Below, one piece after another: positions 1-64,000 of a DNA stretch of 64,000 nucleotides; within the stretch, counting starts at the first letter, position 1; every line of letters starts with the position of its first letter. The position numbers and the translations under genes are program-made. Source of the stretch: Cardiobacteriaceae bacterium TAE3-ERU3 (GTDB taxonomy: Bacteria > Pseudomonadota > Gammaproteobacteria > Cardiobacteriales > Cardiobacteriaceae); the NCBI GenBank assembly GCA_019218315.1, contig JAHUUI010000001.1, positions 169,722 to 233,721 on the forward strand, in the 5' to 3' direction. The notes below the pieces were generated by a model that was not told where the DNA came from, made no database searches, and saw only the letters and a program-made list of their open reading frames with translations.

Positions 1-1324
1 CCGCCCCAATCGCGACTGCCGAAAAACGGCACACAAATGCCAACGTCATAGCAAATAAAGTACCACTGAGTAACAACCCAACATTGCCATAGCCAATGCT
101 GCGCGTCACAGCATTCAGGCTATGATCTACGCTGGTCGTCACAATCAGCACACCGATTGCCAAAACAGTCCCGGGAATAGCATAACCAAGGGAAGCAATA
201 CGCAACGTCCATTGCCCTTTTCTGCTGCGCACTCGCGCATAGCAATGCAGCAAAAAAGCAACCAAGGCCGCCATTAATGCCGCAGAGAAAGATACTGTAA
301 GCGTTTGAATAGTCATTCGCCCAAATGCAGGCCAGTCTGTGTCAGTGAAATAACGTACTGCTCTACTCAAAAGCCAACCAGCCGGCAATAAAAAGCCAAA
401 ACCAAGAATCAACATACACCAGCCGGTAGCAAGCCACGCCTTGATACCCGATAGTGGCACACGCAGCATTGGCGTATGGCGGTCACTATAGAGGCGCATA
501 TTACGCCGCCCACGTCGCTCAAGAGTGATCAACACGACAATAAACAGCAAAAGCAAGCACGACAACTTAGCCGCAGCCGATAAATCGGACAGCTGCAGCC
601 ACGTATCATAAATGGCAGTCGTGATATGCCATACAGAAAAATACGCCACAGTGCCGTAGTCAGCCAAGGTTTCCATACCAACCAACGTGCAGCCCACAGC
701 GATTGCCGGACGTGCCAGTGGTAATACCACTTTAATAAATATCTGCCATTCACTGCGACCAAGTAAGCGCGCCGCATGAATCAATGATTGGGACTGCTCA
801 GAAAAATTCAGCGATACCAACCAATAAACATAAGGTGAAAATACCAGTGACAAAACAAAAATCGCACCGCCCATGGTTCGCATATCAACGAACCAATAAT
901 CTTGCTGACTTTGCCAGCCAAACCAATCACGTAAAGCAATCTGAACCGGCCCTGCATAGTCGAGTAAATCTGTGTAAACGAAAGCCACCAAATAAGCTGG
1001 CATAGCAATTGGCAGCAATAATGCCCAGCGGAAAATGCGCCGTGCAGGAAAATCATAGCGGGTCACTAACCACGCTGAAGGTACACCCCAAACCACAGCC
1101 ATCGCGCACACGCCGACCAATAGCACCAAGCTATTGCGCACGTAATGCATCAGGACCGTATCGTAGAGATGACGAAAGTTATCAGAAGAATCAGAGATTG
1201 CCACCCAAAACAGGGCAACAATTGGCAGGAACAGAAAAATGGCCGACCCCCACGCTAATGGGGGCCAGCTCTTGGATAAGCCTACAAAAGGCTGAGATGT
1301 CTTAGAGGTCGAATTGAACTTCAT
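1..1324 (-). CDS. fbpB: Iron(III) ABC transporter permease, FbpB/AfuB type (3' end cut by window edge)
   Basis: Inner-membrane permease that passes periplasmic Fe3+ from FbpA into the cytoplasm. The minus strand reads open from an ATG at 1324 to the window edge, 441 codons, so the C-terminus is missing (family usually about 500-550 aa). Hydrophobic segments begin near residue 24 (SAIFLFLPIVALFWVA). The first-half EAA loop, which contacts the ATPase, is visible near residues 184-209 (AARLLGR...VVLPLARPAIAVG). A second permease half starts near residue 280, the fused two-domain form typical of FbpB. The ATG lies inside the last codons of fbpA (23-bp overlap) and has AGGAAG upstream, which points to translational coupling. 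An ATPase gene (fbpC) should lie beyond the edge or elsewhere. The iron substrate is inferred from the family and from fbpA. Confidence 0.88.
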   Translation of the reverse strand, partial: MKFNSTSKTSQPFVGLSKSWPPLAWGSAIFLFLPIVALFWVAISDSSDNFRHLYDTVLMHYVRNSLVLLVGVCAMAVVWGVPSAWLVTRYDFPARRIFRWALLLPIAMPAYLVAFVYTDLLDYAGPVQIALRDWFGWQSQQDYWFVDMRTMGGAIFVLSLVFSPYVYWLVSLNFSEQSQSLIHAARLLGRSEWQIFIKVVLPLARPAIAVGCTLVGMETLADYGTVAYFSVWHITTAIYDTWLQLSDLSAAAKLSCLLLLFIVVLITLERRGRRNMRLYSDRHTPMLRVPLSGIKAWLATGWCMLILGFGFLLPAGWLLSRAVRYFTDTDWPAFGRMTIQTLTVSFSAALMAALVAFLLHCYARVRSRKGQWTLRIASLGYAIPGTVLAIGVLIVTTSVDHSLNAVTRSIGYGNVGLLLSGTLFAMTLAFVCRFSAVAIGA

Positions 1325-2309
1325 CGACAAGCTTCAGCGCTTCCTGATAGTGGCTAGCAACTTTAGTGATGTCAACTTCGTCTTTCTTGAAATCACCCCA
1401 TGAAGCGACCAGCTCAGAAGGCTGAACGTTAGGGTTGACTGGGTATTCAAAGTTATCTTCAGCGTACATGTGCTGAGCTTGATCACCTGTCAGGAAGTCG
1501 ATCAGCTGCATTGCTTCTTCTTTGTTTGGCGCATATTTAGCCAACGCAACACCAGAAACGTTCATGTGCGTGCCATAGGTTTCCTGATCCGGGAAGTTGA
1601 TTACAGCAGACTCAGCCCACTGCTTCTGCTCAGGCTCTTTTTCATTGGTCAACATCTTACCGTAGTAGTAAGAATTGCCGAGTGAATAGTCACAAACGCC
1701 TTCCATAATCGCTTTCACTTGAACACGGTCATTACCTTGTGGTTTACGTGCCAAATTGGCTTTGACGCCTTGCAACCATTCTTTAGCTGCTTCTGCACCT
1801 TCGTGCTCAATGATGGAGGCAACCAAAGATACGTTGTAAGGGTGCTTGCCAGAACGCGTACAAATCTTACCTTTGTACTCATCTTTGGCGAGATCAAGGT
1901 ATGTGAAGCTGTCTGGCAACTTGCCAACGCGCTCTTTAGAAGAGTAAACAGCACGTGCACGCTGAGTCAAAGCGACCCACTCATTGCCACGCATGTTCGC
2001 AGGAATATTTGCATCAACTACTTCAGATTCGATTGGCTGAGTCAAGCCTTCATTAACCAGCTCTTCCAAGCGGCTGATATCTACAGTCAGGACGATATCC
2101 GCTGGGCTATGCTCACCTTCTTGTTTAATACGCTCAGCAAGACCGTCTTTAACGTAGATTGTATTTACTTTGATACCAGTTTCTTTGGTGAAAGCTTCAA
2201 GCATTGGCTTGATCAAGAACTCTTGACGATAAGAGTAAACATTTACATCAGCCAAAGCTGAACCAGTGGTCGCTGCGGCAAGTACTGCTGCTAAGATACG
2301 CATTTTCAT
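1302..2309 (-). CDS. fbpA: Iron(III) ABC transporter periplasmic binding protein
   Basis: Periplasmic ferric-ion receptor of the Fbp/Afu/Fut importer, 335 aa. A signal peptide (MKMRILAAVLAAATTGSALA) is followed by a mature protein starting DVNVYS. The NVYSYR start and the tyrosine cluster NSYYYGKM (residues 212-219) fit the FbpA/FutA family, where neighbouring tyrosines ligate Fe3+. Cysteines at 150 and 206 could form a disulfide (inference). The gene overlaps the permease gene by 23 bp, so the two are one operon. A promoter and Fur-like box lie directly upstream. Thiamine or other oxyanion receptors are the main alternative, but the tyrosine triad and the permease partner favour iron. Confidence 0.9.
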   Translation of the reverse strand: MKMRILAAVLAAATTGSALADVNVYSYRQEFLIKPMLEAFTKETGIKVNTIYVKDGLAERIKQEGEHSPADIVLTVDISRLEELVNEGLTQPIESEVVDANIPANMRGNEWVALTQRARAVYSSKERVGKLPDSFTYLDLAKDEYKGKICTRSGKHPYNVSLVASIIEHEGAEAAKEWLQGVKANLARKPQGNDRVQVKAIMEGVCDYSLGNSYYYGKMLTNEKEPEQKQWAESAVINFPDQETYGTHMNVSGVALAKYAPNKEEAMQLIDFLTGDQAQHMYAEDNFEYPVNPNVQPSELVASWGDFKKDEVDITKVASHYQEALKLVDEVQFDL

Positions 2310-2343
2310 ACATTTTCCTTGTGTTGGTTAATTCGCACAGCGA

Positions 2344-2372
2344 ATCTTATTCACTTTAAGAATCATTGTCAA
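2344..2372 (-). promoter_or_regulatory. fbpAB promoter overlapping a Fur-like box
   Basis: On the minus strand a perfect -35 TTGACA (2367-2372), a 17-bp spacer and -10 TAAGAT (2344-2349) stand about 35 bp upstream of the fbpA ATG. The 19-mer GACAATGATTCTTAAAGTG (2352-2370) covers the spacer and the -35 edge and matches the Fur consensus GATAATGATAATCATTATC at 11 of 19 positions, best in the left half (ACAATGAT). Repression by Fe2+-Fur is the expected control for an iron importer; the box itself is only a moderate match. Confidence 0.55.
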
Positions 2373-2393
2373 CACTATTAATTTCTATGCGTT

Positions 2394-2930
2394 TCACCTT
2401 ATGCATTCAGAGGTTCTATCATCGCCTCCGAAAACCTTCTTTACTTCGGAGTCTTTGCTATAATCGGCTGCCACAGCAGGAAAACTTGGGGCTCCATAAT
2501 TTCCACTAGATATATATTTAGCATATTGATCTCCAGATGAACTAAAGATAAATGCCCCACATTTAGATGACTTCTTTTGAGCTGATCCAGTTGGGTATGC
2601 AACTAAAATGTAGCGAGATAAATCATCTGCAGGGACACTTACATCAAACTCATAGTTATGCCCACAATCATCACAAAGTGTTTTGATGGGAAGGTCATTC
2701 TTGACAATTTTGTTCGCTGCATCACCACGGATTTTCGTATACCCCAAAAAACGCATGTTCATTCGTTCCATAAACAGCACATTTTCTCGTAGTGCGTTGG
2801 TTGCTCTATTCTCCCAACTACGGACAACATAGCGCTGATAACTCGGCATAGCTATCGCGGCTAAAATACCCATAATAGCAAGAACAATCATAAGCTCTAT
2901 GAGCGTGAAACCACTATTATTTCTCGACAT
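2394..2930 (-). CDS. pilE: Type IV pilus minor pilin, PilE-like
   Basis: Minor pilin thought to join PilV, PilW, PilX and FimU in the complex that primes pilus assembly. The protein is 178 aa with a class III prepilin leader MSRNNSG followed by [14 protein letters not shown]: the Gly before the cleavage site and Glu5 of the mature chain are present, as PilD needs. The globular part has four cysteines (two in CDDC, then KCGA and SECI near the end) suited to a C-terminal disulfide loop. The ATG at 2930 was chosen because it gives a 7-residue leader; the frame is open further upstream but only through pilY1. It overlaps the pilY1 stop by 14 bp and is the last gene of the operon. Function follows from order and the N-terminal signature. 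Confidence 0.85.
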
Positions 2931-5900
2931 TAATATTTTCCTCTTGCAAAATCTGCTTCCACGAGCGTAAGTGATTTTCAAAACAACCACGTAACGCCAA
3001 AGTATTACCTTCTGCATCAGTTGCAGTTGGGAAAATTATCTGTTTCTCGACCTCACAGATGACATCCTTGGACTTAAATTGCTCATTATTCTGATTATCA
3101 TAATTTACTTCTGTCTTTTTAAGTGTCGCAAGCCCCCCCCCTAAAGAAGCATACCCACCTTTTAACTGTACTGATGCTGCATTGACAGTGGCATTTTGCC
3201 CGCTAGGACCATTTTTTCCTACAGTAACTTGATCACTAGCGTCTGTCTGACCATCACCAGTTAAATCAAAAGGCGATTTAGTCAAGTATTTTCCAGTGAA
3301 TCTATCAAGCATATAGAAGCGAGCGATCCCTGTCTCGCCCCCCTGCACTTGAATTTCAGTGCCACCACAACTACTTTGCTTCCTAACTCTTTGCCCTTGT
3401 CTTGGGCTAAATGAAATGAAGTAAAGCTCATCATCAATAATTATTGACTGATTGACAACGCGCTCTCTGTAACCATTTTTAGAATGAGAGTTTCCATCAG
3501 GATCAGAAACAGTATAGTTCTCCTTCGGAAAATCCAGCACCCATCCAAAATAATTACCTGACTGTCGGCCTCTTAAATCAATATTTGCATAATCTATCCG
3601 AGAGAAATCAGAGTTTATTCCATTATCTGTACTTTTCGCATCCCTAATGCCACGAATTTCACCAAAATTAGTGACCAGTTTTTTACGCTCTGAATCATTA
3701 TCAATATTAGGATTCTCTATATTAAATGCTTCCTTAGCAAAAAGATTTGCACGCTTCAATGGTAATGATGTACTTCCAGTAGTTCCATTCGCCATAGAAG
3801 TCATAAATCTAAAATTATCCATTACAACATAAAATGACTGTGGATCAGAATTCAGCGCATCGTCTGTAGAAAATAGCTTACCAGTTCCAAAATAAAGCAT
3901 AACGCCTTCACCATCAGGACTATCCGCAATAGTTATTTGCGAAGTAATTGGCTGTGCTTTACCATTCACATCCTCAGCTGTAAACAAAGGCGTAGCTTTT
4001 GGGATAGCTGCATATGCAGCATCCATAGCTATTTGTGCAGATGCGAGCTCTTGCTCAAGTAATTGTTTTTCTTTTTCAAGGGCTTCTTTTTGAGCCTGTG
4101 TTTTAGCGTCTGCTATTTTTAAGCTAATAGCAAATACAGACTCTTGTGCCAATATAAATTCATCTCGCTTTCGATAGAAGTTAGTTAATTTATCTGTATA
4201 TACCTGATCCTGATAAGACAAAGTAATTTTTTGATCTTTCCATCCGCCAAGATCAAACTTCCAAACATTGCCCTGCAAATCTCCAGCGTAAACGAAATCT
4301 GCACCTCCATCAAAATCTACATCTTGCACAGTCAAAGGACCTAAACCGTTGCCTTCTCCTTTTGGCGCAATAGCTTTCGTGTCAACTTGCGAAATCACCC
4401 GACCAGTTTCTGCATCAAGTACAAGCAGTGATGCTGAGTTACTACTACTGTTGTAACCATTTGCAATCAACACCACCCACTTTCCATCACTCTTTTCTGG
4501 CGTAGAAGTATCCGCTAGCCATACGATCCGTGGTTTGGACATAACATTACCGAGCATTAATGGTAAATCTTCCCCGGTCTTTTCCCAACGAATTAATTCT
4601 TGGGGCTTATTTAAGCTATTTTTGTTCAAATCGAAAGCAAATACTGATTCACCACCGGCCCCCATGCTACCGACAGCCAAAGTATGCCAACTGCCATCAG
4701 TAAATTGGATGTCTTTCACATCGAATTGCCCACCAACCAAAGTACCACCTTTATATCCAGGTCTAGTGGTAGCTGCTAATTTGGTGAAGGCGCCACGAGG
4801 TATATACTGAAAAATAGCATCACCAGTATTACCATTCAATGCGTAGACTTTTCCATCATCACTTCCAAAGAGAACTAATGGTTGCCGGCCACCAGAATAA
4901 GTATAGGTAGGGTTATGTTTATCATCTCCAAACTTCCCTGTAACTTCGGCCGTTAAAAAGTTTTTATACCCTTTACTGTTATAGAGCGGATGAAAATTAC
5001 TTAGTGTTCCTCGATTACCAACAAAAACAGGAGGGCTATAAATAACTTCACCAATAAATCCCGGTACGCTAGATGAAGAACTCTTCTCGCCAAGTTTCCC
5101 ACGTACACGATAAATAGCTGGATCCAACGTATTGGCAGTTACGGTCTTATCCGGCGTATCTCCAGCTATATCATTATTACTACGGACAAACTTACCACGG
5201 ATATAATCAACCCTACCTTTCCCGATTCCTTCACCATCTCCATCCTTAAGGGCTTGCTGCTGACCTACGTCAAGATTTTCCCACAAAAATTCTACCGCTT
5301 GCTTATTCGCAGACCCGCTTGATGCAAGTGTATATATCTTATTACTAACATCTGCATAGCCTTTGTTGCCATTTTTGGAAAGAAGATCATATCTTTTTTG
5401 TGCAGCATTCCACTCAGGATTTTTTTTAGTTGCCCCGCTACAATCAGATTTAGTAAGCCCTTTGGCAGTTGTACTGATCTTTTGGGTGGAATTCGTACAT
5501 AACTGATAGCCTTCAATATCACCCGTGTGCTTTGAAACATCCACCACAGCAGAATACATCATTGCCCCACCAACTTGAGTACTGGTAATATTAGTATTAC
5601 TAACCGTTCCAGATATTTTACTTTTCAGTGGCAAAACTGATGCAGCCTTAATCCGAGCAGCTATACGATCTATAACCTTCTGAAACGATGCAGGATCATC
5701 AACAGGTAATGCTTCACCTCGACCCATTTTTGCTGCTTTAGCAAAATCTCTTTCTACGCTATTAACCGACCCACTTCGAATAGTTCCATCTTCGACGGCT
5801 CTAAAATAGCCTTCAATATTATCTTCATTAGCTAAGTCTGGATATTTTTTATTATACTTGTCTCGTAAACCTTTCCAAGCCGGAAGCCCATCAATTAGAC

Positions 5901-7179
5901 CAATAGAATAAAAGGTTAAATGTTGCCAAGTGGCTGGATCATTCTTCCTGTCCCACATAATAGGGATTTCGGCACCATTTTTCCCTTGGGCACGCGGTAT
6001 TGGATCCCCATTTTCATCGCGATAAGCGTATTGGTCTGTTTCATTTCCATGAGCATCTTTAATTTTCTCAGCATTCCAAAAAGGTGCAACATCATTTTCC
6101 AAATCAGGCCGCAAGTCAGTAACCCAACCATAGAATGCAAAATCAGAAAGCTTTATCCCATATGCTCTATATTTTCCATTTCCTCTAGAATACCTGAAAT
6201 CATCAGAATAATTATAGCCATACTCCAAGTCTGCCGGGTCATATTCAGTGAATGTTTTATTGTGAATCAATAAAGGTGCACCAAGCTTACGCTTTTTATC
6301 TGAAAATTGAGGGGTGTTATTCTGATTATGAGCATCTCGCCCATTATCAATCACGTCCCCATCCACACCTTGAAAACTTGTATAGGCCCCTCCATTATAA
6401 CCACCATCCGCGATTACAATCGCAAAGTTAGGGCGACAGCTCTTTATGTTACTTCCATCTCTTGCTTTTATTGGATAACCATAATCTTCATTCTTAACAG
6501 AAACAAACTCATCTGCAAAAAAATCCAGCTCTTTGCCTAATGGAGATGTTGCCGCTGAGTAGTGAGGCCGGTATTGACCATTAACATTATGGATTACCGA
6601 TTGAATTAACTCTACCACTGCCTCAGTCAGTGGTGTCCCTCCTGACGGGTGCAACTTAGAAACCCATGAATAAAACTGCTGAGCATAATCATCTGAAAAA
6701 TCGCGAGGAATTAAATTCAATCGATTTCTTTGGTTTTTAGTCAATGGAGGGTACAAACTATAACCGGGATAGTCATGCTCGTAAGCACTTTGAAGCGATG
6801 GATACCCCCCATTCCATTGTGGATTATTTATAGAAGAAAAGCCTAACCTAACCTGCCCTTCGAGCTGCTTTAACCCATTAATGAGGCCTGCAGCAACAAC
6901 TTGCATTCTGTTAAACCCACCAGGGTCTGTGAAAGTTTTCCCATTAACAGTTAATGATTTTGCACTATTAACTCTCCTTCCCATACTGCCTGAGTTATCC
7001 ACCACAACAAAAATATTTGGCTTAATCGGCTCAGGAGTCGTATCGTTAATAAATTCACCACCGCCAGTAACAGGAGGATACCGATCAATTTTTACTACCG
7101 CGTCTGCTGCAAGCGCATGTTCTATGCTCCATAGCACTAAAACACCTATAACAGCCTGGCTGATTTTATTTCTTAACAT
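2917..7179 (-). CDS. pilY1: Type IV pilus tip adhesin and assembly factor PilY1/PilC
   Basis: Large secreted pilus-associated protein (1420 aa) that in Pseudomonas and Neisseria works at the pilus tip in adhesion, retraction control and surface sensing. Start ATG 7179 has AGGGGGAA just upstream and yields a signal peptide ending near HALAADA. A von Willebrand A-like domain follows, with MIDAS motif DNSGS at residues 61-65 and GGTPLTEA further on. The C-terminal PilY1 beta-propeller is recognised by [13 protein letters not shown] and by the calcium-loop type sequence DVDFDGGAD near residue 952, followed by [14 protein letters not shown] charged, Ala/Glu/Lys-rich stretch at about 1010-1053 looks like a coiled coil inserted into the propeller. 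The protein is longer than P. aeruginosa PilY1 (about 1160 aa). Codons 1347-1349 are a run of nine G, a possible slippage site. Confidence 0.93.
3133..3141 (-). repeat. Nine-G homopolymer in pilY1
   Basis: Nine consecutive C on the plus strand are read as nine G in the pilY1 message, encoding Gly-Gly-Gly at 1347-1349. Loss of one G leads to a stop after about nine further codons, and gain of one G to a stop after four or five, so either slip removes the last 71 residues including two cysteines. The tract length is in the range known to slip in other bacteria; phase variation here is inference. Confidence 0.7.
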
Positions 7180-7209
7180 ATTTCCCCCTACAAAGATCCA
7201 ATGCAATCT

Positions 7210-7836
7210 TTAAATATACTGAACACCGGTAACACCTTGCACAATGTTACGCCCCGTCAAAAATCCTTTTCCCAAAATAGTAATGCGGTAAAAGTAAGCA
7301 CCACGCATACTATCTATATCCGTTACTGTCTGTGATTTTGTTATAAATTCAATAAAGATTTTTGGCTGCTTTTCGATATCTGCTCCAAAAATACCCTCAC
7401 ACGATAAATCTACGCTACTATTATTTCTCTTCAACCAAATACTTAGCTCTGGACACGTCAATGCCTTACTACTTTTCCCATCCCATGGGAAATCTGGCTG
7501 CCCGTAAAGTGGCTCATTAATACCACTCTTTACAGTTGCGCCAACAGTTTTAGCAGCCAGTTCAGGGGTTGTCCAAATTACAGTTTCTTGATAGTCAGGT
7601 TCTTTACTAATTGCGATACCCGGCGGTAAAGCAACCTGTTCCAAAGCAAAACGGACGCGCCCTAACATAGCTTCAGCCTGATCAAATGCCTCAACTTGTT
7701 GTGCCTGAGACAAACCAATAACCATATTATTTTTCGAACGATTCACGCCTACTATAACGAGAATTGACATAATAATCAGGATCATCAATACAACGAATAG
7801 AATAGCACCAGTTTGTTTTTGTTTTGATCTATACAT
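7210..7836 (-). CDS. pilX: Type IV pilus minor pilin PilX
   Basis: PilX-type minor pilin, 208 aa, part of the priming complex at the pilus base or tip. Residues 1-10 are basic and polar (MYRSKQKQTG), then AILFVVLMILIIMSILVIVGV forms the membrane helix. Glu5 is absent, as is common in PilX/GspK-like proteins. The ATG at 7836 is preferred over the in-frame ATG at 7848 because GGAG lies six bases before it and the upstream ATG overlaps the pilW stop (TAATG) with no ribosome site of its own. Two cysteines (CPELS and SCEG) may pair. The pilY1 start lies 30 bp downstream. Confidence 0.82.
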   Translation of the reverse strand: MYRSKQKQTGAILFVVLMILIIMSILVIVGVNRSKNNMVIGLSQAQQVEAFDQAEAMLGRVRFALEQVALPPGIAISKEPDYQETVIWTTPELAAKTVGATVKSGINEPLYGQPDFPWDGKSSKALTCPELSIWLKRNNSSVDLSCEGIFGADIEKQPKIFIEFITKSQTVTDIDSMRGAYFYRITILGKGFLTGRNIVQGVTGVQYI

Positions 7837-7847
7837 TTTATTCTCCA

Positions 7848-8957
7848 TTAATTCCGTGGATCAATGACACGAACGAATGGACGCCGACCATTATCATCAG
7901 CCATTATTAAAGTTATTTTTACTGGTAAATTTTTATTCCAATTATTTACCATATTACGCTCATCTGTTGTATGCCAAGCAGTCTCTCCGCTAACGGGATC
8001 TTCATATAGATACTCTATATTCATGCTTGCAACTCCATCGATTAGTTCATTTGTTGCATTATTTGTATCATCAGCTAACAAATCTTTCTCATACAACGCC
8101 AATCCGTCGCTACCTTTAGCCACAAAATATATTTTAGAAGCCAATCCAGATACTAGCCCAACCTGACCTGTATGGTAATGCTTATGCATAAATTGAGCAC
8201 TACCACCACGTTTGTTATTTGGAGCAGGCAATATATTCTTACTCAGTTTATCGCTAGACAATACTGGGTAATATACTATCTCTGTATAGTCACAATCTGA
8301 CACCATCAACCATTGATTTTCACCAGCCACTGACTTTTTGTCACCTGAAGTCGAGCCAGAAACTCCCTTAGTTTCCTTTGTTTTTATAATTGTTGACAAT
8401 GGACTAGATAAAACCAAATCATGAAAGCGACTAGTCGACATCTCCTCTTGCATCGAACGGTTTTCTTTAGTAGGGATATCTCCTCCTCCCAGTGGATTCG
8501 GGCCGCTAACATCCAAGATTTGGAGTGTTGTAGGCAGAGAATATGTCATCAATAATGCTTCAGATCCATTTGGTAACTCTAGCGATGTATTTAAGTCATT
8601 ATCAGTCATATTTGCAAAAGAACGCAGCCTCATGTCACTATACGTCCTATTATTTTCCAATAATGGTAATTTGCTATACAAATTCTTATCTACCGCGTCA
8701 AAACTGGGATTCATTAGCAACTTTTCCCCCACAGGCTTGACACAAAGCCCTGCACCAGACATACGAATTTGCCGCGATAGCTCATTCAACGCAAAATTTG
8801 CTTTATCCTGAGTACTACTCAAAATATTTTGCTCTCTATTACTTGAGTAGAAACCAGAATACAAATTCATAATTGCAATCATAATTACACTACTTACTAG
8901 CAAGGCAATCAATATTTCAATTAAAGAAAGGCCTTTATAAGAGTTCATTTTTTTCAT
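7848..8957 (-). CDS. pilW: Type IV pilus minor pilin PilW
   Basis: Large minor pilin, 369 aa, the usual size of PilW. The prepilin signature is MKKMNSYKG followed by LSLIEILIALLVSSVIMIAIMNLYSGF, with Glu5 present. Start ATG 8957 shares one base with the pilV stop (TAATG) and has AGGA eight bases upstream; longer readings begin inside pilV. The globular domain has C-terminal strands with a polar, Asp/Asn-rich surface. It sits between pilV and pilX in the Pseudomonas order. The role as part of the PilVWX-FimU-PilE priming complex is taken from that family. Confidence 0.85.
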   Translation of the reverse strand: MKKMNSYKGLSLIEILIALLVSSVIMIAIMNLYSGFYSSNREQNILSSTQDKANFALNELSRQIRMSGAGLCVKPVGEKLLMNPSFDAVDKNLYSKLPLLENNRTYSDMRLRSFANMTDNDLNTSLELPNGSEALLMTYSLPTTLQILDVSGPNPLGGGDIPTKENRSMQEEMSTSRFHDLVLSSPLSTIIKTKETKGVSGSTSGDKKSVAGENQWLMVSDCDYTEIVYYPVLSSDKLSKNILPAPNNKRGGSAQFMHKHYHTGQVGLVSGLASKIYFVAKGSDGLALYEKDLLADDTNNATNELIDGVASMNIEYLYEDPVSGETAWHTTDERNMVNNWNKNLPVKITLIMADDNGRRPFVRVIDPRN

Positions 8958-9535
8958 TAGAATATCCTCGTAACTTCTACTGTATCGATATTCCATTTTG
9001 TCGCGAGTGGATCAAGATTTGCACAATCATTTTTACTGAAAGGCATAGTTTGATTATTGTCACCATCATTATCCACACTACCTCTTCCTGCACTGAACCA
9101 CCACAATTTCACATTCATTGTGATAGAATTGCCAGCTACGGTAGTTGTATCTCCATTGATACAAACAAGACTACTGCCGGCATTTGGCAACGCATCTATC
9201 AGTAAGTTGTTAATCATTTTTGCTCGCCAATCACACTTAGCACCCTGTAAGTCACACTCTCCAGATACCAAATTTATCACCCAGCCTTTTTTATTAGCAT
9301 CCGCTGATATAAGGTCCATAATAGAAAGTGCTATAGCATTATGTTCAGTCTTTGTGTAAGAAGCTATAACGCCTCGATCTGCACGTACTTGCAAAAAAAC
9401 CAAAGGCAGAACCGCAACTCCGACGATTAGCATCGCAACAATAACTTCTAGCATTGCCATACCTTTATTTTTTAATGCATAAATTGACAGCCCCTTATTT
9501 AGCCTATTTTTTAGGCAAATTTTATTTGCATTCAT
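8957..9535 (-). CDS. pilV: Type IV pilus minor pilin PilV
   Basis: PilV-type minor pilin, 192 aa. The prepilin cleavage site is KNKG/MAMLEVIVAMLIVG, with the mature chain starting at Met and Glu5 present. The leader is unusually long (about 25 residues) if translation begins at ATG 9535. That ATG is favoured over the TTG at 9544 because TAGGA lies nine bases before it and touches the TTG. No in-frame ATG lies closer to the cleavage site except the two at the site itself. Cysteines at GECDLQGAKCDW and SLVC may pair. The start overlaps the fimU stop by 14 bp. Confidence 0.83.
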   Translation of the reverse strand: MNANKICLKNRLNKGLSIYALKNKGMAMLEVIVAMLIVGVAVLPLVFLQVRADRGVIASYTKTEHNAIALSIMDLISADANKKGWVINLVSGECDLQGAKCDWRAKMINNLLIDALPNAGSSLVCINGDTTTVAGNSITMNVKLWWFSAGRGSVDNDGDNNQTMPFSKNDCANLDPLATKWNIDTVEVTRIF

Positions 9536-10052
9536 TATAGACAATCCTACCTAATTTATTTATTTTAAAGCATATTTTATAGCCATTCTCTGACTTATCC
9601 GCTATCGTAATACTAGGAGGAACCCCTGTAGAAAATAGAACCTTAGACCCACCACCTAGATAACTTATATATTTTATCGGTTTACCATTACCTATCGGAC
9701 GTATTGTTACAGCACTATCATCTATATCGAAATAAGAGATGAAATCTTTGGCCTCAAAAGTAGCATCACCACTAGAATCTACAAAAGCTACGATCCCATT
9801 TCCCCATTTACCTGCTTCACCACAAGAGTCACGTTCATTTTTTTTTGCTGGGCAAATCGTCACACGTATATTACGCTCGATTGCTGTAATGCGCGCCATA
9901 TTAAGTGCATTCTCAAAACTTGCCACCACTTTCTGTACATTTGCACGCTGAATGCTCCTTTGAAAGGAAGGGTAAGCCATAGCAGATAAAATACCGATCA
10001 AAACCAGCACCACCATAGCCTCCAAGAGGGTAAATCCTTTTTTATATTTCAC
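9522..10052 (-). CDS. fimU: FimU/FimT-like minor pilin (GspH family), first gene of the minor pilin operon
   Basis: GspH/FimT-family pseudopilin, 176 aa. From GTG 10052 it reads MKYKKG then FTLLEAMVVLVLIGILSAMAYPSF, a standard six-residue leader ending in Gly with Glu5 present. The frame is open upstream to a TTG at 10106, but that TTG lies within the -24 element of a sigma54 promoter, and no ATG, GTG or TTG occurs in frame between the predicted transcript start and this GTG. AAGG stands nine bases before the GTG. The domain has the CPAKKNERDSC and CFKI...NEC cysteines typical of GspH/FimT proteins. FimU versus FimT is decided by position only. Confidence 0.82.
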   Translation of the reverse strand: MKYKKGFTLLEAMVVLVLIGILSAMAYPSFQRSIQRANVQKVVASFENALNMARITAIERNIRVTICPAKKNERDSCGEAGKWGNGIVAFVDSSGDATFEAKDFISYFDIDDSAVTIRPIGNGKPIKYISYLGGGSKVLFSTGVPPSITIADKSENGYKICFKINKLGRIVYNECK

Positions 10053-10090
10053 AATTTTATGCCTTAAACACTTCAGCTTTAAATATATAA

Positions 10091-10105
10091 GCAATAAATG
10101 TGCCA
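10091..10105 (-). promoter_or_regulatory. Sigma54 (RpoN) promoter of the minor pilin operon
   Basis: The minus strand reads TGGCAC-ATTTA-TTGC, which is the -24/-12 consensus with exact spacing (GG at -25/-24, GC at -13/-12). Transcription would start near 10079, giving a 5' leader of about 27 nt before the fimU GTG. RpoN control of type IV pilus genes is established for pilA in Pseudomonas and fimA in Dichelobacter; its use for the minor pilin operon here is inferred. An enhancer site for PilR was not identified. Confidence 0.68.
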
Positions 10106-10152
10106 AGCAATCAAGAGTACACGTCCGGCTCCATTTAAAATGGCTAATATTT

Positions 10153-10179
10153 TTGAAAGAAAATTTTCACTGCTACAAT
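10153..10179 (+). promoter_or_regulatory. Candidate mtnN promoter
   Basis: TTGAAA (10153-10158) and TACAAT (10174-10179) are separated by 15 bp, shorter than the ideal 17, and lie about 30 bp before the mtnN ATG. It is the best sigma70-like match in the 100 bp shared with the divergent fimU promoter. Confidence 0.35.
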
Positions 10180-10206
10180 ATAAAGTTTTGAAAACAATGG
10201 ATACCC

Positions 10207-10911
10207 ATGAAAAAACAAACATTTGCAGTTATTGCAGCCATGGAACAAGAAATCAAATTACTACAATCAACTCTTAAATGTACCAAAATCCATAATATTG
10301 CAGGCATAAACATACACGTTGGCGGTGTGGGAAGCAGAGAAGTACTTTTGATGCAATGTGGTATTGGTAAGGTCAATGCCGCAATTGGCACAACGCTACT
10401 GCTTGATCGCTTTGGTGTAAGTGCAATAATCAATACCGGTTCAGCTGGCGCACTAGCCGATCAACTCAATGTTGGCGATGTTGTGATTGCTGAGACCCTT
10501 TTGCATCATGATGTAGACGTGACAGCTTTTGGCTATGAAGCAGGACAAATGGCGCAAATGCCAGCACGCTATACCAGCGATACTGGCTTAGTTGCAGCTG
10601 CCATGGAAGCGGCGGTTAGCTTTCCGAGCGCAGCGATTAATCGCGGGCTAGTTGTCAGTGGTGATCAATTTGTTCATAGCCAAACCGAGAGAAGCAATAT
10701 CACGAACATATTTCCAGACGCAATGGCTGTTGAAATGGAAGCAGCTGCGATTGCACAAGTTTGCTATCGCTTTGAGGTGCCGTTTGTGGTCATTCGCGCC
10801 ATTTCAGATAAAGCCAATGGTGAAGCAGAGACCTCTTTTGATCAGTTTCTAGCTACGGCGGCCAATCATTCAGCACAGATGGTACAAAGCTTACTGAAAA
10901 ATATTCCTTAA
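10207..10911 (+). CDS. mtnN: 5'-methylthioadenosine/S-adenosylhomocysteine nucleosidase
   Basis: Cytosolic enzyme that hydrolyses methylthioadenosine, S-adenosylhomocysteine and 5'-deoxyadenosine, releasing adenine. It serves methionine salvage and the activated methyl cycle. The protein is 234 aa, close to E. coli MtnN (232). Visible family features are AAMEQEIKLL (the second Glu, residue 15, aligns with the catalytic-base region), GIGKVNAAIGTT, NTGSAGAL, GDQFVHS, the ribose-binding AVEMEAAAIAQVC and the catalytic Asp in ISDKANGEA. It is transcribed alone, divergent from the pilin operon. Confidence 0.96.
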   Translation: MKKQTFAVIAAMEQEIKLLQSTLKCTKIHNIAGINIHVGGVGSREVLLMQCGIGKVNAAIGTTLLLDRFGVSAIINTGSAGALADQLNVGDVVIAETLLHHDVDVTAFGYEAGQMAQMPARYTSDTGLVAAAMEAAVSFPSAAINRGLVVSGDQFVHSQTERSNITNIFPDAMAVEMEAAAIAQVCYRFEVPFVVIRAISDKANGEAETSFDQFLATAANHSAQMVQSLLKNIP

Positions 10912-10922
10912 TATAGCCACAT

Positions 10923-10955
10923 AACCTTGGCTAGTGCTATAGCCTTGCCAAGGTT
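10923..10955 (+). terminator. Hairpin after mtnN
   Basis: AACCTTGGC (10923-10931) and GCCAAGGTT (10947-10955) form a perfect 9-bp stem with a 15-nt loop just after the mtnN stop. The tail TTCTCT is a weak U-tract. It could serve as terminator for mtnN. Confidence 0.5.
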
Positions 10956-11078
10956 TCTCTACTTAGTTCGAAAGAAAAGGCGTTACTTATGAACTTTATG
11001 AGATACCAGTTATTTACTCACATAATCAATTAGGTATTACCCCCCTTCATCCGTACTATCCTAGTCTTGCAATTTAAC

Positions 11079-12317
11079 CTAACTACCATCTTGAATATCC
11101 AACGCATAGTGCGGCAATGGGTAGCCAATATTCTTCTGATTTAGTGCATTTTTGGCTTGCTCAAGCAGCTCCATTTTCAGGAAAGGGTAGCGCCCAATCT
11201 CGTCTTCAGGCAACCATATCCGCATCCAAAATTGCAGAGCATTATTTTGTATTTCGTGTACAACAATCATTGGTGCCGGGCGTGCTAATACAGCATCGTG
11301 GCTTTCAACAACACCAAGCAAGATTTCACGCACCTGCGCGATATCAGCATGATACGGTGTCGCTATTTCAATATCGATACGCAAAGGCCCACCATGAGAT
11401 AGGTTGGTCACAACCGAGCCAGCCAAGTCTTTATTTGGTATCGAGACATACTCATTACTACGAGTACGGATGCGCGTTGTACGTAAAGTAAGGCCTTTTA
11501 CTCGCCCTTCATGGTCATTGGTTCGTATCCAATCTCCTATTTTAAATGGCCGGTCTATCAGCAATGTAATACCGCTGATAAAATTAGCAAGGATATCCTG
11601 CGCAGCAAAACCAACAGCCAAACCAAGGACCCCCAAGCCACCGAGAATAGGCAAAAGGTTTACTCCAAACTGCCTGAAGATTAGATAAATACCAACCAAA
11701 AGCAAAAGAATACGTACGATATTTTTCATTAACAAAGTCAGGCTTTCATCAAGCTCTCTACGCCGCGCTTGCACTCGAATGAAGTAATGCACGCTTGCCC
11801 AAGTAACAAGCAAGATCAGCAACAAAATGTAAGCACGCACAATTGCGCCTATATAGCCTTCAATAAAAGGCATAAAAGCCAATATCGTCACGGCACAAAC
11901 CATTAGCCACGTCAGCCGAACAAGAAGTTTTACCACTTGCTTGGCGACTTTACGTTTATCACGATCATTAATCACGCGCTTCATGACTGCATTCAAGCCA
12001 TGGCGAATAACCCAAAAGACGACTGAGTACACAAGTACCAGAATGACAGATGCAATCATAAAAGGCAGATAGGACCAAAAATGATCAATTAACGGCTGTA
12101 TCTGCTCGGACCATAAGCGGTTAAGCGTATCAATACCAAGGATCTGATCTACATCAGTAAAATCAATCTCTCTAACGACACTTTCGGCGCTGGTTGTGCT
12201 GTTATCCAAGTCAGCAGAGACTTCCTGCATTTGCACACCAGCATCAGTTGCACTACCGGGAGCGGCATCTACTTGATTATTTTCTGTGGATGCTTGAGGA
12301 ACCAAACTACCAGCCAT
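11079..12317 (-). CDS. Small-conductance mechanosensitive channel, MscS family
   Basis: Inner-membrane tension-gated channel that releases solutes on osmotic downshock, 412 aa. A 60-residue polar N-terminal region precedes about five membrane segments. The pore-lining helix and its sequel are clear in GGLGVLGLAVGFAAQDILAN followed by FISGITLLIDRPFKIGDWI, the MscS signature. The soluble beta domain carries GRVKGLTLRTTRIRT and SIPNKDL. It is longer than E. coli MscS (286 aa) because of the extra N-terminal part. The ATG at 12317 has AGGTAGG upstream. The DUF368 gene ends 45 bp before it on the same strand, so the two may be co-transcribed. Confidence 0.9.
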   Translation of the reverse strand: MAGSLVPQASTENNQVDAAPGSATDAGVQMQEVSADLDNSTTSAESVVREIDFTDVDQILGIDTLNRLWSEQIQPLIDHFWSYLPFMIASVILVLVYSVVFWVIRHGLNAVMKRVINDRDKRKVAKQVVKLLVRLTWLMVCAVTILAFMPFIEGYIGAIVRAYILLLILLVTWASVHYFIRVQARRRELDESLTLLMKNIVRILLLLVGIYLIFRQFGVNLLPILGGLGVLGLAVGFAAQDILANFISGITLLIDRPFKIGDWIRTNDHEGRVKGLTLRTTRIRTRSNEYVSIPNKDLAGSVVTNLSHGGPLRIDIEIATPYHADIAQVREILLGVVESHDAVLARPAPMIVVHEIQNNALQFWMRIWLPEDEIGRYPFLKMELLEQAKNALNQKNIGYPLPHYALDIQDGS

Positions 12318-12362
12318 AACCTACCTCTATCGTTTTTAATACCTTAATCTCTGATCTATTAT

Positions 12363-13244
12363 TCAGGATTCATGCTTCGCATTTCGGCCTAACCAGGTCA
12401 TCACCAAAACTAAAGCAATACCGGCACCAATCAAAAGTAAGCCTAGGCCGACATACTCAGATGCATCAGCCCACGGTGCAAGATGGGCACCATTCACTTG
12501 CCATGGCCAGATTTTATACAGCGAACCGGCGACGAACCCGGTAAGTAATGCCATCATCGCACCATAATAATGCGCAAACAGCCATTTGAGTACATGGGTA
12601 AAGGTCAGTAAGCCGACAACTGCACCAGCACCAGTCACAGCAAGAACAGCTAGATCAAATTCATGCACCGCAGCAAGCACCTGATGATAAGCACCCAACA
12701 GCAGTAGAATAAAAGCACCGGAAATACCAGGCAGAATCATGGCACAAATAGCCAATGCACCGGCAAAGAACATAAACCAGAGACCATGCGAACCTTGCAA
12801 GCCCGGAGCTATCGAAATCAGCACTGTGGCAATAATACCGATGATCAGCAATATATACGATGCGATATTCCAACGCGGCACTTCTCGCAATAGAATGACG
12901 ACGCTCGCAGCCACCAAGCCAAAGAAGAAACTGCCAATCAGCACCGGCTGGTTCTCAAGCAGATATTTCAGAATACCGGCCAAAGTGACGACGCTGGTCA
13001 AAATACCGGCAAATAACGTCACAAGAAATGTGCCATCAATCCTGCGCCATACACCTGCCATACCCTGCTCACGCCACACACGCAATAAATCAGGGCCGAT
13101 TGAGCCAAGTGCATTAATCAAGCGAGTATAGACGCCAGTAATAAACGCAATGGTACCACCCGAGACCCCCGGCACGACATCAGCCGCGCCCATCGCCATA
13201 CCTTTAAAGAAAACCATCGCATATGCCTGCCAATTTTTTATCAT
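12363..13244 (-). CDS. DUF368 family protein, PopT-type undecaprenyl-phosphate translocase
   Basis: Multi-pass inner-membrane protein, 293 aa. DUF368 proteins (PopT in Vibrio cholerae) were shown to recycle undecaprenyl phosphate, the lipid carrier of wall and glycan synthesis, across the membrane. The family repeat is visible twice: VVPGVSGGTIAFITGVY near residue 25 and LPGISGAFILLLLGAYH near the middle, consistent with inverted-repeat re-entrant loops. Eight or so hydrophobic segments follow. ATG 13244 is chosen over 13259 because AGGGA lies seven bases before it. The function is assigned from the family only. Confidence 0.85.
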   Translation of the reverse strand: MIKNWQAYAMVFFKGMAMGAADVVPGVSGGTIAFITGVYTRLINALGSIGPDLLRVWREQGMAGVWRRIDGTFLVTLFAGILTSVVTLAGILKYLLENQPVLIGSFFFGLVAASVVILLREVPRWNIASYILLIIGIIATVLISIAPGLQGSHGLWFMFFAGALAICAMILPGISGAFILLLLGAYHQVLAAVHEFDLAVLAVTGAGAVVGLLTFTHVLKWLFAHYYGAMMALLTGFVAGSLYKIWPWQVNGAHLAPWADASEYVGLGLLLIGAGIALVLVMTWLGRNAKHES

Positions 13245-13300
13245 GCTTTTTCCCTGCATTGATTGTGCTAAGATTCGGCATTTTAGACTAAAGCAAAATC

Positions 13301-13606
13301 ATGAGTGACTTTAATAATATTGAGCAGATAAATGGCGCAGAAATAATTGAAGAGCATCAATTTCCGCTCTATGAGTTAACTGGCCTTTTCCAGCGCTTAC
13401 GCGTTGCTGAAAAAGGCATCACAGTAGAAAGTATTGTTGTCAATCTGGCTGAAGCCAAAGGCAAGAGTGATGAAGAAATACTCAATCTCGTTGCCGCATC
13501 AGGCTACGTCAAGGAAGACAGCGACATCACCTTCCGCAGCTCAACCGGACACGGGTATTTTTATACTTATTTCAATTTTGTTGAATCCACAGAACATTCT
13601 GACTAA
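13301..13606 (+). CDS. Conserved-looking small acidic protein of unknown function
   Basis: A 101-aa protein not recognised from any family. It is rich in Glu and Asp, with no signal peptide or membrane segment. The stretch GLFQRLRVAEKGITVESIVVNLAEAKGKSDEEILNLVAASGY reads like a compact helical domain; the end (HGYFYTYFNF) is aromatic. It starts 56 bp from the divergent DUF368 gene. Codon use and regular amino-acid composition favour a real gene. No ribosome site stronger than AAAGC is seen before the ATG. Confidence 0.6.
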   Translation: MSDFNNIEQINGAEIIEEHQFPLYELTGLFQRLRVAEKGITVESIVVNLAEAKGKSDEEILNLVAASGYVKEDSDITFRSSTGHGYFYTYFNFVESTEHSD

Positions 13607-13632
13607 CACAAGCAGCAAGATAATCGTAGAGC

Positions 13633-13650
13633 GGCTACGACAACGTAGCC
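13633..13650. terminator. Hairpin downstream of the 101-aa gene
   Basis: GGCTACG (13633-13639) and CGTAGCC (13644-13650) form a perfect 7-bp stem with loop ACAA, extendable by two pairs with one bulge. No U-tract follows on either strand, so it may be a weak terminator or an mRNA-stabilising structure. Confidence 0.35.
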
Positions 13651-14205
13651 CGCCAAGCGGCCAGCAAGCATAAAGTACTCAAGGTATCCAAAGTACAACT
13701 CGCAGCGCTGTTAGCTCAGAAAATATACCTTAAAAATAGAGCTTTCCAAATTGAATTCAGTAACTGCGGTAGATGCCATCCACATGTTCTTTACCCCCTT
13801 GCGAGTACAAATGTACTTTGGATGAGTGCGGTCTGGACTCTTCTGAATTTGCTAAGTATGAACCACTATTACTCAAAACGCCCCAAATAAACGGCTGACG
13901 CTCGGCTATATGTATTCAGCAAAAACAAATCCACCTGTAAAAATCAGCAGGAGCTGACCTACTCCCAGTTCTCAAGAGACACATGCGGCTGGAGGAAACT
14001 TACAATACATATATTTTCATGCACGCAAAAATAATTACAGCATTTATTGCCATTTCCCGCCTCCCCTCCATATGCCACACCGCAATCTATACCATTACTG
14101 AACACCGCTACCACTAAATAAATAAAATACTTGTACATCACCCGTCAATTTTGTAAGCTGAGATAATATTAACTAATCACAACAAAAGAAGGATAGGACA
14201 TTTCA
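13651..14205. other. Gene-poor stretch before the TRAP receptor gene
   Basis: No convincing gene is seen. The plus strand stays open from 13630 to the stop at 13888 (86 codons) but has no start codon near its beginning and no recognisable protein. An 11-bp inverted repeat, ATCCAAAGTAC at 13686-13696 and its complement at 13813-13823, brackets part of it. The region may be a decayed gene or mobile-element remnant plus the promoter of the downstream gene, but this is not shown. Confidence 0.4.
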
Positions 14206-15276
14206 ATGAAAAGAAGACATCTCATCAAGGCTGGAGGAGCTAGCGCGCTGGCATTAGGGGCTGCTGGAGTCGCACATGCCGAAGAGAAAAAACAATACAA
14301 CTGGAAAATGGTCATGTCCTGGCCTAAAGGTTTTCCCGGTCTTGGCACTGGAGCACAATGGTTTGCCGATGAACTTCGCCGCGTTACTGATGGCCAAATT
14401 AATCTCACTATTTATGGTGGCGGGGAACTCGTTCCTGCACTGGAAGTGTTTAATGCCGTAAGCGATGGTACTGCTGAAATAGGCCATGGTGCTAGTTACT
14501 ACTGGAAAGGAACCGTTCCCGAGGCTGAACTGTTCTGCTCCGTACCATTCGGTATGATTCCAATTGAGCATACTGCTTGGTATAACAATGGGGGTGGTCG
14601 TGAATTACAGGCCGAGCTCTACAAGCCATTTGGTGTGATCCCGATGCTGGGAGGAAACAGTGATTCACAAATGGGTGGGTGGTTCAATAAAGAAATTAAT
14701 TCAATTGACGATTTCAAAGGCCTAAAAATCCGCATCCCAGGTATTGGCGGTGAAGTATTACAACGTGCTGGCGCTACCACTGTCACTATGCCGGGTAGCG
14801 AAATTTTTACTTCCATGCAAAATGGTGTCATTGATGCAGCTGACTGGGTTGGACCTTGGAATGACCTTGCCTTTGGTCTACACAAAACAGCAAAATACTA
14901 TTACGGTGGCTGGCATGAGCCAAGTGCTGGTATCGACTTACTCATCAATGAAAAAGCGTGGAATGAACTAACACCTGAATTACAAGCGCAAGTAGAAGCT
15001 GTAGCCCAAGCCATGAACCAAAACATGATCAGTGAATTCCGCATCAACAACGGCAAGTCACTTGATACACTGGTTAATGAAAATGGCGTAGAAGTACGCT
15101 ACTTCGATAAAGAAACGCTCAAGCATCTTCAGGACATCACAGATGAATACTTGGAAGAATACGCACAACAAAGTGATATCGCCAAACGCATCAAAGAGTC
15201 CTACCAAACATTTTTGAAACAGCAAATAGCCGTATCAAAAAACAACCAACAGATTCTGGACGCTCGTGCTGAATAG
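14206..15276 (+). CDS. TRAP transporter substrate-binding protein, DctP/TakP family
   Basis: Periplasmic receptor of a tripartite ATP-independent transporter, 356 aa. The N-terminus MKRRHLIKAGGASALALGAA with cleavage near AHA/EEK resembles a Tat signal (twin Arg, then hydrophobic core). The body has DctP-family features: FADELRRVTDGQINLTIYGGGEL, GLKIRIPGIGGEVLQRAG (the conserved Arg that binds a substrate carboxylate in this family) and ADWVGPWNDLAFGLHK. Similarity in style to TakP suggests a 2-oxo or other monocarboxylic acid ligand, but this is inference. AGGATAGGA precedes the ATG. No DctQ or DctM membrane subunit lies beside it, so the receptor is orphaned here. A strong terminator follows. 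Confidence 0.88.
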   Translation: MKRRHLIKAGGASALALGAAGVAHAEEKKQYNWKMVMSWPKGFPGLGTGAQWFADELRRVTDGQINLTIYGGGELVPALEVFNAVSDGTAEIGHGASYYWKGTVPEAELFCSVPFGMIPIEHTAWYNNGGGRELQAELYKPFGVIPMLGGNSDSQMGGWFNKEINSIDDFKGLKIRIPGIGGEVLQRAGATTVTMPGSEIFTSMQNGVIDAADWVGPWNDLAFGLHKTAKYYYGGWHEPSAGIDLLINEKAWNELTPELQAQVEAVAQAMNQNMISEFRINNGKSLDTLVNENGVEVRYFDKETLKHLQDITDEYLEEYAQQSDIAKRIKESYQTFLKQQIAVSKNNQQILDARAE

Positions 15277-15294
15277 CCCAGAACCTTTAAGATG

Positions 15295-15324
15295 AAAAGA
15301 AGCCGCATTTATGCGGCTTCTTTT
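15295..15324 (+). terminator. Intrinsic terminator of the TRAP receptor gene
   Basis: A 14-bp inverted repeat, AAAAGAAGCCGCAT and ATGCGGCTTCTTTT, separated by TT, lies 18 bp after the stop codon. The GC-rich core with flanking A and T runs makes it usable in both directions. Confidence 0.9.
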
Positions 15325-15351
15325 CTATCTTGCCCCAAAAACTAAGCAATA

Positions 15352-15385
15352 AAAAGCTCCACTAGTGTTTACTAGCGGAGCTTTT
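15352..15385 (-). terminator. Intrinsic terminator of the adhesin/tpgA operon
   Basis: AAAAGCTCC (15352-15360) pairs with GGAGCTTTT (15377-15385), and CTAGT/ACTAG extends the stem across one mismatch. On the minus strand the stem ends in GGAGCTTTTT, a U-tract suited to stop transcripts that have passed the OmpA-domain lipoprotein gene. Confidence 0.8.
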
Positions 15386-15458
15386 AGCGTTAATCACCTG
15401 ATAATAATTCTATATAAAATAACCTAAAGTGGTACCTCATATGGAAAATCAGGCATCA

Positions 15459-16235
15459 TCAACGGTTAATCTCAACTTCTACTCGACGGTTAGGCTGTAA
15501 ACAAGCGATCAGCTCATCACGGCTTCCTTGATCCGAGCATACTTTCACAGGATCAGCCTCACCCTTACCGACTGCTGAAATCAACGAAGCGTTTACACCA
15601 TGATTAACCAAATAGGCTTTGACCGTCTCAGCGCGCTGCTGAGATAGCTTCTGATTGTAAGCATCCGAACCAAGTCTATCCGTATAGCCATAAATATTCA
15701 CCGACTGAATACTTTTATCAGTCAGTGTATTTGCTAGCATTTCAAGCTCCGCACGCCCTTTGCTCAACAAATCAGCCATACTGCCACCATCAAATCTGAA
15801 CAATGCGTCAGCTGAAAGTGTCACATTTTGCTGAGGTGGGCAAGAATAGTCGGCATCTTCAAATGCAGGCTTCCAATAAAATTCACGAGCAATCAAGTTA
15901 TTGTCAAACAAAATTTTGTATTGACAGGTTTGCTCTGCGCCGTCTTTATTATGGAAATAGAATACATAATCCCATTCACGGACGCGGAAGCCCTCACCAA
16001 ATTGAGGACGCCCTATAAGTTGATAAATATCATCACGTGTCGCGCCACTACGAATAAGGCTGATACGATTCATATCACCATAAGTACCGCGGTCATTATC
16101 CAGCGTAATCGCTCTTCCAACTTCTGGCCAAACCAGTTCACCTTCCGGCTGACCAGCGCTATCTACGCTGGTCAAAGTGGAACAACCACCAAGTGCTATC
16201 ATCGCCAACCCTATGGCGGCTATTTTCATTTTCAT
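15459..16235 (-). CDS. tpgA: TpgA-like lipoprotein: SmpA/OmlA domain plus OmpA peptidoglycan-binding domain
   Basis: Outer-membrane lipoprotein of 258 aa. The lipobox ALGGC gives a lipidated Cys near residue 17. Next comes a SmpA/OmlA (BamE-like) domain (LIRSGATRDDIYQLIGRPQF, REWDYVFYF), then a C-terminal OmpA domain (VNIYGYTDRLGSDAYNQKLS, LSQQRAETVKAYL, NRRVEVEI) with the Asp and Arg that hold diaminopimelate. In Acinetobacter the same architecture, TpgA, is encoded after the trimeric autotransporter AtaA and anchors it to peptidoglycan. Here it starts 45 bp after a giant trimeric autotransporter on the same strand. ATG 16235 is preferred (AGGA six bases upstream) over ATG 16241 and TTG 16259. 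Confidence 0.85.
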   Translation of the reverse strand: MKMKIAAIGLAMIALGGCSTLTSVDSAGQPEGELVWPEVGRAITLDNDRGTYGDMNRISLIRSGATRDDIYQLIGRPQFGEGFRVREWDYVFYFHNKDGAEQTCQYKILFDNNLIAREFYWKPAFEDADYSCPPQQNVTLSADALFRFDGGSMADLLSKGRAELEMLANTLTDKSIQSVNIYGYTDRLGSDAYNQKLSQQRAETVKAYLVNHGVNASLISAVGKGEADPVKVCSDQGSRDELIACLQPNRRVEVEINR

Positions 16236-16280
16236 GTTCATTCCTATCTGAATATTCAAATTATTTGTTACTTGGCTTCA

Positions 16281-19200
16281 TTACCATTGGTAACCAACAC
16301 CAACACTTACACCCAGATCATTTCTGTTAGCGTTAGCTGTGCCTTTCAAGATCCATTTACCATTATCACTGATACTGGAAACCCCGATAGCGATCGCAGT
16401 CTCACCACGATAGGTACCCGCACTTGCTGAAATCATGCTCTTGCCTGGGAGGTACGCTTGTGGCAATCCTGCCGAAGCCATCGCAGAAGCAATACCGCCT
16501 CTAGCACGATCATCAACTTGATTGATATGGTTATTGATACCATTGGCTAAGTCATAGATTTGCCCACCATTCACAGCGTCTCGACTATTTGGAGCAATAA
16601 GCCCGTTAGCTACACCAGTAATACGCTGATTGCCAGCATTAATGCCATTTTTGGTTAAGCTTGGGCCATTATGGATAGAAACGCCTTCATTATTAACCAC
16701 AGTATCACCGGCTTTTACGCTATCTACCTCGAGGTTATTAGCAAGTTTGATCTTGATCGTACTACCAGAAACTTGGGTCTGGATATTTTTATCCGCACCT
16801 TTAATTTGGACGGTAGAACCAAGCTGAGCATTATGAGTCGAGCCTGTATCGCCACTAAAGTTAAGACCTTCATTGACCTTACTGATACTTGCATTCAAGC
16901 GTTGGTTTGTTTCGTACAACTGGCTGCCATTAACTGCATCTGTGCTGCCTGCCGCTACGTTACCACGAGCCACATTGGTGATTTTCTCACCACCGGCATC
17001 AAAGCCTTTAGCTGTTACTTTACCCTTAAATTCCGGAGCATCTGCGAGTAATATCTCAATATTGCCTTGATCATCTGCTTCTGTGCGAATATTACTGCTT
17101 GAAGCCTTTTCACCATCAGCTAAGCTTCCCTTGATGGTGACTTTATCACCAAGCTTACGGTTAAACTCGCCTTTATTACCGGCGAAGTCCATACCTTTAT
17201 TTAAGGTAGTTGTATTATTAGCAATGTTACCTGCGTTAGTGGTTACACGCTCGTTAGTTTCATGCAACTGACTGCCATTGACCGCATCTGTACTTGAAGA
17301 TGAAATATCTCCATCTTCCAGATTGGTAATCTTACCACCAGAGGAAGAAGTCCCACTAGAGATTTGGACACCACCGATATTGGCACTGTTAAATGTAACA
17401 TCGTCTTTTATTTTCACAGTGTAGATAGTATGGCCATCACTTGCAGTAGTAGTATCAGGAGTAACAGTGATGTTTCCCTCTCCCTTCACTTCCGTTTTAG
17501 CTGCCGCCGCACTCGTTTTTACTGCAGCAATTGCATCATTAATGTTACTTTCACCAGTACCACCAATATCAGTATTTTCGTATTCACCGGTTAGTGGATT
17601 ATACGTAGTACTACCACCAATGATATTTTGAACGCCTACACCTTGAGCGTGGAGCTGGCTACCATTGATCGCATCCGTACTTGTAGCTGACACCTCGCCG
17701 TTTTTGACATTAGTAATCGTTACAGGGCTTGCACCTGCACCACCCAAGGTTATCTTGTCTTTAGCATCACTATCATAAGCAACAACGTTATCAGCCTGAA
17801 TAGTAATCTCTGTACCATTTTGGATCAACTTGATGTTGTCCCCAGCGATGTACTTAACTTCAGCATCTGGGCCGACTTTAGTTGAGGCATTGCCTTCAAC
17901 TTTACCGGTACCAGTACTACCGGTATTTAGCTTCCAGCCTTTATTTACAGTCGTATTTACATCTTCAAGCTTATTAGCTACTGCTTTTAGCTGGGCTACG
18001 TTAACTGCATCAGTATCGTCTGAACCTGCGGCCAAGCCAGTAATTTGACGTGTCTTCCACTGAGTCTTATCTGAACTAGAAGTATCACCAACAGAAACTG
18101 CGGCCAACTCACCTTTTACAGTATCAACAATAGCCTGCTTATCACCATCAGTTGCAGTACCAAGAGCATATACTTGATTGATCGCAGAGCTGGCATTAGA
18201 TACTACAGCTGATATATCAGTTACGCTCAATGCTGCACGATTCACCACAGATTCAGCACCAAGTGCTATAGCACCGGTAAGTGCTTTATCATCCTTATCT
18301 TTAGTAATCTTCGCATTATCACCTAGCAAAACACCTTTGGTTGTGCCTTCGGCTACAGTGACATTTGAACCAATGATTTGGTTATTACTGATATTTTTGC
18401 CAATGAGGTTTGCATCTTTATCCTGGAAGCCCAAGACGACGTTGCGCTTCGCGTCGCTGCGGTCTTCAGCATCCCCGGCCAGCTCATTATAGTTACCCAT
18501 AATGATGTTCTCTTCGCCATTGGTTACCTTGTTGAAGCTACCAAAGTTCATCAAGTGCTGAACATTTTTTAGCTGGTTACGATAACCATCAATCGATACA
18601 TACTGGCTGGCACTATTTGCCCCCCCTTTCAAAGCATTATCGATACCCTGAACGTTAGAATAGTACGCGTAATCTACTTCGTTCCCCCCACCAAAGATAC
18701 CTACTGAGCCTAGCTCCGGCTTTTTACCGTTAGTGTCACGTTTATTGAGGATTTCATTTAGTTTGTTAGGGTCTGTAATATTACCAAATGTCGGTATATC
18801 GTTTAATACAAGCTCTTTACGAGAGTTAGAAATTTTGTTACCGGCCCCCATGATCAAAGCACCATTACTGTGCTCAATTACGTTAGCCGTACCGGTTATA
18901 GCATTAGCTACACCATCATACAAAACACCGTCACCTGAATCACCATCAGCAATGATACTGTTCAAGCTACCATTGATGGTCGATGCAAATCCCTGAGTTT
19001 GCAAGCCTCCACTAATGGTTTTTTTAGCATCACTAACAATGGTTGAGTACGATCCGGTGATCGTTGAGAAGTGCGCAGCCGCAAATGCATCGGCGCCAAC
19101 AGAGGTCACACCTCTGCGGTTCGCACCTTTAGTCTGGTTATTGACCGATTTAGCACCAATATCAACAGTACTTTCATTGGCATAGGTATCTTTACCAATC

Positions 19201-22200
19201 GCAATCCCTTTGGTGCTACCAGGTATATATCTTCCAAGGAGGGTTTGGACGAATCCTCGTCTGCCCCCTTGTACTGAGCGAGCATTCGATCCAATTGCAA
19301 TACCATCAGAGCTTTCACCAAGGTAATTTTCAACATACGCACCTTTACCAATGGCTAGAGCATTAGGGTCATAGGCTACTGCTCCATTACCAAGTGCAAT
19401 ACCACTTTCTCCATTAGCTCTTGCTCTACCAATCGCCATGGCATTTACACCAGTTGCACCATTATTATTATAGTTAATGCCGCCAGATGAATTGACATGG
19501 AAGTAATGCGTTTTTTGTGCATTTAACTTGCTGTTAAGCTGACCAAGATTAACTGCATCACTATTTGCTGTACCATCTACCAAACCAGTTATTTTTGTAT
19601 TACCCATACTAATGCCACTAGCATTAATGGTAGGCCCATTGGTGACAGCTACGCTTGTCAATCCAGTAAGTGCTTTATTTAGGGTAACTTGTACTCCGTC
19701 TGTCGTAGCTTTGGTTGTGATATTGCTATCGCCCGTAACCGCAACTTCACTACCTAGCTTTTTAATACCTGTACTTGTACCACCATCTGCATTAAAGGTC
19801 AGGCCTTTATTGTCAACGGTATCTTTAGCTGCTGCGCCTTTTGCAATCTTATCTTTAGTTGTCTGACTTAAATCAACTACATAGTCAGTTGTATCGTTAG
19901 TTTCTGCACCTGGTGTGACATCTACATCAGTTGAACCCGCTGATACTGTGCTCTTCTTAGCATTGACGGTATATTTCTTATGACCATCGTTCGAGTCATC
20001 TTCTTCATCAATAGTAACATTATTACCAGCTATAACTTCCGTCTTAGCTGCTTTAATTTCGTCAGTTAATTTATAAGCTACATGATAAAGCTGGCTACCA
20101 TTAATCGCATCTGTACTATCATCACTGATTTTACCAGCCGCAACATTGATGATTTGACGTTCACCACCAGCGTTACCAACACTGACTACACCATTTTCCG
20201 AAGAACCGAGCCCTACAAAGCCACTATAAGTAATGCCATTAACTGTTGCATCATTCTCTGGTGTCGCCTCACGATCAGTAGACTCATTACCAAGTATGAC
20301 ACTATTTTTTTGGCTAGTAGTTACGCTATTACCCAAAACAAAAGTATTATCTTGAGCAATTTTGTTGTTATTACCGAAAGCATAAGAGTTACTACCGCTA
20401 ATAATCGTTGGGTCACCAAAAGCACCTGAATGCTCACCACTTACACGGTGACCTTTACCAACAGCAATAGATTCTGTGCCACTAACAATGTTCTCGTTAC
20501 CAAAAACAAAGCTATCTATAGCATTTTTCTGGATATTATTTTTATATCCAACTGCAACTGATTTACCTGCATAAACTCTATTCGACTCACCTATTCCTAC
20601 AGCATAATGAGCATTATTATCTATTTTTAGTACTTTTTTTCTTCCAACAGTCTCGTATACAGAAGCATCACCAATCTTGTTTGTATGTCCCAATGATACA
20701 CTGCCTTTCCCCCAAGCACTGTTACCACTTCCAATAGCAACAGAATCAAAACTATTAGCTTGAGAAGAAAAGCCAACAGCTGTTGCTCTCATTGACGCCT
20801 CAGTCTTATACCCTACTGCTGTACTAGCAATTCCGATAGCTTGTGCACTGTCACCAATTGCAACTGCTTCATGGTCACGTGCAAATGCAGCCCTACCAAT
20901 TGCAATTGCGTTAGCACCATTATTATGAACTTCCGCTTCGTCACCAATTGCAATGCTGGACTGTTGTCTTGCAATCGCACCATTACCAATAGCTACTGCA
21001 TTATCATGAGTAGGATAAGGAGTAGTCTTGTCACTCCCATACGCATTTACACCAAGACCAATACCAGCAACGCTACCATTACCGATAGCCACATTGTTAC
21101 TGCCATAAGATTTGGTGCCATAACCTAATGTCGTATTGTATTGTTTCTTAACCGCTGTGTCATTAGGGTCTTTTGGAAGCTGACCTGCTTTCAAGACAAC
21201 ACCAGACTCTGCACCAAGGCTTACATTTCCGGTTAAATCATAATTTGCAACATTGGCTTCTGCGGAAGTCCGAGTTTCTTTAAAAATCCCAGTACCTCGA
21301 CCAATAGTAATGGTGTCTGTCCCGTATGCTTTTGCACCCACACCAGCAGCAAGAGCATTAGCACCGATAGCTCCTTTATTTGACTTGTTATGATCAGTAT
21401 CACTGCCAAGTGAGCCTTCTGTGCCATCATTCACGCTATAATACTTAACTGTACTATTAGCTACGCTACGCAACTGTGCCACGTTAACGGCGTCCGTATC
21501 TAAAGAGCCTGCAGCAAGATTAGTAATTTGACGAGTTTGTTTTTCATTACCTACTGAAAATTCACCCAGATAGTTACCGTTATCGTCTTTTTTCAGAGTT
21601 TTCAGTACATCATCAGCATTGCCTACTGCATAAACCCTATTTGCATTTTCGTGCGCTTTTTCTGTAGTGATTTTCTCATCACTGCTTGTAACAGTACTAT
21701 TAAATAAGCCACGTCTAGCTTCTGATTTAGCACCAACTGCTGCTGAACTATCAATAACTGCGAATGAATCCCTACCAAAAGCGAGGCTATCGTCAGACAG
21801 CGCATAAGCTAACGTACCAATTGCTATAGTATTATCGCCTGAACGACTATTGAATTTTTCTACTCCTTTAATACGTTCTAGTGGCTGTGATCCATACAAC
21901 TCAAAACTCGCATCGCCAGCCGTTGCAGTTAATCCCATAGCAATCGAGTTATTACCCAACGACTGAGCATGTGTACCCCATGACTGAGAATTATGACCTA
22001 TAGCGGCATTACGACGGAATGCTTCACTACCATATTGTGCATAAACACCAACTGCTGTTTTTGTACCATCACCATTTATATCTTTCGTTGGTGCTGAGTA
22101 TTCGGGATCATAGGCGGGTGCTGTATCACCAAATTTATTATAATAAGGTGCATCAGTACCTCCCGAGCGATTACCACCGTTGGACATCGATGCATAACCA

Positions 22201-22550
22201 TAAGCTAATGAATCATTACCCAAAGCCGTAGATTGCGATCCTTGAGCTGTTGCTCGTAGACCTACTGCGACTGACTCTGATGTTATTGCTGTAGCATCTG
22301 GGCCACACTGAAAGGCATTTCCTGATACAACTTGACATTCAGTAGGAGCAGCAAATGCCTGCATGCTAAGCACATTCATCAATGCAATTGTCAGCCCTGA
22401 CAGCATTAATTTAGGTAAAGAAGTTGTAGAAGTCGCTTCAACTAACTTTCGCCCCCCTGATGAAGACTTCCCTCTTCCCTTGGCAATCTCAGGTACGGCT
22501 ACCCACGCTCCAAGTGACTCATTGTATTTCGTTTTATAAATATTATTCAT
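16281..22550 (-). CDS. Giant trimeric autotransporter adhesin (YadA/Hia/AtaA type)
   Basis: Surface adhesin of 2089 aa, type Vc secretion. The N-terminus MNNIYKTKYNESLGAWVAV is an extended signal peptide region (ESPR), followed by a hydrophobic core ending MQAFAAPTE. The head contains dozens of YadA-like 14-residue repeats of the form AIGxxAxAxGxxS (for example NAIAIGRAAFARDHEAVAIG). Long stalks alternate with neck/HIM-type modules such as SDAVNLGQL, STDAINGSQL and TDAVNVAQL, recurring at least nine times. The last 70 residues (DDRARGGIASAMASAGLPQA to VGVGYQW) are the YadA anchor, which forms the trimeric 12-strand barrel, ending in the usual aromatic residue. tpgA follows. The ligand cannot be read from sequence. 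Confidence 0.95.
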   Translation of the reverse strand: MNNIYKTKYNESLGAWVAVPEIAKGRGKSSSGGRKLVEATSTTSLPKLMLSGLTIALMNVLSMQAFAAPTECQVVSGNAFQCGPDATAITSESVAVGLRATAQGSQSTALGNDSLAYGYASMSNGGNRSGGTDAPYYNKFGDTAPAYDPEYSAPTKDINGDGTKTAVGVYAQYGSEAFRRNAAIGHNSQSWGTHAQSLGNNSIAMGLTATAGDASFELYGSQPLERIKGVEKFNSRSGDNTIAIGTLAYALSDDSLAFGRDSFAVIDSSAAVGAKSEARRGLFNSTVTSSDEKITTEKAHENANRVYAVGNADDVLKTLKKDDNGNYLGEFSVGNEKQTRQITNLAAGSLDTDAVNVAQLRSVANSTVKYYSVNDGTEGSLGSDTDHNKSNKGAIGANALAAGVGAKAYGTDTITIGRGTGIFKETRTSAEANVANYDLTGNVSLGAESGVVLKAGQLPKDPNDTAVKKQYNTTLGYGTKSYGSNNVAIGNGSVAGIGLGVNAYGSDKTTPYPTHDNAVAIGNGAIARQQSSIAIGDEAEVHNNGANAIAIGRAAFARDHEAVAIGDSAQAIGIASTAVGYKTEASMRATAVGFSSQANSFDSVAIGSGNSAWGKGSVSLGHTNKIGDASVYETVGRKKVLKIDNNAHYAVGIGESNRVYAGKSVAVGYKNNIQKNAIDSFVFGNENIVSGTESIAVGKGHRVSGEHSGAFGDPTIISGSNSYAFGNNNKIAQDNTFVLGNSVTTSQKNSVILGNESTDREATPENDATVNGITYSGFVGLGSSENGVVSVGNAGGERQIINVAAGKISDDSTDAINGSQLYHVAYKLTDEIKAAKTEVIAGNNVTIDEEDDSNDGHKKYTVNAKKSTVSAGSTDVDVTPGAETNDTTDYVVDLSQTTKDKIAKGAAAKDTVDNKGLTFNADGGTSTGIKKLGSEVAVTGDSNITTKATTDGVQVTLNKALTGLTSVAVTNGPTINASGISMGNTKITGLVDGTANSDAVNLGQLNSKLNAQKTHYFHVNSSGGINYNNNGATGVNAMAIGRARANGESGIALGNGAVAYDPNALAIGKGAYVENYLGESSDGIAIGSNARSVQGGRRGFVQTLLGRYIPGSTKGIAIGKDTYANESTVDIGAKSVNNQTKGANRRGVTSVGADAFAAAHFSTITGSYSTIVSDAKKTISGGLQTQGFASTINGSLNSIIADGDSGDGVLYDGVANAITGTANVIEHSNGALIMGAGNKISNSRKELVLNDIPTFGNITDPNKLNEILNKRDTNGKKPELGSVGIFGGGNEVDYAYYSNVQGIDNALKGGANSASQYVSIDGYRNQLKNVQHLMNFGSFNKVTNGEENIIMGNYNELAGDAEDRSDAKRNVVLGFQDKDANLIGKNISNNQIIGSNVTVAEGTTKGVLLGDNAKITKDKDDKALTGAIALGAESVVNRAALSVTDISAVVSNASSAINQVYALGTATDGDKQAIVDTVKGELAAVSVGDTSSSDKTQWKTRQITGLAAGSDDTDAVNVAQLKAVANKLEDVNTTVNKGWKLNTGSTGTGKVEGNASTKVGPDAEVKYIAGDNIKLIQNGTEITIQADNVVAYDSDAKDKITLGGAGASPVTITNVKNGEVSATSTDAINGSQLHAQGVGVQNIIGGSTTYNPLTGEYENTDIGGTGESNINDAIAAVKTSAAAAKTEVKGEGNITVTPDTTTASDGHTIYTVKIKDDVTFNSANIGGVQISSGTSSSGGKITNLEDGDISSSSTDAVNGSQLHETNERVTTNAGNIANNTTTLNKGMDFAGNKGEFNRKLGDKVTIKGSLADGEKASSSNIRTEADDQGNIEILLADAPEFKGKVTAKGFDAGGEKITNVARGNVAAGSTDAVNGSQLYETNQRLNASISKVNEGLNFSGDTGSTHNAQLGSTVQIKGADKNIQTQVSGSTIKIKLANNLEVDSVKAGDTVVNNEGVSIHNGPSLTKNGINAGNQRITGVANGLIAPNSRDAVNGGQIYDLANGINNHINQVDDRARGGIASAMASAGLPQAYLPGKSMISASAGTYRGETAIAIGVSSISDNGKWILKGTANANRNDLGVSVGVGYQW

Positions 22551-22580
22551 AGATCCATCCGATTATGTCTTTGCAAACTA

Positions 22581-22599
22581 ACTCACAACCTTTGTGAGT
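22581..22599. other. Perfect hairpin in the adhesin 5' leader
   Basis: ACTCACAA (22581-22588) and TTGTGAGT (22592-22599) form a perfect 8-bp dyad with a 3-nt gap, extendable with small bulges. It lies between the predicted promoter and the adhesin start, without a U-tract. It may be an operator or an mRNA 5' structure. Confidence 0.5.
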
Positions 22600-22628
22600 A
22601 AACTTGTTTGTAAAGCATTAATCATGCC

Positions 22629-22656
22629 ATTATAAATAGAATGTAATCAAAAACAA
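22629..22656 (-). promoter_or_regulatory. Adhesin promoter
   Basis: On the minus strand TTGTTT (22651-22656) and a perfect -10 TATAAT (22629-22634) are separated by 16 bp. Transcription would start near 22622, giving a leader of about 72 nt that carries the 8-bp hairpin. The flanking DNA is very AT-rich. Confidence 0.5.
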
Positions 22657-22733
22657 TACTTAAATCAGGCTGGATTCATAATATTTTCTATTATATTCAA
22701 AATAATAAAAAATTATTTAACAGGAATATTAGC

Positions 22734-25544
22734 TCAAAAAACATTACGCCATAGTATTTTTACTCTATTTGCAGTACGTGCCCAATCTTCATTGGGTATA
22801 ACACTGTTGCTATTATTAAGGTATTGACGATGCGCTTCCCCCCGTAGCTTACGATACGCATCACGCAATGTCATAGCCATAGATGAAGTGATAATGCCAG
22901 TCGCCTCTAATGCTGCCAACTGACGAATATTGTCACTCATTCGAGCAATGACAGGTTCTTCACTGGCATGAGCAAGCAAGAGGTACTGAACGATAAATTC
23001 AATATCAACCAACCCACCCGGAGACCGTTTTAAATCAAACAAGCTAGCATCGTGCGGTCTATGATGCTCACGCATTTTAGCGCGCATCTGTGCAACTTCA
23101 TCACGGAGAGAGTCGTTCCGCGGTTGAGTTAATATATTGAGGCGCAAGCGCTCAAATGCAGCACCTAGTGAATCACTGCCACAAATATAGCGCGAACGGG
23201 TGAGTGCTTGGTGTTCCCACGTCCATGCTTCATTTTGCTGGTAGCGGGCAAATGCCTGAATACTGCTGACGACAAGCCCTGATTTTCCACCGGGACGCAA
23301 TCGCGTATCGACTTCATAGAGTACGCCACTGGTTGAGGGTGCAGAGAGGTAGTTATTAAGCCGCTGCACTAAGCGGGTGAAGAATTGCTCATTGGCGATG
23401 GCTTTTTTACCATCGGTTTCCCCTTGCTGCCCTTTTTGATCGTACAGAAATAAGAGGTCAAGGTCTGAGCCATAGCTCAGCTCAAGGCCACCTAACTTAC
23501 CATAGCCAATAATGGCAAATTCTGCGAGTGTGCCATCCGGCAGCCTGGGTTCTCCGTAGCGTGCACTCAGGGTTGAGTAAGCGCGCTGATAGGCACTACT
23601 CAGAACAAGTGTAGCGATGTGGCTTAAATAATCGCTGACTTTCATGAGCGGCAAATCGCCATGAACGTCCGCCCAAGCGATTTTAAAGACTTGCGCGTGC
23701 TTGAAGTCACGCAGTGCATGCAGCCAGTCCTCGTCATCTTCACAGCGTTCAAGCCGCGCTGCAAGGTCTTCGGCCAGCTGTGCAGGATCTGAGATAACTG
23801 TGCGTTCGCCGAGGACGTCATCAATGACTAATGGATGCGCGCAGATAAATTGCATCAACCAAGTCGAGCTTGCTGCAATGTCGAGCAGGTGACCTATCAA
23901 GCGTGGCTGCTCAGCCAGCATGTCGATATAGACGCCTCGACCACAAACGGCCACAATTAGATCCAGCACCCCAGCGATGCCTTTGGTGCGTGACTGTTGA
24001 GCTGTGGCAAGCTGCAATACTTGCGGGAGCAGTTTATCGAGGCGCTGCAGCGTGCTTTTGGGCAGCCTTGCCCAAGGCACTTGCCGGGCAAATGCTTCAA
24101 TTTGCTTACTTAGTGCTTCGGCCTGCTTTTCTTCGCTACCTTGGTTCAGAAACCATGCTGTGGTTTGTTCTGCATCCGGATTTTGCCAATCAAAATACAT
24201 GGTGTTTTGCTCTTCACAACCATCTTCTTCGGCAAATATTTGGCTGAATATGTTGTAAACCGTTTCGCGTGCCTGATTAAGCTCGGATTGTAATGCCTCA
24301 ATACTCAGACCTCCGCATGCCAACGCCAGACGTGCCCAGGCTTTTTTGTCCGTACCGTCGGGCAATTGGTGGGTTTGTTGTTCGCGGTCAAACTGCAGTG
24401 CATTTTCTACTTCGCGCAAGAAGAGGTAGGCTTGGCACAATGCTTCCGCATCTTGGCGGTTCCAGAGTTCAAGCTTGGCAAGGTCGGACAGGACGTGCAG
24501 AAAGTTTTGCTCTTGTAGGCGCGGATACTGCCCACCGTAAATCAATTGCATCGCTTGCACGGAAAATTCTGCTTCACGTATGCCACCACGACCAAGCTTG
24601 ACGTGATTTTGCAGGCCGTCTTCCCGTATTTGGCGATTGATTTCCTGCTTCATTTCTATGATTGCATGTAGTGCTGCATAGTCCAGATAGCGGCGATACA
24701 TGAATGGCCGCAATACTTTAAGCAGCTGATAACCTCCTTCAACGTCCCCGGCGACAGGGCGCGCTTTCATCATGGCGTAACGTTCCCAGTCCCGCCCATG
24801 CAGTAGGTAATATTGCTCACACGCGTTGTATGAGAGTGCTAATGGGCCCGTCTGCCCAAATGGGCGCAAGCGCATATCCACGCGATAAACCATGCCATCT
24901 TCCGTGACGTGATCGAGTAAGTAGATAATTTTTTGCGCCAACTTACGGAAAAACATTTCGTAAGCAATGGATTTACCGCCATCACCACCATCAGTTTCGC
25001 CTTGGCAACGATAAGCAAAGATCAGGTCGATGTCCGAAGAGAAATTCAGCTCTCCACCACCAAATTTACCCATTGCAAGAATAGCCATACCAAATGGCTT
25101 GCCATACTCATCTTTCGGCTCGCCATAGCGCTTACTCAATTGCTGATAGGCATAACTGTGTGCAGCATCCACCAAGGCTGAGGCCAGCGCCGAGATGGCG
25201 ATGAGGAAGTCATGCTGTTCGATTTGCGCATTAACTACAGCATGGATTAGTGCAACTTGATGGCAGTGCTTGAAACGACGCAACAGTTGCATAAACTCGG
25301 CTCCGCCACACTTTCCACCTGCTGCGGGCTGCTTCCACTGCTCAAAGGCTGCGGCAAAGTCATATTGTGCCCAGCCTTCTTGTGCTGCCAGTAGTTCATA
25401 GGCTTGCGGCCTGCGCTGTAGCTGTTGGGCTGCATATTCACTTGCGGTAATGGTTCGCTGTACGGCGGCATCGTTGGCCCATTGCGGCACATCTTCTCCC
25501 CAGGCATCTTGCCAACGTGCTACCCTGCTTTCAATACTGGCCAT
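22734..25544 (-). CDS. glnE: Bifunctional glutamine synthetase adenylyltransferase/deadenylase
   Basis: Cytosolic enzyme that adenylylates glutamine synthetase when nitrogen is plentiful and removes AMP by phosphorolysis when it is scarce, under control of PII. The protein is 936 aa (E. coli 946). Two nucleotidyltransferase halves are visible: MGKFGGGELNFSSDIDLIF near residue 158 (adenylyl removase) and YGKLGGLELSYGSDLDLLF near residue 685 (adenylyl transferase). Both keep the GG...SDxDL metal-binding Asp pair. RGGIREAEFSVQ and PGGLVDIEFIVQ are the paired post-catalytic motifs. ATG 25544 is chosen (GGAG seven bases upstream) rather than the TTG at 25559. It is divergent from the glycosylase gene. 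Confidence 0.96.
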   Translation of the reverse strand: MASIESRVARWQDAWGEDVPQWANDAAVQRTITASEYAAQQLQRRPQAYELLAAQEGWAQYDFAAAFEQWKQPAAGGKCGGAEFMQLLRRFKHCHQVALIHAVVNAQIEQHDFLIAISALASALVDAAHSYAYQQLSKRYGEPKDEYGKPFGMAILAMGKFGGGELNFSSDIDLIFAYRCQGETDGGDGGKSIAYEMFFRKLAQKIIYLLDHVTEDGMVYRVDMRLRPFGQTGPLALSYNACEQYYLLHGRDWERYAMMKARPVAGDVEGGYQLLKVLRPFMYRRYLDYAALHAIIEMKQEINRQIREDGLQNHVKLGRGGIREAEFSVQAMQLIYGGQYPRLQEQNFLHVLSDLAKLELWNRQDAEALCQAYLFLREVENALQFDREQQTHQLPDGTDKKAWARLALACGGLSIEALQSELNQARETVYNIFSQIFAEEDGCEEQNTMYFDWQNPDAEQTTAWFLNQGSEEKQAEALSKQIEAFARQVPWARLPKSTLQRLDKLLPQVLQLATAQQSRTKGIAGVLDLIVAVCGRGVYIDMLAEQPRLIGHLLDIAASSTWLMQFICAHPLVIDDVLGERTVISDPAQLAEDLAARLERCEDDEDWLHALRDFKHAQVFKIAWADVHGDLPLMKVSDYLSHIATLVLSSAYQRAYSTLSARYGEPRLPDGTLAEFAIIGYGKLGGLELSYGSDLDLLFLYDQKGQQGETDGKKAIANEQFFTRLVQRLNNYLSAPSTSGVLYEVDTRLRPGGKSGLVVSSIQAFARYQQNEAWTWEHQALTRSRYICGSDSLGAAFERLRLNILTQPRNDSLRDEVAQMRAKMREHHRPHDASLFDLKRSPGGLVDIEFIVQYLLLAHASEEPVIARMSDNIRQLAALEATGIITSSMAMTLRDAYRKLRGEAHRQYLNNSNSVIPNEDWARTANRVKILWRNVF

Positions 25545-25591
25545 GATTATTCTCCGCAAATGTTAGACTGTTATTTTGCTTATTGTAGCCT

Positions 25592-26209
25592 ATGAAACCT
25601 AAATACTGGCCACAAGCCACCGCTGAACTGAGTAGCGCAGATGCTGTTATGGCATCACTTATAGAGGCTTACCCAAATAGTTACGTTAAGAGCCGCGGCC
25701 GCCCTTTTGAGACGCTGATCCGCGCTATCGTTGGTCAGCAAATTTCCGTCAAAGCCGCTGATGCTATTTGGGCACGGCTGACGACACATACACCGATCGA
25801 GGTGAAGCACATTCAGGCCATCAATGAAGAGCAGCTACGCAGCTTGGGATTGTCACAGCGAAAAGCTGAGTATATTCATGCGGTCTGCGCATATTTTGCC
25901 AACAATGACATCCACGATAGCTACTTTACCCAGCGCAGTGATGAGGAGATTATTACCGAGCTTTCTTCCATTCGCGGCATTGGCCGCTGGAGTGCAGAGA
26001 TGTTTTTGATTTTTACCTTGATGCGCCCCAATGTATTTCCGGTGGATGACATCGGCCTGCTGCGAGCACTTGAGCGCCACTATCATCACGATGAGCACCT
26101 GACTCCTGCAAAAGCGCGCAATCTCTATCGCGAGCGATTTGAGCCGTGGTGTAGCGTCGCGACATGGTATCTGTGGCGCAGCCTTGATCCAGCTGAAATC
26201 CAGTATTGA
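25592..26209 (+). CDS. DNA-3-methyladenine glycosylase II (AlkA-like, HhH-GPD family)
   Basis: Base-excision repair enzyme that removes alkylated purines, 205 aa. The helix-hairpin-helix is ELSSIRGIGRWSAEMFLIF, followed by FPVDDIGLLRAL, in which the second Asp is the catalytic residue of the HhH-GPD fold. The substrate-side motif IRAIVGQQISVKAADAIW is also present. It lacks the extra N-terminal domain of E. coli AlkA (282 aa), so it is nearer to the short AlkA/Mag forms. Only one Cys (CAYF) besides EPWCSVA is seen and no FeS cluster motif. A terminator follows 35 bp downstream. Confidence 0.9.
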   Translation: MKPKYWPQATAELSSADAVMASLIEAYPNSYVKSRGRPFETLIRAIVGQQISVKAADAIWARLTTHTPIEVKHIQAINEEQLRSLGLSQRKAEYIHAVCAYFANNDIHDSYFTQRSDEEIITELSSIRGIGRWSAEMFLIFTLMRPNVFPVDDIGLLRALERHYHHDEHLTPAKARNLYRERFEPWCSVATWYLWRSLDPAEIQY

Positions 26210-26244
26210 TGCTTGATGTCATACCTCAGAAGACACATACAATT

Positions 26245-26284
26245 AAGCCCCGAAAAAATCAATATATGTATTTTGTCGGGGCTT
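26245..26284. terminator. Bidirectional terminator between the glycosylase and SDR genes
   Basis: AAGCCCCGA (26245-26253) and TCGGGGCTT (26276-26284) form a 9-bp GC-rich stem followed by TT on the plus strand. The 22-nt AT-rich loop can pair further. It separates two convergent genes. Confidence 0.8.
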
Positions 26285-26313
26285 TTGATATAGCGTTCCA
26301 ATTCGCTATAAAC

Positions 26314-27054
26314 TTAGCTGGAGCTTAAATCACGCAGATCAACGACTGGCTGCTTGCCAAAACGCTCACCCAAGCAATATTGCAAGATAAGAGCCGCAGT
26401 TTCAGCAGGGCTTTGGAGCTGCTTTTGCGAATGCAGATCTATAAAGCGCTCCTGATTAGGAAAGTCTTTACTGCTGCGGAGGTGTGCCTGCATGGCAGTA
26501 TCAACCACACCCGGCGCTATACTGATAACGTCAACGCCATTGCGCTCTGCATTGGCATTGCGTGCATGCTGGTCAAGCGCTGCCTTACATGCACCGTAAA
26601 CAGACCAACCGGGATAAGGTTTGTGCGCTGCACCACTCGATATATGGACGATATTACAGCCCAATGAAGGTGAACGCTGCGCTGCAACCGCATCGGACAG
26701 GATCAGTGGCGCCTGCACGTTCAACGCGACTGCCTTGGCAACAGCTTCGCTACCTTGATTACCGAGCAGCAATGAGGGAGAGACCGTGCCTGCATTATTA
26801 AACAACCACAAGATGCTTTGCTCTGCACACCACTCATCCCATGAGGCATCATTTTTTAGCCACTGGCATAGTGCATCGGTATCCATCAGGTTGAGCGAAA
26901 CTTCAATTAAGTTTTCTGGATACTGGGCACGTAATGCAGTATTACTGCTACGCGATATTCCCACAACGCGAGCCCCTTTGCTCAACCACTGTTCAGCTAG
27001 TGCCGCACCAAGGCCTTGGCTATGCCCGGTAATTATTACAGTCGTTTTTTTCAT
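26314..27054 (-). CDS. Short-chain dehydrogenase/reductase
   Basis: Classical SDR oxidoreductase of 246 aa, probably NADP-dependent. The Rossmann motif TGHSQGLG is near residue 9, NNAG near 90, and the catalytic Ser-Tyr-Lys lies in HISSGAAHKPYPGWSVYGACK (Ser, then YxxxK). The PG motif ISIAPGVVDTAM follows. The layout resembles sepiapterin/benzil reductase-type SDRs, but the substrate is not readable. The ATG overlaps the rsmA stop by 4 bp (ATGA), so it is the distal gene of the lptD-surA-rsmA operon, a position where E. coli carries apaG. Confidence 0.85.
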   Translation of the reverse strand: MKKTTVIITGHSQGLGAALAEQWLSKGARVVGISRSSNTALRAQYPENLIEVSLNLMDTDALCQWLKNDASWDEWCAEQSILWLFNNAGTVSPSLLLGNQGSEAVAKAVALNVQAPLILSDAVAAQRSPSLGCNIVHISSGAAHKPYPGWSVYGACKAALDQHARNANAERNGVDVISIAPGVVDTAMQAHLRSSKDFPNQERFIDLHSQKQLQSPAETAALILQYCLGERFGKQPVVDLRDLSSS

Positions 27055-27836
27055 GTTGCCTCCGAGAGATGATTTGCAAGCCGGGCAAAGACTTCACCAC
27101 CAAGTGATTCCGGGCGTGCAGTTGGGTCAATTTCCAGCGCTACAAAATCTGCAGCACTGAACCATTGGCTCAATGATTTACGCAACATTTTTCGTCGCTG
27201 CCCAAATGCCGCACGAACAATTTGATCAAATACAGCAAAATCAGCTACAGGCCAAGCCGGTTCTGCAAGAGGCGTGAGCCGCACGACCGCAGAATCAACT
27301 TTTGGCGGAGGATCAAAGGCGTCCGGCGGTATTTCAAATAATGCTTCTGCCTGACACCACAATTGCACCATAATACTGAGCCGCCCATAAGTCTTGCTAC
27401 CCGGCACAGCACACAAGCGCTCAACGACTTCTTTCTGCAACATAAAATACATGTCTTGAATTAACGTTCGCTGAGCAAGGCAGTGAAAAATGATCGGCGA
27501 GGAGAGATTGTAGGGTAAGTTCCCAACAACCTTTAATGGCGATTTCAGATTAAGCGATGCAAAATCAACGCTAAGAATATCTGCATTGATGATTTCAAGC
27601 TGACCATATTGCGCAGCATCACGCGCTAGTGGCGACAGCACACGACGATCAAATTCAATTGCCGTGAGTTTAGCGCACTCTTTCAGCAACGGTAGCGTCA
27701 GTGCCCCAAGCCCCGGACCAATTTCCACAATATCTACGCCTTGCTGTGGCTGGATGGCTGCAACAAGGCGAGAAATGACTGACTCATCGGTAAGAAAATG
27801 TTGCCCAAGATGTTTTGCTGCTTTAACTTCAGCCAT
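27051..27836 (-). CDS. rsmA: 16S rRNA A1518/A1519 dimethyltransferase RsmA (KsgA)
   Basis: Methylates two adjacent adenines in the 3' helix 45 of 16S rRNA late in 30S assembly, using four S-adenosylmethionine; loss gives kasugamycin resistance in E. coli. The protein is 261 aa (E. coli 273). LGQHFL opens the enzyme, VEIGPGLGALT is the SAM-binding motif I, EFDRR motif II, and NLPYNLSSPI is the catalytic NLPY motif. The C-terminal RNA-binding part has AFGQRRKMLRKSL. It lies 35 bp after surA; pdxA, which sits between them in E. coli, is absent here. Confidence 0.96.
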   Translation of the reverse strand: MAEVKAAKHLGQHFLTDESVISRLVAAIQPQQGVDIVEIGPGLGALTLPLLKECAKLTAIEFDRRVLSPLARDAAQYGQLEIINADILSVDFASLNLKSPLKVVGNLPYNLSSPIIFHCLAQRTLIQDMYFMLQKEVVERLCAVPGSKTYGRLSIMVQLWCQAEALFEIPPDAFDPPPKVDSAVVRLTPLAEPAWPVADFAVFDQIVRAAFGQRRKMLRKSLSQWFSAADFVALEIDPTARPESLGGEVFARLANHLSEAT

Positions 27837-27871
27837 GGGTCAACACCACCGTACTGTATTCAATATCAAGA

Positions 27872-29155
27872 TCAACGGAATTCAACATAAGCCTGCTGGC
27901 GCAACTGGATAAGGCGCTGTTGCCAAGCATCTTCCAGATATTTATTGAACAGGCTTTCGCGGATACGTGCACGCAATACATCATCTGCACGATCAACTTC
28001 TCGACGATCACTGACGCGTACAATATGCCATCCATAAGGGCTCAGGAATGGCTGGGAAATTGTATTCAATGGTACATTGAGCATTGCATTGGCAAAAGCT
28101 GGAACGACTTGGTCCGCACTCATCCAGCCTAAATCCCCCTGACGTACGGCTGACCCTGGATCTTGCGAATACTTGCTTGCCAACGCTGAAAAATCAGCAC
28201 CTTGCTGCAAGAGATGATAAATTTCATCAATCATAACTTTTTGTGCAGCAATATCTTCTTCACCGTTAACCCGCAGGAGAATATGCTCAACTTTTGCTTC
28301 CGGAATCAGTAGATTGCCATCACTTTGACGCGTCAGTACTTTGAGGAAGTGCATCCCATCCTGATCAACAACTGGCTCACTAAGCACTTCACCGATAGGT
28401 AGCGTGGCGATGGCTTGCGCAAAGCGTGGTGGGATCTGCGCCATACTGACAGTACCAAGGTTAACCAGACGTGCTTCAGGCATTGCAGCGGCAACCTGCT
28501 GCAAGTCACTATCAGCATCTTTTAATGCTTGTGATAGTGCGTGCATTTGCTTTCGGACAATTTCTCCACGCTCTTCTGCACTGCCAGAAGGCGTAGGCAA
28601 CAGTAAATCTTGTAGCTCTATAGCAATATTGCTTTGCCGAGCAATTTGTGCAATTTGTGCATCAATATCCGCAGGCGTGACATTGATATCGCGCCCAACT
28701 AATCCTTGTTTAAGCTTATTTTCCACGATGGTACCAGCAATCTGCGCCCGATAAGCTTGCTCATCTAATCCTGTATCACGACGAACGCGATTCAGCAGTT
28801 CACTGGGAGAGACGCCGTTCTGTTGAGCAACGCTTGCGATAGCACCTGAGATTTCTTCTTCGCTCGCCGTCACATTCAAGCGCTCTTTGAGCTGCTGAAT
28901 TAAGTGCGCCATAACGACCCGCTCAGTAAGCTGCTGCTCTAGTGCAGATGCAGGTACGTTAATATCTGCTGGTAATAAACGACGCTCACGTGCGATTTCT
29001 GCGGCCAGTTGGCGGCGAGAAATACTCTCGTTATTTACTACTACGGCAGTTTCGTCAATTCCTTGTAAAGGGCTTGTATTTGCAGGTCCAAACTGCTGAG
29101 CCGAAGCTCCCATAGAGGTACTTAATAACAAAGTTACCAAAATCCATTGTCGCAT
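27872..29155 (-). CDS. surA: Periplasmic chaperone and peptidyl-prolyl isomerase SurA
   Basis: Escorts unfolded outer-membrane proteins to the BAM complex. The protein is 427 aa (E. coli 428). A signal peptide MRQWILVTLLLSTSMGASA precedes the N-domain (AVVNNESISRRQL), then two parvulin modules. The first spans about 170-275 (ELQDLLLPTP to GMHFLKV), the second about 290-390 (KVEHILLRVN, GDLGWMSADQ, PYGWHIVRV). The C-terminal helix completes the chaperone cradle. Its ATG shares one base with the lptD stop (TAATG), so translation is probably coupled to that of its own client LptD. Confidence 0.95.
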   Translation of the reverse strand: MRQWILVTLLLSTSMGASAQQFGPANTSPLQGIDETAVVVNNESISRRQLAAEIARERRLLPADINVPASALEQQLTERVVMAHLIQQLKERLNVTASEEEISGAIASVAQQNGVSPSELLNRVRRDTGLDEQAYRAQIAGTIVENKLKQGLVGRDINVTPADIDAQIAQIARQSNIAIELQDLLLPTPSGSAEERGEIVRKQMHALSQALKDADSDLQQVAAAMPEARLVNLGTVSMAQIPPRFAQAIATLPIGEVLSEPVVDQDGMHFLKVLTRQSDGNLLIPEAKVEHILLRVNGEEDIAAQKVMIDEIYHLLQQGADFSALASKYSQDPGSAVRQGDLGWMSADQVVPAFANAMLNVPLNTISQPFLSPYGWHIVRVSDRREVDRADDVLRARIRESLFNKYLEDAWQQRLIQLRQQAYVEFR

Positions 29156-31356
29156 TAAAAACTCCTATCTTCTGCCAGTGGTCGATAACCACTGATCTCA
29201 TTTATGAGCACTGAACCTGAGCCATTCCCGATTCTCCCAAGCCCTTTTAAGACAAATTCCAAGTATAGCGCATTACGCAAATTAGGCTCGGTGGGATCAT
29301 CTCGATAACGTTTACCTAATAATCTCCATGCCCAGCAACAATCGTTATACTCAATCCCAGCCAAACTATTGATTGAACGATCATGGCGCAGCGAATAATC
29401 CTGACGTAAGAAAGCCCGCCAACGGCTATTAAACCGCCACAATGCATACAGTGACAATTGATCATAATCATTTTCTTCATAGCGGTGGCTAAAACCTGCA
29501 AACCGGTCTGTATCGAGATTGTAACGTATATCAACAATACTGCGCCGATTTTGTCGCTCATCCATATCCCAGAATGAAAGCCCGCGAATGTTCCAATGGC
29601 TATCTACTTGATAGGCTGCATCGATAATCAAATCTGAACGACCACGATTCCGTACTGTCTTCCCGGGCAAAGCCACGCGACGATCGGCAAAATACTGCAC
29701 TTGCCCTAAAGACAAGTGTAGCTTCTCTTGGCCATCTTCATTATCAAAAAATCTCGTTGTTATTGCCGTCGTCAGCTGGTTAGCATCACCGATTCGGTCT
29801 CCGCCCACAAAGCGATTACGTGCGAATAGCCAGTCCCATGATTGTGAACGCAGGCTGCTATCAAAATTAGGCACACTACTTTGGTCTTTATACGGCGTAT
29901 ATAGGTAAAACAAACGTGGTTCAAGCGTCTGCCGCCAGCTTTTATCCAGCATTTCAAATGAACGTTCAAATTCCAACTGCCCATCTAAGCTCAACGTTGG
30001 TAATGCGCGTGTAAATGAGTTCTCCGGATAGGCGGCATTGGTATGGTCAAAACTATAGTGCGCCATATTCACACTTATTTTGGGCTCAAAATAGCCATAG
30101 TCTCGTGACACTCGATAAGATGCTTCTGCATCGATACTATTGCGCCAACCATCGACGGCTTCACGTTTATCAAAACGGACAGACTCAGCTGTCACACCGT
30201 AACGCCAGCCATCTTGCAGCCAGTTCTTGTTGTAGAGTAACTGCGGTTTTCTCGCATACGGCACATCACTTCCCGTAACATTATTACTCACCCGCTCATA
30301 ATCCTGCACACGCAACATAAGATTGCCATAGCCGGTATTACCAACCAAAGAAGCATTGCGTTCCAGATACCACTGATCGTAGATGGACAAGGTATTGGAA
30401 AAATCTTCAATATAGTTTAAGTCCGATACCTCTTGCAGCAAAATATTTGCTTGCCATTGATCATTGAAGCGATAATTGTAATCTGCACGCCACGACCAAC
30501 GATTGGCATTCTCAGCATTTTTATCATGAGGAAGAAATGCACCACTTAAAACCGCACTTTGTCGCTCGCCAAGATAGCGGTACTCACTACCAAACATAAA
30601 GCCGCGCTTAGTCATCGGGCGTAGATTAAATGTTGCATCCTGATTTGGCGCAATGTTCCAGTAATATGGAATGTCCAGCTCTAAGCCACTTCCCTCACTT
30701 AAGCGTGCAGATGGTGTCAAGAAACCGCTAGCTCGCCTACTATCAATAGGAAAAGAAAAGTAAGGCACATAAAAGACCGGTACATTTTTGATCCTGAGCG
30801 TCGCATTATGCGCAACAGCTCGCCCTACTTTACGATCAATAGAGAGAGTCCCCGCTTTTAACGACCAAACTTGATCATTGCGCGGGCATGTGGACCACGT
30901 TGGGTCAGCAAAAGTTGATACATCATTATCCAAATCAAATTTCGCCAATTTAGCCTTACCGACTGCAGCAAGGTTTCCAGATTTTAGATAATATTGTGCT
31001 TCTCTTATCGAAACAAAGCGTTGTGTTAAATCATAATCAGCATCGGCACCTGTAACAGCCACTTCTCCATTAGCAAATATAGTGCTTCCCTCTGTCTGAA
31101 CAGACTCATTCTCACGCTGATAGGTGAGTTTAGGTGAGAATAGATGCTTATCGCCCTGTCGCATCTCTACGCTACCTGTAAATATAGCGCTACCATAATT
31201 TGCCTCAGAGTTATCCGCTTCTACATCAACACGCTCATTTTGAGGGTCTCCACCCAAAGTGGTATAGCGATCCAGCTGATCCACCGGACACTGGACACCC
31301 GATGCAGTCAATGGGACTAACAGTAAACTTACCCATCCTCGGTGCAATATGGTCAA
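29155..31356 (-). CDS. lptD: LPS assembly protein LptD
   Basis: Outer-membrane translocon that inserts lipopolysaccharide into the outer leaflet with LptE. The protein is 733 aa (E. coli 784). A signal peptide is followed by Cys23 (VQCPVD), a beta-jellyroll/OstA domain (VDVEADNSEANYGSAIFTG), Cys157 (STCPRN), the large beta-barrel, and the CC pair at 673-674 (NDCCWAWRL). These four cysteines match the disulfide pattern E. coli LptD needs for function. No in-frame ATG exists near the start; TTG 31356 has GGAA six bases upstream and an in-frame stop just behind, so a TTG start is likely, with TTG 31347 the alternative. Confidence 0.94.
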   Translation of the reverse strand: MTILHRGWVSLLLVPLTASGVQCPVDQLDRYTTLGGDPQNERVDVEADNSEANYGSAIFTGSVEMRQGDKHLFSPKLTYQRENESVQTEGSTIFANGEVAVTGADADYDLTQRFVSIREAQYYLKSGNLAAVGKAKLAKFDLDNDVSTFADPTWSTCPRNDQVWSLKAGTLSIDRKVGRAVAHNATLRIKNVPVFYVPYFSFPIDSRRASGFLTPSARLSEGSGLELDIPYYWNIAPNQDATFNLRPMTKRGFMFGSEYRYLGERQSAVLSGAFLPHDKNAENANRWSWRADYNYRFNDQWQANILLQEVSDLNYIEDFSNTLSIYDQWYLERNASLVGNTGYGNLMLRVQDYERVSNNVTGSDVPYARKPQLLYNKNWLQDGWRYGVTAESVRFDKREAVDGWRNSIDAEASYRVSRDYGYFEPKISVNMAHYSFDHTNAAYPENSFTRALPTLSLDGQLEFERSFEMLDKSWRQTLEPRLFYLYTPYKDQSSVPNFDSSLRSQSWDWLFARNRFVGGDRIGDANQLTTAITTRFFDNEDGQEKLHLSLGQVQYFADRRVALPGKTVRNRGRSDLIIDAAYQVDSHWNIRGLSFWDMDERQNRRSIVDIRYNLDTDRFAGFSHRYEENDYDQLSLYALWRFNSRWRAFLRQDYSLRHDRSINSLAGIEYNDCCWAWRLLGKRYRDDPTEPNLRNALYLEFVLKGLGRIGNGSGSVLINEISGYRPLAEDRSF

Positions 31357-31690
31357 CTTCTATTCCATACGTTACATAAGTAGTCGGCTATTCTAGCAAA
31401 GCTGAGTAATAGTCTTGCAAATAAAACTTCTCGCCATAGAATATCGAGCTGCTTTAGAGCTTACCATTGTTTTATACGTGTTTATTCTTTAAACAAGGCC
31501 AACCGATGCAGTAAGAAGTTTACACTCAAATCCACCATACTCATTTCATACTTGTCTTTGTTTAGACATGGCTTTCCCCAATATAGGTACAAAAACGACC
31601 ATAGAGATTTTGCTTACTCAAGATACACACAAATAACCTGCATCTTGTATGATGCACACCTTAACACCTTGAATGAAACTGGAGACCCTC
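31357..31690. other. Intergenic region between divergent lptD and purH
   Basis: About 330 bp without a gene on either strand. It must hold the promoters of both operons. For purH, TATGAT near 31650 (in CTTGTATGATGC) is the best -10; for lptD, TAGAAT near 31393 on the minus strand. Neither has a good -35 at normal spacing. No PurR-type palindrome or sigmaE site was recognised. Confidence 0.4.
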
Positions 31691-33268
31691 ATGACTTCCT
31701 CTTCTGCCAAACCACTTCGTGCACTAATTAGTGTTGCCAACAAAAGCGGACTGATCGACTTTGCCAAACGCCTTCAACAAAGCGGCGTGGATATTCTTTC
31801 AACCGGTGGTACGGCCAAGGCACTGCGTGAAGCAGGTATTGATGTGACCGACGTCAGTGAGCATACGGGTTTTCCAGAGATCATGGCTGGCCGGGTAAAA
31901 ACACTGCACCCAAATATTCATGGGGGTATCCTCGCACGCCGTGGTACAGATGAAGCTGTCATGGCCGAGCACGGTATCGCCGCTATTGATTTGGTTGTCG
32001 TGAATCTTTACCCATTCCGTGAAACCATCGCTAAACCTGACGTCACTCTTGAAGAGGCGATCGAAAATATTGATATTGGTGGGCCAACCATGGTGAGAGC
32101 TGCAGCAAAGAATCACCAGCATGTTGGCATTGTTGTTGACCCAACTGACTATCCGCGTGTCATTAGTGCAATCGAGCAAAATCATTTTGATCTTAATCTG
32201 CGCCGTTCATTGGCAGTAAAAGCATTTGCTCATACGGCTGAATATGACAGTGCCATTACTGATTATCTGTCACGTGCTTTTGATTCCAAGGCGGAGGACA
32301 CAAACGACTTCCCCACTCAGCTACATCTAACCTATACGCTGGTTGATACGCTTCGCTACGGCGAAAACCCTCACCAGAAAGCTGCTTTTTATAAGAGTAA
32401 CAAGCCTGTTGGCAACAGCCTTGCAACAGCGAAGCAGCATCAGGGCAAAGCACTTTCTTACAACAACATCGCAGATGCAGATGCGGCGTTAACGACAGCA
32501 CTGCGCTTCACTGAAGACACAGCTTGCGTTATCGTCAAGCATGCAAACCCTTGCGGCGTAGCGACCGGTGAAAGCGTGATGCAGGCATACAATTATGCTC
32601 ACCGCTGTGATCCAACTTCTGCATTTGGCGGTATTATCGCGTTCAACCGTGGCCTTGACGAAGAAACCGCACAAGAGATTATCAGCCGACAATTCGTCGA
32701 GGTAATTCTCGCACCAGCATATAGCGAAGCTGCACTGAAAGTATTAACCCAGAAGCCCAATATCCGTGTGTTGCAAATTGATGGCAGCGGTCACGGTAAA
32801 GAGGGGCGGCAACTCAGCAGCGTTCGTGGCGGATTGCTGGTTCAGGACTGGGACAACGGCAGTATCAGCAAAGAAGACTTACAAGTGGTTACAGCTCGTG
32901 AGCCTTCACATGATGAACTGGAAAACCTGCTGTTTGCTTGGCGTGTAGTTCAATCAGTTAAATCCAATGCCATCGTGCTTGCCAAAGACAACGCAACCAT
33001 TGGCATTGGAGCTGGGCAGACTAGCCGGGTTTACTCTTCACAAATTGCTGTACAAAAAGCGGCCGATGAAGGCCTTGATGCAGCTGGCTCAGTACTGGCC
33101 AGTGATGCGTTCTTCCCGTTCCGTGATGGCGTCGATGCAGCCGCCAAAGCAGGCGTCAAGGCTATCATTCAGCCAGGTGGCTCAATGCGCGATCAAGAAG
33201 TTATTGATGCCGCAAATGAGCATGGTATCGCCATGATCTTTACCGGCATGCGCCATTTCCGCCACTAA
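31691..33268 (+). CDS. purH: Bifunctional AICAR formyltransferase/IMP cyclohydrolase
   Basis: Carries out the last two steps of IMP synthesis: formylation of AICAR with 10-formyltetrahydrofolate, then ring closure. The protein is 525 aa (E. coli 529). The N-terminal cyclohydrolase (MGS-like) domain has [39 protein letters not shown]. The C-terminal transformylase has [12 protein letters not shown] and the catalytic Lys-His in [12 protein letters not shown] near residue 280, plus [18 protein letters not shown] 31691 is preferred to ATG 31673 because GGAG is six bases before it. It is transcribed alone and ends before a perfect hairpin. Confidence 0.97.
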
Positions 33269-33278
33269 GTAACTACTC

Positions 33279-33312
33279 TTAGATTGCCCCTAACCATTTA
33301 GGGGCAATCTAA
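33279..33312. terminator. Hairpin between convergent purH and phospholipase D-type gene
   Basis: A perfect 15-bp stem, TTAGATTGCCCCTAA and its complement, with loop CCAT. It lies 10 bp after the purH stop and 4 bp from the stop of the facing gene. Neither strand has a long U-tract, but the stem is very strong. Confidence 0.8.
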
Positions 33313-33316
33313 AGCA

Positions 33317-34852
33317 TCACAGTAGCCATTCAATTGGCAACCACGAAAAGATGGTTACCTGTATTTTTTTCCAAGTACTGCTTTCAGGCTCCTGATCAAA
33401 AATAGTCTCCCGGCCATGATCATAGCTGCGCCACACCAATTCACCATCTGAAAAGCCAACTTGATAGGCATGCTGAGATATATTTTCAGCCAATGCTGTT
33501 TCCAGCTTTTGCGTCAACTCAGGGCTATCAATCAAAAAGCCCATTTCCGTATTCAAATGTGCCGAGCGTGGATCTAAATTAAACGAGCCAATAAATAAAC
33601 GTTCTCCATCTATGGCAAACGTTTTAGCGTGTAAGCTTGAGCCACTGTGCCCGGTCAGGCCAGTATCCTGCGCATTTTCAATCGTACTGTCTGATTTCAA
33701 TTCATAGAGCTTTACACCACCACGCAGCAGTGGTTTGCGGTATTTCGCATAGCCCGCATGAACCACAGCCACATCAGTTGCCGAAAGTGAATTCGTCAGT
33801 ACTTCGACATTGATATTGTCTTTTATCAAACCAATCAAGGCAGCCGTACCCTCTGCTGTTGGCACAAAATATGGTGATACCAACACTAACCGTTCTCGAA
33901 TATTCCCAACTTGTTGGCGTAATTTTTCCGATACCGTCCGCCCTTCTTTAGCAGCGCCCAACCCTTTTGCCGGATCATCACTAATCAGGCGTACGGACGT
34001 CCATACTAATGGTAAATTTTGTTCGGTCAGGATGTAGCGCATAACGTCTGTATTGGCTATTTCTTCAAGGTACGCCTGTGCTTCTACGGATTCATCTACG
34101 CTAGCCAAAGGATCAGCCGACTCTCCCTGATCAGGTATAATTGCTGAAAGTGGATACACGGATTCAGCTGACCAATAACGCTCAAAGTCCTGCTCAACAT
34201 CATCAACAACCGAGCCAACGGCCAAGACATCCAAATCAGCAAACATCACTCCATCACCAACTTCGAAGTATTCATCACCAATATTACGTCCTCCAATTAC
34301 GGTCGCAACGTTATCAACGGTGAAGGATTTATTGTGCATGCGGCGATTAAGGCGAAAAAAGTCATTGAGATAGCCCATGGCACGCCACTTGCGGTGCATG
34401 AATGGATTAAACAAGCGGATTTCAATCATCTCATGCGCATTTAATGAGGTCAGTAGCTCATCCATACCTCGAGTATTATTATCATCTAGAAGCAGGCGTA
34501 CACGCACACCTCGATCAGCTGCATCACGCAATGCCGCAAAAAGCAACTGACCGGCTGTATCGTTATGCCAAATATAATATTGTGCATCTATGGTCTGCCC
34601 AGCCGAAGCGGCCAATACAGCGCGCATGGCAAATGCCTCACGCCCAGCAGACAATGCTTTGACACCACTTAATCCGTCATGAGCCGTTGTCATCCTGCTG
34701 ACTAACGCAGACAACGGACTGGCATGATCTGGCACCGGTATATTTTTCCAGTGTAAATGTGCACGCTCCGGTAATGGGCGATAGCTCCCCCACGCTAACA
34801 AAGCCACCCCAATTAGCACAGCCAGAAAACCAATACCCAACTTAACCCACAT
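33317..34852 (-). CDS. Phospholipase D superfamily protein, ClsC-like cardiolipin synthase candidate
   Basis: Membrane-anchored protein of about 511 aa with one N-terminal hydrophobic segment (LGIGFLAVLIGVALLAWGS). Two HKD motifs are present: RMHNKSFTVDNVATVIGGRN and SLHAKTFAIDGERLFIGSFN, both with the following GG/GS...N typical of cardiolipin synthases. The layout resembles E. coli ClsC (YmdC), which makes cardiolipin from phosphatidylglycerol and phosphatidylethanolamine. The start is uncertain: ATG 34852 is used, but the frame is open to TTG/GTG at 34924/34921, which would overlap the upstream EamA gene. Neither has a good ribosome site. A phospholipase or nuclease role is possible. Confidence 0.82.
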   Translation of the reverse strand: MWVKLGIGFLAVLIGVALLAWGSYRPLPERAHLHWKNIPVPDHASPLSALVSRMTTAHDGLSGVKALSAGREAFAMRAVLAASAGQTIDAQYYIWHNDTAGQLLFAALRDAADRGVRVRLLLDDNNTRGMDELLTSLNAHEMIEIRLFNPFMHRKWRAMGYLNDFFRLNRRMHNKSFTVDNVATVIGGRNIGDEYFEVGDGVMFADLDVLAVGSVVDDVEQDFERYWSAESVYPLSAIIPDQGESADPLASVDESVEAQAYLEEIANTDVMRYILTEQNLPLVWTSVRLISDDPAKGLGAAKEGRTVSEKLRQQVGNIRERLVLVSPYFVPTAEGTAALIGLIKDNINVEVLTNSLSATDVAVVHAGYAKYRKPLLRGGVKLYELKSDSTIENAQDTGLTGHSGSSLHAKTFAIDGERLFIGSFNLDPRSAHLNTEMGFLIDSPELTQKLETALAENISQHAYQVGFSDGELVWRSYDHGRETIFDQEPESSTWKKIQVTIFSWLPIEWLL

Positions 34853-34895
34853 AAGCCCAAATCTTCTCAAAAAATTAGAATTTATACGGACTTTA

Positions 34896-35777
34896 CTAAG
34901 CCCAAATAACCAATATTGCACCAATAACGATGAGCAATAAGCCCAGCTTATCGGACAGATGCAATGGCTCTTTAAATAATCGAGCTGAAATCAGTAAGGT
35001 AAACCACACTTCAATCTGTCCCAGCGTTTTGACCAAAGCAACTGATTGCATACTCATTGCACTGAACCAGCCCACTGATGCGGCAAACCCGACTATACTC
35101 ACTGCAAGTACCAGCCCGATACGCTCATACAACCCGCGTAATGACGCACGATCGAACAAAGCCAACCACATCAATAGCACTAAAGATTGCAACAATAGCA
35201 CCCACATCAGTACCCAAGCAGCACGTAGCATATGCGGTAAAGTGTGCAATAATCCCGTCGCCTCACGCACCAGGAGTGAGGTCAAAGCAAAAAATAGGCC
35301 GCACGCCACACCGATTAGTAGCGTTTTAGCATCCAATACAACGCCACGCCGGACGCCACTGAGTAAAAATACTGCGATACCACCAATTAAAACCCCAAGC
35401 CAGCCCAACAAAGACAGTGATTCGTGCAATAGCCATACCGCCAGTAAAGCGGCAATAATCGCCTCACTTTTTGCCAATCCAACCCCAACTGCATAATTAC
35501 GCCGCCGGAACAGCACCACCATCAGTGCCGTGGCAATAATCTGGCTGATAGCCGCAACCATGATGAGCAACGCAAACTGCCATCCAAATGATACAGGTGA
35601 AGCCTCATACGTCCATTGTAAATAACTTACATAAAATACAGCCAGAGGCGCGGCAAAGATAAACCTCGCCAGCGTTACGCCCAATGGGCGTACCGATGTA
35701 CTCAGGGATTTCTGCCATGCATTACGCCAGGACTGCATAAAGGCCGCAAACAGCGTTAGAGTAATCCAGTTAATCAC
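34896..35777 (-). CDS. EamA/DMT family membrane transporter
   Basis: Drug/metabolite transporter superfamily member, 293 aa, about ten membrane helices in two EamA repeats. The first repeat has an amphipathic start and LAVWLLHESLSLLGWLGVLIGGIAVFLLSG; the second has SARLFKEPLHLSDKLGLLLIVIGAILV, both with the typical Glu near the membrane. It starts with GTG overlapping the upstream stop by 4 bp (GTGA). The substrate is unknown; the family exports amino acids, nucleotides or lipid-linked sugars. Confidence 0.85.
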   Translation of the reverse strand: MINWITLTLFAAFMQSWRNAWQKSLSTSVRPLGVTLARFIFAAPLAVFYVSYLQWTYEASPVSFGWQFALLIMVAAISQIIATALMVVLFRRRNYAVGVGLAKSEAIIAALLAVWLLHESLSLLGWLGVLIGGIAVFLLSGVRRGVVLDAKTLLIGVACGLFFALTSLLVREATGLLHTLPHMLRAAWVLMWVLLLQSLVLLMWLALFDRASLRGLYERIGLVLAVSIVGFAASVGWFSAMSMQSVALVKTLGQIEVWFTLLISARLFKEPLHLSDKLGLLLIVIGAILVIWA

Positions 35778-37618
35778 TTACCCACACCAATTTCGAGGTT
35801 CTCTGGCACTGCATAATCACCACGGATCCGCACCACCAAATAGCTATTATCACTATGCTCTCGCGCCTGAGCTTCAAGTTCTGGCGCGAGAAGCTCATTG
35901 GCATAGAAACGGTGGAATGGCAGGTTGATATAAATACCATCCTGCCCACATTTTATCCCGGCCAAGCGTAGTGCATCTGTACTTTTCGGCTGTTCCATCG
36001 TCAACTCTGTGATTGAGGCAATCCCCTCAGCATCACGACTTAGCACGCCATACAAAGCTGGCGCCAATCTCCACTCGGCACATGTTTTACCGTCTGACAT
36101 GAATAATTCATCTTCTAGCGCAAAATTCAGCCATACATAACGCCCACGAAATGGATCATATGGATCAACTGGCTGTGTTTTAAAGCGGTAAGTAGAACCT
36201 TCTGACAGCGTCAACTCAGCCTGGACAATAGTATTCAATACATAACCAACTTGAGCCATACACAATAGCAACATCACAACCCAAAATATGGTGTGATGGC
36301 GCACAGTCCGAGGAGGCCTTACAGCAAAAACCGGCTCAATGACCATCTGATGCCGAGCACGACGCCTGAGTAGCAAAATATTGATACCCAACAACATCAC
36401 ACCACAAACAATAAAACCAATACCACGCGACAATAATGACCACTCACTATCAAAAAACCTCATCAAAAAATGGGTTACCAAGAGTATGAGGCCGGCATTG
36501 GTGACCAACAAGCGCGATAGTGCCAACCCACCGGCAACCAGAATCAGCCCAGCCAGCAATAAAAAAAGCTGTAGCAAGCCAAAGTTGACGACTGAGTTAT
36601 ATTCAAACAACGTGCTGAATGCCCACATAAAGAACGGCGTTCCCAACAGCACCCATCTATATGGCAAGCGTAACCTTTGCCTTGCATTACGCATCGCCAT
36701 CCATACAGACATACCAGTAAGCCCGACAGATAATAGTACTTCTTGCCAACTCACCTCAGCCAATTCAAGCTGCAACTCCGGCGCCAATACCACTGCCAAT
36801 AGGGACGCATAAATCCCCACCCCACCAAGCCAACGCATTGCATTACGCCAACCGTTCTCCCGTTGCGCAAGCCCAGCTGCATAAAGCACAGGAAACGCAT
36901 AATAAAATGCCTCACCAACACTGTGCGCTAGTAGCCAAATAAAAGTACAAACCAAAAGTGCCAATAAAAATGCCCATCTGCACACAATTTGCCGCATATA
37001 AAAAGCATAACTACCAGCACCTAACAACGCCACAGCAGTGCCCCACCAGATCTGAGTAGGAATGAGGATTGTGTTCTCGGTATAAACCCATGGCGCACTG
37101 ACTAGGACTGAAGGCAATAAAACCATTGCCGCGACAAAAAGGGCTTGTGACTGCAATAGTATCGCCGACGGAAAAACCATCAAAAACCATAATGCAATAA
37201 ATTGCCACTGCTCACCGTATAAGTGATAGGTTTGGCTCACCAAAGCCAACGCAGCCCCTTGTGCGGCACCCAGTAGCAAGGCAGCCATCTCGCCGGCAAG
37301 GCCGGTCGTGCGCCTTCGCCAAAGTAACCATAAGCACCCACCTTGCAATAACAACAACGGCGATACTGCAATACAAGCGCGTGTCAAATGCGTCAATTCA
37401 TACCAGTTATAAGCCAGCAAAAGTATCACGCCACCGCCAATAAGCATTGCAGCAAGCAAGCCAAGCACCCACCCTAACCACAAGCCATCTTGCTGAGCCA
37501 TATAGCGCGACTCAAGCCTTGCCGCCTGTGATGCATCGACGATACCTTCACTCAACCAGTCATCAATCGCACCTTGCAACCAAGTAAAAATGCGTGAAGG
37601 AATAAAATCTTGTTTCAT
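35774..37618 (-). CDS. Membrane protein with DUF2157 and GDYXXLXY domains
   Basis: A 614-aa integral membrane protein of unknown function. The N-terminal DUF2157 part has a cytosolic helix pair (WLSEGIVDASQAARLESRY) before many membrane segments (about 12 hydrophobic stretches to residue 420). The C-terminal GDYXXLXY domain sits outside the membrane, with DPFRGRYVWLNFALEDE as its variant signature and IRGDYAVPENLEIG at the end. Such fused forms occur in many proteobacteria, without a proven role. It overlaps the EamA gene by 4 bp, so the two are translationally coupled. The ATG has AGAGC upstream, a weak site. Confidence 0.85.
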   Translation of the reverse strand: MKQDFIPSRIFTWLQGAIDDWLSEGIVDASQAARLESRYMAQQDGLWLGWVLGLLAAMLIGGGVILLLAYNWYELTHLTRACIAVSPLLLLQGGCLWLLWRRRTTGLAGEMAALLLGAAQGAALALVSQTYHLYGEQWQFIALWFLMVFPSAILLQSQALFVAAMVLLPSVLVSAPWVYTENTILIPTQIWWGTAVALLGAGSYAFYMRQIVCRWAFLLALLVCTFIWLLAHSVGEAFYYAFPVLYAAGLAQRENGWRNAMRWLGGVGIYASLLAVVLAPELQLELAEVSWQEVLLSVGLTGMSVWMAMRNARQRLRLPYRWVLLGTPFFMWAFSTLFEYNSVVNFGLLQLFLLLAGLILVAGGLALSRLLVTNAGLILLVTHFLMRFFDSEWSLLSRGIGFIVCGVMLLGINILLLRRRARHQMVIEPVFAVRPPRTVRHHTIFWVVMLLLCMAQVGYVLNTIVQAELTLSEGSTYRFKTQPVDPYDPFRGRYVWLNFALEDELFMSDGKTCAEWRLAPALYGVLSRDAEGIASITELTMEQPKSTDALRLAGIKCGQDGIYINLPFHRFYANELLAPELEAQAREHSDNSYLVVRIRGDYAVPENLEIGVGK

Positions 37619-37990
37619 ATTCAGCTCTAAAAGACAATTTCATGCAAAAGCGCCCATCATACGCTCCATGCTTAAAGGTAATACCAAATCTTACGGTGTT
37701 ACGCGGAGATACATTCTTACGTCAACCCAACCTATTCTATAACTACCAGTCAAAGAAGTACTCGTGGTCATCATCTCATTCGGGATATCATCAAGTAATA
37801 CAGCAGCAATCGATTGTGCATCTCAATTTGGTTAATTTAATAAAAATCACCCTACCACTGCGGATGATTTAAGATTACAAAATGCTTTTATCAATCGTAT
37901 TTCAATAATGAGTCCTGCACGACAAAGCACACAGCACCTCAACTCATCCTTAAAAGAAATGGATAAATAAGGTTACATATATTGGAGGCA
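37619..37990. other. Intergenic region downstream of rplQ
   Basis: About 370 bp between the rplQ terminator and the start of the DUF2157 gene. A 76-codon plus-strand reading frame (37642-37872) has no ribosome site and no recognisable product. The promoter of the DUF2157-EamA-phospholipase D operon should be here on the minus strand; no good -35/-10 pair was found. Confidence 0.4.
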
Positions 37991-38014
37991 TAAAAAAACC
38001 GCCTTACGGCGGTT
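37991..38014 (-). terminator. Terminator of the alpha operon (after rplQ)
   Basis: On the minus strand AACCGCC-GTAA-GGCGGTT is followed by seven T, 20 bp after the rplQ stop. It is a textbook intrinsic terminator closing the long ribosomal block. Confidence 0.93.
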
Positions 38015-38033
38015 CTTTTACACAAGATGCTGA

Positions 38034-38420
38034 TTACTCAGCGTCTTGATGATCAGGCAGTGGGCGATCGACCAGTTCAACATACGCCATAGGCGCATTG
38101 TCACCAGCACGGAAACCGCACTTAAGGATACGTATGTAGCCACCTGGACGCTCTTTATAACGTGGTGCCAACTCGGCGAACAGCTTTTGTACCGCAGCGC
38201 GATCACGCAGGCGAGCAAAAGCCAAACGGCGTGCTGCAACAGTGTCATTGTTCTTAGCGTGAGTAATGATTGGTTCGATTACTCGGCGGAGGTCTTTTGC
38301 TTTAGGCAAAGTGGTTTTGATCAGCTCGTGCTCGATCAGTGAAACCGTCATGTTTTGAAACATGGCTTTGCGGTGTGAGCTAGTCCGGTTCAGTTTACGA
38401 CCGGAAAGTTTGTGTCTCAT
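38034..38420 (-). CDS. rplQ: 50S ribosomal protein L17
   Basis: Large-subunit protein near the exit tunnel, 128 aa (E. coli 127). [24 protein letters not shown] is the family start and [14 protein letters not shown] the end. Last gene of the alpha operon, 30 bp after rpoA and directly before a strong terminator. Confidence 0.98.
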
Positions 38421-38450
38421 GGTTATGCTCCCAATTCGTGCCTGACCGGT

Positions 38451-39413
38451 TTATTGATCTACCGGCCAGTTTTCAATGTCCATTCCCAATTCCAAGCCAT
38501 GGCTGGCCAGAACTTCTTTAATCTCGTTCAGCGATTTCTTGCCGAGATTTGGTGTTTTAAGCAGTTCAACTTCACTGCGGCGAACCAAATCGCCAATATT
38601 GTTGATATTCTCAGCTTTGAGGCAGTTTGCACTACGCACTGTCAGCTCAAGATCATCAACTGGACGAAGCAAAACAGGGTCAACTTGAATTTCTTCAACT
38701 TCTTCCTCTTCAACTTCGGTCGACTCAAGGTCAACGAAGAATGCTAACTGCTGATGCAAGATTGTTGCTGCATCACGAATAGCTTGCTCTGGATCGAGTG
38801 CACCGTTGGATTCAATATCAATAATCAATTTATCCAAGTCCGTACGCTGCTCAACACGCGCTGCTTCAACACGGTAAGCAATACGCTTGACCGGAGAAAA
38901 GCTTGCATCAAGTCGCAGAACGTTCGGTGAGGTGCCTTCCGCTTCTTCTTCCGGATTGACAACCCGGTAGCCACGCCCCTTTTCAACAACAACCGTCATT
39001 TTAAGTGGTTGATCTTTAGTCAGGTGTGCAATGACATGCTCAGGATTACAAATCTCTATATTCGAGGGCGCCTGAAAATCTTTGGCCTTCACTTCACCGG
39101 CTTTATCGACCGATAAATGCATTTCAGCACGTTCGCCTTCATGCATGATCATCGACAATCCTTTCAGATTGAGCATGACATCAATTACATCTTCACGAAC
39201 ACCTTCGATGCCTGAATATTCATGCAGCACACCCTCAATTTCACATTCCGTTGCTGCTGCACCTTCAATTGAAGAGAGCAGAACACGACGCAATGCTGTA
39301 CCAAGTGTGTAACCGAATCCACGCTCGAGTGGTTCAAGAGTGACACGCGCCGTATTTGGCGCGATGTCCTTGATTTGCACAATGCGTGGCGTTAAAAGTT
39401 CTGTTAATGCCAT
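38451..39413 (-). CDS. rpoA: DNA-directed RNA polymerase alpha subunit
   Basis: Platform for polymerase assembly and target of UP elements and activators, 320 aa (E. coli 329). The N-terminal dimerisation domain holds [26 protein letters not shown]; the C-terminal domain holds [19 protein letters not shown] and the helix-hairpin-helix [16 protein letters not shown]. An acidic linker ([16 protein letters not shown]) joins them. It lies between rpsD and rplQ as in E. coli. Confidence 0.98.
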
Positions 39414-39453
39414 AGAATAACGCCTCTCGTATATCGTTTATCGCCGTCAAACT

Positions 39454-40074
39454 TTACTTAGAGTAAAGTTCGACTACCAGTGATTCGTTGATGTCTGCTG
39501 ACAGATCAATACGCTCTGGAATGCGCTTGAACTGACCGCTCATTTTAGCGGTATCTACTTCAACCCAATCAACAAAACCACGCTGAGCGGCTATTTCCAA
39601 AGCACTTTGAATACGAACCTGCTTGCGTGATTTCTCACGAACAGAAACGACATCATCAGCCTTTACTTGGTAAGAAGCGATGGTTACACGCTTGCCATTG
39701 ACTTCGATTGCACCGTGAGATACCAACTGACGCGCTTCAGCACGAGTAGCACCGTAGCCCATACGGTAAACAACGTTATCGAGACGCTGCTCGAGCAGCT
39801 GTAACAGGTTTTCACCAGTTGAGCCTTTCTTCTGTGCAGCTTTTTTGTAGTAGTTGCGGAACTGACGCTCAAGCACACCGTAGATGCGCTTTAGCTTCTG
39901 CTTCTCACGCAGCTGACCACCGTAGTCAGACAAACGACCACGACGAGCGCCGTGCTGGCCAGGAGCCGCATTGAGGTTACACTTTGACTCTAATGGGCGC
40001 ACACCTGATTTCAGTTCGAGGTCTACACCTTCACGACGTGCCAAGCGGCACTTAGGTCCAATATATCTTGCCAT
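39454..40074 (-). CDS. rpsD: 30S ribosomal protein S4
   Basis: Primary 16S rRNA-binding protein and, in E. coli, repressor of the alpha operon. The protein is 206 aa, the same as in E. coli. [16 protein letters not shown] opens it, [16 protein letters not shown] follows, and the S4 RNA-binding domain ([28 protein letters not shown]) is near residues 95-125. It is the third gene of the alpha operon. Whether S4 still represses translation here is doubtful because the leader is short. Confidence 0.98.
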
Positions 40075-40097
40075 AAATTATTTCTCCCAATACTCTC

Positions 40098-40496
40098 TTA
40101 AACGCGACGCTTTTTCGGCGGACGGCAGCCGTTGTGTGGAATAGGTGTCACGTCGGTAATGGAATGAATATTGAAGCCGCTTGCATTCAGTGCACGCACG
40201 GCTGATTCACGCCCCGGTCCAGGTCCTTTGATGTTGACATCAAGATTTTGCACACCGTATTCTTTGGCGGCATTTCCTGCACGCTCTGCAGCAACCTGTG
40301 CTGCGAAAGGTGTTGATTTTCTTGAGCCACGGAATCCTGAACCACCGGCAGTTGCCCAAGAAAGCGTGTTACCCTGACCATCAGTAATGGTCACGATTGT
40401 GTTGTTAAATGACGCGTGGACGTGCGCAACGGCGTCCACCACAACACGCTTTGCTTTTTTTCTAACGTTTTTTTGTTTACCAGTAGCCTTAGCCAT
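40098..40496 (-). CDS. rpsK: 30S ribosomal protein S11
   Basis: Platform protein near the E site, 132 aa (E. coli 129). Signature pieces are [40 protein letters not shown] and the C-terminal [18 protein letters not shown]. It stands between rpsM and rpsD in the alpha operon, 15 bp after rpsM. The N-terminus is rich in Lys ([15 protein letters not shown]), as usual. Confidence 0.98.
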
Positions 40497-40511
40497 AGTT
40501 CTCTCTCTTAA

Positions 40512-40868
40512 TTAGCGTTTGATTGGACGGGTAGGACCTTTGCGTGTACGCGCGTTGGTCTTAGTCCGCTGACCGCGTACCGGCAATGAGCGACGGTGAC
40601 GCAGACCACGGTAGCAACCGAGATCCATCAGACGTTTAATGTTCATGGAAACCTGACGACGCAGATCCCCTTCCACCTGATACTCAGCAACTGCTTGACG
40701 CAAAGCGTCAACTTCAGCATCACTAAGATCACGAATTTTTTTGGTTGGTTCGACGCCAGACGCAGCGCAAATATCGCGTGCGCGGTTAGGGCCGATGCCA
40801 TAAATAGAGGTCAATGCCACAACAGTGTGCTTTTGTGTCGGGACATTAATACCAGCAATACGAGCCAT
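40512..40868 (-). CDS. rpsM: 30S ribosomal protein S13
   Basis: Head protein contacting the P-site tRNA and forming bridges to the large subunit, 118 aa as in E. coli. [26 protein letters not shown] and the C-terminal [21 protein letters not shown] are the signatures. First gene of the alpha operon, preceded by AGGAG (in TTTAGGAGTAAACGAC) and by its own promoter about 30 bp upstream. Confidence 0.98.
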
Positions 40869-40897
40869 GTCGTTTACTCCTAAAACAAAGGTGCAGG

Positions 40898-40926
40898 ATT
40901 CTAGCGAGCTAAGCGCAAAAAGTCAA
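40898..40926 (-). promoter_or_regulatory. Alpha operon promoter
   Basis: Minus-strand TTGACT (40921-40926), 17-bp spacer, TAGAAT (40898-40903). Transcription would start near 40891, only about 23 nt before the rpsM ATG. It lies between rpmJ and rpsM, where the E. coli alpha promoter also is. Confidence 0.7.
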
Positions 40927-40965
40927 TGACTATCGCAGTTTAGCTTGCTGAATCAATTGCACAGA

Positions 40966-41079
40966 TTAGCCCTGACGCTGCTTGTGACGCGCGTCAGTAC
41001 AGATTACCCGAACACTACCATTGCGACGAATGATGCGGCAATGACGGCACATTTTTTTAACAGATGCACTTACTTTCAT
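40966..41079 (-). CDS. rpmJ: 50S ribosomal protein L36 (zinc-binding form)
   Basis: Smallest large-subunit protein, 37 aa, reading [19 protein letters not shown] and ending ARHKQRQG. The zinc ribbon ligands are intact: Cys11, Cys14, Cys27 and His32. It lies 22 bp after secY, as in the E. coli spc operon, and is followed by the alpha promoter. The ATG has GGAG (in TTAGGAGTTATAAAG) upstream. Confidence 0.97.
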
Positions 41080-41101
41080 CTTTATAACTCCTAATTTTGG
41101 C

Positions 41102-42427
41102 TTAGCGGCGGTATTGCCCGCCACCGAAGCCTGATAAATTGGCTTTCTTCATCAGTGATTCGTACTGTTTGGACATCACGTGTGACTGAACTTGAGACAT
41201 AAAATCCATAGCAACCACAACTGCGATCAACAATGACGTACCGCCGAACAAGAACAATATTTGCCCTTGAGCCGAACCGAGGTTCATAATCGACGGAATA
41301 ATACAGACAAATGCTACATAGAACGCACCGACCAAGGTCAAGCGCTCTTGCACCATATCCAAATAGTCTGCTGTCTGACGCCCAGGTCGGAAGCCTTGAA
41401 TAAACGCATTGGATTTTTTCAGATTGTCAGCCAATTCACGATTTTCAAACATCATTGCAGTATAGAAAAACGAGAACAAAACGATCAACAAACTGAATGT
41501 TGCGATATACAACCAGTTACCGGGCTGGAAAGCGCCAGTTACGTCTGCGATATAGCGACCAACAGTTCCTTCGAAGCCTGACAGCAACGAGAATGCAGAA
41601 ACCAATAGCGTAATAATTGCCGATGCAAAAATAGCCGGAATAACGCCCGCCATATTGATCTTGAGTGGCAGATGTGACCGCTGCCCCATGGCTTGCTGAT
41701 TCATGCCCTGGCGTTTTGCATAATGAATTGCAATACGACGCTGAGCACGCTCAACAACCACAATCAGAGCAAAGAGGGCTACAATCACACCGATGATCAA
41801 GAAAAACTGACCATACTGATCATTTTCCTTGGTCTGAGCGATCAAACCACCTATGCCAGCAGGCATATTTACTGCGATACCAGCAAAAATCAGCATTGAA
41901 ATGCCGTTGCCAATACCGCGCTCAGTTATCTGCTCACCCAGCCACATCAAAAAGAGTGCCCCTGCAGCCAAAGCAATCGTACCCGTAAGTAGAAAGCCTG
42001 GACCTGTTGTCAGCGACATCCCTTGAGCCATGACGGTTTTTGATATCGCGAAGCCTTGTATTAGCGCCAAAGCCAGAGTCAGATAGCGGGTATAGAAGGT
42101 GATCTTCTTCTGCCCACTACTACCCTGTTGGCGCAGTTCTTTCAGCGGCCCATACATATGGGACAACAACTGCATCACAATCGAGGCTGAAATATAAGGT
42201 GCGACACCAAGTGCCAGTAGGGAAGCATTACTTAAAGCACCACCAGAGAACATATTGAACAACTGAAAGATTGAACCCTCGCCTTGCTCAAACATTCTTC
42301 TAACTTCCGCTAGGTCAACACCCGGCACTGGAATATGTGCACCCACACGGTAAATGACCAATGCGAGAACCAAATACCACAGGCGAGATGTCAGTTCCTT
42401 ATACGGATTTGCCGTTGGCTTTGCCAT
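41102..42427 (-). CDS. secY: Preprotein translocase subunit SecY
   Basis: Channel subunit of the Sec translocon in the inner membrane, 441 aa (E. coli 443), with ten membrane helices. The plug and first helices are in [30 protein letters not shown]; the cytosolic loop with the conserved Arg of the C5 region is near [16 protein letters not shown] 42427 is preferred to the adjacent ATG 42430 because the GGGGAG site would be only one base from the latter. It follows rplO in the spc operon. Confidence 0.97.
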
Positions 42428-42466
42428 CATGCTCCCCTTATTACTGTTACGCTATTTACTATCAGC

Positions 42467-42904
42467 TTACGCTTCGATTGAGCCACCTGCGGCCTCAATT
42501 GCTTCGCGTGCACCTTTAGAAACGCTGATACCTTGAAGTTTTACAGCAGCAGTGACGTCACCGCTAAGGAAAACTTTCGCACTCAATGCTGAGACAGGTA
42601 CGATGCCAAGCTGCTTGAGCAGAGCCAAATCAACCACCTGCGCATCAGCGAGCTTATTCAACTGAGCTGTGCGGATTTGAGCAGTATCACCTTTGGTGCG
42701 GCTACGGAAGCCACGCTTAGGCAAACGACGCTGCAAAGGCATCTGACCGCCTTCGAAACCAACCTTGTGATAGCCGCCTGAACGTGCTTTTTGGCCTTTG
42801 TGACCTTTACCACTGGTTTTACCCAAGCCTGAGCCAATACCACGACCCAAACGCTTAGGCGCAGAGCGCGAACCAGCTGCAGGTTTTAAATTATTTAAAC
42901 GCAT
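42467..42904 (-). CDS. rplO: 50S ribosomal protein L15
   Basis: Late-assembly large-subunit protein, 145 aa (E. coli 144). The Gly/Lys-rich N-terminus ([20 protein letters not shown]) and [18 protein letters not shown] are family signatures. It lies between rpmD and secY; the start is 2 bp after the rpmD stop. Confidence 0.98.
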
Positions 42905-42906
42905 TA

Positions 42907-43092
42907 TTACACCTCTTCAACTTTGAGGAGATAGGACACTTTATTAATCATGCCGCGATTCTCCGGTGTATCTTTGACAACACGCGACTGGTGCATACGG
43001 CGCAAGCCCAAACCATTCACACATTGCTTGTGGCTTTCGAGACGACCATGCTTGCTCTTAACCAAAGTAACTTTTAATTCTTTAGTGGACAT
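42907..43092 (-). CDS. rpmD: 50S ribosomal protein L30
   Basis: Small large-subunit protein, 61 aa (E. coli 59): [20 protein letters not shown] then [20 protein letters not shown] 43092 is chosen over the reading from 43098 because GAGGT lies eight bases before it. It overlaps the end of rpsE by 11 bp, which suggests coupled translation. Confidence 0.96.
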
Positions 43093-43597
43093 TAGCAACT
43101 ACCTCTTCGACCGATTTACCGCGCTTGGCAGCAACATATTGCGGGCTGTTCATCGCTTTCAGACCATTGATGGTTGCGCGAATGACGTTACCGGCGTTAC
43201 GTGTACCCATACACTTGGCCAATACATCCTTGACGCCCAGCACTTCAAATACTGCACGCATCGCACCGCCGGCAATAATACCGGTACCTTCAGATGCAGG
43301 CTGCATGTAAACTTTAGCTGCGCCGTGCTTACCAATGATTGGGTGCTGCAAGGTATCCTGGTTCAGATCAATACGAACCAGAGTCTTCTTAGCTTGATCC
43401 ATCGCTTTTTGGATTGCTACAGGGACTTCTTTAGCCTTACCATAGCCATAACCAACGCGGCCTTTGCCATCGCCAACCACTACCAATGCAGTGAATGCAA
43501 ACTGGCGACCACCTTTAACAACTTTGGTTACGCGATTAACCGCAACCAGCTTTTCTAAAAATTCGTTGTCTTGCTGACGTTCTCTTTGCTGTGCCAT
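43082..43597 (-). CDS. rpsE: 30S ribosomal protein S5
   Basis: Small-subunit protein important for decoding accuracy and mRNA helicase activity, 171 aa (E. coli 167). [40 protein letters not shown] and [18 protein letters not shown] are signatures. It sits between rplR and rpmD. Confidence 0.98.
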
Positions 43598-43606
43598 AAC
43601 TACCTC

Positions 43607-43963
43607 TTAAAACTTCAAACCAGCTTCGCGCGCAGCATCAGCAAGCGCTTTGACTCGACCGTGGTAGCGGAAGCCACTGCGGTCAAATGCGATATCTTCA
43701 AGCCCAAGCTCTTTTGCTTTTTCAGCGATGGCTGTACCAACTTTAGCTGCAGCTTCGATGTTACCGGTAAATGAGAGACCATCACGGACACTTGCCTGTA
43801 CAGTAGAGGCTGTTGCCAAAACCTGATCACCAGTACCACTGATGATTTGGGCATACATGTGACGAGGTGTCTTGTTGACGACCAGACTTGCTTTGCCTTT
43901 GCCGCGGATATTAGCACGGGTCTTCTTGCCACGGCGGATACGATTAATTTTCTTTTGATTCAT
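43607..43963 (-). CDS. rplR: 50S ribosomal protein L18
   Basis: 5S rRNA-binding protein of the central protuberance, 118 aa (E. coli 117). [14 protein letters not shown] and the C-terminal [26 protein letters not shown] are typical. It lies between rplF and rpsE in the spc order, 9 bp after rplF. Confidence 0.98.
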
Positions 43964-43972
43964 GATCTCACC

Positions 43973-44506
43973 TTACTTCTTCTTGGCTTCTTTCATGACC
44001 ACGCGCTCATCAGCGTAGCGTACACCTTTACCTTTGTAAGGCTCTGGCGGACGATATGCACGGATTTTGGCAGCCACTTCACCGACCAACTGCTTGTCAC
44101 TGCCTTTAATGTGCAGTTCAGTTTGGCTCGGTGCTTCAATTGTGATCCCTTGAGGAATCGCGAACTCGACCGGGTGTGAGAAACCAAGTGATAAGTTAAG
44201 CTTCTGACCTTGCACCTGCGCGCGATAACCGACGCCTACCAGTTGCAATTTTTTGACAAAACCTTCGCTGACGCCAATAACCATATTATTGACCAGTGAA
44301 CGCATAGTGCCACACATAGCCCAGTGATCACCGCTTTCCTTGACCGGCTTAACGCGAATTTCACCGTCAGCTTCTTCAACTGTGGTATATGGATGCAAAT
44401 CCATAGTCAATTCGCCTTTGCTACCCTTAACGTTGATGTTTCCACCATTAATAGAAACGTTAACGCCAGAAGGGATGGTGACAGGTTGTTTACCAATTCG
44501 TGACAT
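43973..44506 (-). CDS. rplF: 50S ribosomal protein L6
   Basis: Large-subunit protein near the sarcin-ricin loop, 177 aa as in E. coli. [21 protein letters not shown]-like [11 protein letters not shown] and the C-terminal [16 protein letters not shown] are signatures. It lies 9 bp after rpsH, preceded by a strong AAGGGGGGAATAT site. Confidence 0.98.
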
Positions 44507-44515
44507 ATTCCCCCC

Positions 44516-44905
44516 TTATGCGACTACGCAAAGAACTTCGCCGCCAACACCAAGCTCGCGTGCTTTGTGATCACTCATCACGCCACGGGAAGTTGAGATA
44601 ACAGCAATACCCAAGCCGCCTTGGACTCGTGGTAATTCGTTTTTGCCTTTAAAGATACGCAGGCCTGGACGGCTCACACGCTTGATCATCTCAATAACAG
44701 GACGACCCTGATAATATTTGAGATGGATAGTCAGTTCAGGCTTAACATCACCTTGAACTTCATAAGACTGGATATACCCTTCTTCTTTAAGCACTTTAGC
44801 AATTGCTTCTTTGTGCTTAGAGGCAGGCATAGTCACCAGCGAACGACCGATACGCTGCGCATTACGCACGCGAGTCAGCATATCTGCAACTGGATCAGAT
44901 AACAT
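44516..44905 (-). CDS. rpsH: 30S ribosomal protein S8
   Basis: Primary 16S rRNA-binding protein and, in E. coli, the translational repressor of the spc operon, 129 aa (E. coli 130). [17 protein letters not shown] and the C-terminal [23 protein letters not shown] are signatures. Here it is separated from rpsN by nearly 300 bp holding a terminator, a promoter and a structured leader, so it begins a transcription unit of its own. That placement is unlike E. coli, where it directly follows rpsN. Confidence 0.97.
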
Positions 44906-44931
44906 AGTTTTACCTCGATAGTCAGTATCAG

Positions 44932-44991
44932 ACCAAAATGGTCCTGGAACTTAAAAACCTGAAAACCATTGGTGGCAATAAAGCCAAATGG
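44932..44991 (-). promoter_or_regulatory. Structured leader of the rpsH transcription unit
   Basis: On the minus strand two hairpins lie in the leader. One, 44966-44991, pairs CCATT with AATGG and TGGC with GCCA, with two unpaired C and a UUUAUU loop. The other, 44932-44944, pairs GACCA with TGGTC around TTT. A bulged stem before the S8 gene could be an S8 autoregulatory target; this is inference and no match to the known S8 site was established. Confidence 0.35.
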
Positions 44992-45069
44992 GTGATTTTT
45001 CAACCAAATTCAGGGAATAAAAATGATGCAAAGCAGCCAAATTCAGCCAACCTCGCAGCAGGGCGAAGT

Positions 45070-45097
45070 ATTCTACCGAAATTTTAGGCAAAGTCAA
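45070..45097 (-). promoter_or_regulatory. Promoter inside the spc cluster, upstream of rpsH
   Basis: Minus-strand TTGACT (45092-45097), 16-bp spacer, TAGAAT (45070-45075). It is nearly the same as the alpha operon promoter (TTGACT, TAGAAT). The transcript would start near 45062, leaving a leader of about 155 nt before rpsH. Confidence 0.68.
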
Positions 45098-45105
45098 TGC
45101 AATTT

Positions 45106-45144
45106 AGCTGCTTAGCTTATGATCAAGTCACAAGCTAAGCAGCT
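45106..45144. repeat. Perfect 13-bp inverted repeat between rpsN and rpsH
   Basis: AGCTGCTTAGCTT (45106-45118) and AAGCTAAGCAGCT (45132-45144) with a 13-nt loop. It lies between the rpsN terminator and the rpsH promoter. No strong U-tract follows on the minus strand (AAATTG), so it may back up termination or bind a regulator. Confidence 0.7.
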
Positions 45145-45161
45145 TTGGTTTGGTAATACAA

Positions 45162-45188
45162 AAATCGAGCCGTACTGACGTACGGCTC
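45162..45188 (-). terminator. Intrinsic terminator after rpsN
   Basis: On the minus strand GAGCCGTAC-GTCA-GTACGGCTC is followed by GATTTTTGTATT, 15 bp beyond the rpsN stop. The 9-bp GC-rich stem and T-run should stop or attenuate transcription in the middle of the usual spc operon. Confidence 0.8.
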
Positions 45189-45202
45189 CACTTAAGCAAA
45201 TA

Positions 45203-45511
45203 TTACCAACTTGCTTTTTTAATACCTGGCACTTCACCACGCATTGCCAGCTCACGCAATTTGATACGTGACAGACCGAACTTGCGGTAAACCGCATGTG
45301 GACGACCTGTGATACGGCAACGACGTTGTACGCGTGCAGGTGAAGCGTTACGCGGAAGTTTTTGCAGTTTTTCCTGCGCTTCCAAACGTTCTTCTTCTGA
45401 ATACTGATCAACCTTACGGATGATCTCTTTCAATTCATGTCGCTTAGCGGCGTATTTTTGAACAGTCTTGATACGCTTCGCTTCGCGATTGATCATGCTT
45501 TTTTTAGCCAT
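45203..45511 (-). CDS. rpsN: 30S ribosomal protein S14 (long, zinc-free form)
   Basis: Small-subunit head protein, 102 aa (E. coli 101). It is the long C-minus type: [18 protein letters not shown] then [31 protein letters not shown], with only one Cys, so no zinc ribbon. It lies 2 bp after rplE. A terminator follows directly, which splits the spc gene order at this point. Confidence 0.97.
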
Positions 45512-45513
45512 AA

Positions 45514-46053
45514 TTAACCTCTAAATGGGAAACCGAAGGCTTCGAGCAATGCTTTAGCACTGGCATCATCTTTGGCAGTTGTGGTGAACGTAATGTCCAT
45601 ACCGCGTACCGCGTCGATTTTCTCGTAGTCGATTTCCGGGAAAATGATGTGCTCTTTCACACCAAAGGTGTAGTTACCACGACCATCGAATGACTTCGGG
45701 CTAAGGCCGCGGAAGTCACGCGTACGTGGCAATGAAATATTGATCAGGCGATCAAGAAATTCATACATCTGCTCACGGCGCAAAGTGACTTTACAGCCGA
45801 TTGGCCAGCCGTCACGAATCTTAAAGCCCGCAATAGACTTCTTTGACTTGGTGACGAGTGGCTTTTGACCACTGATCAAAGCCAGGTCACGCACAGCGCT
45901 GTCCATGATTTTCTTGTCATTGACCGCTTCGCCCACACCCATGTTAATGGTGATTTTTTCGAGCTTCGGTACTTCCATGACGTTGCTCAGGCCCAGCTTT
46001 TCTTTCAGCTTGAGCGCGAGTTCGTCACGATACTGTTGTTGTAATCTTGCCAT
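45514..46053 (-). CDS. rplE: 50S ribosomal protein L5
   Basis: 5S rRNA-binding protein contacting the P-site tRNA, 179 aa as in E. coli. [43 protein letters not shown] and [20 protein letters not shown] are signatures. ATG 46053 has GAGGT five bases upstream and gives the family length; an upstream TTG is less likely. Confidence 0.97.
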
Positions 46054-46061
46054 GTCAGACC

Positions 46062-46376
46062 TCAATCTACGCGTTCGCCATTGGATTTGAACACGCGGAA
46101 CTTCTTGCCGTCTTCAATTTTGAAGCCGACACGATCACCTTTACCGGTAGCCGCGTTGAACAACATCACATTGGAAATGTGAACGGCAGCTTCTTTTTTA
46201 ATGATGCCACCTTCGATACCAGCCTGTGGGTTCGGCTTGACGTGCTTGGAAACTTGGTTGATGCCTTCAACAACAACGCGCTCGCCACGCACTTCTTTGA
46301 CCGTGCCACGCTGGCCTTTGTCTTCTTTTTTGCCGGCGATGACAATTACTTCATCGCCCTTTTTAATCCGCTTCAT
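46062..46376 (-). CDS. rplX: 50S ribosomal protein L24
   Basis: Assembly-initiating large-subunit protein, 104 aa as in E. coli. The KOW motif is [41 protein letters not shown] follows. It lies 9 bp after rplN with AGGAGG in between. Confidence 0.97.
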
Positions 46377-46385
46377 TTTTCCTCC

Positions 46386-46754
46386 TTAAAGCACTTCAGG
46401 TGCGAGTGAGATGATCTTCATGAACTTCTCACCACGCAGCTCACGTGCAATGGGGCCAAACACGCGGGTACCGATTGGCTCAAGCTTTTGATTGAGCAAA
46501 ACCGCAGCGTTGCTGTCAAAGCGAAGTACAGAACCGTCACGACGACGAACACCCTTACGAGTACGTACGATCAGTGCGTTGTATACATCACCTTTCTTAA
46601 CACGACCACGCGGCATGGCTTCTTTAACTGAAACCTTGACCACATCACCGATACCGGCGTAACGACGGTGTGAACCGCCAAGAACTTTAATACACTGGAG
46701 CTCACGAGCACCACTGTTATCCGCCACTGAGAGGCGTGATTGCATTTGAATCAT
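46386..46754 (-). CDS. rplN: 50S ribosomal protein L14
   Basis: Large-subunit protein at bridge B8, 122 aa (E. coli 123). [41 protein letters not shown] and [25 protein letters not shown] are signatures. In E. coli it opens the spc operon; here no promoter was seen in the 11 bp before it, so it is probably read through from rpsQ. Confidence 0.98.
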
Positions 46755-46765
46755 GGATAGCCTCC

Positions 46766-47029
46766 TTAACCTTCAGCGCGCTCTACGATTTCCACCAAAC
46801 GCCAGGTTTTGGTTTTGGAAATCGGGCGGCTCTGATTGATGCGCACGGTATCACCGATATTGCACTCGTTGTTTTCATCGTGTGCATGGCACTTCAAAGT
46901 GCGCTTAACATACTTACCGTAGACAGGGTGCTTTTCATAACGCACAACATGAACAGTGATTGATTTATCACCTTTGTTGCTCGCTACTGTGCCCTGCAAC
47001 ACGCGTTGAATAGATTTTTGTTCGCTCAT
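46766..47029 (-). CDS. rpsQ: 30S ribosomal protein S17
   Basis: Primary binding protein of the 5' domain of 16S rRNA, 87 aa (E. coli 84). [21 protein letters not shown] and [24 protein letters not shown] are signatures. ATG 47029 has AAGGTG five bases upstream; the in-frame GTG at 47035 overlaps that site. Confidence 0.97.
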
Positions 47030-47031
47030 AT

Positions 47032-47226
47032 TCACACCTTAACGTTGTGTTGTGCCAGCAGGGTCTTCACACGGGCAATATCACGACGCACTTGACGAAT
47101 CTGGTGCGTCTGCTCTAGCTGTCCACTGGCTTTTTGCATGGTTAATTTCATCTGAGCCTGACGCAGAGAAAGTAATTCCTCGCGAAGGCCGTCGACGTCT
47201 TTTTCACGTAATTCTTTCACACTCAT
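47032..47226 (-). CDS. rpmC: 50S ribosomal protein L29
   Basis: Two-helix protein at the tunnel exit, 64 aa (E. coli 63): [20 protein letters not shown] then [21 protein letters not shown] 47226 shares a base with the rplP stop (TGATG) and has AAGGTG five bases before it. Confidence 0.96.
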
Positions 47227-47639
47227 CACATCACCTTGCGGGTTTCAAACACTGTTTGGACCGGCAACTTGGCAGCTGCGAGGCGGAACGCTTCACGCGC
47301 CAGCTCTTCACTCACACCTTCCATTTCGTAAAGGACAGTGCCAGGTTGTACCTTGGCTACCCAATACTCAACGTTACCTTTACCTTTACCTTGACGCACT
47401 TCCAATGGCTTGTTGGTCACTGGTACATCAGGGAAGATACGGATCCACACTTTACCACCACGCTTGACGTGACGATTAATTGCACGACGTGCAGCTTCAA
47501 TTTGACGGGCTGTAATACGGCCACGAGTGGTCGCTTTCAAGCCATATTCGCCAAAACTGACGCTGTTACCAGCCTGTGCTAGACCGCGGTTACGGCCTTT
47601 ATGCTGTTTTCTGAACTTGGTTCTTTTTGGTTGTAACAT
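47226..47639 (-). CDS. rplP: 50S ribosomal protein L16
   Basis: Large-subunit protein near the A site, 137 aa (E. coli 136). [41 protein letters not shown] and [19 protein letters not shown] are signatures. It lies 9 bp after rpsC and overlaps rpmC by one base. Confidence 0.98.
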
Positions 47640-47648
47640 GACTTCACC

Positions 47649-48356
47649 TTAATCCTTGCGGCGTCCGCGCGGTTTGCGGCGGCCACGTTTATCGTCTGGC
47701 GCTTCGCGAGCGGCATCAGCTTCGATACCTTCGAGGTTTTCACCCTTAAAGATCCATACCTTGACACCGATAACGCCATATGTTGTATGCGCTTCAGCGA
47801 GGCCATAATCAATATCAGCACGCAGAGTATGGAGTGGCACACGGCCTTCACGATACCATTCTGTACGGGCAATTTCTGCACCGTTCAGACGACCTGAAAT
47901 GCTGACCTTGATACCAGCGGCGCCAAGGCGCATGGTTGAAGCGACAGCACGTTTCATCGCGCGACGGAACATGACACGACGCTCTAATTGCTGAGCAATA
48001 TTCTCGGCAACCAAATACGCATCAAGTTCTGGACGACGAATCTCTTCAATATTGATTGAAGTAGGTACGCCCATCAACTTGCTGACTTCTTTCTTCAGCA
48101 CTTCAATGTCTTCGCCTTTTTTACCGATCACAATACCCGGACGAGCAGTGAAAATGGTAATTTGCGCACCATTGCGCGGGCGCTCGATTTGAATCTTGCT
48201 AACTGAAGCGTGAGCGAGTTTTTTACGGATGAACTCACGGACTTCGTGATCTTTTTCCAGGAAATCTGCATAGTCACGGCCTTCCGCGTACCACTTAGAA
48301 ACCCAGTCTTTAGAGATCCCAAGTCGAAAACCAATTGGATGTACTTTCTGACCCAT
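47649..48356 (-). CDS. rpsC: 30S ribosomal protein S3
   Basis: Head protein at the mRNA entry tunnel, 235 aa (E. coli 233). [18 protein letters not shown] opens it; the KH domain holds [19 protein letters not shown] (GKKG loop); the end is basic ([13 protein letters not shown]). It lies between rplV and rplP. Confidence 0.98.
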
Positions 48357-48366
48357 AGTATTCTCC

Positions 48367-48699
48367 TTAGCGCTCTTCTACGCGAATCATAATGTTGCTG
48401 GTACGCTTCAAAATGCGCGTACCGCGACCCTTAGCGCGTGCAGCAAAACGCTTCATCGTCATACCTTCACCCACTTGGATTTCAGCGACGGTCAGCTCAT
48501 CGATATCTGCGCCTTCATTGTTTTCAGCGTTGGCAATTGCTGAGTTGAGCACTTTAAGAATAATGCTCGCGGCTTTTTTCTGGCTAAACGTCAGAATCTC
48601 TACCGCTTCATCAACGTGCTTGCCACGGATCTGGTCTGCGACCAGGCGCGCCTTTTGCGCAGAAATGCGCGCAGCGCGTAATTTAGCTATAGCTTGCAT
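48367..48699 (-). CDS. rplV: 50S ribosomal protein L22
   Basis: Protein whose beta-hairpin lines the exit tunnel, 110 aa as in E. coli. [21 protein letters not shown] and the tunnel-loop region [20 protein letters not shown] are signatures. ATG 48699 has AGGAG six bases upstream; the TTG before it is not needed. Confidence 0.97.
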
Positions 48700-48708
48700 C
48701 AATAACTC

Positions 48709-48981
48709 CTATCGACCTTTCTTGTCGGCAGTGTGGCCGCGGTAGTTGCGGGTCGGTGCAAATTCGCCGAGCTTATGACCGATCATGTCTTCGCTGACGA
48801 GAATTGGCACGTGCTGCTTGCCGTTGTGCACGGCAATAGTCAGTCCAATCATGTCAGGGGTGATCATAGAACGACGCGACCAGGTTTTAATTGGCTTTTT
48901 GCTCTTATTTGCAACCGCTTCGTCAACTTTCTTAGCGAGGTGCAGATCAATAAAAAAGCCTTTTTTCAGTGAACGTGCCAT
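48709..48981 (-). CDS. rpsS: 30S ribosomal protein S19
   Basis: Head protein that contacts S13 and the A-site finger, 90 aa (E. coli 92). [41 protein letters not shown] and [14 protein letters not shown] are signatures. It lies 2 bp after rplB. Confidence 0.98.
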
Positions 48982-48983
48982 GA

Positions 48984-49817
48984 TTAACCTCTCTTACTAC
49001 GGCGGCGCGAAACGATCATCTTATCGGTACGCTTGTTCGAACGAGTCTTCTTGCCCTTGGTTGGCTTACCCCATGGGCTGACCGGATGACGGCCACCAGA
49101 AGTACGGCCCTCACCACCACCATGTGGGTGATCGACCGGGTTCATTACCACACCGCGAACGGTAGGACGAATACCACGCCAGCGAGTTGCACCAGCTTTA
49201 CCCAGTGAACGCAGGCTGTGCTCGTGGTTTGATACTTCACCAAGCACCGCACGGCAATCAACGAGTACACGGCGACGCTCGCCAGACTTCAAACGCAGAG
49301 TAGCGTACTTACCTTCGCGTGATGCGAGGTAAGCTGAAGTACCAGCACTACGTGCAAGCTGTGCACCTTTGCCAGGCTTAAGTTCAATACAGTGAACTGT
49401 TGAACCGACCGGGATGTTACGGATTGGCAGGCAGTTGCCACGCTTGATTGGCGCATCGTCACCATTACGGATGATGTCACCAGCTTCCATACCGCGAGCT
49501 GCGATGATGTAAGCACGCTGACCATCGGTATAACGGATCAATGCAATGTAAGCTGTACGGTTTGGATCATACTCAAGACGCTCAACAACAGCATCAATGC
49601 CGTCTCTGTTGCGCTTGAAGTCGATGATACGGTATTTGTGTGCATGACCACCACCACGATGACGGGTAGTGATACGGCCCATATTGTTACGGCCGCTGCC
49701 ACGCTTTTGCTTCTCAACCAAAGCCGCGTAAGGCTGACCTTTGTGCAGGTCAGGACGGGTCACATTGACCACAAAACGGCGGCCAGGAGAGGTAGGTTTA
49801 TTGGTAATAATAGCCAT
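48984..49817 (-). CDS. rplB: 50S ribosomal protein L2
   Basis: Core large-subunit protein needed for peptidyl transfer and subunit joining, 277 aa (E. coli 273). [20 protein letters not shown] and the C-terminal [18 protein letters not shown], with the conserved His of the active-centre region, are present. It lies between rplW and rpsS. Confidence 0.98.
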
Positions 49818-49828
49818 TATTCAACTCC

Positions 49829-50128
49829 TCAGGCTTGCTCGGACATGAGCGCTTCCATATCGACGCTCTTATCCAGGCTTACATAAGCCTTTTTGTAATC
49901 ACTGCGGCGGCCAACACGAGCGCCGAAACGCTTGGTTTTACCCTTGATGTTAACTGTACGTACCGCTTCGACACCGACTTCCATTAACTGTTCGACGGCT
50001 TCTTTAATTTCTTGTTTGCTCGCACGGCGATCAACCTTGAAGACCAACTGCGTGTTTTCAGCGGCCAAAGAAGATTTTTCAGTAACGTGCGGGCTTTTAA
50101 TCACTTGTAACAGACGTTCTTGTTTCAT
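49829..50128 (-). CDS. rplW: 50S ribosomal protein L23
   Basis: Exit-tunnel protein and docking site for trigger factor and SRP, 99 aa (E. coli 100). KQERLLQVIKSPHVTEKSSL and FKVDRRASKQEIKEAVEQLM are signatures. ATG 50128 overlaps the rplD stop (ATGA), a coupled start; a reading from GTG 50137 is less likely. Confidence 0.96.
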   Translation of the reverse strand: MKQERLLQVIKSPHVTEKSSLAAENTQLVFKVDRRASKQEIKEAVEQLMEVGVEAVRTVNIKGKTKRFGARVGRRSDYKKAYVSLDKSVDMEALMSEQA

Positions 50129-50733
50129 GATAACCACTCGTTGATTTTCTCAATGGCTGCCTTGTCTACAGCGACATGCTCATGGCGCAGCAGCAATGCA
50201 GGATTAATGGCCTGTACGTCGACCACAGTGACGCGGGCAATATTGCCAGTCGCTTGATAAGCTTTGTCATTTGCAGACTCGCTAATCACCAGCAGGTCAT
50301 TACCCAAATTGTTGTCTTTTGCATAAGCAATGAAATCTTTGGTCTTGTTTGACTCAAGCTCGAAAGACTCAATTACTTTCAGACGATCTTGGCGTGCCAA
50401 TTCAGAAAGAATGCTGCGCAACGCCGCACGATACATTTTCTTGTTAACTTTTTGGCTGTGATCGCGTGGCTTAGCTGCGAAGGTAACGCCACCAGTACGC
50501 CAGATTGGCGAACGGATCGTACCAGCACGTGCGCGGCCAGTTCCTTTTTGACGCCAAGGCTTAGCACCGCCACCAGAAACTTCACTACGCGTCTTTTGCG
50601 CCTTAGTTCCTGAACGGCCGCCTGCTAAATATGCAGTAACGACTTGGTGTACGAGTGCTTCGTTGTAATCTACGCCGAACACTTCATCAGCAACACTGAT
50701 TGAACCAGATGCATTTGTCATTTGAATATCCAT
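50125..50733 (-). CDS. rplD: 50S ribosomal protein L4
   Basis: Large-subunit protein with a loop into the exit tunnel, 202 aa (E. coli 201). RSGTKAQKTRSEVSGGGAKPWRQ is the tunnel-loop region. In E. coli free L4 represses the S10 operon by attenuation and translation block at a leader before rpsJ. Here a hairpin pair with a U-tract lies instead between rpsJ and rplC. ATG 50733 has AGGAGG four bases upstream. Confidence 0.98.
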   Translation of the reverse strand: MDIQMTNASGSISVADEVFGVDYNEALVHQVVTAYLAGGRSGTKAQKTRSEVSGGGAKPWRQKGTGRARAGTIRSPIWRTGGVTFAAKPRDHSQKVNKKMYRAALRSILSELARQDRLKVIESFELESNKTKDFIAYAKDNNLGNDLLVISESANDKAYQATGNIARVTVVDVQAINPALLLRHEHVAVDKAAIEKINEWLS

Positions 50734-50742
50734 GCTGCCTCC

Positions 50743-51381
50743 TTAAGCCTTAACCGACGGACGAATCATCACGAAACCGCCTTTAGCACCAGGTACAGCA
50801 CCCTTGATCAAAATCAAGTTGCGTTCTGCGTCGACACGTGCAATTTCTAGATTTTGTACGCTGCACATTTTATTACCCATTTGTCCGGACATTTTCTTGC
50901 CCTTGAATACGCGACCTGGCGTTTGGTTCTGACCGATTGAACCAGGCACACGGTGTGACAGTGAGTTACCGTGGGTCTTACGCTGACCACGGAAATTGTG
51001 ACGTTTAATGGTACCGGCAAAGCCTTTACCGATACTGCGTGCACGGACATCTACTTTCTGCCCCTGCTCGAACAGATTAACTTCAACAGCGCCACCAACC
51101 TCATAGTTAGCGATTTCTTCACTGTCCAAGCGGAATTCTTTGGTCAGCAAACCAGCTTGTACGTTTGCTTTAGCAAAGTGACCTGCCAAAGGTTTACTGG
51201 TACGACTTGCCTTACGCTCGCCCACAGAAACCTGTACAGCATCATAACCGTCTGTTTCGCGTGTTTTAATTTGTGAAATATAGTTTGGCTTAACTTCGAT
51301 CACCGTTACGGCGCTCGCGTTGCCATCCTCGTCAAAGATACGGGTCATGCCAATCTTCTGACCCACTAGGCCCATTGTCAT
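50743..51381 (-). CDS. rplC: 50S ribosomal protein L3
   Basis: Assembly-initiating large-subunit protein reaching the peptidyl transferase centre, 212 aa (E. coli 209). [18 protein letters not shown] and [19 protein letters not shown] are signatures; the Gln in the latter is the PrmB methylation site region. AGGA lies seven bases before ATG 51381. Two hairpins with a U-run separate it from rpsJ, so its supply may depend on readthrough. Confidence 0.97.
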
Positions 51382-51403
51382 AAGCTTTCCTCAATAGAAA
51401 AAA

Positions 51404-51431
51404 GACGAGAGGAGGGCGGGTGACCCTCGTC
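51404..51431 (-). terminator. Intrinsic terminator/attenuator just before rplC
   Basis: On the minus strand GACGAGGG pairs with CTCTCGTC (one bulge) around a C-rich loop and is followed at once by six T, then the rplC ribosome site. This is a textbook terminator shape placed inside an essential operon, so it is probably conditional. Confidence 0.75.
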
Positions 51432-51450
51432 GCCTCGATAAAGACAGCAA

Positions 51451-51474
51451 AAGCGGGAATGTGAATTCCCGCTT
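51451..51474 (-). terminator. Upstream hairpin of the rpsJ-rplC pair
   Basis: A perfect 10-bp stem, AAGCGGGAAT and ATTCCCGCTT, with a 4-nt loop, 25 bp after the rpsJ stop. On the minus strand it ends in CTTTTGCTGTCTTT. With the second hairpin it forms a tandem arrangement like an attenuator. Confidence 0.7.
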
Positions 51475-51499
51475 CTACAGTCACGAAAGGTGCGCGATT

Positions 51500-51814
51500 T
51501 TACTGCAATTCGATCTTGACGTCAACACCTGCGGCAAGATCCAGCTTCATCAGTGCATCAACGGTCTTGTCAGTAGGATCGACAATATCCATGATGCGCT
51601 TATGAGTTCGCATTTCATATTGGTCTCGCGCGTCTTTGTTAACGTGTGGAGAAATCAATATGGTGTAGCGCTCTTTTTTGACTGGCAAAGGAACCGGGCC
51701 CTTAACTTGGGCGCCGGCACGCTTTGCGGTTTCTACGATCTGCTTGGCTGACGCATCAATCAAGCGGTGATCGTAGGACTTCAAACGTATACGAATTTTT
51801 TGTGTACTAGCCAT
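51500..51814 (-). CDS. rpsJ: 30S ribosomal protein S10
   Basis: Head protein and, as NusE, partner of NusB in transcription antitermination, 104 aa (E. coli 103). [28 protein letters not shown]-like start (here [20 protein letters not shown]) and [10 protein letters not shown] are signatures. It lies 11 bp after tuf, joined to the str genes rather than to rplC. Confidence 0.97.
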
Positions 51815-51825
51815 AATAAAACCCG

Positions 51826-53016
51826 TTACTCAATGATGCTGGCAACAACGCCGGCACCAACTGTACGGCCACCTTCACGGATCGCGAAACGCAGACCTTC
51901 GTCCATCGCGATTGGGTGAATCAGCTCAACAACTAACTTGACGTTGTCGCCAGGCATAACCATTTCAACACCTTCTGGAAGGATACATTCGCCAGTTACG
52001 TCCGTAGTACGGAAGTAGAACTGTGGACGGTAGCCTTTGAAGAATGGAGTGTGACGACCGCCTTCATCTTTAGACAGTACGTATACTTCTGCTTCAAACT
52101 TGGTGTGTGGTGTGATTGAACCAGGCTTGGCCAATACTTGACCACGCTCTACGTCTTCACGCTTGGTACCACGCAGCAATACACCGACGTTGTCACCAGC
52201 TTGACCTTGGTCGAGCAGCTTGCGGAACATTTCAACACCAGTACAGGTAGTCTTGGTGGTTGGACGGATACCGACGATTTCGATTTCTTCACCAACTTTA
52301 ACAACACCACGCTCAATACGACCAGTTACTACAGTACCACGGCCAGAGATTGAAAATACGTCTTCGATTGGCATCAGGAATGGGCGGTCAATGTCACGCT
52401 CAGGCTCTGGAATGTAAGAATCCAGTGCTTCTACGAGCTTGATGATTGATGGTACGCCGATGTCTGATTCGTCGCCTTCAAGTGCTTTCAGTGCAGAACC
52501 AGTGATGATTGGTGTGTCGTCACCTGGGAAGTCATATTCTGACAGCAGGTCACGTACTTCCATTTCTACCAGCTCGAGCAGTTCTTCGTCGTCAACCATG
52601 TCTGCTTTGTTCAGGTATACAACGATGTTAGGTACACCAACCTGACGAGACAGAAGGATGTGCTCACGAGTCTGTGGCATTGGGCCATCAGCTGCTGAAC
52701 ATACGAGGATCGCGCCGTCCATCTGTGCAGCACCGGTGATCATGTTCTTAACATAGTCAGCGTGTCCCGGGCAGTCTACGTGTGCGTAGTGACGGTTTTC
52801 TGATTCGTATTCTACGTGGGCAGTTGAGATGGTGATACCACGTGCACGCTCTTCTGGTGCGCCGTCAATCTGATCATACGCTGAGAACGAACCACCAAAA
52901 CGATCTGCGCCAACCTTAGTCAGGGCCGCAGTCAGTGTAGTTTTACCATGGTCAACGTGACCAATTGTGCCCACGTTTACGTGTGGCTTGTTACGGGTAA
53001 ATTTTTCCTTAGACAT
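51826..53016 (-). CDS. tuf: Elongation factor Tu
   Basis: GTPase that brings aminoacyl-tRNA to the ribosome, 396 aa (E. coli 394). G1 [11 protein letters not shown]3 [13 protein letters not shown]4 NKADMV (usually NKCD) and the switch [12 protein letters not shown] are visible, followed by domains II and III ([23 protein letters not shown]). It lies between fusA and rpsJ. A second copy, common in gammaproteobacteria, is not in this window. Confidence 0.98.
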
Positions 53017-53036
53017 AAAAACTCCAATTCACTTAA

Positions 53037-55133
53037 TTAAGACTTATTCTTGACGACTTCTTCTACAATGTTGTTTGGTGCTTCATTGTAGCAGTCGAAT
53101 TCCATTGAGTAGTTTGCACGACCCTGACTCAGTGAGCGCAGTGAAGTTGCATAACCGAACATGTTGGCCAATGGCACTTGAGCGCGAACAATCTTGTCGT
53201 TGCCCTGATCATCCATACCCTGAATCAAGCCACGACGACTGTTCAAGTCACCAATTACGTCACCCATGTAATCTTCGGGGGTAGTAACTTCAACTTTCAT
53301 CATTGGCTCAAGCAATACAGGCTTCGCTTTACGTGCGCCTTGCTTGAAGCCTTCTGAACCAGCCATTTTAAATGCCATTTCAGAGGAGTCGACTTCGTGG
53401 TAAGAACCATCGTACAAGGTGACTTTTACGTCAACCAATGGATAGCCGGCCAAAACACCGTTCTGCATTTGCTCTTGAACGCCTTTGTCAACCGCTGGAA
53501 TGTATTCCTTAGGAACAACACCACCAACGATCTGGTTAACAAACTCGTAGCCAAAGCCAGGCTCTTGAGGTTCAATTTTCAGCCAAACGTGACCGAACTG
53601 ACCACGACCACCAGACTGACGGACAAACTTACCTTCTTGCTCAACTGCTTCGCGAATTGTTTCACGGTATGCAACTTGAGGCGCACCAACGTTTGCTTCA
53701 ACTTTAAACTCACGCTTCATACGGTCGACGATGATCTCAAGGTGAAGTTCACCCATACCAGAGATGATTGTCTGACCAGTTTCTTCGTCAGTGTGGACGC
53801 GGAAAGAAGGATCTTCTTGTGCCAACTTGCCAAGTGCCATACCCATTTTTTCTTGGTCAGACTTGGTCTTAGGCTCAACAGCAACAGCGATAACTGGCTC
53901 TGGGAATTCCATACGCTCAAGAATGATAGGCTGAGCAGGATCACATAAAGTTTCGCCAGTGATAACGTCTTTCAAGCCGATACATGCAGCGATGTCGCCA
54001 GCATATACTTCTTTAATTTCTTCACGAGAGTTTGAGTGCATCTGAACGATACGACCTACGCGCTCACGCTTATCTTTAACTGAGTTAAGTACGGTCGAAC
54101 CAGCTTCAAGTACACCTGAGTAGCAACGAACGAATGTCAGCGTACCGACAAATGGGTCAGTTGCAACTTTAAATGCCAATGCAGCAAATGGTGCATCGTC
54201 ATCAGGCTTACGGCTATCAGTTTCTTCAGTACCAGGCAATACACCTTGGATCGCAGGCACTTCAACTGGGCTAGGGAGAAGCTCAATAACTTTATCAAGC
54301 ATCGCCTGAACGCCTTTGTTCTTGAACGATGAACCACAAACAACCGGGACGATTTCGTTGTTGATCGTACGTTGACGCAGACCAGCAACAATTTCTTCTT
54401 CACTCAGCTCTTCACCGCCAAGGTACTTATCCATCAGCTCTTCATTTGCTTCAGCAGCTGCTTCAACCAAATGCTCACGCCACTCTGCACAGTCGTCAGC
54501 CATATCAGCAGGAACATCTGCGTATTCGAACGTCAAGCCGTTGTCTTCTTCATTCCAGATGATCTCTTTCATCTTGATCAAGTCAACAACACCTTTGAAT
54601 TCGTCTTCCGCACCAACTGGTAATTGCAGAGGTACAGCAACAGTGTTCAAACGGGTTTTCATCTGCTCTACAACGCGCAAGAAGTCTGCACCAGTACGGT
54701 CCATCTTATTGACGTAGGCAATACGAGGAACTTTGTATTTGTTCGCTTGACGCCATACAGTTTCAGTTTGTGGCTGAACACCACCAACTGCACAAAGAAC
54801 CAGACATGCGCCATCAAGTACACGCAGTGAACGCTCTACTTCGATAGTGAAATCAACGTGTCCCGGAGTATCAATGATATTGACACGGTGCTCAGGAAAC
54901 TGCTGTGCCATACCAGACCAGAAACAGGTTGTCGCTGCAGAAGTGATTGTGATACCACGTTCTTGCTCTTGCTCCATCCAGTCCATAGTGGCTGCACCAT
55001 CGTGCACCTCACCAATCTTGTGTGACAAACCAGTGTAGAACAGGATACGTTCTGTTGTGGTTGTCTTGCCGGCGTCAATGTGCGCCATGATACCGAGGTT
55101 ACGGTACTTATCAATTTTCGTCTTACGCGCCAT
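53037..55133 (-). CDS. fusA: Elongation factor G
   Basis: Translocase GTPase of the ribosome, 698 aa (E. coli 704). G1 [19 protein letters not shown], switch [12 protein letters not shown]3 [15 protein letters not shown] and G4 [10 protein letters not shown] are intact; domain IV has [15 protein letters not shown] and [18 protein letters not shown]. It lies between rpsG and tuf. Confidence 0.98.
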
Positions 55134-55166
55134 AAATGTGCTCCAATACGATTAAATGAATTGCCG

Positions 55167-55637
55167 TTACCAACGGAAGTGCGCAAATGCTTTGTTAGCT
55201 TCTGCCATGCGGTGTGTATCATCACGCTTTTTAACAGCGCTGCCGCGCTCTTCGATTGCATCGATGAATTCACCAGCCAGTCGTGCAGCCATTGACTTCT
55301 CGTTACGGCTGCGAGCCGCATCGATCAACCAACGCATTGCGAGTGCGTTCTGACGAACAGGACGTACTTCGACAGGAACCTGATAAGTTGCACCACCGAC
55401 GCGGCGAGACTTAACTTCAACTGCCGGACGCACTTTCTCAAGCGCTTCTTCCAAGACGTCTACAGCATCCATTTGCTTTTTCTCAGCTGCTTTCTCAAGT
55501 GCTTGATAAACAACTTTCTCAGCTACAGATTTTTTACCTGCAACCATCACCATGTTGATGAATTTGGCGACCACCACATTCCCGAATTTAGGATCGGGCA
55601 AGATATGGCGGATTGGCGCCCTTACTCTTCTGGACAT
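55167..55637 (-). CDS. rpsG: 30S ribosomal protein S7
   Basis: Primary binding protein of the 16S 3' domain and, in E. coli, repressor of the str operon, 156 aa. [44 protein letters not shown] and [22 protein letters not shown] are signatures. It lies 19 bp after rpsL and 33 bp before fusA. The short rpsL-rpsG gap offers little room for the long E. coli S7 target. Confidence 0.98.
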
Positions 55638-55656
55638 GAAACTATTCCTTCGTTAA

Positions 55657-56031
55657 TTAGGATTTAGGACGCTTAGTGCCGTACTTAGAACGGCCCTGCT
55701 TGCGATCCTTGACGCCTGCTGTATCAAGGGCTCCACGCACGATGTGATAACGCACACCTGGTAAATCCTTAACACGACCGCCTCGGATGAGCACCAAGCT
55801 GTGCTCTTGCAGGTTGTGCCCTTCACCGCCGATATAGGCAGTTACTTCGTACTTGTTGGTTAAACGTGTACGTGCAACCTTGCGCATTGCCGAGTTTGGC
55901 TTTTTAGGCGTCGTAGTATAAACGCGAGTACAAACACCGCGTTTTTGAGGACATCCCTGCAGAGCAGGAACGTTGTTTTTCTCTTTCTGCTTCGTACGTG
56001 GTTTACGTACGAGCTGATTGATCGTTGCCAT
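55657..56031 (-). CDS. rpsL: 30S ribosomal protein S12
   Basis: Decoding-centre protein, 124 aa as in E. coli. [19 protein letters not shown], the [13 protein letters not shown] loop with the Lys whose change gives streptomycin resistance, and [20 protein letters not shown] are intact and of the sensitive type. First gene of the str operon, with its own promoter over the rpoC stop. Confidence 0.98.
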
Positions 56032-56101
56032 GAAAGCATTTCTCCAAAACTTTTATTAAAGTCAATTTTTTTACGCCTTTCCCCACCTGCACGCAGGCAG
56101 A

Positions 56102-56119
56102 GCGCAAGCGAGCTTGCGC
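56102..56119. other. Hairpin in the str operon leader
   Basis: GCGCAAGC (56102-56109) and GCTTGCGC (56112-56119) form a near-perfect stem in the 95-nt leader of rpsL; a second small stem (CCTGC/GCAGG) follows near 56090. No U-tract. Possible r-protein target or transcript-protecting structure. Confidence 0.5.
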
Positions 56120-56131
56120 CAAAGGTGAGGC

Positions 56132-56160
56132 ATAGTACGTTTTAACCAAGCTATTGTCAA
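56132..56160 (-). promoter_or_regulatory. str operon promoter overlapping the rpoC stop codon
   Basis: Minus-strand TTGACA (56155-56160) contains the rpoC TGA stop; after a 17-bp spacer comes TACTAT (56132-56137). Transcription would start near 56125, giving a leader of about 95 nt before rpsL. Confidence 0.6.
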
Positions 56161-59100
56161 GCTTCGCCTTCTTCCTGCGACTCAACACCAACCGCTGCTT
56201 GTTCAGCTGAATCATCAGCTTCATCAGCGGTATCCGCAAGTGCAAAAAGTCCGTGCTCAGCAGAACGCATGTTTCGGCGCTCCTGGTGGTAGGCCAAACC
56301 AGTGCCTGACGGGACCAGTCGGCCGACAATAACGTTTTCCTTGAGACCGTGCAGATCATCAAAGCTGCCGTGAACGGCTGCTTCCGTGAGTACACGCGTG
56401 GTCTCCTGGAACGAAGCCGCAGATATAAATGAATCTGTGGCCAACGACGCTTTAGTGATACCCATCAATACAGGCTCATAACGCACTGGCAATTTGCCTT
56501 CAGCATTGAGCTTGTCATTGATTTCGAGCACACGGTTCACGTCGATTTGCTCACCAGCGATCAAATTCGATTCACCGGCATCAATTACGTTCACCTTACG
56601 CAGCATTTGACGCACGATCACTTCGATGTGTTTATCGTTGATCTTAACGCCCTGCAAACGGTAAACGTTTTGGATTTCGTTAACGATATGGTTAGTCAAC
56701 TCATGCACACCGCGCAAACGCAGGATGTCATGTGGTGTTGGCTCACCATCAGCAAGCAATTCACCTTTCTTGACTTGCTCACCTTCAAATACGTTCAGAC
56801 GACGCCACTTAGGAATCAGAACCTCAAATGACTCGCCATCTTCTGCGGTGATAACCAGGCGTTGCTTACCCTTGGTTTCTTTACCGAAGGAAACAGTACC
56901 TGTCATTTCAGCCAGGATAGCTGGTTCTTTAGGCTTACGTGCTTCAAAGAGATCGGCAACTCGCGGCAAACCACCTGTGATATCGCCCGTCTTACCAGAC
57001 TCTTGCGGCATACGCGCCAATACGTCACCGATCTGTACTTCTGCACCATCGCTGAGGTTAATCAATGCACCGGCTGGCAAGAAGTAGTTAACCGGAATAT
57101 CAGACCCGGCTTGAGTGATCGGATTACCCGACTCATCAAGCAGCTGAATCAACGGACGCTTATCTTTCGCAGCACTTGAGCGCTGAGCATTGTCCATGAC
57201 GGTCTGAATGGTCAGGCCAGTTTCAGGGTCAGTTGAACTCTGAATCGTTACACCATCTTCAAAGTCGTAGAACGCTGCCTTACCAGCAACTTCCGCGATG
57301 ATTGGATGAGTGTGAGGATCCCAAGTAGCGAGTGTCTGGCCTTGCTTGACTTCTTCACCATCTGCAACGTTAAGCATTGCACCATAAGCAAGCTTATAGC
57401 GTTCACGCTCGTGACCGTTTTTATCGATCACAGACAGTTCACCTGAGCGTGATACTGCGACCAACTTGCCATCTTTGTTAGTGACCGTCTTAATGTTTGA
57501 CAAACGTACTGTACCGTTAGTCTTAACTTCGATACTGCCGATTGATGCAGAGCTCTGCGCAGCACCACCGATGTGGAACGTACGCATGGTCAACTGAGTA
57601 CCCGGCTCACCGATCGACTGTGCTGCAATAACGCCGACAGATTCACCGACATTGACTTTATGCCCACGTGCCAAATCACGACCATAACACTGTGCACACA
57701 CGCCTTGACGTGCTTCACAAGTAATCACCGAGCGAACCATGACACGGTCAACACCTGCTTTTTCAAGTGTTGCGATTTCGTGCTCGCCCAAAAGCGTACC
57801 TGCCTCAAGTGCCACTTCGCCGGTACTGAATTCAATAACCGGCTCAGAGAGTACTCGACCCAACACGCGATCAGACAGCTTTTCAACCACGTCACCGCCG
57901 TCTACAACAGCCTGAACCTCAATACCACGGGATGTACCGCAATCAAGTTCATTGATCACGACATCTTGCGCGACGTCGACCAAACGACGGGTCAGATAAC
58001 CTGAGTTTGCCGTTTTCAGTGCGGTATCAGCAAGACCTTTACGTGCACCGTGGGTCGAAATAAAGTACTGAAGTACGTTCAGACCTTCACGGAAGTTTGC
58101 CGTGATTGGTGTTTCGATGATCGAGCCGTCCGGCTTAGCCATCAGACCACGCATACCAGCTAACTGACGAATCTGCGCAGCAGAACCACGAGCGCCTGAA
58201 TCGGCCATCATAAACACCGAGTTAAATGAAGGCTGCTCGATGGTTTCGCCATCTTTGTTCTGCACTTCGATTTTACCCAGCTTGTTCATCATCGCCTTGG
58301 CGACTTTATCGTTGGTACGCGACCAGATATCGATCACTTTGTTGTACTTCTCACCTTGGGTTAACAAGCCTGAGCTGTACTGATGCTCAATTTCTTTGAT
58401 CTCATCTTCCGAAGCTTGCAAAATGCCCGCTTTTTCATCAGGCACAACCATATCGGTGACACCGATTGACGTACCAGAACGCGTTGCATAACGGAAGCCG
58501 GTATACATCAATTGGTCGGCAAGAATAACGGTTTCTTTCAGACCAACCTGACGATAGCAAGCATTGATCAAGCCAGAGATCGCTTTTTTCACCATCGGCT
58601 TGTCGATCAGTTCAAATGGCAGGCCCTTAGGCAGAATCTGCGACAGCAATGCGCGGCCAACTGTTGTTTCTACACGCTTGACGTAAGGCTCTTCTTGATC
58701 AAAGAACTCCAAACGCACCTGAATTTTTGCTTGAAGATCAACTTTACCAGTTTGATACGCACGCTCAACTTCAGCGATATCAGCGAAACGCATCCCTTCG
58801 CCTTTCGCATTGATACGCTCACGCGTCATGTAATAAAGGCCGAGTACAACGTCCTGTGAAGGGACAATAATTGGTTCGCCGTTGGCTGGTGACAAGATGT
58901 TATTCGAGCTCATCATCAGCGCACGCGCTTCAAGCTGTGCTTCGAGTGACAACGGTACGTGTACCGCCATTTGGTCACCATCGAAGTCAGCGTTAAACGC
59001 CGCACAGACCAATGGATGCAACTGAATGGCTTTACCTTCGATCAGGATTGGCTCAAATGCCTGGATACCAAGACGGTGCAATGTTGGTGCACGGTTCAGC

Positions 59101-60368
59101 AACACCGGATGCTCGCGAATGACGAATTCCAATGCATCCCAGACTTCCGGCTCATCCCGCTCAACCATCAGCTTGGCTGCTTTAATGGTTGGTGCATGCT
59201 CATTCAAAATCAATTGCTGGAAAATAAACGGCTTGAACAGTTCCAATGCCATACGCTTAGGCAAACCACACTGATGCAGGCGCAGGGTAGGACCAACCAC
59301 GATGACCGAACGACCTGAATAGTCAACACGCTTACCGAGCAAGTTCTGACGGAAACGACCTTGCTTACCTTTGATCATGTCAGCAAGAGACTTAAGCGGA
59401 CGCTTGTTCGAACCAGTAACGGTACGGCCACGACGACCGTTATCAAGCAGTGAATCCACAGCTTCTTGGAGCATACGCTTTTCGTTGCGCACGATAATAT
59501 CCGGCGCAAACAACTCAAGCAGACGCTTCAAGCGGTTGTTACGGTTAATGACGCGACGATAAAGATCGTTGAGGTCAGAGGTTGCAAAACGGCCTGAATC
59601 CAATGGAACCAATGGGCGCAGATCCGGTGGCAATACTGGCAATACTTCCAGGATCAACCACTCAGGCTTGTTACCTGAGGCAAGCAGCGCTTCCATCAGC
59701 TTAAGGCGCTTAACAATACGCTTGCTCTTGGTTTCTGAGTTAGTCTCAGCAAGTGCTTCGCGCAGGTCTGCAATCTCGGTTTCGAGTTCCATGTTTTTCA
59801 GGATGTACTGAATAGCTTCAGCACCCATCATCGCCTTGAATTCATGGCCGTACTCTTCGAGCGCCTGCACGTAAGTTTCTTCGGTCAGCAGCTGGTTCTT
59901 TTCCAGCGGCGTCATACCCGGATCGAGCACGATGAATGATTCAAAATACAGTACGCGCTCAATTTCACGCAAGGTCAAATCAAGCAACAAACCGATACGT
60001 GATGGCAGCGACTTCAAGAACCAAATGTGCGCAACTGGTGTCGCGAGGTCGATATGACCCATACGCTCGCGGCGTACACTGGATTTAGTGACTTCAACAC
60101 CACACTTCTCACACACCACACCGCGGTGCTTCAAGCGCTTGTACTTACCGCACAAGCACTCGTAGTCTTTCATTGGGCCAAAGATTTTGGCACAGAACAA
60201 ACCATCACGCTCAGGCTTGAACGTACGGTAGTTGATGGTTTCGGGCTTTTTGACTTCACCAAAAGACCACGAACGGATCATATCCGGCGAGGCGAGACCG
60301 ATGCGGATACGATCGAAATCATCGACACCGTCTTGGGGTTTGAAAAAATTAACCAGGTCTTTCATCAT
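56157..60368 (-). CDS. rpoC: DNA-directed RNA polymerase beta' subunit
   Basis: Catalytic subunit with the active-site magnesium, 1403 aa (E. coli 1407). The N-terminal zinc finger is [19 protein letters not shown] near residues 71-89; the catalytic loop [15 protein letters not shown] lies near 457; the second zinc site is [15 protein letters not shown]. The trigger-loop region [23 protein letters not shown] is intact. ATG 60368 has GGAG eight bases before it. It follows rpoB by 18 bp, and a str promoter overlaps its stop. Confidence 0.98.
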
Positions 60369-60386
60369 GATTTCTTCTCCGTCGGA

Positions 60387-63300
60387 TTATTCCTGTTCGA
60401 GCTCAATGTTGATGCCGAGTGCTTTAATTTCCTTGGTCAGGACGTTAAACGACTCAGGCATACCCGGCTCGATTTGCAGGTTGCCATCAACAATATTTTT
60501 GTACATCTTGGTACGCCCTTCGACGTCATCAGACTTGACCGTCAGCATTTCTTGCAAGGTGTAAGCTGCGCCGTATGCCTCGAGCGCCCACACTTCCATT
60601 TCCCCGAAGCGCTGACCACCGAACTGAGCACGACCACCAAGCGGCTGCTGAGTAACAAGGCTGTATGGCCCAGTTGAACGTGCGTGCATCTTGTCGTCAA
60701 CCAAGTGGTTGAGCTTGAGCATGTACATATAACCAACGGTTACATCACGCTCAAATGCATCACCTGTACGGCCATCATAGAGGCGGGTTTGACCCGTCTT
60801 AGGCAAGCCTGCGAGTTCGAGCATACGCTGAACTTCTGATTCGTGTGCACCGTCAAAGACTGGAGTCGCCATTGGTACACCGGCACGCAGGTTTTCACAC
60901 AGTACGCCAAACTCTTTGTCGTCAAGCGTATCAAGCGCTTCGCGCTGACCGTCGTGGTTATACACATTACTCAAGTAATCACGCAGTTTCTGGCTATCGG
61001 CTTGCTGGTCAAGCATATGGCCGATCTGCTGACCGATACCACGTGCTGCCCAACCAAGGTGCGTTTCAAGTACCTGACCGATGTTCATTCGCGAAGGTAC
61101 ACCGAGTGGGTTCAATACGATATCAACTGGCGTGCCGTCTTCCATATAAGGCATGTCTTCGACCGGAACAATCATCGACACAACACCCTTGTTACCGTGG
61201 CGCCCTGCCATCTTGTCACCCGGCTGCAAGCGGCGCTTAACAGCGAGGTAGACCTTGACCATCTTCAATACGCCAGGGGCAAGATCGTCGCCTTGCGCGA
61301 ATTTGACTTTCTTCTCTTCGTAGTAGTCTTGCAATTCTTTGCGCTTGTCGACCAGCAACTGGTGCATACCGTCAAGTTGTTCGTTGACGTCATTATCCTG
61401 AACACGGATATCGAACCACTTGTCCGAGGTCATCTCATCAAGCAATGCTTGATCAACTGTGTCGCCAGACTTGCGCTTTGGCGCTTTCTTGACAGTTTGG
61501 CCGAGCAGCAGGCGCGCAGCACGATCTTCAATATCTTGCTGGAATACACGCAGCTGATCTTTGACGTCTTGTGCAATGGATTCAATTTCCATGTCCTCAA
61601 TGTCTTGTGCACGCTGATCTTTTTCAACACCATCACGGGTATAGACGCGCACATCGACAACGGTACCGTCCATACCAGTTGATACGCGCAGCGAAGTATC
61701 TTTTACGTCTGATGCTTTCTCACCAAAGATGGCACGCAGCAATTTCTCTTCTGGAGACTGTGAACGCTCACCTTTTGGTGTGACTTTACCAACCAGGATG
61801 TCGCCCGCGCGAACTTCCGCACCAATATGCACGATACCGGTACCATCAAGTTTCGCCAATGCGCTTTCCTTGACGTTAGGGATATCTGCAGAAATTTCTT
61901 CTGGACCAAGCTTGGTGTCACGCGCAACACAGGTCAGTTCTTCAATGTGGATGGTTGTGAAACGGTCTTCTTGGACAACCCGCTCAGAAATGAGGATGGA
62001 ATCCTCAAAGTTATAACCATTCCACGGCATGAACGCGACGAGCATGTTTTGACCCAATGCCAGTTCACCAAGATCAGTTGAAGGACCATCAGCGAGTACG
62101 TCACCACGCGCAACCACATCACCTGGATTAACCAATGGTTTTTGGTTGATACAGGTGTTTTGGTTCGAACGGGTGTACTTGGTCAGGTTGTAAATATCAA
62201 CACCCAAACCACCAGCTTGAACTTCGTCATCGTTAACCTTAACCACGATACGCGATGAATCGACTGAATCAATCACACCGCCACGATCTGCGCGAACCAG
62301 AACCCCAGAGTCACTGGCAACGGTACGCTCCATACCAGTACCGACCAACGGTTTATCTGCACGCAAGGTTGGCACTGCCTGACGTTGCATGTTCGAACCC
62401 ATCAATGCACGGTTCGCATCATCGTGCTCAAGGAACGGGATCAAAGACGCTGCGACAGAAACGATCTGCTTAGGCGAGACGTCCATGTATTGGATACGGT
62501 CAGGTGTTGAAAGCGCAAATTCGTTTTCAGCACGGGTTGAAATCAGCTCATCGACAAATTCACCTTTTTCATTCAGGTGTGCGTTTGCCTGTGCAATAAC
62601 GTACTTAGATTCATCAATAGCTGACAAATACTCAATCTGATCGGTTACTTTGCCGTCGACAACCTTACGATAAGGGGTTTCGAGGAAACCGTACTCATTG
62701 GTCTTGGCATAAACTGCCAAAGAGTTGATCAAACCGATGTTTGGTCCTTCCGGTGTCTCGATTGGGCACAAGCGACCGTAGTGAGTTGGGTGAACGTCTC
62801 GAACTTCAAAACCAGCACGCTCACGGGTCAAGCCGCCCGGGCCAAGTGCAGAAATACGACGCTTGTGCGTGACTTCTGACAATGGGTTGTTCTGATCCAT
62901 GAACTGCGAGAGCTGTGATGAACCAAAGAATTCTTTAATTGCTGCGGCTACCGGCTTGGCGTTGACCAAATCTTTCGGCGTCCAGCCCTCAGTCTCAGCT
63001 TGGGTCAAGCGCTCTTTGACGCTACGCTCAAGGCGTACCAAACCAATACGGAAGGCATTTTCAGCCATTTCGCCAACGCAACGGATACGGCGGTTACCGA
63101 GGTGGTCAATATCATCGACAGAGCCATCACCATCTTTGATGGCAATCAACGTTTTGATGACCTTGACGATGTCTTCTTTTGACAGCGTACCGCTGCCCTC
63201 TTCACTTGGAATACCCAAGCGACGGTTGAACTTCATGCGTCCAACACGGGACAAATCATAACGTTCTTCATTGAAGAATAGGTTGTCGAACAACAAGTCA

Positions 63301-64000
63301 GCTGCATCTTTAGTAGGTGGCTCACCTGGGCGCATCATGCGATAGATTTCAGCACGTGCGGTCAATTCACTGTCTGATTCATCACTGCGCAGGGTGTCAG
63401 CGATATATGCACCACGATCAAGTTCGTTGACGTAAAGCGTCTCGAATGATGTAACGCCAAGCTCGATCATGCGAACAATCAACTCTTCGGTCAATTCGCT
63501 GTTCGCCGCAAGGATCAATTCACCAGTGTCTTTATCAATCAGGTCCTTAGCAAGAATTTTGCCAATCAGGAAAGATTCAGGCACGGTCTGCTTGGTTACT
63601 TTTGCTTCTTCAAGCTTTTTCACGTGACGCGAAGTAATACGCTTACCCGCTTCAACCAAGACTTCTTTGTCAGCAACAATATCAAAAGCTGCAATTTCAC
63701 CGCGGAAATGCGATGGCTCAAATACCATTTCAATTTTACCGCTCTTGCCAATCTTGAATGTTTGCGTATCAAAGAACAGATCGAGAATTTCTTCGCTGTT
63801 GTAACCAAGCGCACGCAACAAAACTGTAACAGGCAACTTACGACGGCGGTCAATACGGCAATGGACCAAATCTTTGGCATCAAATTCGATATCCAGCCAT
63901 GAACCACGGTAAGGAATGACACGTGCATTGAACAACAGCTTGCCTGAGCTGTGGCTGCTGCCCTTGTCATGATCGAAAAAGACGCCTGGTGAACGGTGCA
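60387..64000 (-). CDS. rpoB: DNA-directed RNA polymerase beta subunit (5' end cut by window edge)
   Basis: Beta subunit of RNA polymerase; 1204 codons are present, so the first 150 or so residues lie outside (E. coli 1342 aa). The visible part begins [20 protein letters not shown]. The rifampicin pocket reads [16 protein letters not shown] then [13 protein letters not shown], with Asp, His and Ser at the positions where resistance usually arises, so a rifampicin-sensitive type. The C-terminus ([47 protein letters not shown]) is complete. No interruption is seen. Confidence 0.98.

Follow-up and report, generated by a model that had tools for sequence, protein, structure and literature searches.

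A probable S8-binding hairpin before rpsH in Cardiobacteriaceae and a predicted split of the spc operon at this site in one genus

The window, i.e. the whole stretch of 64,000 nucleotides of Cardiobacteriaceae bacterium TAE3-ERU3 that was analysed, carries ribosomal protein genes in which the gene order around the split described below is that of the usual spc operon. Between rpsN and rpsH lies a gap of 297 bp in which no gene was seen. The sequence-only reading had described a terminator, a dyad, a promoter and a leader in this gap, and inspection of the sequence together with our scans confirmed a terminator-like hairpin, the dyad, a promoter-like site and a leader (Table 1). The S14 protein encoded by rpsN was 79-90% identical to the S14 proteins of the family loci compared.

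Table 1. Genes and sequence features on both sides of and within the rpsN-rpsH gap (window positions).
Feature	Position	Strand	Remarks
rpsN (S14), last gene of upstream unit	45203..45511	-	stop codon 45203-45205
Intrinsic terminator-like hairpin and T-run	45160..45188	-	GAGCCGTAC-GTCA-GTACGGCTC then GATTTTT, 14 nt past the rpsN stop
Perfect 13-bp inverted repeat, 13-nt spacer	45106..45144	.	directly upstream of the -35 hexamer
Sigma-70-type promoter-like site TTGACT-16-TAGAAT	45070..45097	-	followed by a GC-rich stretch
Leader of the predicted rpsH unit	44906..45062	-	about 157 nt; start near 45062 predicted from the -10 hexamer
Helix-21-like bulged hairpin UUAAGUUCCAGGACCAUUUUGGUCUGAUACUGA, proposed S8 binding site	44922..44954	-	family comparison and rRNA match
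Shine-Dalgarno sequence GAGG of rpsH	44913..44916	-	5 nt downstream of the hairpin
rpsH (S8, 129 aa), proposed autorepressor	44516..44905	-	ORF translation
rplF, rplR, rpsE, rpmD, rplO, secY, remainder of proposed downstream unit	41102..44506	-	names read from translations, without a family search

The stem of the terminator-like hairpin (45188-45167) has 9 bp, six of them G-C, and a loop of 4 nt. It is followed by GATTTTTG, and the T-run reaches 45160, which gives 45188-45160 the G+C-rich stem and T-run of a predicted intrinsic terminator. The promoter-like site shares 10 of 12 letters with the sigma-70 consensus at a spacing of 16 nt (16-18 nt allowed), matches of this quality being at chance level in the region. 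In 15.5 kb around the gap 12 promoter-like sites were found versus 17.2 expected from shuffles, and terminator-like sites were in slight excess (21 versus 16.5, sd 3.8). Because these regional counts are near chance, the weight of both elements rests on the relatives considered below. The dyad exceeded chance, as 500 dinucleotide shuffles of the gap gave no inverted repeat longer than 10 bp. It is present as a single copy in its own genome, and the idea of a repeated genomic element was rejected on this ground. The second genome of the genus, G001, had no inverted repeat of at least 9 bp in the 377 bases before rpsH. The dyad is a candidate for an operator or a scar. Rfam yielded no match at gathering score within the window nor at the E. 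coli spc operon; when the Rfam search was relaxed for the gap, three matches appeared, all far under their cut-offs and none of them plausible.

The gap of the window was the longest among the 247 resolved rpsN-rpsH gaps of 249 loci examined (L080 and L298 were not resolved). Median and maximum were 25 and 184 bp in the class sample (140 of 141 loci resolved), 13.5 and 204 bp for the other loci of the order (18 of 18, including L112, a second S8 locus of genome G004) and 17 and 194 bp for loci from further genome contigs (78 of 79). The sample excluded G124, whose S8 match was partial, and those 15 of the 158 class genomes in which S8 had no match. Within the family, the window included, all 11 gaps measured 60-297 bp; in the twelfth genome, G001, the two genes are about 518 kb apart. 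Conservation of the gap in relatives had been named as a check of the sequence-only reading. The long gap did not pass it, since rpsN and rpsH are 60-93 bp apart in the ten unsplit family genomes, while the hairpin before rpsH did, being present in 12 of 12.

These 12 Cardiobacteriaceae genomes are that of the window, G001 from the same genus and ten more (locus L005 duplicates G006 and was not counted); the closest named relative by S8 is Dichelobacter nodosus with 81% identity. Each of them has a bulged hairpin of the form UUAAGUUCCARG-nnn-loop-nnn-CUGAUACUGA before rpsH, the copy of L094 being slightly diverged with a 5' arm one base shorter. In genus g4 (two genomes) the stem is closed by C(UUCG)G. 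The 3' end of the hairpin is 1-7 nt from the Shine-Dalgarno sequence and 10-20 nt from the ATG in all 12 genomes, i.e. the hairpin adjoins the ribosome binding site of rpsH throughout. Because the ten unsplit genomes have the hairpin too, it did not arrive with the split.

The structure of the hairpin was assessed with 11 of the 12 sequences, nine of them distinct; L094 was excluded because the aligner misplaced it. All 99 pair cells were paired (0 of 500 shuffles as good), and sliding of the partner strand as a control lowered pairing to 15-41%. Changes on both sides affected three pairs and 10 cells, a cell count unmatched by 500 shuffles, and the covariation score was 0.303 compared with 0.110 in shuffles (reached by 0 of 500). 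As many pairs changed on both sides (three) and as many further pair types (six) occurred in 107 and 182 of 500 shuffles, respectively, and these two measures therefore add nothing. Helices lie on both sides of an internal loop, the upper one with compensatory changes. The lower U-A and U-G pairs next to the core were invariant, and because they never vary covariation is silent on the pairing of the core. Single hairpins exceeded shuffles in stability to a moderate degree only (z -0.3 to -2.5; 10 of 12 folded), and minimum-energy folds of longer stretches favoured other pairings. Judged by eye, the conserved UUCC does not seem to pair generally with the Shine-Dalgarno sequence. A covariance model built from the 11 leaders (R1) found the omitted L094 site in 588 kb with 21.5 bits and an E-value of 0.12. 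Over 91 loci R1 returned the window, D. nodosus (L005) and L094, plus a weak match in L079 (E 0.99) that was discounted because it lies on the wrong strand.

According to PMC4176348, S8 binds a core of helix 21 of 16S rRNA that includes A595-(A596-U644), G597-C643, U641 and A642. The hairpin of the window is identical to UUAAGU (593-598) and CUGAUACUG (637-645) of E. coli rrs at 15 of 15 positions, with the strands in the order of the 16S rRNA; E. coli rrs served as the reference. Identity was 15/15 in 11 of the 12 family copies and 14/15 in L094, and AAGU plus AUACU, which contain the letters of the A-A-U and G-C-U triples and of A642 in the S8 core (PMC4176348), are present in 12 of 12. In a stretch of 1001 nt of rrs the 15-letter pattern occurred once, at helix 21, and in none of 2000 rrs shuffles. 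The shorter 9-letter core alone recurred in 179 of 2000, and for this reason the weight lies in the full 15-letter match. A covariance comparison of the leader with helix 21, another check named by the sequence-only reading, was run with R1 and agreed with it: the best match in rrs was nt 590-646, which is helix 21 (8.7 bits, E 0.26, roughly calibrated), covering A595, A596, G597, U598, A640, A642, C643 and U644. The sole other match in rrs had 2.3 bits and an E-value of 9.9. The low score at helix 21 is explained by an extra UC after U598 in the leader and by the longer loop of the rRNA.

On the side of the protein, the S8 of the family keeps the STS motif, which meets A642. At residue 85 (E. 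coli numbering) all 12 Cardiobacteriaceae have Phe, and all 11 other S8 proteins compared have Tyr; according to PMC4176348 the hydroxyl group of Tyr85 touches G597 in some complexes.

The specificity of the site was examined in other genera. R1 gave strong matches in three of 274 class genomes, all three Cardiobacteriaceae. Four weak class matches (E 0.5-1) had no S8 gene within loci of about 3 kb. A first relaxed scan of the gaps for helix 21 flagged L035, L095, L204 and L228 outside the family, of which only L204 was convincing by eye. In a second relaxed scan 6 of the 11 family gaps were flagged (shuffles 0.2), as were 5 of 140 class gaps (2.5 expected) and 1 of 78 gaps from further genome contigs (1.2 in shuffles); among the 18 other loci of the order there was no hit (0.1 in shuffles). 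Judged by these flagged and shuffled counts, the relaxed scan misses true sites and is near chance outside the family.

The genus g90 (L300-L302, L204) has a helix-21-like site that straddles the stop codon of rpsN in 3 of 3 genomes. It reads UUAAGUC[CU]AGC, a short loop, GGUUGG or GCUGG, then AUACUGA, and its 5' arm is formed by the last codons of rpsN (AAG TCY AGC TGG stop). By eye the three copies differ one-sidedly (U-G/C-G and G-U/G-C) with the pairs kept. R1 ranked the three g90 sites at the top among six loci (E 0.035-0.06), and a site of this type was absent from the one genome of the sister genus. By its sequence the g90 site is a probable third S8 switch. Possible divergent S8-like hairpins, with AAGU and then ACUGA, were also seen before rpsH in L245 (genome G099; R1 12.4 bits, E 0.59) and L095 (G013; 8.8 bits, E 4.4). 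They were not counted despite their fitting position because the letter at 640 does not pair with U598. L095 has a gap of 204 bp with a promoter-like TTGCAT-17-TATTAT, noted by eye.

Many ribosomal protein leaders contain hairpins, and the hairpin before rpsH could be a conserved element of translation control or RNA stability without a role for S8, its likeness to helix 21 being coincidental. Two extra bases adjoin the core, and binding of S8 is a prediction, both of which would suit such a reading. Against it, 15 of 15 positions of the S8 site are matched within the leader of the S8 gene itself, which no rrs shuffle reproduced, the fixed letters are those of the S8 core whereas the rest of the stem varies with compensation, and the core recurs at the corresponding place in the unrelated genus g90. 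Thus we consider coincidence very unlikely and favor the view that the hairpin is an S8 site.

The bulged hairpin had been proposed to be an S8 target moved to this leader from rplE. In the spc mRNA of E. coli the site bound by S8 contains A+80-(A+81-U+11), as stated in PMC4176348. Of 141 loci given, 140 were examined for a site of reversed strand order at the start of rplE. It was found in E. coli and in the enterobacterial symbiont Regiella; a match in a Rugosibacter contig (L023) was judged spurious by eye. None of the 12 rplE starts of the family has such a site, and the circularly permuted strand order of the E. coli type is not that of the family, where the AAGU arm is 5'. A separate origin of the family site is therefore likely. 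An S8 target before rpsH is, on computational grounds, very likely; its having moved does not agree with the reversed order and the rplE starts, and "moved" should rather read "arose separately before rpsH".

The predicted promoter and terminator were compared within the family. The promoter-like site is present in 2 of 2 genomes of the genus and was lacking in all ten other family genomes when the 160 nt upstream of the hairpin were scanned. A looser terminator rule, applied over the same range, flagged 1 of the 10 unsplit genomes (L086); this range stopped short of the terminator-like hairpin of the window. In G001 the operon is physically split: rplX to rpsN lie at 1.11 Mb on the minus strand, and rpsH and the genes following it at 1.627 Mb on the plus strand. 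Past rpsN G001 has GCAGCC-TTTG-GGCTGC-TTTTTT, which differs in sequence from the terminator-like hairpin of the window. The scan listed this stem only on the opposite strand, probably because the T-run can pair with the preceding A-run. Before rpsH of G001 is a promoter-like TTGACA-16-TATAAT with 12 of 12 consensus letters (0.5 promoter-like sites expected there), and the distance from the end of the -10 hexamer to the hairpin is 113 nt in G001 and 115 nt in the window. Because the halves lie on opposite strands an inversion is suggested; a simple inversion as the cause was not retained. An HlyIII-like gene (by reading) that is now beside rpsN of G001 lies at 672 kb in the genome of the window, but a VOC-like gene (by reading) near rpsH of G001 had no match in that genome, so that a reciprocal junction was not demonstrable.

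The S8 site may be real with the terminator and promoter unused, so that the operon in this species is still read through and controlled as a single unit. Promoter-like sites no commoner than chance in the region and the usual gene order retained in the window are in line with this. It is unlikely, however, in view of the physical break in G001, where a promoter-like site of full consensus stands almost equally far from the S8 hairpin, of a hairpin with a T-run after rpsN in both members of the genus, the one in the window with the 9-bp stem described above, and of ten unsplit genomes in which the promoter-like site is lacking. The claim of the sequence-only reading that rpsH opens its own unit thus gained support from the relatives and is very likely for this genus, as far as computation goes. 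A parsimonious order of events, inferred from two species, would be the hairpin in the family, then terminator and promoter in the genus and finally the physical break in G001. The gene group appears to be split at its control point, probably into two separately expressed units in the genus.

Taken together, we favor the reading, with a probability of about 0.85, that S8 represses rpsH by means of a leader hairpin mimicking helix 21 and that the operon is cut at this point in the genus. S8 in excess of free 16S rRNA would bind the leader hairpin and, with the hairpin 5 nt before the Shine-Dalgarno sequence, would block access of the ribosome to rpsH; rplF to secY would follow rpsH via translational coupling. 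In E. coli the cistrons after rplE are coupled and the regulation of secY is unclear, as the review PMC10931766 describes it. In the genus the terminator after rpsN would end the front unit of S10 and spc genes, and the new promoter would start the rpsH unit with the S8 site inside its leader. The genes rplN, rplX, rplE and rpsN, S8-controlled in E. coli, would fall under the upstream unit. Binding of S8, repression, coupling and the use of terminator and promoter are what we infer from sequence.

Alternatively S8 might act mainly via decay or processing of the mRNA at the hairpin and not by a block of ribosome entry. PMC10931766 states that the E. coli genes ahead of the S8 site are controlled by destabilization of the mRNA, and in ten family genomes rpsN is still just upstream of the site. 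The hairpin abuts the Shine-Dalgarno sequence in 12 of 12 genomes (see above), which fits direct occlusion, and if terminator and promoter work the unit of this genus has no upstream gene left to retro-regulate. We regard a main role of decay as quite unlikely and retain occlusion of the ribosome binding site as the proposed mode of action.

Further observations concern other parts of the window. Between rpmJ and rpsM is a promoter-like TTGACT-17-TAGAAT (40898-40926, minus strand), the hexamers of which are identical to those before rpsH. A terminator-like hairpin GGCGAAGAGGG-uyacccg-CCCUCCUCUCGCC-UUUUU at 51395-51437 (minus strand) lies between rpsJ and rplC and is present in 12 of 12 family genomes (comparison loci L303-L313). 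In the family the rpsJ-rplC gap has 81-125 bp, compared with 32 bp for E. coli. This hairpin shows compensation at two outer pairs, and 95.6% of the cells are paired in an alignment that misplaces one row (11 of 500 shuffles as good). A covariance model of it (R2) found nothing in the S10 region of E. coli; over 248 class genomes it matched 55, with E-values of 7.7e-15 in the window's own genome, 2.8e-10 in G001 and 1.3e-4 to 0.1 in the other 53. The gene for EF-Tu is only 11 bp from rpsJ (51814-51826), which is too little space for an S10 leader immediately upstream of rpsJ. The hairpin may be an attenuator of the S10 operon, perhaps under control by L4, placed after rather than before rpsJ.

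S8 feedback is known in detail from E. coli. According to the 2024 review PMC10931766, phylogenetic studies of how spc is autoregulated "have not been advanced", and nothing is known of its regulation in B. subtilis or other species. The compensated hairpin of 12 genomes is a candidate for a second, differently built S8 switch, and the genus offers a comparison of two species for the breaking of a ribosomal protein operon at a regulatory site. An S8 leader before rpsH was not found in the open-access literature searched; an earlier report may exist elsewhere. We give about even odds to a wider reading, taken as a whole, in which S8 control of the operon arose more than once through copies of helix 21 that differ in place and strand order: at the start of rplE in enterobacteria with the order reversed, wholly before rpsH in Cardiobacteriaceae with the order of rRNA, and across the stop of rpsN in the genus g90. 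Because the site sits before rpsH, the rpsN/rpsH boundary would be regulatory and hence a permitted breakpoint. The genus would have gained terminator and promoter first, and one species would then have broken physically. As a part of this reading the family-specific Y85F exchange in S8 and the insertion of two bases in its site may have evolved together.

Other ribosomal protein leaders mimic rRNA for autogenous control, and the leader of rpsH is presumed to act likewise, by autogenous control through a structured leader. In the survey PMC8046335 whole operons separate, generally after insertion of genes; the break described here is inside an operon, and no gene was seen in the gap of the window's species. 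Compared with helix 21 of E. coli 16S rRNA, the leader has the same 15 of 15 letters and the same strand order, yet adds UC after U598, a bulged purine in the 5' arm and a short apical loop. The E. coli spc site shares the mimicry of the helix 21 core (AAGU / ANACU) and the location inside the operon that encodes S8. It covers the start of rplE, and its AAGU arm follows the ACU arm at about 70 nt, whereas the Cardiobacteriaceae site lies before rpsH with the AAGU arm first and wholly outside of coding sequence. S8 is the repressor at the E. coli site, and the same role is presumed for S8 in the Cardiobacteriaceae.
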